Below, piece after piece: positions 1-64,000 of a DNA stretch of 64,000 nt. The DNA is from Membranipora membranacea (lineage: Eukaryota; Bryozoa; Gymnolaemata; Cheilostomatida; Membraniporidae): NCBI GenBank assembly GCA_914767715.1, contig OU612068.1:29138001-29202000 (forward strand), read 5' to 3'. Position 1 is the first letter of the stretch. Every line of letters starts with the position of its first letter. Position numbers and translations under genes: made by a program. Under the pieces are notes generated by a model. That model saw only the letters and a program-made list of their open reading frames with translations, was not told the DNA's origin and did not search any database.

Positions 1-705
1 GATGCCTGAGTGCATGATGACCTTCATGTGCAAGGATATATATGCATCGGTCAGATTGATTTATGATCACATCATATCCTTTTATAAGAACGTCAAACTT
101 TACAACAGTGCAGTATTCTGTTGAAAGTTCTGTGTCTCGATTTACTGACAAAGTAAAAGAGGGTCAGGGCCAACCAAGACAGTGTCTGTATATACATATA
201 TATATATATATATATATCTTTTTAGGCCCGATATTTAAGAGTTTCATGGTATGGTGTGAGCAAATAAAGAAGCTTTCAGGGAAATCCGGAAACTTTAAAG
301 TTGGGAAATACGAAATTAGGTTGTTACAAACATGAAAATCACACATGGCACATCGCGTGTAAAACAAAATCAGAACCTAGAGTTATTCTGAATAAGCATA
401 ATTCAATAAGATATTCGGTTTCCCATAATATTTCGCCCAATCTTATACAGATAAATGGTTATGTGTAAGTGTATCATGTATCGACCTTTCTTATCTTTTA
501 TTTGTCAATTATCAATTAAATTTAGCAGACAAACCAATAGAGGTTCAACATGTTCCATAAGTGAAAATTAGCCTAACAGATTCATAGCTTTTTATCAGAT
601 CTAACTTAGCTTTCATATGTAAATGTGATAACTGTCTCAGCTCTAACAAAATTGTGTCAGTGTAGGCAGCCATCGGTTTAATAACCTTCATCTCAGAGTT
701 TATGA
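1..705. other. 5' flank, no gene seen
   Basis: I see no convincing coding sequence here. A short TA dinucleotide run lies near 193-218. From about 530 onward the sequence is the upstream region of the NHL gene and is clearly similar to 7975-8274, upstream of its paralogue. Confidence 0.6.
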
Positions 706-712
706 TATAAAA
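706..712 (+). promoter_or_regulatory. TATA box of NHL gene copy 1
   Basis: TATAAAA lies 64 bases upstream of the start codon at 770. The same box sits 64 bases upstream of the start in the paralogue (8211-8217), and the sequence after it (ACACCACCCTG, then GCTATGAGCTAAG) is conserved. Conserved spacing between diverged copies supports a core promoter. Confidence 0.65.
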
Positions 713-769
713 CACCACCCTGTGCTATGAGCTAAGTATAACCTGCAGGGCACCGAGACAAACTTCAAT

Positions 770-3700
770 ATGGAGGATAGAATGCTCCATTCTATTTTGT
801 TGGTAAGTTCACTCCACAAATTCTATCAACAAGTATCCATCACCATGAAATTGAATTCAAATTAAGTTTAACATCAGTATTGCCTGTTAAAGCTTACAAC
901 TTACTCAGAACCTAACAACTATTCCTTATTTTCAGACACTTGTTATGGCTGGTTTCGTCTCAAGTTCACAGAGCCCTTTACCAATGTAAGTTAGTCAGTC
1001 ATTCAATTCTCCTTCACTATGGTTTACAGGTGTGCACAGTGAACGTGACATAATTTCGATACTGTAAATCAGTGTGATCTAGACATTGTTGACAAGGCAC
1101 TCACAACTTCTTGAATGAAATAAAATCTCTCAGACTGTCGTACCCTAATATCAATAATATTGTCCCACCCTGAATGAAAAATCAAAATACAAAATATAAT
1201 CATTCCTCCAAAACTCCTGGAAGTTTAATTATTGTAAACTTGGATCTTTATTTATTAGTTGTTTAAAATCCTGTGTCTCTATATCAGGAAGCACCCAACA
1301 GATCAGTCGCAGGATTAATATGAATGCCTTTTACCCAAAGTTCTTACTTTAAGAGTAGCTAGTCATCACCACAAAATTGAGAAATTTTTTTGTCGCTCAA
1401 TTAATTCATTTGTTGACAGGAGCTATGAGATCGTTGGCCCTCTCACAACATTTCCCTCAATTGCTGATCTAGGTCAAACTGTGTTTCATATTGAGGAAGA
1501 CAAGTTCAACCCAGGATCCATTCTGTTCTCACATGGTCATGCTCTGAAGACAGCTAATGGGCAGACGACTACCACGATTGTTGGCTCCACATATCAGTAT
1601 GGATACTTAGAAGGGGTGGGTACCTCGGCTAGGTTTTATTTAATCAACGGATTCTATCAGCTCACCCCGAGTAAAGTTATAGCAGTAGATAACAGCAACT
1701 GCTGCCTCCGCCAGATTAATAGAAATACATCACAGACCTCCGTATACACAGGCTCATGTGGCCGGGTCAGCTGTGGTTATCAGGACGGTTCAGGTAGTGC
1801 CGTGAAGTTCAGGTACCCCTGGAGTATCATAGGTGACATAAAAAACTCCAAAGTGATGTATGTCTCAGATGAATCCAACAACGCTATCCGTTAAGTAGAT
1901 TCAGAGAGTGAGGTTGTCTCGACTGTGGCACAATCAAGGGACTACCTATATTATGTGAGAGGAATGACTCAGGATAATATGGGCAATCTGTTCGTAACGT
2001 TCCTGGAAGGAATTAGTAAGATCTCCCTCTCAGATGGCGCTATGTCCATTGTGGTCGGGGGTATCAGAAAAAGAGGATATGTAGATGGTCTGTTTGAAAA
2101 GACAATGTTCAATGAGGCGAGGGATGTCTTAATGATCAACAACACAACACTAGTTGTATCTGACAGCAATAACCACAGACTAAGAATACTGGATCTCGTC
2201 TCTAACACATCCACCTCTATCTGTGCTGGACGCTGGGGAACTACAGACGGAGAACTGCAAACCTGTACGATCTCTGTACGATCTCTAACCCTAACCTCTA
2301 ACCCTAACGCTGTGACCGTTGTTGGAGAGGACCTGTTTGTTGGAGGATACAGACAAATAAGGAGAATAGCATGTGAGTACAGTGTGTTTCCCTTGGCATC
2401 ACTTCATAAGTTTGACAGATATAATAATCTATGGCAATCAACCAAGCTCTTCATTGCCTTCTCTTAGCTTCAAAGTTCAAACTCATGACAAGAAGCTACA
2501 CATTCTTTATTTGGTATTGAGTTGAGCATGATACCTATATTAACAAAAGGGACTTTTCATAACAGGTAAAAATGGTCTAAAAATTATCTTTCAGTGAAAG
2601 AAAAGGTTTCTCCAAATGTTATATCCTCCCCAGTTACGCAGAGCTGTGATGGGGCACACATCAATGGGACGCTGACTTCTGGAGAATCTGAGGCTACAGT
2701 ACATGTACGCCCCGATCTGGCTTTGACTTTGAGTGCCGGAAACCACAGCTACACTGAATTATATAACGGACTAAACTGTACTTATAATATTATGGTCTTC
2801 AAGGAAGCAGGCAAAGTAACATTCATATTATTTTTCCTCTACTCCTGTCTGCCCCTCCCCCTCTCCCAGTGCAGTGTCTGCTCTATCTTTCTATCTTAAA
2901 TACTCGAATCCCTGACCACACCCAATAAAAATCTCAGCTCGTTACATACCTATTTTTTCATCTATCTTTACTCTTTCAGAGCCGGTCGTAGTGAATAGAC
3001 TGTATATCGAGGCTAACTACACTTTATACTGTGTAGATGTGCAATGGAACCATGAGAGATATCTGCTGCGTGATTTCGCTCTTGTTAACTACCTTCAGAT
3101 CGAAGAGATATGTGGTGATGGTAAGTTAGCACGAAAGACCAAGTATTACAGAATGACACTGTCTTTGGTGTAATCAAAACAGTTTGAATGTCTTTGAAGT
3201 AGACCCTTAGCTGTGAGTTAAATCAGCCCAGAGACAAGATGTTTCTTGGTCTATTGGCTAAGATCAAAATGTCACAGCTAATGGCCGATAAATGCCAGCT
3301 TCGGTTTTGGCAGCTTGCTGCACCCTCGGTTCAGGAGGTCTTCCATGGCCTCACAGCTAGGATGTAGTCTAGTTTTCTAGGATGTAGTCTAGTTTTCTAG
3401 GATGTATTCTAGTTTTCTAGGATGTATTCTAGTTTTCTAGGATGTATCAAATTCTTAGTATGAGGAGTTATATTGGGGCACCTTGTGTCCCTCTTAAGGG
3501 GCAGCCCAATCTTCTGTTTCTTACTAAACAGCAAGACAATCTTTTCTTAGATTGTAGCAGACCATCCAGAGCAGATATAGGGATATACTGTGATAGCTGG
3601 ACTCTGACTTTACGATGGCCCACTAACCGAACTTTTACTATGGATGAGGAGAGGGAACTGGGGGAGGTGTCTGCACGCCTCACATATCGCATACAAAACA

Positions 3701-3956
3701 AAGGCTCCATGCTCAGCCAAGTATACAAGAAACAGGAACCAAGGTATGTTTCAAACAAGCACTAATTTGAATAGCTGGAATGCTTGTGATACTTAGGGAT
3801 CTGTAAGATTTTTTTACGCTTCAAGCTTTACTCCACTTTAAAATGAGGTTCGCATATCTTCACTTAATTATTTGTTGTTTTTATAGGATGATTTTTCCAA
3901 AGCAGATGACTAGTGGAGCGTACGCACAAGTCGTCTTTGTACAAGAAAGTCTGTAG
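770..3956 (+). CDS. Secreted NHL beta-propeller protein with one in-frame TAA
   Basis: Seven exons by eye: 770-802, 936-985, 1420-2372, 2595-2810, 2980-3120, 3551-3743, 3887-3956. Phases agree throughout and give about 551 codons. Exons 1-2 encode a signal peptide (MEDRMLHSILL, then TLVMAGFVSSSQ). Exon 3 encodes NHL-type propeller blades; VSDSNNHRLRILD is diagnostic, and a second blade reads SDESNNAIR. The C-terminal part (from LYIEANYTLYC to the end) has paired Cys and is a domain I do not recognise. In exon 3 a TAA at 1892-1894 replaces the residue after NNAIR, where NHL proteins usually have Lys; the frame is open on both sides. The gene may be a recent pseudogene, a null allele or contain a sequencing error. 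The intron after 2810 appears to use a GC donor. Function unknown; NHL propellers usually bind proteins or glycans. Confidence 0.75.
2264..2310 (+). repeat. Two adjacent microduplications inside the NHL exon
   Basis: An 11-bp unit (TGTACGATCTC) is repeated at 2264-2285 and a 13-bp unit (TAACCCTAACCTC, second copy with a changed end) at 2286-2310. Together they add 24 nt, so the frame is kept and about eight residues (VRSLTLTS) are inserted between TCTIS and NPNAV. Confidence 0.8.
3358..3445 (+). repeat. 20-bp tandem repeat in intron
   Basis: About 4.5 copies of GGATGTAGTCTAGTTTTCTA, with G/T variation at one site, lie in the intron between the fifth and sixth exons of the NHL gene. The paralogous intron near 9540-9640 lacks the array, so it expanded after the duplication or was lost there. 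Confidence 0.9.
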
Positions 3957-4227
3957 TCAACGACTTGAAACAGAATACTATCATAACCTGCATGATACTT
4001 TCATGCCATTGTTATTTCTTAATTTTTAACCATTTACATGAATGAGCAATCAGTATTGGACAAATTAAAATACAAATTTATCACTACTATTGCAAGATTT
4101 CATTTCATTATCATAAGTTATAATTTTCCATCTACCAGCTACACAAAGGAGCAAAAGAAGTCAGTATCAGCATAATTGCTTTTTTTTATCATTTTTATTA
4201 TGTTTGCCTGTTGGGGTTGTCCGCAGC

Positions 4228-5742
4228 GCGCCTTGTGACACTGCTGCCTTGTGACACTGCTGCCTTGTGACACTGCTGCCTTGTGACACTGCTGCTTTGT
4301 GACACTGCTGCTTTGTGACACTGCTGCTTTGTGACACTGCTGCTTTGTGACACTGCTGCCTTGTGACACTGCTGCCTTGTGACACTGCTGCCTTGTGACA
4401 CTGCTGCCTTGTGACACTGCTGCTTTGTGACACTGCTGCTTTGTGACACTGCTGCTTTGTGACACTGCTGCCTTGTGACACTGCTGCCTTGTGACACTGC
4501 TGCCTTGTGACACTGCTGCTTTGTGACACTGCTGCTTTGTGACACTGCTGCTTTGTGACACTGCTGCCTTGTGACACTGCTGCCTTGTGACACTGCTGCC
4601 TTGTGACACTGCTGCCTTGTGACACTGCTGCCTTGTGACACTGCTGCCTTGTGACACTGCTGCCTTGTGACACTGCTGCCTTGTGACACTGCTGCTTTGT
4701 GACACTGCTGCCTTGTGACACTGCTGCCTTGTGACACTGCTGCCTTGTGACACTGCTGCCTTGTGACACTGCTGCCTTGTGACACTGCTGCTTTGTGACA
4801 CTGCTGCCTTGTGACACTGCTGCCTTGTGACACTGCTGCCTTGTGACACTGCTGCTTTGTGACACTGCTGCCTTGTGACACTGCTGCTTTGTGACACTGC
4901 TGCCTTGTGACACTGCTGCTTTGTGACACTGCTGCCTTGTGACACTGCTGCCTTGTGACACTGCTGCCTTGTGACACTGCTGCCTTGTGACACTGCTGCT
5001 TTGTGACACTGCTGCTTTGTGACACTGCTGCTTTGTGACACTGCTGCCTTGTGACACTGCTGCCTTGTGACACTGCTGCCTTGTGACACTGCTGCTTTGT
5101 GACACTGCTGCTTTGTGACACTGCTGCTTTGTGACACTGCTGCTTTGTGACACTGCTGCTTTGTGACACTGCTGCTTTGTGACACTGCTGCCTTGTGACA
5201 CTGCTGCCTTGTGACACTGCTGCCTTGTGACACTGCTGCCTTGTGACACTGCTGCTTTGTGACACTGCTGCTTTGTGACACTGCTGCTTTGTGACACTGC
5301 TGCCTTGTGACACTGCTGCCTTGTGACACTGCTGCCTTGTGACACTGCTGCTTTGTGACACTGCTGCTTTGTGACACTGCTGCTTTGTGACACTGCTGCC
5401 TTGTGACACTGCTGCCTTGTGACACTGCTGCCTTGTGACACTGCTGCCTTGTGACACTGCTGCCTTGTGACACTGCTGCCTTGTGACACTGCTGCCTTGT
5501 GACACTGCTGCCTTGTGACACTGTTGCTTTGTGACACTGCTGCCTTGTGACACTGCTGCCTTGTGACACTGCTGCCTTGTGACACTGCTGCTTTGTGACA
5601 CTGCTGCCTTGTGACACTGCTGCCTTGTGACACTGCTGCCTTGTGACACTGCTGCCTTGTGACACTGCTGCCTTGTGACACTGCTGCCTTGTGACACTGC
5701 TGCCTTGTGACACTGCTGCCTTGTGACACTGCTGCTTTGTGT
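4228..5742. repeat. 16-bp satellite array, about 95 units
   Basis: The unit is TGCTGCYTTGTGACAC, repeated about 95 times almost perfectly. The only common variation is C or T at position 7; one unit near 5523 has TGTTGC. Because 16 is not a multiple of 3 and the minus strand of the unit has no stop, all three minus frames stay open for about 500 codons (repeating SSVTRQQCHKAAVSQ); I read these as chance ORFs. The array lies between the NHL gene and the peptide-gene relic. The corresponding place in the second copy of the block (about 10.1-10.2 kb) has no array. Confidence 0.95.
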
Positions 5743-5974
5743 CCCCTATATGAACATTAACTTTACTTTACTTTACTTTTGATACCATGAATCCACAGTG
5801 TGTATTAGTTTTCACGGTTTGAATTGATATTTGGTGACAGTCATATCTATGATATATATATATGATATATAGATATATATGTCGACTAAGATCTGGATTA
5901 AAAAAGAAAGCTAATTGCAGAAGTTCGGTCTTGTACATTTTATCATACATGGGATGGAATGTTTCCCATTTATC

Positions 5975-6240
5975 ACACTACAATGGTTGTAGTCGTCTAC
6001 TCGATGACACAGAGTTTTCATTAACCAGTAACTTTTACTCATAATTGAGACTATTGATGGCGACACATTGAGATGTGATCATACAGCTTACCTGATATAT
6101 TCAGCTATTGGGTCAGAGCTGCACACATTGTACATAGCAGCACAGACAGTACCATCAATCGTCATCCAGTAATGTGTCTTTGTGCTGAGTAGACTTGTTA
6201 ATACAAATATTATGTACTCGAGCTAGAAGAGCTGTAGAAC
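5975..6240 (-). pseudogene. 3' relic of the peptide-precursor gene
   Basis: Minus-strand sequence matches the last two exons of the intact gene at 11142-11486. The penultimate exon relic (about 6092-6240) reads STALLARVHNICINKS and later AAMYNVCSSDPIAEYIR, with a GTAAGC donor retained. A net +7 shift around 6155-6170 breaks the frame and brings in a TGA. The terminal exon relic lies around 5975-6015 (shared ACTACAACCATTGTAG on the minus strand). No upstream exons are seen on this side, so the copy is 5'-truncated and dead. Confidence 0.75.
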
Positions 6241-7974
6241 ATGTACTCAAGAGGATATAACAGTACCTGCATCAAAAACAAAACAAGGTTTACAGGGCTA
6301 GATGATATAAGACTATTCAGGACAATTCAAGTCATACGGCATACTTTAAACAGGCTGTGATCCTCATACTGTTTGCAAGTAAATTGATACACATTCAAAT
6401 GATGATTGAATTATCATGAAGTCGATGTCTCAGAAAGGTTATGTTGTGTATATTGAACTCAAACTGTCAACTTCATGTTTATCTCTAACTGTCATTGACC
6501 TGTAACATGGAGACCATCTGTATCATGTCAGATACACCCAATAATCGTCTTATTATCCGTCTTAGAGCAAATAAAGCTAATATGATCAGTCAGTGTATAG
6601 ATTATCTGCAACAGAGACTTAATACTAATACTGGTGGGATCGGCCTATAGACGTGGAAAACACTCAATTAAACAACTGAAGTAGGAGTGGTAAAGTGGAT
6701 GAGAATGGCCCTCGCTGTTATTATCCAAAGCTTAAAATTTTCAACTTTATTTTTAGACCAGACATTTAATTCAAAAAGGTAGAAAATAAACCACCACTGT
6801 ATGACTCAGTGCAGGAATTAGTGATAAGACCCTCATAAGTAAAACCGCTACAGGTTGGTCAGTATTTGTATAGCTTGTATGATTCAGTGTAATATACAGG
6901 CTCCAACATCACACTGTTACAAATGATGCCAAATATAATATAGCGTGCAATTTTAAATTCACATATATTAGTAACTGATGGTACCAACAGGAAATTTTAA
7001 ATGGGTGTGCCCAATATCTACGTGACACTTCCAGATTTTGATCGTAGTTTGCCGGGAGTGTTTGGCCAAACTACAGGTAGCTAGCGCTGAGTAAGATAGG
7101 GGCAGGTGACGTTGACGATAACTAGAGCAAGGGTCCTTTCTTTGCTGCTTTATATTATTCCTAATTTCAGTTTATTTCGATGTTTTACCAGACTTATTTC
7201 CAGCGGTATTATCTCTACGTTGATGTGAGTAACCAAGTAATATTAAAATCCCCCTTGGTATAACTGACCTATCATTACAGGTAGTAAGACATTTTATGGT
7301 AAATTTCAATGTTCTCCTGCAGTATCTGACATGTTCCAGATACAACAGGAATCCCTGGATAACTCAGTAATTCATCTGAATGATCAACCTCAAGGTCATT
7401 AATTGCCAAATTTGGATTTTCAATGTGTTGTACCCTTTCATGTAAAATACACATTTTTGGCCTCTAAACTTTTGTCAGACAAGAGGAGGATAACTACACC
7501 CTGAAAAAGACAGCTGAACCTAAATTTTGATGTACAAGAGCTGAGGAACCTTCTACCTACATCCAATTGCTACCTCTCGACCACAGCTCCAAGGAAGGAC
7601 TTTATTCTATTTCACGACTTGCAATGGTTTTATAAATTGACACTGTTTTACACTTCAACACATGAAAAAGTTACTGTCAAAACACTTTGAACCAGCGATC
7701 ATAGTTTTTGGGGGTGATCATCCATCTGTAACAAAGGTTTCACAAAGGGGAGGAGCGAGGTCCTTATTTCCATAGAGCCATAAGTTCTTGAGAAATTAAC
7801 AATCATGTATGCTGCGGTCATTCATATTTACATTTACGTTTATTGTCAATCTACAATCATTTGTGAAAATATTTTGCATACAGTGACAAAATCTAAAAAA
7901 TAACATCACAAAATAGGAAAAGCGAGGAGACAATGAATTAAAATATAATAGTGATAATGGTTGAAAAGATTTCA
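6241..7974. other. Intergenic, no gene seen
   Basis: No ORF with coding character, RNA gene or clear repeat was recognised. It separates the two copies of the duplicated block. Confidence 0.5.
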
Positions 7975-8274
7975 TTCTCAAAACAATAAAATAAGCAGAC
8001 AACCCACTAAAGGTTCAACATGTTCAATAAGTAAAAATTAGCCGTACAGATTCATTAGTCCATACTAATCTGATATACTTCGCTGTCATATGTAAATGTG
8101 ATGACTGTCTCAGCTCTATCAGAGTTGCATCAGAGTAGGCATCGAGGCAGCCGTTAACTTAATTATATGAGGGGTGTGGTCTCTTTAGCCTGTATCTCAG
8201 AGGTTTTTACTATAAAACACCACCCTGAGCTATGAGCTAAGCATAACCTGCAGGGCACCAAGACAAACTTCACT
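7975..8274 (+). repeat. Duplicated promoter region (pair of 530-769)
   Basis: This stretch aligns with 530-769: shared GGTTCAACATGTTC, CATATGTAAATGTGAT, ACTGTCTCAGCTCTA and ACCTGCAGGGCACC. It carries the 5' flank of the second NHL-type gene and shows that the duplication includes regulatory sequence. Confidence 0.85.
8211..8217 (+). promoter_or_regulatory. TATA box of NHL-type gene copy 2
   Basis: TATAAAA, 64 bases upstream of the ATG at 8275, in the same context and spacing as in copy 1. Confidence 0.65.
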
Positions 8275-10025
8275 ATGGAGAGTGGAATGATCTTTTCTGT
8301 TTTGTTGGTAAGTTTATTCAAAAAGATTTATCAAAAAAGACCCATTGCCTACTAAATATCATAAATGAAATCGAGTTTAAGTTAAAGACTTTGTTTGAGG
8401 CTGCTCTTTTGTATCACATCTTATTCTCCATATTTTATTCTATCATGAGAGCGATTTTCAGCTTTAGAATCCAAATATTGAGGAAGTTATGGCCTCTCAA
8501 ACTTCCAGGGTGATTGCCTTCAATCGGCATTGGGAATAAGCGGATGTTTCCCCAGGGGTACGTCACAACCATAGACATGTGTTTTGTCTATGGTCATACT
8601 TATAATTAGTTAATACACTAATAATCACACAGATAAGATGATGATCACGCCACTTGGACCAACTAAATTTTGTCAGTAGACAATATAGCTGATTGTTAGC
8701 GGCGTTGCCTGCAAAGCCATTTGGACCTGGGTTCGACCGTCACAGATCTGAACATTTTAATCATCAACATATTTATTAGTGTATCGTAATAAGTATGATG
8801 GTTGTGACGTACCCTAGGGATTGCCGGCTGATTCTTACTGCCGATAAATTGCCGTCACCTTGGAAGTTTGAGAGGCCATAACTTCCTCAATATTTGGATT
8901 CTAAAGCTGAAAATCGCTCACATGATAGAATAAAGTATGGAGAATAAGATGTGATACAAAAGAGCAGCCTTAAACAAAGTCTTTAAGTTTAACATTTTTA
9001 TTGCATGTGAGCGCTTACAGCGTACTCTCAGAGTCTATCAATTTTTTTCTCTTTCCAGGTGCTTATTGTGGCTTGTTTTGTCACAAGTTCACAGGGCCAG
9101 TTACCCAGGTATGCTAGTCAGCTATTTTTTTACGCTCCTCAATTTGATGGTGTGCTAAGATTAGGCGCAACCCACAGATGTGATGAGTAAGATGTGATAA
9201 TGATAATATTTCAACATCGTAGAAGACTCAACGTAATCGAGACATTGTTGAAAATCAACTCACAACTTCTTGTATGAAATGAGAATCTCATAGGCTGCCA
9301 GATGGTGCCTCCCTGCCGAATCAGAAATCAAAATTTAAAAAAAAAATAACTAAAGCTCCAAAACTCCAGGAAATTTCATTTTTTATATACGAGCAGACTG
9401 AACAGACTGTATATCGAGGCTAACTACAGTCTATACTGTGCAGATGTCCAATGGAACCATGAGAGATATCTGCTGCGTGATTTCGCTCTTGTTAACTACC
9501 TTCAGATCGAAGAGATATGTGGTGATGGTAAGTTAGCCTGTTAGAGATCTGGTAACTGGTGAGATCTAAAAATCCTAAGTATCTTTAAGTGTACACTTGT
9601 CATTGTGAGTAAATCAGCCCAGAGAAAAGACACACATTTCTACATGTAGATTGTGGCAGACCATCCAGAGCAGATATAGGGATAGACTGTCATGGCTGGA
9701 CTCTGACCTTACGATGGCCCACTAACCGAACTTTTACTATGGTTGAGGAGAGGGAACTGGGGGAGGTGTCTGCACGCCTCACATATCGCATACAAAACAA
9801 AGGCTCCATGCTCAGCCAAGTATACAAGAAGCAGCATCCAAGGTATGTGTGGAACAAGCAATAATTCGAATAGCAGATTTTTTACGCTTTAAGTTTCACT
9901 CTGCCACAGAATAAAAGTTCACATATCATCATTAACTCATTTGTTGTATTTTTAGGATGACCTTTCCAAAGCAGATGACCAGTGGAGCGTATGCACAAGT
10001 CGCCTTTGTACCAGAAAATCAGTAG
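8275..10025 (+). CDS. Short secreted paralogue lacking the NHL propeller
   Basis: Five exons: 8275-8307, 9059-9108, 9397-9527, 9650-9842, 9956-10025; phases agree and give about 158 residues. Exons 1-2 encode a signal peptide (MESGMIFSVLL, then VLIVACFVTSSQG). The remaining exons are close copies of exons 5-7 of the gene at 770-3956: they encode LNRLYIEANYSLYCADVQ and the following Cys-containing domain, ending AFVPENQ. The propeller exon and the next exon are absent. Intron 2 is chimeric: it starts like intron 2 of copy 1 and runs into the exon-5 copy through an acceptor (GAGCAG, 9391-9396) not used in copy 1. The frame is kept across this join, so the product would be a small secreted protein with only the C-terminal domain. 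Expression is untested and function unknown. Confidence 0.7.
8568..8594. repeat. 27-bp hairpin, ACCATAGAC...GTCTATGGT
   Basis: A small inverted repeat in the left arm of the foldback element. The right arm reads straight through (AACCATCATAC) without it, so about 22 bp were inserted. The same nine-base ends bound a hairpin at 12422-12456. Confidence 0.6.
8684..8740 (+). repeat. tRNA-like segment in the foldback element
   Basis: The segment has an A-box-like TAGCTGATTGTTAGCGG, an anticodon-loop-like CTGCAAA (GCA, Cys if real) and a B-box-like GGGTTCGACC. The acceptor stem is not complete. It is more likely a tRNA-derived SINE head or tRNA relic than a working tRNA gene. Confidence 0.5.
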
Positions 10026-10220
10026 TGAACGACTCAAAACAGAATATTATCACAACCCTGCAGGATACTTTACTGACATAAATATTTCTTAATTTTCATC
10101 AACCATTCACACAAAAAGTGATGTGAAGTTGATGACAGTGTTAATAATTGCCGAATTTTGTTTAAACAGCATAGTCTTGTCGCATGGCCCGCAGCCGAAT
10201 GGGTGACACAGACATTGATC

Positions 10221-10521
10221 CATGGGCGTATATTCCGAAAAATCTTACCCACCACATTTCACCCCAGACACAACTTGCGCGCGAAAATTTCGCGAACTTA
10301 TTCGCCATATTTGACTCCAAAAACCCAATATATTAGAAATGGGTGTTTATATGGAAAGAGCATGAAAAACTACCCTTATAAGATGTTTTAAGGATGAAAA
10401 TCCAAAAAAAAAAATTAAAAAAATAATTTTTTTCAAAAAAAAAAGATTTAATTAATTTTTTTTTTAATTCAGAGTGAACCCACGACTTGTCGTGAGTCGT
10501 GGGTGGTAATATACGCCCATG
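10221..10521. mobile_element. 301-bp MITE, hAT-like
   Basis: Terminal inverted repeats CATGGGCGTATATT (left) and AATATACGCCCATG (right) are flanked by 8-bp duplications CATTGATC (10213-10220) and CATTGACC (10522-10529), differing at one base. An 8-bp target duplication is typical of hAT elements. No coding capacity; the inside has A/T homopolymers and a CCCACGAC...GTCGTGGG hairpin near the right end. Confidence 0.75.
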
Positions 10522-10834
10522 CATTGACCTTGCAGTATGTATGAGTTTTCAAGGTTTAAATTGATACTTGGCGACAATTTCACGTAAAACTGTTCCTTCA
10601 ATTGAAATGGTGATTTGGGTATAAAACAAGCAGGTCCGCCGATCATTATCATTAGCTATCACTGTAAGCAATGCTACTAGATATGGAGTTTCAATTTAGC
10701 ATGTTTAAAGAGCGAATGCACTGTCCACTATACACCTTTCAATTATGACGCTGATGCTTAAATAGATGGAGCATTTCTACATTATGTCTCATTTACGACA
10801 AAGTTCGAAGGCTGTAACATGCAGTGCTCAAATC

Positions 10835-10840
10835 TTTATT
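10835..10840 (-). terminator. Possible polyadenylation signal of the prohormone gene
   Basis: AATAAA on the minus strand, about 300 bases beyond the stop codon. Position is plausible but the motif is common in AT-rich DNA. Confidence 0.35.
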
Positions 10841-11141
10841 TGTTGAATATATTTAGGTTTGGGAATGACAGGAGAGTATAACCCTAACATCATTGTGTTA
10901 TACGACAAGCATCGACACTGTGCTGTATATTAAACTCCGCTATTATAATAGAACCTACAAAAATAAAAAAATTTCAGATATTTTATTATGAGATGTCTGT
11001 TCCGTTGCTCTCAATAGGTTCTATTCTAAATCAACTTGCTTAATATCAAGTCAGATTTGCAAGTTGATGGCAGCTGAGCTCTTTATCAAATGAGGGAGTT
11101 GACCGCAAAAGATCCACCTTGTGCATAAAATAAGTTCAAGT

Positions 11142-13785
11142 TTATCTACAATGGTTGTAGTTGTCTTCTCGATCATTTAAAGAGGATAACTCCAAATCGA
11201 CTCTGATCAGATTTTTTAATACAGAGTTTGAATTGACCAGTTTCTTTTCAACATAATTGAGATTACTGTTGAGACCGGCACGCTAATTTAAGAATTAGGA
11301 AAAGTTGGAGAGACCATTCAACTTACCTGATATTTTCAGCAATGGCGTTACAACTGCACACATTGTACATGGCAGCACGAACAGTACCATCATCCAGTGC
11401 TGTGACAAACAGTCTCAGACTAGACTTGTTAACACAAATATTACGTACTCGAGCCAGAAGAGCTGTAGATTTAGTGGCAAATCCAGCTACAATGTCAAAC
11501 AAAATAGTTCAATTGCTGTTATCCATAAAATATGTGATAGTACTATATCTCTAGAATGGACAGATTACGCACAAAGGGCACAGACCTCACAAAAAGCACA
11601 GGCCGTTCACACTGTATGTGTAAAACACATGCATTTGATATCAGTTTTTATTGTGACAGCTACCAACTACTTAGCAAAGATATATAGCACATGAAATCCA
11701 GCTGCAGATAGATGATGGGAACCAGCTTGAGATAATCACACTTACCATGCTGCCCGGCAGCAATGTTGTGTTGAGAGGTGTTGATCTGTCTCTTCCCTGA
11801 TAAAAGCATCAAAAAAGTTCATAAAGAATCGGTAAAACTTGGTATACAAGCTGATTAAATTTTTTTTATCTGTTTGTAAACCCAAAATATTGCATTGCAC
11901 CAGGTACCAAGCATACCCAGCTCTGAGATATGAGCTGACCTCTATAAACAATGGGCTTCAGAAGGTGCCTATTTTAACAGTGATTCACAAGGTTCTGTCA
12001 AGATCAAGAGTCTTTTGCTACACCAGGAATAACTTACCAAAGTTGCGGAATCCCCCAGAGTTGTATTTAGGAGCTGGGATATCCAATGATTGACCACCAG
12101 CCTTTTCTTTAATGATCTCCTACAATGAAGTATGACACAGGGTGAAGTAGGTAGCACAATATTAAAATTATCCTCCCATGTACAAGTGTTTGACAACTTT
12201 TGAGCTACAAACTATGCTGGCTCTCTCTGCCTGCAGACATGAGAGTTAGGCTAATTATAATCATACCTGTCCCTCAGCAGAGTCCAGAATATTCAGCACA
12301 TCATTCTGTAAGCTGTCATCATTAGCTCTCTTCCCTGAGTAAAATACAGAAAATACAGACCTGTTTACTTTGGATATGGTACATGAACAAAACAGTTTCC
12401 TTTTACAGAGTGACAGTGTCCACCATAGACTTAATATACTATATTAAGTCTATGGTGTCCACATGTAAAGTGATGTAGTGTGGCTGTTGAAGCATCGATC
12501 CAATTCACACATCAAAATGTTCTCATCTAACTTACTTATCTAACAGTAGCTTACCAACATTTTTGAACCCGCCTGAGTTATATTTCGGTGCAGGAATATC
12601 TAGTGCTTTACCATCTGCTTTCTCCTGCACTATGTCCTAAATGATTTATAGATCAATGTCAACAAGAATAATCTCTGTGAGTTGAAGTTTTTAGTCTAGG
12701 TAGTTTAATACTTTGTATAAGAAATGCTGAAGATTTTGTCACATCGTATGAAATGCATGAACTTCATTAGTTCCATACCTGTCCCTCCTTTGAGTTGAGG
12801 ATATTTAGGACCTCTGACTGTAACTCGTTATCTTCACTATCACGTCTCTCATACAGGGATCGTCGTCCTTGTACTGGACCAACATTCAGAGCTCCAGGGC
12901 TTTGTCTCTGAGATATAATGCTGATATTAAAGATCCTCGGCAATGAGGTGATTTTGGAAAAGCTAGGAGTGGTCAATTGATTAAGGGTATGAGTGATTTA
13001 AAGGGCTTTTCAGGGATCTGGTCATATCATCATGATTGAGTACTGGTATAACAATTCTAGGAGCTCACTTCACTGCTTCTCTCAAAACTCACACACAGCA
13101 AATATGAAAAGAAGTCAGAAATTCAGCGGGCAAGAGTATAGAATATGGATTAAATACTAGGATGTAAGCATATGTAATCAAGAGGAGATAACAGCCGATG
13201 CAACGACAGCAGGATAAGGTTTAATAGGCTATGAAATACCCGGTGCACCCCTGGGGTACACAGCTATGCATAATAGATGTGTACTTACCTTGAATTCAGC
13301 ACAGGCTCCTCGAGCAGCGAAGCTTGATGACAGACCCTCGATATAGTTAGCAATACCATCATCCATCATCCTGTGCTCCACCATGTAGATGAAGTCATTA
13401 TTAGCGGGTGATTTATACAGAACATCGGCGACCAACTTCACAAGCTGGAAAATACCAATAATAGTTATCTCCAGATAATCTATGGCTATTAAAAGTATTT
13501 TGGAGTGAACCACAGTGAAAGAACTTTTTTCTTTCAAAATATTAGATATTGAAACCAGCCAAAATGGCAATTGGTGCAGTTCTATTTTGGTTGTAACAGT
13601 TCCTGTGCCCAAAACAAAAGATCCCAATCATCCTGAGGGCCAATGCCTCAAACTCCTATCAGCTATAAACAGAATGATTCACGTAGACTTACAGCCAAAG
13701 CTCTGGGATTACTAGCAGATTGTGCGACATGATATCCAAAAGCTGCAATCACACTGCAGAGGAAGAGAGTTCTCAGCAAGGCCAT
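11142..13785 (-). CDS. Secreted prohormone with amidated repeat peptides
   Basis: Nine coding exons (minus): 13693-13785, 13289-13444, 12779-12907, 12555-12636, 12267-12334, 12038-12119, 11746-11796, 11327-11486, 11142-11202; phases agree, about 293 residues. A 5'UTR intron fits 13793-13878. The start gives a signal peptide (MALLRTLFLCSVIAAFGY). Dibasic and amidation signals are clear: KR-QSPGALNVGPVQ-GRR predicts a pyroGlu, amidated 12-mer, with KR formed across an exon junction. Then come two related peptides of about 48 and 47 residues: first ends PKYNSGGFKNV-GKR, second PKYNSGGFRNF-GKR. Both share VLNIL, a central EGQ and LDIPAPKYNSGGF. Each long peptide is split over an exon pair (phases 0/1), so exons 3-4 and 5-6 are duplicates. 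The tail is a domain of roughly 80 residues with four Cys. Processing by proprotein convertase and PAM is inferred. I recognise no known hormone family; GFKNV recalls allatotropin, but position and remainder differ. Confidence 0.75.
12421..12457. repeat. 37-bp near-perfect palindrome in intron
   Basis: Arms of about 17 bp around ACT, starting CACCATAGAC and ending GTCTATGGTG, lie in an intron of the prohormone gene. GTCC flanks the core on both sides. The ends match the small hairpin at 8568-8594. Confidence 0.75.
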
Positions 13786-14308
13786 ATTCAACCTGAAACA
13801 AAGAATTGACTTGTTAAAAGGTATAAGCTGATATTTTTAATAAAATATTTATTAATTACCAATTGAATTAAAACTTACCAGAACTGGAATAGCTGCGATC
13901 AGAGTATGGTTATTATACATTAACTGTATTGCCTTTATCGGTGGCTCAGAGTAACCACCATAAAGTGTGGGAATGAGCATATGGAGATTGGCTTATTGAT
14001 ATATCGCAAGTTTACCATTCCGATATTTATTGTAAGGTGTTGTGTTCTTCTTTTCACTAAATGATTACCCCCAACATATATGAATATATACTATAAGTGG
14101 GCCCTCTGCAAAGTCCATTGCTACAAATTCATGGATCGTTGGTAATGTACACAGTATGGATTTTTGCAAGATGTGTTCCTTTATTTCACTGGCCAAATCA
14201 CATCAACCAAAGCAGCTCAAACTAAAAAGAAAAAAAGGAACGATGAAATGCGCCAATGTTTTCATCTCCGACTACATCAATTCAAAAATTTTGTCATGAC
14301 CCGCCAGT

Positions 14309-14461
14309 AACAATCATATACAACAACAATCATATACCACAACAATCATATACCACAACAATCACATTTAACGACAATCATGTACCACAATAATCACATT
14401 ATTAACAACAATCATATACCACAACAATCATATATAACAACAATCATATACATTAACAATC
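14309..14461. repeat. Degenerate ACAACAATCATATACC tandem repeat
   Basis: About nine imperfect units of roughly 16 bp (ACAACAATCATATACC and variants). No coding sense. Confidence 0.8.
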
Positions 14462-14699
14462 TAAAATCGACAGTCAGTGCTAAGGTCCTATGATTTTTCG
14501 GAGCTGTCCACTTTATATTCACTACGCAGACAACTGCTGATTAATGTGATCTTGGTATTAATAATAATAAGATTGCCCAGCTAAAAAATAATGAAGTTGC
14601 CTGCCTTGCTTGCAAAAATAGGTTTAAAAAATTGTATTATTAATATAAATGCACATATGTCTCAAAAAGCAGTCTTTTCCCAAGGCAGTAAGGTACTTA

Positions 14700-15210
14700 G
14701 GGTGTCTGAGCCGAGCGAGGAATCATCTTTAAATATTTTGCGCACGTTCTTCTTATCTCGTTGGTAAATGGCAGGATAGAGGACTGGTAGACAATACATT
14801 ATAAGTGAAACAATAAAACTTTTGAAAATCGATGCATGCTAGTTGCTTTGTACTTAAATACAGAAAGTTTTTAATTATATACATCTTTTGATTTGCCAAT
14901 GAGTCCAATCAAACAAGTATCAACCGTATATTTTAAAACATGAAAGTTCTGACATCTAGATTTAATTCCATCAGTATACAATGAAAACAATAAAGGACTT
15001 AGTACAGATCCTGGTTGGGTGCCAGTGTTGGTAATGAGTGTTTCTGAGAATAAATTATTATTAGTTGTTTGTTGTCTTCGATTACTTCATTATGCAGCAA
15101 TAATTGAAATGAGAAAAAAACTATTATTAGTTGTTTGTTGTCTGCGATTACTGAGAAAGCTTATAATCCATTGTGTAATGTTTGAGTCAAGGTGAACAGG
15201 ATAACATCTT
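14700..15210 (-). mobile_element. Fossil LINE reverse-transcriptase fragment
   Basis: Minus-strand translation in pieces gives WIISFLSNRRQQ, then TGTQPGSVLSPLLFSLYTDG, then HVLKYTVDTCLIGL. These correspond to the RT palm motifs of non-LTR elements (G-x-PQGSVLSPLLF and the YADD box, here decayed to YTVD). A second piece (about 14700-14825) reads SLIMYCLPVLYPAIYQ, typical of the region after the RT domain. Stops, gaps and an internal duplication of the NRRQQTTNN part show it is dead. A CR1/Rex1-like clade is likely but not proven. Confidence 0.7.
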
Positions 15211-15999
15211 TTTCATAATTAATCCCGTAAGATTGTTAAGATAAGATAAGGTAAGATAATTTAACGGTTTGATATTATTATTTTTCACTTGATATACTTT
15301 TCAACCTATGACTCTCCGTTTTCTTTTGTAGAGATTTTGATTTGATTATCAGATCTATAAACTATAATATCATTAATCAGTTTCATTCTCAACTGTACAT
15401 TCCTTCAAAAAATGTATGTTAATCAATCGGCTCCTTTTCTCCTTCTTTTCATTTATGTTACATGAATTAATCATGCTCTATCGATCAGATTTATACCTAC
15501 AATAATATATCACGTGATCAATGCATCAATGGAGTAAATATTTTTTGACTGTCATCTGTTTTTCTTTTTTTTGCAACTATTGGTTTGTTTACATGGTATT
15601 ACCGCTTGTTAGACTGAATTAAAGCATATCACAGCCAACCAAGCAAAGTGTGTGAGGTACAAGTCATTTGTGAGTCAGGTAGAAGAAAATAGAGAATAAG
15701 CAACAACAGAGTAATGAGACATTGACCACAGAGAATTAAGTGATATTGTCATAAAATGTGACAAAACTGATCAGAAATAGCACCTCAATAGAACCTCAAT
15801 ATGGAACTCGTGCAGCTTAAATTAGAATTCGATGGAGAGCGGTTTTTAGACTGTGAACTGGTGAGGTGTCATTGAGGTGATCGTGTCACAGAGATCACCA
15901 GGTACTGACCTGCGTTATATAGCTATAAATATAAACTGAGAATATAAGCGAGTAAGTGAGTAAGAGAATAGCTAGGAGCGTATTAGTGATTGTCCCTGT

Positions 16000-16105
16000 T
16001 AGGTCATTCGACTTACACTGTAGGTCATTAGACTTACACTGTAGGTCATTCGACTTACACTGTAGGTCATTAAACTTACACTGTCCTGTCATTAAACTAA
16101 CAGTG
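16000..16105. repeat. 21-bp tandem repeat
   Basis: Four near-identical units of TAGGTCATTCGACTTACACTG and a degenerate fifth, about 600 bp upstream of the rx start codon. On the minus strand it reads as repeated CKSNDLQ, which I take as a chance ORF. Confidence 0.9.
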
Positions 16106-16728
16106 AAACCTGCAGTGTGGGGATGAATTAAGCTCATGATTCATGTTAATAGATATGTTCATTAAGTAGGTTGCTTTGCGTAAGTGTTAAAGTGTAAATA
16201 TAGCAAAAGTATGAGAATATTGAGTCTGATGAAACAGTCATTTTCCAAAAATAAAGAACTAATGAACTGCCTCTGTCAGGGAGATAGTTTGCTGATCGAA
16301 TATTAATCAGTATTAATTACATAGAAAAGTAAAGAGAACTCCCAATTTCATCATTCGCAATCGACTAGAATATCTGATCGTGGGATTTCATGTTTGATGA
16401 TTGAGACCAGGGCAGATGTGTCACATACTACACATGCTGAGTAGAGATAGACACACACTGAGCAGAGGAATACACTGAATAGTTTAGCAAGTTTTTATTT
16501 GCCTGCCATGAATTTTCAATCAATTTCGTGCCGAGTACAACAGAGCAGAGACTCCGCCCCTCAAATAGAGAAAGAGATACAAATTAATTAGGATCGCCAC
16601 CAATTACAGCTGATAACATAAGTGGCCACAATTATAATGAGCAATGACAATATAATAAATAAAAACAGGGCGACGTCTTCAAACATCCAAAAGTAGCTGA
16701 ACATCCAAGCATTAGATGACATTGAAAG

Positions 16729-19700
16729 ATGGAGAATTTAGTGGCACCAGCGATATGTTCAAAAAACTCAAAACACAGCATAGAGAATTTGCTAGGTATA
16801 AATGAGAATAGCAACATGTGGGACACAACGTCTGACGTCAACATTACAAAAAAACCTAAACTAGCTAGAGAGAGAAAACGAAAACGGCACTCCAACACAA
16901 CTCAGCAGGAAAATGGTAAGATATGGTGATCAAATGCTTATTGTGGAATTGCATTTTTACGGTCAAATTTCTCACTGGAAAAAATGACTACGATACATAA
17001 CTTTTTAATCACGGCTTTGTTTCTTGTATCCCGCTAGGACTTCTTGCAAACATTTTAGAATGAAGACCAATTTCAGTAGGTACAAAGGATTTGGTTATTT
17101 AGCATTGAAACTTTCATGTCCTTATTCCAATCATCAAATATGAAATTCTGAGATCAGATAATCCAGTCGAACACAGATGATGAAATTTGGAGTTCTCTGT
17201 ACTTTCCCATGTGATTAATATTTGGCTATTCTCTTTTTTCTTTTTTTTATGCAACAATCTTCATCATTGAAATGATGTTCTTCCAAAAAGTGAGACATAG
17301 ATGGCTCGGCTAAATACACAGAAAACACAGAAAACTTTTCAATTTTCATTCAAAATTGAAAAATCTTATAGACTTATCCGTCCATCCATTCAAAATGACA
17401 TATGATATGCTCCTAGGGAATTAAAAAACCTCTCTGGTTAAAAGCTGTTGAGAGTTATGCTGCATCCATAAACTTTACCCCTAAAGCATGAAGTGGTTTA
17501 ACATCCTTCTGAAGCCTGATATATGTTGCTCCAGGTAACTGATTTTGTTTTTTGATTCTCCAGTTCTGCATAAAAAAAACCAGTGGCGCACCTTTCAGTA
17601 GAGCCACATAGACAATAAATATCTTGCGAACATGGGAATCCCCAAATGTTTTGGACTAATTTTCTCGATAGGAATCTGCAAACACTCCCACTGACAGAAG
17701 ATTTCCATGATAGAGGCAGTACATTTCTTATGGAAAATGTTGCTATTTGTTTAAACCAAGTTACAAGTTGTGGGAAGTGATTAATGTTGGTTTTTTCTTT
17801 TACAGATGTGAAGGAGGTAAGAGACAAAACCAGCTACGGAATGGCCATGAGGAAAGAAGAGAGGTCAAAGAAACACAGAAGAAACCGAACAACATTCACA
17901 ACGTACCAGCTTCATGAGTTAGAAAGGTCAGACATGTACATTTGGTTTGACGCACCAACAGGGAACATCAAGACCCCTTCATACTTTGAGCTAATATTAG
18001 TTCTATCAATCATGATTTCAAGGGACAATCAGAGCGTACATAAAGTATTCATGCAGCTATGTTCAGAGTTTTGTCTAGATTAGCAGCCAAATTATCATAC
18101 AGGAAACTGTTTATCATTATTTTTATGTCAACAAATTTCTCAAAAGATTTCATTAGTTTTTTTTGTTTGTCAAAAGACACAAAAAGTTTGGATGGATCCC
18201 AACATTGTCAATAATACACAATTAAAATAAAACAAAAATCAAACACTTTAATGGATTTTAATGTAAAATTATAATTTTCACCTAAATCCACAAAAGAAAT
18301 TGTTGAAATTTAAATTTCATTGCCAGTAAATTCACAAAATGCAACTTATAGAATTGTTTAATAAAAACAAAAAAAATCATGCGCATTTAGTTTTTTAATT
18401 TCAGTGCGGTCACCAAAATATTCAGTGTGTATTTTCATCCTTCGATAGAGTAGTCCTTATTTCTAATAAAGATTTTGGTCTAGAACACAAATAAAAGACA
18501 TTATTGTTTGATTTTTGTTGCTTGTAGAGCTTTTGATAAAAGTCACTATCCAGATGTATACAGTAGAGAAGAGATAGCTATAAAAGTGGATCTCCCAGAA
18601 GTTCGAGTTCAGGTGAGCCTTCTTCCCCGTCTCCTCCATCCCCTTAATTTATCTGATTTATTACAAACCTTTTTAATATATTAAATACTTATTTTGTCGT
18701 CAACTGCTTGATAACTACAACTTGGGTATTTTAGCAATGGGCTACCGACAGACATAGAGCAGGGTGGCATGGTTAACATGGGGTTCGGGTGAAGTATAGT
18801 CTTGTTATATGTGAGGCAATACAAGAAAGCGTCATAAATTCCCAGTTTCTGAACGTTTCCTATTGCTCCATTGCTTTATTATTCAATCTGATTTTATCTC
18901 AATACTTAACCTCCAAGACAAATTAATAGCCCAGAAAGTGAACCTGAAAATAATTCTGGATTCAATAATTTACTCAAGTCGCCATGCCCATGACGACAAT
19001 TATTGAGACGGTGCTTCTGGAATTGTCAGCTACTGCAAAAAAAAGAGAATATTTGAACACCATATGAATTTTCATATTTTATCTATACACAGCTCTGATT
19101 AACTTTTAAAACTTGGTGTTTTTATTAAGATTCAGAATTACTGATTGTGGTATTCATCTGATTAAGTTGAGATGGAAATCCAATTATTTAATTAGTTTTA
19201 AATTCGATTTCAAACATTTGCAATAAAGAGGGAATTAAATGATTGCGTTTGATCAAACTAGGGGAATAATAATCTACTTATAATAATAACTTTGTGGGCA
19301 GGTGAATGATAATAGATTCGATGATGTGTGAGTTGGGCTAAATTGATGACGATAAAGCAAGCATTGATTGTTATCCATTTTACCCACGGTACTTAAAACT
19401 GGCTGACTTGTGTAATTACAGCTAATTATTTAAACGCTCAAAATTAGACGAGCTCTTGAGGCTGTATGATCAAAGGTATTGTGAGCAGGTTGCATGGTAG
19501 ATTCAGTCCTAAATTACAGGCACACTTAGCCGATACAACACACTAATATGATGGTAATTTACAAATTCGCTTATAACTAATTTTGTATTTGAGTCAAATC
19601 ACTCAATCAGACATTGGCCGTGACAGACTGTGGGAAATTTATTATATTATGTTCTTTTCTCTGTCTAATTGGCCTTACAAGGGCATTAATTCTATAATTG

Positions 19701-20724
19701 GATGCCTGAGGTACAGTGATAACATGGGATCAGCTATCCATACAAGAGCAGGCATAATATCCCCACCGTGTATAATCAATAATACAGTGATGTATAATTC
19801 ATTTACAAATTAAAATTAGGTGTTTAATCATGGAAAACAATTACATGACCTCCCCACTGTTGAAGAGAAGCAATTTAAAATCAAGCTGTGAGCAATTTTC
19901 TCCCACATTTACGCGGCGGCTACTAAAGTAATTAATATTTTCAAATCATGATTGTATTCAATGCTCATGGCAACAGGGAGAATTCTCCCTGATGGCAACT
20001 ACCTACAAATAAATATAATTACATAACTCTACTGTAATAGAGTAAGTCCTAAAAATATAAAAAATCAAGATAAATATTATTAACAAATGTGGAAATCAAA
20101 AGTAGATGTACCATTCCCTGCATGTACATACATATGTATGTAATACCAGTATGTAAGTGATGGTTCGTATATATATATATATATATATATATTTGATAGG
20201 TTTGGTTTCAAAACCGGCGAGCAAAGTGGAGGCGACAGGAGAAGTTAGACATAGGAGAGAGCGGTAGTGAGGAGGATTATAGCCCTCAGAATCTTGGCAA
20301 CGATAAATTTAATTCTCTGTCAACTGCTGGAGGTATGACTCATCACGGACAGCCAGCTGCCAGCATGACTAACAGCGGCAGCGGGGTAGGCGGTAGCACT
20401 GCGGCGGGTCTATTTCTACCTAAGATGGAGCAGTGGATGAGTTATCAGTTACTGACAGCAGCAGGTTATCCTTATATAACATCAGCTACAGGTAGTCACT
20501 TCGTCCCTACCAGTAATACATCGGGGCAGCAGCAGCAACAACAGCAGCAGGCTAATAGCTTCCTACAGTCATTCACTGGGCCGACAAATCCTAACATCAA
20601 CGTCCACGACATGCCTAACATGACTCTGAATAATACTAATTTCGCCCCCATCATTGGTCTCACTAACATGCATAATAATAGATCAATGGGTAACACTGCA
20701 GGGGCAGTAGATACTAATATGTAA
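16729..20724 (+). CDS. rx: Retinal homeobox transcription factor Rx
   Basis: Four exons: 16729-16915, 17806-17926, 18528-18612, 20200-20724; about 305 residues. Exon 1 carries the Rx octapeptide (HSIENLLGI, a Groucho-binding EH1-like motif) near residue 20 and a basic stretch ([11 protein letters not shown]). The homeodomain begins [18 protein letters not shown], continues [20 protein letters not shown], and ends [17 protein letters not shown] with Gln at position 50. These are Rx-class residues. Introns split it after LER and at the PRD-class 46/47 site (VQ|VW). The C-terminal part is Ser/Gly/Asn-rich with an eight-Gln run. I see no OAR motif, which many Rx proteins have. Rx proteins specify eye and anterior brain or neurosecretory fates in many animals. 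The gene faces hbn tail to tail. Confidence 0.92.
20168..20192. repeat. AT dinucleotide run at an rx splice acceptor
   Basis: About 12 TA units end seven bases before the AG of rx intron 3 (TTTGATAG, exon from 20200). The usual pyrimidine tract is replaced by this unstable repeat. Confidence 0.85.
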
Positions 20725-20898
20725 TAACATACTGGCAACGTTTTTTATCCTGGTCTGCAGTATTAAGAGTTGTCTTCCCATACATTCATATTTCATGTCT
20801 CACGTTTGGAACCATTTTTAGAAGTGAGTAATGCAGGTTAGCCTAGAGAAGCGTACATTGATACTCGCTGGGGTTCGGTTGTGATTGTGTTGAGATAA

Positions 20899-20904
20899 AA
20901 TAAA
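20899..20904 (+). terminator. Possible rx polyadenylation signal
   Basis: AATAAA, about 175 bases after the rx stop codon at 20722-20724. Confidence 0.45.
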
Positions 20905-23900
20905 CACATCACTGATCAGATATAAAGGTATATCAGACCCCCCACCCTCGTTAGAATATATAAATCATCTATGTAATTGTGTAATAATGTAGATTACTCA
21001 TCTGATGCTATGTGTACTATTAAATCAGCCCCATCCAAGCGGCCTGTAAATATCACTGGTGGATTGCTCTTTAATTTCCATTCATGTGTATAATTCTGTG
21101 GTACTTATCTTACATACTTATCAGGTATAACTAATTACCGCAGTGAAATTTTATTCCATATCGATGACAAAGATAGCAACAATGGTGGAAATTTCGATGA
21201 TGTTATACTTATAAATTATAACTTTAACTCTGCGGGAGAGATCACACATTTAGGCAGAAGGGCTGAAGAGCTCTACATGTTCTAATTGAAGGGTTGTTAA
21301 ACCCCAATAATATCACTTTTATTTTAATGACGCTTCATCATCAGAGTGGCTTGGATGTGATAATTATGTATCTCTACTATTACTCTTTTTCCATTCTAGC
21401 TTTTAGTTTACCTTGGAGCTAGGTGATCTCTATTTTATGTACGTACACAGTCCTATTATATACTAATAAATGTACGAGGCCACAGAGTGCCGTCATAGCT
21501 TTGTCTTCTTTGGACAACTATCCATATATATATATAATAAGTACCAATAGGACGGTAGATTATTATATGGCTGTAATATAATATAATGAGAGACTGTAGC
21601 ACCAGTAATAGAACAAGCATGTATAAAACTTACCTACAGTGGTTAATCTAATCTAAACTAATAACATAGTATAAAGTGCTAGATTGTCTAATACTGACAA
21701 ATCAGTGTTATGTTATAATCACCTGCTGGCTGTGTGTTACCAATGTGTGGGAATCAGGCTAAGTCTGCATATAATAACAATCTCTGTCGCCAACAATGCC
21801 CCGGCGCCAAACGTTCCCTCCCCTCCTACCCTCATCCCCTCCTCCCTCTACAATCATCTGTTGTTTTACTCGTATACAACCATTATCTCTATCACTCCGA
21901 TAGGAAAAAACAAGGAAGGCTGAAGACAATTTTACAGGAAGAGCATGCCAAATTAGAAAAAAACAGGTGACTGGCCAGTGTAATACAGACACAGTATAGA
22001 CTATGATATAATATGGTTTTTTTTCCAAAGAAAATTATTTGATTGGGAAAGAACCGATTATAGAATAGAGAGACAGGTCTACACAGTGTGACACAATCTT
22101 GAATATTTTAGTATTAGTACCATGTAACATATAGATAAAGGAAGCATAGAGCATCAACAACAGGAGGGAGCGACAGCGTCACTAATAATAATTATTAAGT
22201 TCTAGTTCGAGTACAGCACGGCATCAGTAGTCTAAGATTACCACTACAAAGAGCCTCTCAATGTCACCAAGAGATTCAAAATTAATAAAACTTTTATAAT
22301 AATTCTTTTAAATAAATTCACTCTTATATTAGAAGCATCTGTCAGCTTTATTGTCATAATTGTTATCCACTAATTCACTCAGATATTGGTTTTGTATACG
22401 TTTATTATTTATCAATTATAGCACTAATCAAAGCCTTATTCTAGGATGAAATGTGCCATTATTTATCCGACAATCATAAGTGTTTGCTTGTGTTTTTTGA
22501 ACGAGATCTAAGCGGCACACGAAAATCATGGGAACCACTTGAAGTAGAACTCGGATAGGTTCAGACCTGTCATATAAAATCCATTAGTTATATTCGTCAT
22601 ACCAGTTATACCCTGTATTATAGTCGTGTACTGGTAATAGTCTAATCCACGGCTATGACTGAATTAACAAGAATAAATCATTAATGCAAAGGCGACACAT
22701 ATAGGGCAATGTTCAGGGATTGAACTATGAAGTCAGAGGTAAATTTATCAGATATTCGCATATTCATCATGTCGTCATGTCCTGATGTCCCTTTCTAATA
22801 CTGAGTACTGAGGTGTGATAGTGTAAATCATCTCGATGAGTCATCACAGATTGCAGTTGGTTTTTCATCCAGATATGAGAAGGATCAGACCCTGGAAAGA
22901 CATTTCTGATACAAAACCACATCAGTTTTAGCCCACAAACCAAAAAAATAAGATTAACTGTTATTTCCAGTCTACACCCACACCAACCATAGACTAAACA
23001 ACCATTGCAGTCAAAATTTACATTTTGAAAGTTAAGTTTTCATCTCGATAACTTGACGAGTATAAATATACTCTCTATTACTGTTGTCATGTTCTGAGAT
23101 GCTAAGCCCGTTATGGTTTTCCGATCAGCTCAAAAATATTAATTCTCAATTTCAATGGCCGGAGCGAAACATCATAACTATGTCCGACGGTACTGATGCT
23201 GTATTTTATACTTGTAGTCTGGGCCGTGATGGCTTTGTTGTTAAAATCTTAAATGCCAATGAATCCTTTATAGCAACTAAATAACAAAAATAAAATAATG
23301 ACCATTAATGTATTAATGAATATGTTAACATTTTCTGAGGTAATTTGGTAATTGGAGTAAACTATCAGATTTTATCATATACATGACATAACAATCAAAT
23401 ATCAACATAAAATCTCAAACATGCCACTTACTAGGGGTTAGACATTTATTACTGATGTTATTATTAGTTTAGTTTTATGGGTAGATAAATCAGACAGAAG
23501 GCAGCTAAGCTGCTACACCATCATGACAACATCATCCAACATGTCGGCAACGGAAAATTTAACCAAATAGAGGAAAAATTTAAGGAATAATCTAAACCTC
23601 CTTACTTGAAATCCCAAGTTGATATTTATCATCGTGCTTATCTGATCAGTGACGAGATTGTGTAGAATCACCTACCCCCTGCTGTTTTATGTAATTGTGA
23701 TACCTGGGTATAATTTTCCAGCTATGCTGAATTGCGAAATGGAATATCTTTAGCCCATAATCCGAACTGGCCACACCTTCAATATGCGAGAGAAATATTT
23801 GGGTGGAAAATTTTCAAACAACATTGGAAATTCAGAGGCAGCACTCTCCTCCCTTACCACATATCAGAGAGGTAGATCAACCAAGTTCTGGTTTGATGGA

Positions 23901-26900
23901 TGTAGGTTTCCATCTATCAGCACCGATCTTGGAGGATTATTTATTACCAACCCAAGAAGAAATGTCATAAAAATTCCTATTGACAACGGGCGGCCGGATC
24001 TTCTAGATGGTGTATATGGTGTATAAACTAGAAAGTTTAATAAAAATGAAAAATTCTCAGAATAATTGGTGTAGAATGTCGATATTTAAATTCCTCCAAT
24101 ATCCAGGGCAACAGAGACGACCAACCAAGTTATCTGGAAATGCAATAATGAATATTTGGAAAACCGCCAAATTTTCCACAAATTCTTTCACCAAAATACG
24201 CTGTCAATGCTGAGATGAAACTCAACACTAAAGTTATCTCTATAAGATAGGTCTGATGTATAATCCAGTCATGTAACTGTTTAAATCAATTGATTCTTGA
24301 TTATAATATGTGTAAACACTAAACGGGATTAGTGGTGGGTGGATGATCCTTAGCAATGATATAGTGACAAGTTAATAACCAAATGACACCCGAATAAAAA
24401 AAACATGCTTCTGCGAAGCAGCGGCATTCAGGTACATCATCTACAGTATAATATATCTCTCTATATAATATGATGTCTAGAGCAGCTTCAGAACACGCCG
24501 CCACCGCAGCAGTAACAAGGTGCTTAAAGCTGACACGATGACGCTGAGCTGTGTACACAACATTTAGTTTTTTTATTAGTCGGGTTCTGACAAGTTTGAT
24601 TGCACAATTTGTCTGAATATCCAAGTCTCCTCAAAGCTGCCAACTAGTCAAGAGTTGCGGAATAGGATTATGTGAATTGATGTTTTTTTATTAAACAGGT
24701 ATTAATCAGTGCTTGGAGTGAGAGTTGGCACATTGGGTTGACATGAGAGATGAGAGGTAGCTAGATCGCAGCGCTTCGTCGGGTGACACTAAGCAGGCAA
24801 AAGTGTACCTCAAAGTCTTTACCTCAGAGTCTCTACCTCAGAGACTGCTCCTAATTACCATGACACCTCAGCCTAATCGGCATAATCCACTGAGGTGGAA
24901 ATATTTTGAGCTGCAAAAAAAAAAGATTATGTTGAAATTGCATTCAGGCAGCCGAGGTGCAAACACAAAATTATTTATTATCAGTTTTCCGGAATTATCG
25001 TCTCAGCTGCGGCTGGAAGGTGTCAGGTGATCTCATCGAATGACCTCATCTGAGAATTAACCAAGGGTCCTTGTTTTCTTTATTTATTATCCTGGAACCT
25101 GCCAGGATTTGTGTTTTTGTTACGCAAAAAAATAATTCTAACAAACCAATAAATAATTTTGTGACAGCTATACATTTCAGTAATCTGTACAAGTTTAAGC
25201 AGCTGGGTGTTTGGTGCGCCTCACTTTAATTTTATCACATTATAGACAGGGTGACGATGTTAACAGAGTGAGCTCATCTGTGAGATTGAAATTTGAGAAG
25301 ATTACATATCAGCTGTAATTGAGGAGAGTGAGCAGATTTTATGAAAGGGCAGATTTAATATCTTTTATTAGCTTAACAGGGTTTACAATCCCAGTAATTT
25401 TCACTATTAAAGATATTAGCTCCTCAATACATCAAATTAAATCTTAATTTCAAAGGAAGAATCAATAAAAATTCATTAAACTAACTGATTTAACTCCTTG
25501 GTCAGTGAGCGAGCTGACATTAACGTGTTATTATAAACTTGTCAGAGCACCAAACACGGTGTCAATCGATTTATTTTAATCACATTTTACATCCTCAAAA
25601 TACGCTCATCAAATTCATCACCATTGATTCAATAACTGATGGCAGACTATCAAATCTGATTAAATTTGATTAGACTTTCTAATGACGATAATGGTAAAGA
25701 TGTTAGAGTAATTAATTGGTATACAGCCTGCCATCAGTGTTGTTTCCTTCATGCCATTAGCGCAATTAAAATCTTTTAAAAAATTTAAAACTTATTACAG
25801 TTATAAGCATTGAAGGCTTTGACTGAGAAGGTGATCGTTCTCTCAAATGTAAACAGGCCAGAAACATTAGTTTGATAAAACTGCTGCATAAAAGAACATC
25901 CTTCTAACAATGACAGCAGGCTGTGTTCTGTGATCATACTCTGTATTATCATATATCAGTACAATCTGAGGTCTGAAAAATTCGTCTGCACACACAAAAT
26001 AATATTTATTAAAAAAGCATTGATAGATACCAATTTTATTTGACAGACCAATACACTGGGACTTTACTATATATAAGAATGACCGTACTGCGAGCAAATT
26101 GGATCAAACTTGATCTAATATAAGGCCATGGCTGCTCAAGAAAATAATACAGATCAGTGATATTGATGGAGTCTAACCTGAGCAGTAACTGGGCAGTGTT
26201 CGTGTTTGACTGATTTCTAGTTCACACAATTTAAGAAAATTTCAAAATGGAAAATACCTAAATAACTCATGATAAAATTCCACTGTGACGATTGCGAGGG
26301 ATTAATCAGTGAGAGGCTATCGAGTGAGCCATGAAGGCTTTGTTATAAGTGATGGAGATGTGTAAGTGATGATACAGCGAGAAGAAGAAGACAATGCAAT
26401 AAACTGTGAGAGTAATTACTGGCTGCAGCAGAAGGGCTAGAGTCAGTTAATGAAGGGGGCTGGATATGATTTACATATCACCATATCACACCTCTAAGGG
26501 TTTCCTCTGATGATGATGGTAATCACATTTAATACTGTTATGAAATGAGCGGTAGTGATTTACAATGAGCAGTAGAGGATAAGGGATGAGTTAGAATGAA
26601 TTACTATAATTTGAGAGGTGTGAAGGCGCCTCACAATCATCGGTCTCCATCTCTAACATAATCCTGTTTGGTCAAATTTTCGGCAGACTATAAAGTTATC
26701 TAATCCAAAATGTACGTAACGTTACTTTCCTGTCACCTACTCGGGATGGCAGACAGTGTATAAATGTATGTATATGTAAATATATATTTACATTTATAAT
26801 ATATATGTACGAATGAACGTGTTGTTTAGTGGCGTTATGGCCAGGATCGGTTAATAGGTTTGCAAGAAAAAATCTAATATAACGGAAATTGAAACCATGG

Positions 26901-28909
26901 AATCGTCTCCCAGCAGGGCTGCAGGATTTTACGTCGCGTCACAGACTGTAAAAGCGTCAACTCTCACACGAGGGAAGCATTCTGGGGCTTGGAATGTATC
27001 ATACGCAGTAACCTTCTTTTGAAGCTCAGAAACAACCATGGATGATGTAATGGCCTCCGGTTCAGTGCTTGTCAGACTCGTTTGAGGCACAAAGGCGGGT
27101 AACAGCAAACTGCAGACCATGACTTGAAGTTACCATTGTTATAATTACTACCCTCTACAGTACGGCGGGGAGGCGGAGGTTGATGTCGTTGTGTTTGTCG
27201 TTGTGTTCAGCGCTTTCAATAAAACTTGAGAATGAATTCAGATAGAGACACTTGATAAGAAAATCAGTGATCAGTAATTTAATCATTGAGAATTGGAGGG
27301 CTGTTGAGTGGTGTAATTTCGCACTCAGCGTATAGAGAGATGAGAAGGTGGACTATGTGTGACAATTCACAGCGATCCATACCTCAACTCCAGTGTTCAC
27401 TGATCTATTAACACTGCACAACTCACAACTAATAATTACATGTGTTTGAATGATTGTTAGGAATCAATGTCTCGTGTGATTCTTAATAGCATAAGTAGGG
27501 GTATATTGGTGCACCTAACTGGCGGAGTTCAAAATTCTACCAAAATTTGATATCTAGCTTCGTTGTGGGGTAAGGCGATGCCGCCCGTAGTATCATGTTT
27601 ATTATTTTTAAATCCTGGCTAATTGCTAGCGATGACTGCGCTGAGCTCTCAATGGTAATACTCATCGTGGTGTTTTGGCAAACATTATATTATTCATCTA
27701 AGTGAGGACTGTATCGGGATTTCTGATTGTCCCCAATTATGTCTTTTTTTTTCAAATTGGTGTATAAATTATCATAGGTTTGTATAAAGCCCGTAACCCA
27801 ACAGATCCTTGTAAGTAATAAGGTATTCAGGGTACAAGGAAAGGTATTCAAAGTAGGAGCCCGACCCGCCCAGTATGTAATAGTAAATAAAAAAAGAATT
27901 TTGCGAAAATAAAACTTGATATTATATTTTCATTATATTTATTGAGCAATCAAATACCAGTCATAACGGTAGTAGACCAAACTTTTCATAATTAATTAAA
28001 GCTGACCTGTTTTGATATTTGTCGTATTTGCCCTAATTCCTATTAGCCTGCAATAAGTAACTAAGGAAGTCCAAAAAATTACTTTTAGTTTTATCGATAC
28101 TTCTCTATTTATCAATAATATTATTTTCAAAACTTTATTTTGATATAACATTACTAGACTTTTCAAAGGATTGCTTCATCTAACACCCCTAAAGAAAATC
28201 ATATTGGTACTATTTCTTCCACTCTAAATGCCCATTGGCTCAATATCTGAGACCACATCGCTAAAATTTCACAATATCTACTCTACTTGATCCTGATTTT
28301 AGATCACACTACCTTAGCTCATGTAATTTTGTAGCTTTTACTCAGAGAAATTTTTTCCTGGTCAATTTACATATATTGTTTGTAAATCACATTCAATTTA
28401 CAGGCATTGTAATATATTGTTTGGAAGTTGTTTGTGGTGCAAGATAAAGATTCGGTGAGCATTCTTAATTTTTTTGAATTTTCATAAAATCAATGCATTT
28501 ATAACAATGTTATATGTACTGTTTTGTAATAGTTATATATTTCATAAATATATGTACCATATATGGAAAAATAGAACGATGCCAACGTACACATAGATAT
28601 ATAGATTTCGATACAATGAATTTACAACAGTAGAAAATAATCAGCAACACCTACCGGGATCATCATGAAGTTTTTCTCATCCAGAAAAATATAAAGAATT
28701 TAATGCTTATTTTCGGTTGCTACAATTCACCAGTAATTTGAATTTAACATAATGTACAAAAAGTAATATCAATTTAGGCTTTGCCACAAGCAGTGTGAAA
28801 AGAAAAGAATGATTTATCACAGCACTCCAACTATGTAACATGGTGGGTATTTCTATGGTTAAATTACATAAGTATATACCTCGCAAAAATATCACCCTGC
28901 TAAAATGAC
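20905..28909. other. rx-hbn intergenic region, no gene seen
   Basis: Eight kilobases between the 3' ends of rx and hbn. Scattered ORFs (for example minus 26929-27120 with even codon use, and plus 23784-24026) have no recognisable domain or splice context. A pyrimidine-rich patch lies near 21810-21850 and AT-rich palindromic sequence near 26760-26810. The region could hold cis-regulatory elements of either homeobox gene; that is inference from position. Confidence 0.45.
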
Positions 28910-31900
28910 TTAAACAGCCGACGTAACGATGGAGGAAGGATTATCAGCCTGCTGCCGGGCAGCTTTAAATCTCAGAGAGTCAGCACTGTGTTTCTTCTCC
29001 CCTAAAGCGGTCATGAGAAGTCGGCTATTTTGCTGTTGAAGGAGGGCTGCTTGGTTAATATGTTGTGATGCACCGCCTCCAAAGAAGGCGTGTGAAAGTC
29101 CACCAAATGGTAATTTAAGAGGAGGGCTTGCGGCTGTGGGTGGAATACCGGCTGCTGGGCTGCCGTAAGTTGGACTTGATCCAGGTGAGGTAGGTGACTG
29201 TTGTTGAGAGGCAAGTAGCATATTCAGGTTAACCATACTGTGTAGACGCTGCATGAAGAATGGATCTAGACTTGGTAGAGCCATAGGGTTCATTGCGGGA
29301 GGTGCTCCGGGCAGGAATGGGTTGTTATGTAGCAGGGCTGGAGATGTCATATCTTTGTATGGATTAGACGATGGAGTCATGAGGGCGGAGGGGCTGTCGC
29401 ATCCCATAGCTTTCTCTCTCTTTCTCCATTTGGCTCGTCGATTTTGGAACCAGACCTGCAAATAATACAAAAGGATCATAAATAATAATTATTATTTCTC
29501 CGCATGACACAACTTCACTGCTGTCAAATCATCCCAAATCACTGAACAAAATAGAGCCAATCAACGTCTGATAAAAACAAACAAAACAAATCACCGCCTG
29601 AAGGGCAGCGGCTGAAAGGCTAAATCAACCAACTTATAACATATAATTACAGAAATAAATTTATCTATTAAAGCATTCATACAATGATAACAGATATAAT
29701 AAAGGCAATTATGGTGTACGATGCTGGTCATATTTCAGTATGAAACACTTGCTATCAAATTTATAACTAATTAGAGTCATGTATTAAATCACAGTCAATT
29801 ATCATGTCTTTTTAATAAGAGATCTGTTGGGGTGATAATTGAAATCGCTGCAGGCTGCTTTATTATAATCATGGCAAAATAAGGAAAGTTAACCGATTGG
29901 TGGCACAGCGAGGGCAGAACCCATAAACTCCCTCATCATTGTGACTATTTGGTCCCCACTGGGAAAATAATTACTTTGCCCAAGGCTCTCAATTACCAAA
30001 TATTAATTAACTGATTACTATTTCAATGTTACATTATTAGCTGTCTTCTATCTATTGAGACTTGGTTGAATTAAATCTGATTTTCTCAATGTAGGCCAAA
30101 CACACTGCGCTTGGCTGAGAACGCTATTGTATTAATTGAATTTCATCATTTTCAGTGTTTTTTTAGAAGTTCAACCAAATTTGATGTGGTTTACTTAATT
30201 ATATAAGCTTGTGATGGATTATTGATAAGGACGTATTTTTATCGCCTGCTGAACCAATCAGCAGCGGCCGATTCTGTCAAGTCACAGATGCCTACTGTTA
30301 ATCAAACATATTTTGGGCAAAAAATAAAAAAAAACTTTTGTTGAAAATACATAAAAATAGAGATTAGCGCGACTTATTAAGTCATGCAGTGTTATAATTT
30401 AGGTCAAAGTAAGCAGAAGACTGAGATGTTACGGGTGGTAAGGCTTACCTGTACACGAGCCTCACTGAGATCAAGTCTCATAGCTAATTCTTCCCTAGTA
30501 AACACATCGGGGTACTGAGTCTTCTCGAATGATCTCTCCAGCTGGTGAAGCTGGTATGTAGTGAATGTTGTTCGGCTTCGTCGGATCTTTCTCGGCTTAT
30601 CTTTATCTTGGCAGCCGTCATCAGATAACGACTCAACGTCAGAGCCAGCAGCATCTGATGAGGGAGTCAGCATCTTATCGCTCTCACCGTCTGTCAAAAA
30701 TAATATAATATTGATATAACTTAACGTCACTGGCAATAGCAGGTGATTAATTAGCCGATTTCCTCGTGTCCGATGACAGTTTGAATGTAAATTTAAGGTT
30801 AGAGTTGATTATAAGTTAGACTGTGGTGATCAGTTGGTAGATTTATTGTTTTCTGATTGATTAATGATAAATGGTTAGTTGACAGATCCGATTTTCCTCC
30901 TCTACCATCTGGTACCGATAGGCACAGGTACTTCCTCCTCTACCCCCTATACTCAAGACTTATTTACTCATCACAGTTAGAATATCTAACAGGATCTTAT
31001 GTAGACCATGAGGCTGATTAGTCAAAGCATCAAACATTGTAAAATAATGGCTTGGAGAATTAAGCAGGAAACGCTATAATTGGAATGGTTGCATTTTTTG
31101 CAAGAACAGGGCGAGGCAAAAGGGCAAATAATGCAACAGGCTTAGCATGAAAAGAGGAGGCAGGTTATCATCGTTTGTATGATAAATAACAACAGTGTGG
31201 TTATGACACAGAGTATACTGCAGCTTTCAAAGTATTCAGATATATGTGGTGTGGTGTGGTGTGGTGTGAGGTCCGTTTGAGGTACAGTGACTCAGTACAA
31301 CAAGGCAAAGAGTAGGCCACCAGAGGCGGACACTGCCTCCGGATTATAGCAATTTTTAGTCAATTAATCAATCTGGCTATGTACATGATCGTAGCAGCTT
31401 TTGTAACCAGTCTAGGATCGCTAGTTAGGCTGTTTAATCTCATTAAAAAATCTCATTACCGCAAATCAACATGGAATACGACAGGAATTCATATCACACC
31501 CTAATTCAACAGACAAGATCTAAATTAGTATATAGTGATATCTGAAGGGCAATTGCCTATGGTGTCTTTTAATAACAAAACTGAAAACCGCAGGAGACTC
31601 CCACAACAAGCCAACAAATTTCACTTTCCTATTACAAAGAGGAGAAAAGGTGTTTACTTTGCTGTTTATACATCATAGGCATTATATAATTAAATAATTT
31701 CTCACTTTGTTTTTAGTGAAAATTGAGCGAAATCAATTTTTGGCTGGTTTAGATCAATATTTAAACAGCTAATTGCCAAAAAACAAGCTTCATTATACCA
31801 GATGGATTTGTTAGAATTTAAACAATGAGTATAATTATCAACTGTTTTTCTCGCTATCAATGCAGCCACTACAAGAGAATTGATACGCAAACAAAAATGG

Positions 31901-32451
31901 GGATGCTTTTTGTTGTCACTAATTAGAAAGAATGTGGGAATACATAACTTTATTGTACGCTGTAAGAATGAGAGGGGGCTCAGTGTATAGATTTGTGGAG
32001 CGATATGTCTGATGTTTACAATAGAGCGAGGGTTGGGGGTGGCGACAGTGTATTTACATTCTCATCGATTGGCCGATCCATAAAAAAAATCACTAAAGGA
32101 CTTCGGAGGATCAAAAACCCAAGTTCACAATGAATACACGGGTCGATATATAACTGATGATGGGATATTTTGGCGATAATTTGATTAAAAGTTTATGCTT
32201 GGTTAATCTCAATCATTTTAGTTCAATGAAAAACTCAGCATTGAGGATTTTCTGCAGGATTGGAAAAACATAAAGCCTTATATGCAATGCTGCCATAGCT
32301 TAAAACAGGAAAGGAACTGAACATTTTTGACAAACAGGTCATTATTCAAATAAAACTTACCAGAGTTTGCGAATGATCTTTCTGGAGTGGTTCGCTCTTC
32401 AATCGCTGTCTGACGTGATTTACCAAGTATAGAGTCAATGTTGAACGCCAT
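28910..32451 (-). CDS. hbn: Homeobrain PRD-class homeobox transcription factor
   Basis: Three exons (minus): 32361-32451, 30449-30690, 28910-29455; about 292 residues. Exon 1 starts [11 protein letters not shown], the EH1 repressor motif. The homeodomain begins [18 protein letters not shown], continues [20 protein letters not shown] and ends [31 protein letters not shown] with DLSEARVQ is the homeobrain signature and differs from Arx (QKTHYPD) and Otp. Position 50 is Gln. The 46/47 intron is conserved. Near the C-terminus [15 protein letters not shown] is an OAR-like motif. The middle is Pro/Ser/Gly-rich ([20 protein letters not shown]). hbn acts in anterior neural patterning. It is convergent with rx; no orthopedia gene is seen on either side within the window. 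Confidence 0.92.
31238..31268. repeat. GTGGT short repeat
   Basis: Four to five GTGGT-type units in an hbn intron. A simple repeat without further meaning visible. Confidence 0.6.
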
Positions 32452-35400
32452 GATCGCCTTTATTTTAGCTGGTATCTGGTGGTTGAATGTTATCCGGTGA
32501 TGTTGAGCTGTAATATTCTAAATTCAGTTAGAAGTTTATGTTGGAGGAGAGAGATAGAGTGAAGTTTGCTCTGTAACCTCTGCTTGATCAATGATGCTGT
32601 GTGTCAGTAATTCCACCTTGTTATAATTTGCAGTCTCACACCTTTAACAATGCTGTGACAATGATAGCGCTGCGGTGCTATAGCAGATTTAATATAATTA
32701 TATGGTTAATACTACACCATCACAACCATCGCTATCTATTGTGTATTGTGTTATTAGACGTGATTATAATAAATTCTGTGTCAGGTTTTGTATGAAGCTG
32801 GAAGCTGATTGGTCGATGCACAATATGAGGTGGTGGCAATCTTTCATAGCCAAGAGATTAGTTATTTATTATTAACCCACATAAAAGCCTTGTGACAAAG
32901 GTGATAAACTAAGGGACATTAATTAAATTTTGACAAATTTATGACCAGAAAGCGAAAGGATACAGATTATGTCACATTCTATGTTTAGACTGAAGATTTA
33001 TTCATTATTCATAAATAATAAGTCCAGTGGCACAAATCCTATCTATAGATGAGAGATTTATACAATACAATTTGTTATCAATGGAAGAAGTGTTTGTTAT
33101 GAGATGCACTATTGAGAGATAAAATTTATCAATTCACAATTTATGTAATTTCTTTAATTTTGGTCAAACATTAATTTATTGGAGAAGATAATATTCAGTT
33201 TGAGAGCCCTTCAGAATCACTATTACGTTCTAACTTCACACCAAACCAGTTGATGAACTATGAGAAAATTGTGAATAATTCACTCAACAAGTGTTATTTG
33301 GGTACTTGGCTCCAAAATTCATCTAATAGGGATTGACCTAAAATGGTGCGGCGTTATGAAGTTGTAACCTCAAGCCCATACTAAACATCAGGTGGCGGCT
33401 TGTTGTCCATTTTCACCCATGGCAATGAGATGGATGTCAAAATTTTATCTCAGAAAAAAAAAGCCGTTTGAAGGACCACAGGACAGAATAAAGAATACTG
33501 TTGGCCAGTTATTTGTCTCATCATCACAGGAGCCCAATATTATAATATTCACATCTGAAGTCATAATTGTCAAAGAGTTTGCTCGTTTTATCCTGCAGGT
33601 AGTAAATACGTTACCTAAATTTGTTACGTCACAGAATATAGAAAACCTTGACCTCAGAGCCATGGTTGTCATGTTCCCGATGTAAGAGTTAGGAGGCTGA
33701 TCCCTCATCAGATTAACAGTAGCTGTCATATTATTTGGCACAACCAGGCAGATGCTATTTATGAAGTTTCCGGCACCATGCAGTTTACCTATCCAGGATA
33801 TCTGTGCCTTCACGGTATCCCAGAGATTCCACCATTAGGTTATTTATTAATTAATTATGCACGCATTGACAATTATCTTTGTACCACCAATAAATTTGTC
33901 CGTTATATCACCTACACGCTTACAGTAGACTTGGCTGTAGTCACTCTAAAAATATCACAAGGCACTGAAAGCTCAACTTTATTTTTAGCAAATTAGCATA
34001 ATCTGTGATAACCTATGGAGGTGACAGACTTAATTCAATTAGAATTAAATATAAGTTTTTTTAAATAGTTTCTCTAAAAAGATCGGCCTTACTACTAAGG
34101 TTGTTACTGGTGATATAATCATATTCCACAATGCTGCTATTAATGTCAGCGAAAGGCAAGATAATTAAATTATGACAGAATAAGTTCTGTCTTAATTTGC
34201 CCCCCCCCCCCTCTCATTGGGATGGGAGCTTAGTCACTAAATGATATAAACTAAAAGAAAAGTTGCAGTTCATGGCTTACTCCAAAAGGAAAATACTGCT
34301 AAGCAGCTTCAACTAAGGATGACCGTGACTGCTTGTAAAAAAATCACCTTAAAGTAATTAAAAAAATAAGCAATTGCATATCATGGTAAAGGATTAAAAT
34401 TTTTTTGCGAATTAGGCATGTGGGTCTTTGTTCAACACACCATTAATCCACTTATCCTCCAGTCAATGACATGGCCGGTACCATCTGGTACCTCTGGAAC
34501 TCAACATCGAAAGTATCCACCTACCATCACACAAAAAGTGTGTAACTAATCCTCTATGCTTTGCATAAGATGACGTAGTTAGGGCATATATTACCCCATC
34601 AGCTCACATTTTTGTGCAAGGTGTTTAATCCTTGGTATTACAGACACAGTAATGAGTGTATGGCCAAGGTAACATGATCCGTTTGACGCTTATACACTGT
34701 TATGACTGCCCTCATTTTTTACGATGATTCTTTCACTGATTGAGTCTTGTTACAAAAGAGAATTAAGTGATTAACAGGCATAGAAACATATCATCTCTTA
34801 ATCTAATACCAGAATTACTCAATCAAAAGGATAATTATTTTACAACATAATATTTCAAGCAAAAAGATAATAATATCTTGATTTTACAGCTGAATATAAA
34901 GGAACAAAATTCCGCTATGTGTAAACTGAACTTTGACACTTGTCATGGCACATTCTGAAGGTTCTAATTCCTCTCAAATAAATCATAATAATGTAATGGC
35001 TATCATATCCAATTATGATTCTATGTTAAGGTGCAGGATAAATAACACTGTAGGTTTGGGTATCCTGATAGTATCTCGGAGCATCACAGTCATAGTGGTA
35101 TAATATGTTATGGCCTCTCTATTACATGAACGGATCTTGTGATTGTCACATTCCTCCCTAACCAGATTGCACATGTCAACAACAAGTTACACAACAACAC
35201 GCCCCGGTATATACAGTCCTCCTACGGACCGATAGACTGTTGGTTGGGTATGGCTCCAATTTGTTAATTTTGGCATCTATGCTTAATTTTGTATTCATAA
35301 GGCAGAGGATTATAAGGAAAGTTCACACGAATCTTTAGCCATTATATTACAATAAGATGAGTTGTTAAATGAAGCTTGTCGTTGTCAGAGGAGCTGCTCC

Positions 35401-38400
35401 ACGTAATAAACAGTCCCATAGAGGCTGCTAGTGACACTCTCTTCCGAGTGCTCCAAATGTTTGCTTTTCAATTTTAATGAACTACTTAAACTACACAGCT
35501 ATCCAATTATAAGTTTACATATCTAATTATTATAAGTTAGAAATTAGCTGTAGTGTACTTCAACTGGAATCATGCAAAGTTTGCTAGAATCGGACCTCAA
35601 TGACAACAGCTATAGGAGAGCAAGGCGTTTTATATCAAGCTGAATAAGAAATGTGAACAGCGGGATTTTTATTTGAATGATTCGATTTGGCACTTGATAG
35701 GAGCTTGTTGTGTAAACACGGCCAGTAATGACAAGCAGTACTTAAGGTAGACATGAGAGGGTCTCATACGAGAGGGTCTCATAGGGGAGAGGCAATCCCT
35801 TCATCACATGTCACTTATCATACATAATCCTACATACCCATACACTTCTAACCAACTATTCCTCGTGTATCAAATCATTGTTGACTTTAAATTGAAATCT
35901 CATTACCTGATAGTTGAAAGTGTTGATTTTATTGTTTTCCGTTTCGCTGCGCTGATTAAAGCATACAAACAGTCATAAAAAGAAATGTTGTGTAAACTAC
36001 TTCAATTTTTTCGCTGGCTTAGTTTACAAGTGAGTTTTTCTCCAGGTGTTAGACTGTTAGGCTTGGGTTTTTAAAACAAACTTCATACTAGTACACACCG
36101 TTAAAGTTCCAGTACACTGCTCTGAAAATAGCTGGACAGGCTGCCACTTTAACAGTGTCATCCAACCTTGTAAGGCTAAGGTAAAACGTTCTCCCTGCAG
36201 ATTTTCCCACGCTGCATAAAAGAAATCGACATGAACCTGGCCGCCTACCATCCAGTTACGATTGGCACACAGAGTTACTAGTAGTAGTACTCAGACTATA
36301 TTAATTGAGGGTGGGAACAATACGCCCCCACACTTATCAAATCAGAGCTATAGAACCTGAAGTGCCGCACCCAGTAACATTAGTAGATCAAGACAGAAAA
36401 CAAAAAAGTGATGTTATGAAAATGGGATGTGGAGATGAGAGGATGATTGGGGACTGAGGAGGTCTGACGGAGATAGGTGTCACTATAAAACTAGTGCTTT
36501 GCAGTGGTAAGACATGGTCATGAACATCACCAATAAGGACTTCCACATATCCTCATAGCTTTCAACTTATTTACTATTTTAACAACAATTAATATCCAAT
36601 ACAATTAACTGCCTAGATTTATTAATATCATTGTTTCCTCGTGACACAGTGCCCACTGTTCATATCACATACAGAGTGTGTACCAACTAATCTAAACCAA
36701 CATGGATGACAGCCAGATAACTGACAGGTTACAATGTTTGTCCACCAATGACAGATTCATCCCACAAATAGAAATGACCCACACGGAACAACAGACTGAA
36801 AGGCTCCATATTAAAGTTTACCTCATCTTTGATTACTTAGCCGAATAATACAATTTGCTTCAGGCAGCTACATCAAAACAAAAACTGAGGCAAAGTTAAA
36901 GTCAAGACAATCATATGATACTGTACATCGAGCTCCCCGTACAGTGTGATTTCAGTTCCAATATCAGTAACATCACATTACTTGTGAGCTTATCAGCTGT
37001 TATATTCTATATTAATTAATTATTGTTCAGAAAATAACAATGATTACAGCAGCATACCAGTAAATTTCATTCCATTCCAAATTTCAAACTGATCATCTTT
37101 ACACTTCTCAATACCTTGATAAATAATAATATCTAAAGAGGTACAATACCTACAGCAATGATTTAAATATGATGATTTAATTTGTCATCATCAATGAGGA
37201 GCGTGGGACGTGGGGGAGATAATCAGTGTTTGGGTGATGTGATTGGTGTCAAGAATTTGTTCTCAAGAATTTGAAATCATCATTTTGTAAGACATCTATA
37301 AAAATAAGGTGGACAATCATGTTTTCACCATCATTTCCCAGTCAATCACTAGACTAAAAGAATATGGTCCTGCGACACACAGCCAATTACTTATAATTAA
37401 ACATTAATCGTACCAAAGCACTTTTTAATTGAACAAGTAGTTGACTGCCATCATTATTGCAAACAGGACCACAGGAATATTGGACAGCCAGCTTCCCTTT
37501 TTTCTAACAGCTCATAACAGATGATGAGCGACACAAGCAGGCACTGCTGGCTGGCACTCGGCTTGTTGGCACACAAGGATGCGGTTATCTAATGTAGAAC
37601 ATTCCAAGCCCACTTCCACAACCAATAATGAGGTGAAACAAGTGACAGTTGCGACAATAAAAATTAATTTTCTTATGTCCAAAATAATCAGGCTTAGTTA
37701 ATTCACCAAGTGAATAGAGGCAGGATGTAAGGGTGTCAGGAGCTATTTAATGGCTTATATCATTTTGCAAGCAGGGGGATTAATTTATTATTAATCACTT
37801 GCCATCTCCTGTCAACGAAGAGAGCTTGTTGTGGGTCTAAAATCTGGGTCTGAGGAGATATCATAATTATTATATGTGGTGTTTACTACTCTGTAGCACC
37901 AGATATTCGTAATCATGGAGTGAACCTCATTTTTTTTTCAAGTTTTCCTCGTTTTGCTTTCTGCATAACTTGTTGATTTAAAAATAAAATCAAAGCCTCT
38001 TCTGAGTTCCCAGTATTATCTGCTAATATTCACCTCAACTGATAGTAAGTAAGACATCTGGTACAGGATATGGATCCTGCTGCTATAAGATCCCGCCGGT
38101 ATTCAGTAGCTGCGTTCATTTATAAGAATTAGTGTTACTCCAGTACACAATGAAAATTCTTGTGTAGGCGGTTTAAACATTTTTTATCCTCCTACACAAA
38201 TAATATCTCGCAAGCCTACCATTCAACATTTGAATTTAAGACTTTTGCGTTTCTGGTTGGATTAAATCAAAACAAGCTTCAGCAGAATTTTTTTTGCACG
38301 AACTTGAATTCCCGTAAGTAATGGTCAATGAGACATTGATTACAAAATTAAAAAAACGATTGGTGTGTTTTGGACTGCTTTCAGCGACTTTTAAACTTTC

Positions 38401-41400
38401 ATAAATATCAGGATGTTTCAAATTTCCAATGGAAGGTCCTGCACCTTCTCAAATCAGCAGCCGAGTGTGAGAAAATCAGATATATGAACCAACTACAGGC
38501 CTACATTTGCGAGAAACTTCCAGTATTTGGCCACGTCCCTAAAAATACTACTTGTGTCATCAAAGACTACAGGGAGCAGGTAGCCTTTTGGTACATGTGA
38601 CTGTCGTCTCATACAGTAAAATATTCTACTAGTCCATCATTAGTTTTAGCCTGACCTGCGGTATTCAAATATGCTCGCATCAACCTTTAAATTTAATTTG
38701 GGTAAATGTCCAGTACCCTAAAGGGTGCAAGTTTGACTTCCATCATAAGGAGCCTTTTTTTTGTTTCTTCTGAGATAAATAGGTTGTAACCTCACGAGTG
38801 CTTATAAATTCCCATGTGATATGTACGATGATGGCGAAGTTTGAGTGTGATGATTACAGAAATCTACTGATTCTACACACCAGATTCTAGAGTGAGTTTT
38901 GGGATCGCCATATGATTTTTTCAATGTAAGTCGATATTCAAAAACAGCAAACTGAATGTATAAATGAAGAAAAAGTATAACTAGTGACAGCTCTCTTTTT
39001 AGAATGATTATATCAGACTGAAGACGTATATTAATGTTTTTAAATTATGATCCCATCAAAATGGTCATAAGTGGGTTAACAATAGCGTCAGTCAAGGTAG
39101 ATGGCTGCTCTATTTTTACAACACTGGGCAAGATCTTTTGACCGACAAAGATCTCGTCTCGGAAGGTTTTACTCCTTAGTATGTAGCCGCAGAATTACTT
39201 CTACAAGAAATCAACAACTCTCATTACAAAGTAATTTTACTGCTAATAAGTCATTCTTTAATATAAGGAGGACAAAATCGATTTTGTACCGGCATGCTCA
39301 TTGTTATGTCGACAATCTGAATGCTAGTCAAGTTCCGTAATGAAAATAATGAAATAATGTGATAATTATTACCATGCTGATTTCATATCACATAATTATC
39401 TTATTTCTTCATTACAAAATTAATACAATAATTCATTATTTTATATTCTAAGATAGCTACATTATTTTGCTTCGAGGTATCATGTTCGATAATTACGTTT
39501 ACGTAAAAGCTACTAATTTTCTGCAGAGCCTATTCTTATAACTGAGCTAGCGATGAAAACAATTAATTTACAAAAATTAGTTTTATTTAGCAGATATTAC
39601 TTTATTATGAAGTGCAGACCTACAGTTGATTGAATCCATTTAGTCAGTAATGATTGCATTCAGCGGCAGCAGTGGAATAATCCTTATAGCGGAGTGGTAA
39701 TCATCATGGCAATCATATGTCAGCAAAGGTCGAACTAATGGAAACCTGTCAACACAGGGCACTGACTCTCTCTCTCTCTATCACATCCATTTGAGAGAGC
39801 GTTCGCGAGGATGAGTGAAAATAACCAACGATAGAATGGGAAGAAAGATATGAGTAACAAAATCCAAAAATATAACTGGAATCATCATGTAAGATCCGGT
39901 ATCTTACGTACCTTGTTAGGAGCACATCATATGATCTCTGTGTTCTCGTGTTAGCTTTGTCATATGACCTCAGTTTTCTAGATATGATACAAGTCGTGTG
40001 AGTGATTCGAGATTAACAGCTGATTTCAGCTCCCCGTCCCCGCCGGCACCTCCTATAGAAACAACATGCAAAGCTTAATAATATTATATACACTCTAGCA
40101 CGGGTCAGTGTGCAGAAATGGTTGCTGTTTTGTTTGAAAATTAAATATATCGTCTTAGGAAAGATGGATTTGAGTCAGCAAAAAAAACATTTTCAAGATC
40201 CTATAATGGGCACATTATGGTCACACCACCACAGAGATTTGTTCTGCCATCATAACTCTGTTGCCGCTCAACAAAAACCTCAATATAACGCAGGGATATT
40301 TTTCAATATTTTTATATTTTCTTATTGAAGAGAATATAGGATAGTGTTCATAGCCTGAGAATATGAGATAGTGTTCATAGGCTGAGAAAATGAGATAGGG
40401 GTTGCAGATGCACACCACCAAAAACACCAATAGTGGGACTACAGTTTCCCTTTCCCCTATGATTTCAATGTGAGATTTGATGCTGAATAAAAAAAAATAG
40501 TGTATATAGATATTTTCTTTCAGTTTTGAAACAAAGCATCCAGTTCAAATTGAGAATTGAACTCATTTTTAAGTTTTACATCATGTCGGTGAAAATTGAA
40601 CATTGTCACAACTACATATGATGTAATATTCCGAGAGTATGTCAAACTGCACACATGCTACATGTGAGAATAAGCTCCGGAAATACCAAACCCATGCAAA
40701 GTTAGATTGGTTTCTATCCGTAACATTTATTTGGATTTCTTATTTCTGATATGAGAATGCTGGAAAAGGCCTCACAGAGGGGCAAGGGTATTAACATAAT
40801 TTTATGAATTGTATTATAGACAAGTTCCCATTTTTTGTTGATTTAATAAAGATTTGATAGCTTACAGTACTGTAGACCATTTAATGTAACAATATAAATG
40901 TGGGTCAGATAGATACCAATTGACTTTATAGCTATCATAATAAATGTAATTATTTTAAAATAATACTATTAGGGCACCACCCTCAAGACTTTCAGGGTGA
41001 ATTCATGACAAGACACAATACTCCCCTATCTATCGGAAGCAACAACACTTAGTTAGAGTATGTCATATGTCCCGTTATCCATCCTGTTATATGGAATAAT
41101 GATAAAGCACCAGCGGGTGGTGCAGCCTGGCGGAAAGTCAGGCAGACTGACATATTGGCCCGTAATGATTACGCTTCCCTTCATATAATGTGTGTTCATG
41201 TAACAGGATCCTTTAAAGATTGGCCAATTTGACATTTTTTCATTTAACATTTTGATTGAATCTCCGGGACTCACAGAAAAAGAAAACATAAAACAACAAA
41301 ATTCTATAAAAATAATCTATTTTAAGCAGTGGAAGTTAGACCGGGCAAACAAATTAACGAACAGTACTTCTATCATGATTTTGAGTACTCATGTCTCATA

Positions 41401-41601
41401 CACCCTGCTTTGTCTACCCATGCTAAGATTGGAACAGGTTAGTGGACGGCAGGTCAAAATACGTGAGAACAGATATGAGAGAATTATGATTGGTTCAAAC
41501 TTTTTTAGAAAAAAGTGACTGACTACACAAGAGTAATTTAAAATTTCGAATAATCAATGATGATGATTCGATGCAAAGGTTCTAAAAAATAATGTCTTTT
41601 C

Positions 41602-41604
<3 letters not shown>
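32452..41604. other. Large gene-poor stretch upstream of hbn
   Basis: No gene model could be built. Three ORFs are worth naming. Minus 33445-33813 (122 codons) reads INSICLVVPNNMTATVNL. Plus about 38370-38600 has even codon use, contains KLPVFGHVPKNTTCVIKDY and lies after a TTTCAG. Plus 39101-39340 has an Arg-rich, acid-poor start (MAALFLQHWARSFDRQRSRL) that resembles a mitochondrial presequence. None has a supported neighbour exon. A 12-base C run lies at 34200-34211. Distal regulatory sequence of hbn may be here. Confidence 0.4.

Positions 41605-41643
<39 letters not shown>
41605..41643. repeat. GAT microsatellite, 13 units, at a LINE 3' end
   Basis: Thirteen perfect GAT units. On the minus strand this is an ATC tail directly after the LINE 3' region (AATAATAAAGCTCAACATC), as in many non-LTR elements that end in short tandem repeats. 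Confidence 0.85.
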
Positions 41644-41644
<1 letters not shown>

Positions 41645-42010
41645 TTGAGCTTTATTATTTTTTCCTCCCAAAACCATTTTGTGGGTGGTACACTGGAGTG
41701 AAATTACAAGATTAAAAAAGACAGGGCTCCAATAAAAACATATAAGTCAGTAAGAACAAACAGTAAGGCATTATAACACCTTAGAAAAATTATAAAAGAA
41801 GCTATTTTGCAGTTTTGTAGTCCTGCAAACAGGCATATGAATGTCACGAGATACACGGGTACTTCTGCTCTCCTTTCTGATGATCAGCTTGTTTAGTGGG
41901 TGGGTGTCTTGTTTACAGATTCGTAATATCAGCTTACAGCATTGGTCTTGCATGAATAGCTTGATAGGTGGCATACCACACTCACACTTTACGGTGAAAG
42001 GTAGTGTGGT
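41644..42010 (-). mobile_element. 3' end of a LINE (C-terminus of ORF2 and 3'UTR)
   Basis: Minus-strand translation gives HPLNKLIIRKESRSTRVS, then IHMPVCRTTKLQNSFFYN, ending FSKVL. This matches the conserved tail of CR1/Rex1-type LINE proteins (basic region, P-x-CRT-x-R-x-x-SF). Upstream the residues KCECGMPPIK can be read, then the frame is lost. About 125 bases of 3'UTR separate the stop from the ATC tail. It is 5'-truncated, as usual for dead LINE copies. Confidence 0.75.
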
Positions 42011-43420
42011 ATGAGACCATAGAACAGCGGGTCAACACTGATAGTACTCAAATACTACCGGTCGACTTCTTTTTCTACTACTGGTAGCACACATCCTCGA
42101 GATGGTGAGATGTAAGCCACTCACTATTCACTACCAGGTGCTGCAGAGTTATGGGTCTGAGTCCCAACGGAGGAGTTTACTAGCTTACATGATTGTTCCA
42201 GTCCTCAGTGCCCTCAGGTTTATATACTTATATCCTTGAGCTCAGCAGGATGAGAATGATCCACAGATGTGATAATGTGAAATCTTGAGTGTAAACTTTA
42301 CAAGGATGTGAGTTTTGGGTTGAATGGACTTGCTCAGAATGTTTGATGGTAAGGAAAAGCCAGCGTAAATACCTTGAAATGCGGTTGGGGAAAAAACTCT
42401 GGACCTATAGATGTGAGATCAATTACACTTAAAAGCTCTTCTTATTTGAGAAATATCAGATTTCAAAGGTTGACCGATGGCTGTTTGAGGTAAACTGCAT
42501 TGTATATTGTTTTTTATAACATTGGAGAGTTCTCAAAGCCAGGATCATAAATAATTTTAGTGTGACACAATGTCATGGCCATAATACATCCTAAATATGC
42601 AATCTTGATTTCATAATAACTTGTGACCAGCTAGTTATAGAATCATTTTAATGTTTTCAGCATTCTCACCTCGATTACATTTCATGTTAACAATTTTGAT
42701 TCAGAGTATTTTCTTTTCACTCTTGTAATAATTGGGCTCAATTAGCATTTTTTAGTATAGCTAGGCAAGGGCGTCAGAAATAATTCTAATTTAATGTTTA
42801 CCCTTCATTATTAAAAACCGGCATACCTTATGAGAATGTGTCCCTGGCTAAACATATACATTTGATTTCCATCCCAGTTATTATGATGGAAGAAAAATTA
42901 CTATCCCAGACCTGTCTTTTGATGGAGAAAATATGGTAGTCTACTTGTTCCGATATGATAGCCACACAAGTTATCCCAAGACATTGACTTAGACATGCAA
43001 AATTTCTGGTAGGGTCTGGAAAATTTAAAAAAAGTTATTCCTGCAAGCAAATATATCTTTTAAGCAATAATATGTAATTTTTTAATGGGTATCAAGAAAT
43101 GCTTTGCTTGCTTTGCTTTTTGTCTACTATGCTGTCACCATGTGTTTTTCGATGGTATGTACACCAATGTGATTTTCTGAAATCTTTTTTTAGCAGTTTC
43201 TATACCTTAAAAATCTCGGCTCTAATACTTATTAGTGATACTTTACTGATAAGATTGCTGATAGTGTACCTCTAGTGTGTTCTAGAGGATGAACAAGTAT
43301 GTCACGAAAAAAATGATCAAATTAGAAATGCAGTGCTCCTTACTTGACAGGCCCCACGCTCTTCTAGCAATTGACCAAAAGGTTTTCTTTTCAGTTGCTG
43401 ATCAGAGTCTTACTACATTG
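42011..43420. other. Intergenic, no gene seen
   Basis: No convincing coding exon, RNA gene or repeat was recognised between the LINE tail and COPS8. Confidence 0.45.
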
Positions 43421-43434
43421 TCACAATGACTGCA

Positions 43435-45545
43435 CACATAGGTGAGGTGGAAAGAAGGGTGAGTTGAATCAAGTATGACCTGGCACACATATAGTGCTTC
43501 AGGCCACAAAGATAATAATAAGACCAATAAGTGATGAGATATGATCACCTACCATCAAGTCTACAGCGAGGTACGGGCAGTACCTGATCTGCTGAGTTAA
43601 TCTGCCATGACATCGATGTTACTAAAATCATATTAACAATTCTAATATTAATATGAACTTAAACTGTAAGGTGAAAGATAACCTGTTGAGCTTCTCTATA
43701 CCAGCAGTACCCAACATTGTATAAACGGACTAAATCGATAAAATTCATCCTTACAAAGTTATCTCCCCACTATACAATGAAAAGAGGAGAAGATAACTCT
43801 GAAATACAATCAAGTAAAGCCATATAATGCGCCGACAGGGAGTGCGGTCTCAAACTCCCTGGTGCCGACTAACTATATACTTTTATAACTAGTAAGTCAG
43901 AAGTTGTCATCACCTGTTATTCACATAATTTCACTCACATAATTTGGTCAAATCTTCACTGGATAGATGAAGCATGACTGACAGATCTTTCTTATCTATG
44001 GATGTGTAAGCGTTAGAGATGAGATTAACTGTGCGCTCTCTTACTGAGGCTGAAATATAAGATTGACAACTGATAATTTGATGAATTATAACATGAATAA
44101 GAATAAGGTCCTGTATGAAATATAGATAGATATATTATTATAGGTAGAGACACCCAGAAAGGGATACAAATGTACACTTTATGAAAAATATAAACTAAAC
44201 ATTTAGCCATAAAGCCTGAATTATCCCATAGCACATTGTAAGAATCTTTTATAATATATTTAACTGCTACAATATATGAAAGCCATGATGAGATGTGAAT
44301 GTTTATATACTACAGCAGCTAATAGAAGATAACATGTTTACCTTGAACCAAACATACGAGCTGTTTGATTGATTCTGACCAACTGAGAGCTTCAATCTTC
44401 TTATGAATTTCAGGCATATCTCTGTTTATCATAGATTGTCCGACAGACCAGAGATTGCTCAGTTCTGGACGAGCCTATCAAAAAACAGGGCAAAGTATAC
44501 AATGATGATACAGTGTATCACTTACATCATGTCATTGGGTCGCCAGCTTCATTTGTGGTTTGTCAAGCTCAGATTAATCGCAAACAAACAATCTGAACAA
44601 ACTAAGTTATATCTGGATGGCTTACAACAGTAGGCAATTCCTTTGTACATTTCACAGTGTAAACAGGCAATTCAACCTTTGTGCGTTGCACATTAGCCCA
44701 TTCTGACAACTTTTCTATACCTTAGAGGAATAAAACTTAGTTCGAGGGTGAATGTTGTTAGCACCAATTTTGACCAGCTAGGGTGGGAGTCTATATAAAA
44801 AAATTAGTTTGAGTGAAACTTAAGCCAGCCATAACTTTTGCTGTTTCAAGCCTGGGCAACTTTCACCATTTTCACCATTTTCACTATAATGATGAACTTT
44901 CTTTGGCGAGTACTTTACTCTTCAACAGTATTTTAGTAACTCACATCTTTTAACTGTTGTGGAATTCTTTTCCAAAAGTGCTTTGCTTCGACCCTGAAAT
45001 AAAGTTGTAGAGTAGGTTATAAAAGGCAAAATATATTATTGCATAAGAAAATAATACAGATGACAGGAAGGTTACTCACTGTCCTGTACATTCATATTAT
45101 AGTGACTGTGTGTCAGACGGGCTATCGCGTAATAGATAGAATAAATAAAAGACCATCAACTCTCTGGGACAATTCAAAACATTGTCATGTTTTTATAAAG
45201 TATAAACCACATGCCCAAATTTTACAGTGAGCTACTGCATTGACATGCCCATATTTGGACAAGCAGTAATTGCCTTTGCAGATCATAGATAACAATTTTG
45301 TCTTCTAAGTGAACATATTTAATTAGTGGAAAAATTTCCCAGAGCTGATACCTTTATGTCTGGTGGTATCATTTGGCATTTTGGTACTGGCCAAAATTAG
45401 ATTATGCCAAACACTTATAAGCCAGGTACTGTAATTGTCATTTATGAAATAATCTACTGAAGAAATAAACTTACAATTCATTGAAGTATAAGTAAAGGGA
45501 CAGCAGATGAAGACATTGCTCAGCTGTGAGTCCACTGCTTGTAAA
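43435..45545 (-). CDS. cops8: COP9 signalosome complex subunit 8 (partial model)
   Basis: Five consecutive minus-strand exons agree in phase: 45475-45545, 44945-44993, 44342-44474, 43939-44049, 43553-43621. They encode, in order, TAEQCLHLLSLYLYFNEL, VEAKHFWKRIPQQLKD, ELSNLWSVGQSMINRDMPEI, RTVNLISNAYTSIDKKDLSV and SMSWQINSADQVLPVPRCRL. These align with human COPS8 landmarks (LLALYLLHND, YLWKRIP, IWSVGQRIWQRDFP, LVSQAYTSI, GWQADS). The PCI-type subunit belongs to the CSN deneddylase that acts on cullins. The first exon, with the start codon, was not located. The last exon is uncertain: a good pyrimidine-rich acceptor just above 43435 would give only VIVTM and stop, shorter than the usual C-terminus. 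Confidence 0.85.
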
Positions 45546-46146
45546 CTGCAAAATATAAATCGACTCATTTTGAAAATTCAAGTGAAAATGAAGGCTTACA
45601 ATAATTTTTTTTTCTATCTAGAGTGTGATGGAAGCTATAACGATGTGTGAACCAAGCAACTTGAGTCATTTAGTCATTTTAAATTTGCCACCTTGTGAGA
45701 TGTGAACATTAATTTGGAATCTGTCTTGCAATGGATGCTAAATTTTGCCAATTTCAATTCAATAATTTGCTCCTAGCTTGTCAGGGTTGCTACTTGCAGG
45801 CAATGAATTACCAACATTTGTAGTTGCCTCAAAATACTGCAATGTTACCAAGCAAAACAAGTGTATGGTGAGATGCCTCCTTCAATGACATACTACTATT
45901 TACAAATAGATTGGCAAATTATTTGAGCAAATCTCAATCTTGACACCACTTTAGACATCATCATATATAAAATTTTAAATTATTGAGAGATGACCTCTAT
46001 ATTTACAGTTTCAATCGAATGTTCGTTAAGGATCAGGTTTTTTGGTATCATTCTAGAGATCTCAGTCTAGTTTAGAACATTATTCTATGTTCAAAAGCAG
46101 CCTGTGGCCCAGTTAAGACTTATTTGCCCTCAAAGTTGGGATGAGA

Positions 46147-46220
46147 AGGTACTAAAAAGGTACTATTTTTTTCCTTTGGAGTTGTGATCACTTGTTGAAA
46201 ATAGTACCTTTTTAGTACCT
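46147..46220. repeat. Perfect 23-bp inverted repeat
   Basis: Left arm begins AGGTACTAAAAAGGTACT; the right arm at 46198-46220 is its exact complement; the loop is 28 bases. It could be a tiny MITE or a hairpin. No target duplication was seen. Confidence 0.8.
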
Positions 46221-49200
46221 CAGATTATAATGGGAATATACAGTACTTTGTAACTAAGGCGTATTGTTATGACACAGCGGTTTTGATATTCTGCATGTGA
46301 TATCAAAACACACAGAATTTATCTATTGAATGAATGAGTGAATACAAGGCATTTATCTGTCCCATGTGGTTTAGCTGGTAGGGAGCTGGTAAAATGGGAT
46401 AGTGTATGACATTTCATAATTCAATGACAAAGCTAACGATCTAAATCGAACATGGCAAAAAATTACAGCTCTAGCTCTTCCGACAGTGAGAATGAAAATT
46501 ACAGGGAGATTAACAGCTCTAGTGAGAGCAAGATTGAATATCATTTAGGAGGCATTTGTAGCAAACCGACGTCGAGTCCATGTGATTATCAGAGGGAAAA
46601 TATCTCTGAGGTAGTCACACCACTCAAGTTTAAATCTGTATGATTTCGGCCACTGGAAATAACCCACAGTGCTTTGGCAGATTCAACATTTTCTGTTAAC
46701 CATGGTTACTGCTCGAGATAGAAATTGGCAATATAAAGGCAGATCAATACATCGCTAAGTATTTCAAGGTTTTGTTTACATTAATATGATGCATAAATGA
46801 GATTGTGGCTATGACATTCCAATCAAACTCCGTCTTCAGCCCGCATGAAAACCAGTGATATGCTTCAATTATTAGCTTCATGAATAGCGGCTTTCAATAG
46901 AATTTCAATGGAAGATACAGGATTTACACAGGTAGATTGTGTGTTTTTCTTAAAAATATGTATTTCCAAATCACACAGAAATCTAAAATAAATTCTTTGT
47001 AAATCTCGACATTTCAGGCATTAGGATGATTTTGAAATCCAAAGCATGCAATGATGAGTGTTTTGAGGTTTTGACAATCTTTTCAACAATTTTTGCAAAT
47101 ATTCTGATGTTTAAACACTCAAGGTTTTTTTGGATAAACTGTGTTGTTTACATTGTTTAAAAACTAGAAACTACAAGTCACAAAGTAAATTTGACTCAAT
47201 AAATTTGTCATCTAGTTGTTTCGGACTTCAGGGTGATGTAAAATGTAAATGAATTTGACTGCCTCCTAAAGAGGAGTATTGATAATCGTGTTGGCAGTGG
47301 GATACCTGGAGAAACTTTCTATTTTTTCATTAGATCTGGTCGATCTGTGTGCATCACAGATGCTCAGCACATCTTACATAGACTATCAAGATTACTGACT
47401 GAGTGCAGCAGGTCTTATGAGAGCACATGTCACTGCACACATCAGTCACTTAGGAAGTTAATTTGTCGAGTTTTTGAGTTATTTCGTCAGTATGGATCTG
47501 ATTTGAGAGGCTAGTGTTGGGTAATTTGCAAGATTTGGTACAAACTATAAAGCATTGCATGGAACATTTTTGGGTGAATCTGAAATAAGCAAGGCTTTGT
47601 CAGCAGGAAGAATCAATAGCTCCATTATAATCTTATTTTAACAGAGCAAACAAGTGCATCGGTCTGAATTGAAAATCACTCATTTCATGTTTGGCAAAAA
47701 AGAGACAGGGAATGCGTCAAAGTCATAGTCGTTGATTGTAATGTACTAATCTTTTCTTCGACATGGGCTCATAACAGATAAAAAGGTTGTTTTGATTAGC
47801 GGTCTCAACTCATCAAATAGTGTGTATACAAATTATAGAACTTTCTTTTGAACTTTTATGTCATCAGACAGACTTGTGAGTGACTTTGTCATTTATTTGC
47901 AAAAGTTGTTATCTAACCACAACAGTCACTAATATTACAGTATTTCCCCAATAACAGGCTCATCACAAATCGCCTGGACTAGTTGGGCGGTGCATGAGTA
48001 GGCAACTCAGTGTTGTTAACTTATAACCCCCAAACCTACCAGACCAAATAACCCTGATGACTAATTTTATATGCAAATGCATGTGTGATAGCTGTCTTAA
48101 TCTGATTTCAAGCTCAAAAATGATACCAAGAAACCTGTTCCTTTACAAACACTTTAACCTCGAAATCATGGGATCAATTAATGTTTTTGTTCCATGCCAC
48201 ACAGTAGCCTAACTTTAAGATGTCATGCTTTTTTGCCCAAATTCATTGAATGAGTGTAATATTTAAGTCGAAATCAATGATGTTTCCCACAGTTGGGTTA
48301 GAAGGTGTCATTATCGCAGTACCGCACAATGCTCTCAATAATAATGTAGTCAACTTATGTGACTTTGATGAGTTTATTTTGGTAATTGTGTTAAAACACA
48401 TTACAATTTAGGTGTGAACCATATCTCTCAGTTATTAAGAAGACGAATACTAAAAAGCACAAAGCTGGACAAACATCTTGTGGTTCTAGTTTTTGGCATG
48501 ATGAATATCGACGATTAGTTTTATGTCAATTGCGTAAAATGTGACTATCATCAGCGATAAAATACTCGTGTCAACAAAACAGTCGGCGTCAAATTCCCAT
48601 GCAGGCACCACCTAGATCTTATTTTTAATATACATTATTAACATATTAAAGCATATTTATTCTTCTGAAATTCTAGAACATATTAACAACTGCATCAATG
48701 AGAAAGGTTTGTTATGTTTTTTTTATTATAAAAGTTATGGATAGGCCTAAAGAATTCATAGAAGCCACCCCTCAAACCTAGATAAATTAAATTAATAAGA
48801 AAATATGTGCAGTCCCTCTACCCTTTAAATTTGTAAGTATGCATAATTAACACTGAATTAAATCTTCTCATGGAATTGAAACATCAGCATAACCTTATAC
48901 AGTTTGAAAACTCAACACAGGAACTGATCTGCCATTGATCTGATTGGCTATCCCTACTAGCATGAATAAAGTAGCCTGGGAAATAGTCTAGTTCACAAAA
49001 CTGCAAACAGTTATAAATTGCCTTCAATGTCATTACTTACTTACTTCAATGTCATTAATTTAGGCTTTCCTAGAATGCAACTAGGGACTGGCTATTTTTG
49101 AAAGCCCATTGCTTGGCAAAAGAAAGCTAATGATGCTATTCCAGATATGGAATTCAATGATAATTATTTATAAATATAATTTGCACTGACTGTCTGAGTT

Positions 49201-49658
49201 GTCAATTGACTGCTGGGGAAATACTAAACAAAATCAAGGTGTCTTTGAGTGAGACAATCATCAAAACAAATTTCATACATACATCAAGTTCCTGTCTCTC
49301 CAGAGATTGCTTCTGAATCATCAAATTATCTGATGTTAAGAGTTCTCCAGGCATTGTTAGTATATGAAATTGATAACACAAAAATTCAGCTTCAAAAAAG
49401 AAAAAATTGTCCTAACTCTGTTACAAGGAGGTAATATATATGAATATAGAAGGAATTTGAAACTGTAGCACAAAAGTGAGATACGTATGCTTAGACGCAC
49501 AGTAAAATTAGTATCTGTACTTATCTTAGACTAAGCTAAAGATATGATAGTAGTACAAGATCTTCAATTTAAATAACATTCTTCGAAGTTTTGCAGCGTT
49601 TATCAAGAAGTTAATTCAGGACTACATTTCATAATCATTTGGTGGATTGTGTGTGCAA

Positions 49659-50036
49659 CACAGGTCTACTCCAAAACCTGGGATTACGGCAATGTTTGAC
49701 TGCCCCCCTTGAGTTTTTGTTGTTTTGTTGTTTGAAGGTAATACATGGTTTAGAAGACACATCCAACTTTCATGGTCTCTGGAGTCAAAAGAAATTTGGA
49801 CAGCACTTCCCTGGGTATACTGTTTGAAAGACTACCTCCTAAGCTGCTCGTACATACCTTATTTGATGGATTTAGTCACCTGTAGCTCTTTCAGCAAACA
49901 ATTTTAGCACAAAAATCTTTTAAAATCATGCGCAGACTCTCTCTATAGGAAACTAGCAAAGGCCCTACAAAACAACAAAAACTCAAGGGGGGCAGTCAAA
50001 CATTGCCAAAATCCCAGGTTTTGGAGTAGACCTGTG
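49659..50036. mobile_element. 378-bp MITE, hAT-like
   Basis: Inverted ends of about 75 bp begin CACAGGTCTACTCCAAAACC. They are flanked by a perfect 8-bp duplication GTGTGCAA (49651-49658 and 50037-50044), typical of hAT insertions. The arms differ only by small changes, so it is fairly young. No transposase ORF. Confidence 0.88.
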
Positions 50037-51347
50037 GTGTGCAAGGAGACCAGTGGAGACTAAATAAATACTTACTTGGCTGCAAGTTGAGTTCCCTAGT
50101 CTACAGACTCAGGCTGGCAGGAAACTGTCTTATAACATTGCCACAGAACAAAAAACCACCCATTCAATGGACCTCTGGAGTCTGGAACTTGCAATTGCAT
50201 GTCTTTATTTCGCCAAGGACTGGAGTATATAGTTACAGTAGAGTAGTAATGCCTTGAATTTGCCAATCAATGTATGTGACTGTCCAGTATCAACCATCCA
50301 CACTCTGGGCAATGGAAAAATCAAGATATGTGTAAGTCCCAGGGGCTAATACTCCATCCCTGGTGGCAAACCTTGGATCCTCTGTCCTAATTCAATGGCT
50401 GGTGGCAATTACCACTGGGACCACTACATTATTGCACACTACTCAGTTCTGTATCCAAGTCAATTACCCTCCAGAAATATACATACTTGGAAACAGGTCA
50501 CATCCATGAGAAGTGGGGACTGGGGAATCTCCATACCTATGGCCAGGGAGGGTGGGATGATGTGACCCTGGCATGAGTTATAGCTAGAGAGGAAAGCAAC
50601 TGGTTCCATATAATAAATAGTAAGGCTGCAACACTACATTCATCATCTTGTCCAAGCCAACTGACAGCTACTCTGGTCGGTATTCAGTCAAATGCAGTGT
50701 CACCTTGATATTGTATGGCTAGCTCATACAAAATAGATGCTGCCTACTTGCAATCCCAAGCCCATCAGCAATCGTGTATACTGCAATTGTTTTTGGTGTA
50801 ATAAAGTGTGCATCTGTCCTACACTTGTATCTACTGGCGCGAATAAAATTTCGACTTGAAAGATGATATACAAAACTCGAAATAGTGTGCATACCACCAG
50901 GGAGAATGGGAGAATTCTCCCTGATACCACCTCTCTCTCCCACTAGTCAGGTCTATAGCAAGAAACCATGAGTTAGGCGCTGCATTAAGGCCTAGATTAT
51001 GATGCTGATGAGACAACTGTTTAGCCATAAGTGTAAATTTTTGCCAATTATTAAGGAGCCTCTCTGGCCTTTGTCCTAATACTTTTACAACCAACTCTTT
51101 GTCACCATAGTAATAGGCCTAATAGTGTAACTGCTTACCAACCATACCATCTCCTGCGAAAAGAAAGTGGCAATAGATTGCTTGTCTGTGTTTTAGCGGG
51201 GGCCAGGTTTTGCAGTAAACCATTGAACCAGGGATGCTACTGTATATAGCATATGCAATGAACTTTAACCACGTAATCACATATTAATCAATCTCTCACC
51301 TATTGTTCTTTTTTTCAAGACTGGTGATGACTGTGTAATGATATTGA

Positions 51348-57451
<6,104 letters not shown>

Positions 57452-57491
57452 AGGCCATACCGTGACAGCTGCTCATAACCACGAGTAAGCT

Positions 57492-57858
57492 ACCTGTCAC
57501 CACCTGTCATTACCTGTCACTAAATACAACCCATCTGTGCTGTAGAGGTTTGTTTCATCATTCATGGCTTCATCATTATCATGTCATCAGAATCATAAAT
57601 CATTAAAGTGCCTGTATCAAACATTTACAACTTTTCCCTTTCTGCTAAAAATTGTATTCAGTGTCTTCAGGCCTTTCGATTATAGCACAACAAAAAATGT
57701 CTGTTTGAGAAAAGGATTTCCATTTATTATTGTTTTTGTTCACAATTATAACTATCAGCATATCTTTTACATAATTACAACGTATCTGTGGTTGAGAATG
57801 TCTCTCCTCTCCAGATGGTTGTATAGTGACAGGTCAGGTGACAGGTATGGTGACAGGT
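57492..57858. repeat. Triplicated ACCTGTCAC / GTGACAGGT inverted repeat after SelO
   Basis: Three ACCTGTCA-type units at 57492-57522 face three GTGACAGGT units at 57824-57858, so the two arms can pair over about 30 bases around a 300-base interval. It lies 40 bases after the SelO stop, within the likely 3'UTR. It may be a MITE or an RNA structure; no target duplication is clear. Confidence 0.7.
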
Positions 57859-58762
57859 TAGGTATGGCCTCTTAGTTTTTAATGTCATTTATTGAAGAAC
57901 CATCTGATCTCAGAATTAATGAAGAGTTTTGTGTAAATCAATTATTTGAGCACATAACTTGGATGTCGGTTCAATTTAAATGACATGACAGAAGTTTTCA
58001 TCTATTTTATTATACCTATATACTACCTCCCAAGTGATTGTCATTTTTCTCCTGCAAACTGATTTTCAGCATAGTATCCAGTTGCTTCAAACGATTTCAC
58101 TTATCATATTTCCTATGCAAATGTCAGTTTCTATAATAACAGCAGACTGCCATTATTGTTCTAAATGATGGTTATGGCTATGTATGTATACATATTTGTG
58201 TCAGTCATGATTTTCTGCTTTGGCTGCAATGGTAGATATTTTTTACATGTCAAAACAGATGATGCCATAATCTTATTATTCCTACTGAGTGATATAAAGT
58301 GGAATATACTCCAGGATTTTGCCCAGTTGCTGTAAGAATTACTGGCATCCAATTGAAGCTTTCACTGACACGAGACGCTTTGCAAGTAGAAGTTAGAAAA
58401 TGGTGATCATTTTGGCTAACATTGGGAAAAACTGTCAAAGCGTTAGAGCTGTTGATGCCCGCTGGTAATTTGGTAATTGCTATTTGGCAGCTGATAGAAA
58501 GTGATAATGTGAGCTATGTTGGTTGCAATTAAAATTTCATATATTTAATTCGCCTACTTCCATGCAAATTAATACTAGATTAAACTCTAGCTGGCAAAGT
58601 TCCTGGATCCAAATAGTATCAAGAGCAGTACCAATCTGAAATGATCATCATATGCCCTAAGTTCTTACATGACACTGTGTTTTGCATAAAGCTTTTCTCT
58701 AAGTCATTGATGGATCATTTATCACATTCCGCTGTTTCTAGTTTAGAGAGATACACCTCGTA
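57859..58762. other. SelO-lectin interval, no gene seen
   Basis: Probable rest of the SelO 3'UTR and promoter of the lectin gene. No coding sequence recognised. Confidence 0.45.
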
Positions 58763-61700
58763 ATGCATGATCTGGCTATCATAGGTCTATTTCTTCTAAC
58801 ATTGATTGTTTCCTGTGAATCTTTTGATGCTCCTGTGTGGATTTGTCTCGGTAACGAAATTGGCAGCTGTTATTACAAGGTTAGTTACCCCTAAATCATC
58901 TCTATATTTTGAAGTGTCTGATTAATTGTTCTGACATCTCTACTTGTTCATATGAAAATACTGCCTCCAAACTCACTCTCTTTCTATATATACTTACTAT
59001 CACTCGTCACTCGGGCATGTAAACTCTTATATTCTGTCCTCCTACTTTAGAGAAAAGAGTTGCCTGCTCTATCTTATGATGAGGCCCAGCAAGATTGTGT
59101 TGCTAACAATGGGACGCTGGCTATGTTCCCTTCTATAGAGGAGATGGAGATTGTGAACCAGGTCATTACTATTGAGGTCAAGATCAACCTGAACGGAGAG
59201 AAGGAGAGAGCTCCACATCGTTTCTGGGTCGGTGCAAAATGGGATGTGAACCTCCATGACGAAGTGAAAAACCACAGTAGTGAGTGTGTATAGATGTTTA
59301 GTTTGTGTAGATGTTAGCATAAGATATGATAACAAGAAAACAAAGAGATTCGTTAGTCTTAAAACGACTCAAAAGTATATTTGTTGCGATAAATGATATG
59401 GTAGACCTGAACCTGAAGAAATTTTCTTATGTATTGAGTACCTGTGCGATTATCCAACAAAAATTTTGAGGCAGAACATGGAAAAACAGAATCTACTCTG
59501 CTCTTAATTTGTGTTGCAAACTGCGTCAATCACAATCTGAACCCAACAATGGAAAATATAGATACCTCAACTAATTTCTTTGATTAATTATGTTGATATT
59601 CGTTCTTTTTAGTTTATTGGGAGAATGGACACAACGCTAAGAGAGTGCTGCCGTATAAATGGAGACCTGTGTATAGATTTGAAGATGGTGATGCTAGTAT
59701 TAGAACTGGCAGCGGCTGTGTCATAGTTGAGGTTTACATTGAGGATAGATATGTCGTGAAAACGAGACTTCGTAAAGTTAGCTGTGATATCCAGGCGGAT
59801 GTGACTAACTTCATGTGCGAAAAGTCTGATGCGGATGACCCAAGTGAGTGCTAAGTCTAAATTTTAACTTATAGTCCTTTTCTCTTACACTTGTTAACCT
59901 GGGGGGTCTTTCAATTAGAAAGAGTGATCCTTTACTAAAGCAAGTTATCACTATCGCATCACTGTCACATCGCTCAAAATTATCACTCACTTGGTGTTTC
60001 AATTAGAGAAAATCACTCCCAAATCGCTCACTCAGAATGTATATAGTTCCATCAAGTGACTGAGTGATCTGAAAGCGAGACCCCTAGCAGGTATCGCTCA
60101 CTCAGTGAGTGAGCGATAATATTGCGATTTTGGCTGTTTCTAATTGAAAGACCCCCCTGGATGAAAAGCATAATCAGTAGTAATGAGCAATGACCTACAT
60201 GTTTTACTTTCACTTATTTTGGATTAAAATGGAGGTCACCTGTACAATGCAGATAGAAACTAGCATAACCATGTCATAGAACAAAGTTTACTGTTCAAAA
60301 ACAGTTTAACGATTTTATTTTTTGAGTTGTCTTCTCTTTTAAATTGTCTCCATTAGCTGTATGAATTGTATAACCTACAGATCCGACTCGCTGGTGGCAG
60401 CAGTGGGCAGCCTGGCCCAGAGATCTATGTGTAGATGGAAGTATATCAAGTGCTAATAGGACAAGACTCTGTTTTAGCCGTAAGTTATATGAAATGGTAC
60501 AACATTGCTCATTTGTTATTGCCCCTTCTTTCCGCTGTTACTTACATTTTCTTCATGTTTTGGCGGTACTGACTGAAGAATTGTTGCCAGTATTAGGTAG
60601 TGAACCTGTACCTGAACCATTTGGCCACTCCCCTGGACTTACAGCCCAGATGTTACTCCGATTTTAGCCATGTTCTGTGGACTGTTGACATTTGTTGATA
60701 TTCTGGCATTGATTGTCATTGCATGTTGTTTTATCAACTGGGAGGTCATGAGCAATTTTTTTTATTATTTGTCAGATCCATGTGAGCTGGACGGAATGAC
60801 AGAGCAGAAACAGATAAGAGCCTGCTGTGATGCTCCACCACTTCGAGTCCCTAATGGAGTTGTTGTCAAACGGGTATGTTCATCATCAAAGCTGCACGCA
60901 CATGATTTCCCTTCATTATGTCTCAACTACCATGTGCCTCACTGGTGCAAAAGACCATAACCATAACCTTCAAAGATTTTCACATAATATTTATATATGT
61001 TTTTTATTGTGAAGAACTGAGATGAAACTTCCCCCTTCGCCTATCTGATGAGTTCCAATTTTCCATAGTAGTGATCCCATCCCAAGTCAAAACCTTCTGA
61101 TATGTTACTCCAAACATGTGACTGATAAGCTCAATTAAAGGTCATCAAGAAAAGGTCAAGTGAAGGGGAATGAAGACAAACTCATTTAATCTGATTCACG
61201 ACAACTTGTCAAATCAAGGAGGACCTTTTTACTCCCCTGTTAAATAGAGTGATTCAGCTTCTCTTCCCAGTAGATTTGCCTACAACAGATGTTTTAATTG
61301 ACATTATTATCTACTTTCAGTATCGGAACGATTACTTTGGGCTGACTGAGTCTCGAGCCATACATAATAACACAGTAACCATAGTATGTAATAGAGGATA
61401 TGTAGACCCGATAACCCGCCTCTCTACTATAGAGAGTACGTGTCAGCTCAATGAATATAACGAGGGAAGGTGGTTAGGTGCTGTACCTGACGAATGTGTT
61501 ATAGTAGACTGCGGAGATCCTCCTCTTGGTGTACACGCTTTCCCTCCACAAGTAAGCAGGATTTGTTTTTTTAAGGTTCTTTATGGGATGTTGCAGACAA
61601 AGAATATTGAGAATCTGAAACAGATCTGTTGCCCACTCCTTGAATGAGGGAGTTACCGCAAGCTGGAAACCTGTGTGCGAAGAACTTGCCTTGATTTGAA

Positions 61701-63663
61701 GTGTGGGACTGGCTATCAACTGAAATTGCAAACCTTCATGATCTAAACTAAATGCCATACATACAGCCTATTGCCATCAACTTAAATCAATTCGTCAAGT
61801 CAAGCAAATATTTCTTTCGTATATGTTGTAGTTCACAAAGACAACATTTGGTTCTCTGGCCACATACTGGTGTCAGCCCGGATTTAAGGAACCGAAGAAC
61901 AAGAAGTCTAGTGTGACCTTGAGATGCGACACAGAGGACTCCTGGATCGGCCTCGACTTTGATCGTACAACTAAAGCTGTGTGTGAACCTCTCAATCTAG
62001 TTAGTATGCCCTGGTAAGTTATCTAGATAGTATGCCCTGGTGAGTAATCTAGTTATGGTAAGTAAGCAGCTAGAATCTGCAACAGATTGGGATCTATGTC
62101 TCTGTTCGGAGAAAATCATTTTGGCTGAAAGTGTACGTTTTGTGAGATGATTCTGATTTTGACCAATTTATTAAACGCTGGGTTCTAAATTATAAACAAA
62201 TGCTTATTCTGAGTACAAATAAAGTTAAGCTCCGTGAAATTCAGGGTGCCCATTTCTTCAAGATGAACTGATGCTTATGATATTTGTAGGCAGTACTATT
62301 CACCATCAGTAGAGGGTGGTAATGATCACTGTTATAAGCTCAATCATACAGGTACTACATGGGCTGAGGCTCACCTGCAGTGTGATGGAGGGCTGTTATA
62401 CATAGAGGAGGTTCTAGAGATGGAGTTCCTGAGGAGTATTATACTGGAACCTCAGGCTGAGAGGAGTGTTATATGGACTGCAGGACGTAAAGATATGGAT
62501 GGTGAGCAGCGTTCCTCCATCACTATTATACCGGAAGCACACTTGTCTGCACGATTGAAAGCAATTATTTGGTATTCTTTTGCGATTGTAGCTGAAGGTC
62601 CGATATGCGATAAAATTTGAACTGTTTGAAGACCGATGTGATATTTTTTTCCTTAGGAATGGAAAAAAAATGATCATTGTTCAACATATTGGAGTGAGCC
62701 ATTGCGTTTGAATGTAAGGTTTGCTGGAACCTTTTCGTTTTAGGGTAAATACTATACAACATCTTCACATAAATGATAATAATACATGTATTCAAAAACT
62801 ATGTCTCAGTCCATAAGAAAACTTCCTATTCAAATCAGCAATATTCAGAGTGTTATTATTGTTATCATTGTTTTGTTGTTGGCAGAGATGACGTTTAACT
62901 GGAGGCTGGAGGATAATACAAAATTAGATATCGGGGTTGACCAAGTCAATGTGAGATATATGAACTGGGCTCCGGATCATCCTGTTGTAACAGGTCACTA
63001 TCATCGTGACCTCTGTGTAGCGGCCAACTACAGGTCAGTCTCTCTTATTGTGCAGTGATTGGTCAGTTTCTCTGTGCTTACACTTCTCCCCCATATATAA
63101 ATCTTTCTCTCAGACACTTGGTGTCTGAGTTATGTTTTTATGCCATACTAATAGTGTTCTGAGTTTGTGTAAAGAGAGGCCTCTCTTGTTGTAGCGATGA
63201 ACAGTAATTTTCATTGGTTATATTAAGCATGGCTCAAAGAATGAGTAGAATTATCTGCTCGTGAAGGCTTACAGCGTGAGATGTAATGCATATACAATAT
63301 ACGATATTGTAGCGATGGACAATGGTTCTGGGTTAATGTCACATGTGATAACAAGTTTGAGTTTCTGTGTAAGACCATGAAGCAGAAGTTACATGGTGAC
63401 TTCAGTGACTGGTCACAGTGGACTGCCTGTGATAGACAATATATACGTAGGCGGAGTCGTACATGTACTAACCCCGCCCCTTTTTGTGGAGGTTCAGACT
63501 GCCAAGGGGAGACTGAAGAATTGAGGTTTGTTTCTTCCTTTACTGTCTTGAACCCTACAGGATGAAAAGATTCTTTTGAGTTTAAAACTTTGTTTGGTAA
63601 ATATAGTTATAATTTTCCTGTATCATTTAATTTTCTATTCTATTTTCCAGTTCTCAAATGTAA
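58763..63663 (+). CDS. Secreted mosaic C-type lectin (CTLD-TSP1-CCP2-CTLD-TSP1)
   Basis: Eleven exons with consistent phases: 58763-58879, 59051-59279, 59613-59843, 60381-60479, 60776-60873, 61321-61551, 61832-62013, 62290-62501, 62886-63033, 63313-63525, 63651-63663; about 590 residues. Signal peptide MHDLAIIGLFLLTLIVSC. CTLD1: GSCYYK, SYDEAQQDCVANNGTLAMF, RFWVGAKW. TSP1-1: RWWQQWAAWPRDLC, RTRLCF. CCP1: RVPNGVVVKR, NTVTIVCNRGY. CCP2: VDCGDPPLG, ATYWCQPGF. CTLD2: DHCYKLNHTGTTWAEAHLQC, MNWAPDHP, FEFLCK; the usual EPN/QPD plus WND calcium motifs are not evident, so sugar binding is uncertain. TSP1-2: FSDWSQWTAC, RRRSRTC, then CQGETEEL. The last 13-nt exon gives only SSQM and leaves TSP1-2 without its sixth Cys, so the true end may lie outside the window. 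Probably an extracellular recognition or matrix protein. Confidence 0.8.
59902..60156. mobile_element. 255-bp MITE, Harbinger-like, in lectin intron
   Basis: Terminal inverted repeats GGGGGTCTTTCAATTAGAAA and its complement at the right end, flanked by CTG on both sides (59899-59901, 60157-60159). A 3-bp duplication with G-rich ends suggests PIF/Harbinger. The inside contains a GCTCACTCAGTGAGTGAGC palindrome. No coding sequence. Confidence 0.7.
61997..62053 (+). repeat. 26-bp tandem duplication across a splice donor
   Basis: TAGTATGCCCTGGTAAG and TAGTATGCCCTGGTGAG follow each other 26 bases apart, so the lectin exon 61832-62013 has two donors (GT at 62014 and 62040). Using the second would add TGG-TAA in frame and stop the protein after CCP2. 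Confidence 0.8.
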
Positions 63664-64000
63664 CTTACTATTAAGGAATTTCTAAAATCAAATTACACTA
63701 AACTTTAATCTGTGAACTTGATAAGGTAGCTCAAAATATTGTTTGGTGACTACTGGTTGATGATAGATTCTTTTGGTGTGTATGTGTAACTCACCTGTTT
63801 GATGTGGCTGTACCTATGTTAAAAATAGCTGTCTACTCATCATTCAATGCAGTTTGCAGATGATATTGTGAAAACTGTGAAATGGTGAGGTTTGAACCCT
63901 CAAACTTTATGCCCACTGACCAGTGATTATCGCCCCTTCTGATTAATGTTTTCAGTCATTGTTGTATTGACCCTGGTCAAGCTCCCTATGCTAACTTACA
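63664..64000. other. 3' end of window, no gene seen
   Basis: No further coding exon was recognised. It may be the 3'UTR of the lectin gene or an intron if the gene continues. Confidence 0.4.

Follow-up and report, generated by a model that had tools for sequence, protein, structure and literature searches.

The window, that is, the whole 64,000-nucleotide stretch of Membranipora membranacea DNA analyzed here, carries on its minus strand a gene with nine coding exons, which runs from an ATG at 13785 to a stop at 10930 and spans 2,856 nt of genomic coding sequence. All eight introns begin with GT and end with AG (8/8). The spliced translation is identical to a public protein, P0001, in 281 of 281 residues. 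P0001 is the representative of five member sequences on four contigs (sources jgi and lgn), the longest of which has 1,026 nt; this is too short for the genomic span, so P0001 derives from intron-free sequence and, most simply, from mRNA. We conclude that the prohormone gene is real. The original prediction had ended the gene at 11142, which is the end of the open reading frame 11282-11142, whereas P0001 joins exon 8 (to 11327) directly to 10954-10930. Thus the predicted exon chain is unbroken when set against the intron-free protein (281/281), but its last exon differs.

The precursor is composed of a leader (residues ~1-24), an N-terminal segment (25-82), a KR pair, QSPGALNVGPVQ-G-RR, SLYE-RR, a 48-mer (...DIPAPKYNSGGFKNV-G-KR), a 47-mer (...DIPAPKYNSGGFRNF-G-KR) and a C-terminal segment of 75 residues, the first of which is Q. 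On the minus strand, exon 1 (13693..13785) is identical to P0001 and contains the start codon at 13785 and the putative signal peptide (residues 1-24, 13785-13714, cleavage point placed by eye). Exon 2 (13289..13444) encodes the conserved N-terminal propeptide (residues 32-83) with an invariant Cys79, and ends with the K of KR83-84; the KR pair is therefore formed across the exon 2/3 junction. Exon 3 (12779..12907) supplies the R, followed by QSPGALNVGPVQ-G-RR, SLYE-RR and the first half of long peptide 1. Within it, 12866..12904 encodes the predicted 12-mer, pGlu-SPGALNVGPVQ-amide, together with its Gly. Exon 4 (12555..12636) encodes the second half of long peptide 1, its donor site falling within the Gly codon; exon 5 (12267..12334) completes this codon and adds KR and the first half of long peptide 2. 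The same arrangement recurs in exon 6 (12038..12119, second half of long peptide 2, donor within the Gly codon) and exon 7 (11746..11796, remainder of the Gly codon, KR and the start of the C-terminal segment, QINTSQHNIAAGQH). Exon 8 (11327..11486) encodes a conserved C-terminal core, VRNIxVNxSSLxLF...ALDDGTVRAAMYNVCxCN, with an invariant Cys266, and exon 9 (10930..10954) has just 25 nt, (R)FYYNSGV-stop. A candidate polyadenylation signal, identified by its AATAAA motif only, is located about 90 nt past the stop (10835..10840). Judging by the intron phases, exon pair 5+6, exon pair 4+5 or exon 7 alone could each be skipped with the reading frame intact, which would allow a peptide unit to be lost through alternative splicing.

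The initiator M at 13785, the hydrophobic leader, KR-QSPGALNVGPVQ-GRR and the units ending in NSGGFKNV-GKR and NSGGFRNF-GKR are all present as first described, and the peptide lengths of 12, 48 and 47 residues are the same in the spliced translation. The leader was judged by hydropathy and by eye; its core scores 2.17, against 2.15 for another, equally hydrophobic stretch that starts at residue 29. Glycine precedes three of the five dibasic pairs, so that dibasic convertase sites with amidation glycines are present. When residues 25-281 are shuffled at constant composition (200,000 shuffles), at least three G-[KR]-[KR] sites occur in only ~0.23% of cases. At least five dibasic pairs, on the other hand, appear in ~29% of the same shuffles; this count is ordinary, and the number of dibasic pairs by itself proves nothing.

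Comparison of the two long peptide units provides the strongest evidence for a functional product. Each unit is split over two exon pieces, and the introns match: one follows EGQ in phase 0 and the other interrupts the codon of the amidation Gly in phase 1. Introns at matching places show that an exon pair was duplicated. Over 50 codons, the two units differ at 23.4 of 32.0 silent sites (pS 0.73) and at 24.6 of 118.0 replacement sites (pN 0.21); over the last 20 codons, pS is 0.82 and pN 0.10, and in DIPAPKYNSGGF all differences between the units are silent. It is this low pN despite a high pS that argues most strongly that the peptide tail is functional. In terms of their sequences, the units are best described as old exon-pair copies kept alike by purifying selection. 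That the two units were duplicated, or homogenized by gene conversion, only recently is ruled out, as silent sites are near saturation; the paired introns of the two units reach best local raw scores of just 14 and 16. In alignments against shuffles, the two units are the only related segments of the precursor. The idea that a single helical repeat is present four times, as the N-terminal segment, the two units and the C-terminal segment, found no support in these alignments. Single-sequence alignments of the N-unit, N-C and unit-C pairs in the window protein gave p ~0.15-0.98 (2,000 shuffles), the lowest value for any pair was 0.08 once the segments of a relative from Bugula were included (2,000 shuffles), and profile-profile comparison of the segments returned probabilities of 0.2-0.3%.

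This relative, the Bugula neritina hypothetical protein EB796_018510 (P0002), matches 81% of the query at 57% identity (E 6.6e-67); taken by itself, the relationship makes a bryozoan origin of the window most probable. It is the only named relative among the matches listed in three protein searches, which require shared 5-residue words and gave two proteins at E<=1 (998 candidates scored) and at least three and at least nine proteins at E<=10 (7,999 scored each). Besides P0001, which is the window gene itself, and P0002, the nine listed proteins include P0006, which holds exon 2 (52/52), and P0004, P0005 and P0008, which contain stretches of Bugula sequence; the pieces in these Bugula-like contigs were recovered with Bugula in the query. 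The remaining three, P0003, P0007 and P0009, match one exon each, always an N- or C-terminal one, and come from sources that are neither the window gene nor Bugula-like. The absence of middle exons from these three sources is not evidence of loss, because short exons are hard to find alone.

The Bugula protein has the same order of segments (N-segment, VGPV-GKR, unit, unit, C-segment) and the conserved C-terminal core, and its predicted units have 50 and 47 residues, compared with 48 and 47 here. Unlike the window gene, the Bugula model has its initial M within exon 2 and no signal peptide. The SLYE-RR spacer is missing from it as well, the KR ahead of the first peptide is replaced by K-Ala, and its second unit ends in HGYKRFIRR, the amidation Gly being lost (FIRR versus GKR). 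P0008 agrees with this HGYKRFIRR reading as far as KRF. P0009 has Gln for Lys at the end of exon 2, if the exon border is placed correctly. Two of the three amidation sites, those before RR98 and KR155, are kept in Bugula, as VGPV-GKR and GFSGV-GKR. In P0005, a second NIPVGPVG motif occurs in an open frame just before the PVDLPVGPVGKR exon; it may be a former copy of the first peptide, now lost.

Since K-Ala occupies the place of the KR in Bugula, the pyroGlu 12-mer does not appear to be a conserved product. The original prediction of a secreted multi-peptide precursor stands in its three amidation sites and its lack of a recognized family, but its pyroGlu 12-mer is poorly supported as a conserved product. 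Judged from the sequences, the 48- and 47-residue amidated peptides are the best-supported putative products and the 12-mer the weakest. The monoisotopic MH+ values calculated for the putative products are 1148.606 for the 12-mer (pGlu, amide), 5215.603 for the 48-mer amide, 5047.503 for the 47-mer amide and 8101.059 for the C-terminal 75-mer (pGlu, reduced).

The identity to Bugula is distributed unevenly: 18/31 for residues 52-82, 6/13 for the first peptide with its Gly, 29/48 for unit 1, 24/48 for unit 2 and 50/74 for the C-terminal segment, with 37/49 in its core. The C-terminal segment is thus more conserved than either long peptide, and the N-terminal segment is about equal to unit 1. 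Exon 2 is identical to P0009 in 43/52 residues, to P0007 in 41/51 and to Bugula in 19/32, and exon 8 to Bugula in 40/53 and to P0003 in 36/49. The conserved segments in exons 2 and 8 were overlooked in the first description; the exon 8 part is the most conserved with respect to Bugula.

Conservation of 50/74 at the C-terminus against 29/48 and 24/48 in the units would be unusual if the middle peptides were the sole product. Could the main product be a protein hormone made from the N- and C-terminal segments, joined as in insulin by a Cys79-Cys266 disulfide, with the amidated middle peptides as connecting or secondary pieces? Cys79 is invariant in all four N-segments compared and Cys266 in all three C-segments, the C-terminal core is 37/49 identical to Bugula, and the single exons in P0003, P0007 and P0009, neither from the window gene nor Bugula-like, are all N- or C-terminal. 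However, recovery favors long exons, and the middle exons encode only ~17-43 residues. Moreover, no relation was found between the N- and C-segments, in Bugula the N-segment is conserved no better (18/31) than unit 1 (29/48), and strong purifying selection acts on the middle units. We consider such a hormone unlikely. It is similarly doubtful that the gene encodes a two-part system, in which the Cys79-Cys266-paired end chains would act as a protein hormone while the two long amidated peptides, placed as the connecting part, would form an independent second signal, an arrangement conceivable from the sequence.

It also seems quite improbable that the gene is a highly diverged member of one of the known long-peptide families (CRH/DH44/ELH, NPY/NPF, PDF, calcitonin/DH31, kisspeptin or whitnin). 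CRH/DH44/ELH prohormones do yield amidated peptides, and in some species precursors are described in which DH44/ELH peptide motifs occur twice or more (PMC6425005); by analogy, the present gene may work like these multi-copy precursors. Against membership, a Pfam search of nine sequences including P0001 at E<=10, in which HMMER filters drop many weak matches, returned four weak families, none of them a peptide hormone, and among these sequences there was no profile match to CRH/DH44/ELH, NPY/NPF, PDF, calcitonin or kisspeptin, weak matches to which may have been filtered. The four families, Proton_antipo_C (E 0.0069, 1/9 sequences), KH_DEAH11_2nd, HTH_47 and DUF6640, were discounted as weak; five of the nine sequences (P0003, P0005, P0006, P0008 and P0009) seem by eye to include translated intron. 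Solved structures gave weak, short matches only (best E 0.22), and Bugula remains the sole named relative among the matches listed. The original assignment to no known family therefore agrees with Pfam, solved structures and protein searches, none of which gave a credible family. Mollusc whitnin (SPTR/PKYMDT), whose precursor of 114 residues carries a PKYMDT peptide as well as ERYM, a peptide with a disulfide bond (PMC3434067), shares only a 'PKY' triplet with the window protein, in whose 281 residues PKYMDT was not found by eye. The Bugula pedal peptide/orcokinin precursors (BnFDSIG-like, BnPep-like) are likewise multi-copy and cut at dibasic sites, but their peptides have 12-14 residues with IGxG (PMC4990251), a motif absent here by eye. 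Resemblances to kisspeptin, SIFamide, enkephalin and PDF found no support. A scan of genome contigs with two patterns, bearing on a prokaryotic origin, gave 64 pattern matches and no relatives. Least probable, in our opinion, is a secreted non-signaling protein (a gland, adhesive or immune secretion) with furin-like cuts and glycines placed by chance: one of three amidation sites is indeed lost in Bugula, but three such sites are rare by chance, two are kept there, and the two near-identical peptide tails have been retained despite saturated silent sites.

Long amidated peptides are known in the CRH/DH44/ELH group. The description of the long peptides as unusually large was thus overstated; the NPF peptide published for Bugula, for example, comes to 34 residues when counted from Table 2 of the survey (PMC4990251).

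We therefore favor, with a probability of about 0.72, a peptide prohormone gene of a bryozoan family not recognized before, whose main signals would be the two long amides. The Bugula protein opposes this reading at two points, with FIRR in place of GKR at the third amidation site and K-A in place of KR before the 12-mer. As in peptide-hormone biology generally, the precursor would enter the regulated secretory pathway, where convertases would cut at KR and RR, a carboxypeptidase would then trim the basic residues, and an amidating monooxygenase would convert each exposed Gly to a C-terminal amide. Each long peptide would have a variable and perhaps helical N-terminal half, then the conserved DIPAPKYNSGGF tail with its amide, and these two peptides would be the main signals. 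The shared tail may be read by one type of GPCR, most likely on neurons, muscle or ciliated cells. As for the N- and C-terminal segments, they most likely help the precursor to fold and to be sorted, or are released along with the peptides.

In bryozoans, one neuropeptide survey reported 11 Bugula precursors, detected by homology to known peptides (PMC4990251). The present gene is not among these 11, in keeping with its original description as undescribed, and a survey built on homology would miss a family of the bryozoans' own. A second bryozoan survey was not found by title among the matches listed, subscription journals and preprints being outside the scope of the search. Other bryozoan-related titles among the matches listed include PMC7194087, on a Fredericella transcriptome, and PMC3503879, an antibody study in which bryozoans are named. 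Six peptide strings searched in the literature returned nothing related, only a bacterial vaccine study. Phoronid- and nemertean-specific neuropeptides are reported (PMC8557429); the main text of this study of a nemertean, a brachiopod and a phoronid contains none of the terms 'bryozoa', 'Bugula', 'NSGG' and 'PKYN'. The present family overturns nothing, as phylum-specific neuropeptides are expected: it is a bryozoan prohormone family that is new but of an ordinary kind, undescribed in the searches made. Nonetheless, bryozoan peptide signaling is little explored, and the gene offers sequences from which antibodies, probes and synthetic peptides can be made, with a relative available in Bugula, a species in which larval settlement is under study.

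Elsewhere in the window, there are two paired-class homeobox genes, which by their motifs look Rx-like (17877-20724, plus strand) and homeobrain-like (30583-28910, minus strand). A scan of the window with two homeobox patterns found no third homeobox. The two genes are perhaps part of an hbn-Rx-otp cluster, as described in Drosophila (PMC10671637). Two open frames on the plus strand, 62267-62620 and 61195-61647, by eye resemble C-type lectin and sushi-type extracellular domains, with no Pfam match at E<=1, and an NHL repeat match lies within ORF 1895-2467. The stretches 3433-3765 and 9613-9864 (plus strand) are exon-like and, by eye, closely alike (RPSRADIGI..C..WTLTLRWPTNRTFTM.EERELGEVSARLTYRIQNKGSMLSQVYKK), a sign of duplicated genes. 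Finally, positions 4230-5741 are occupied by a tandem array of 94.5 copies of a 16-bp unit (GCCTTGTGACACTGCT, 97%), which sits in open frames of more than 500 codons in all three minus-strand frames.
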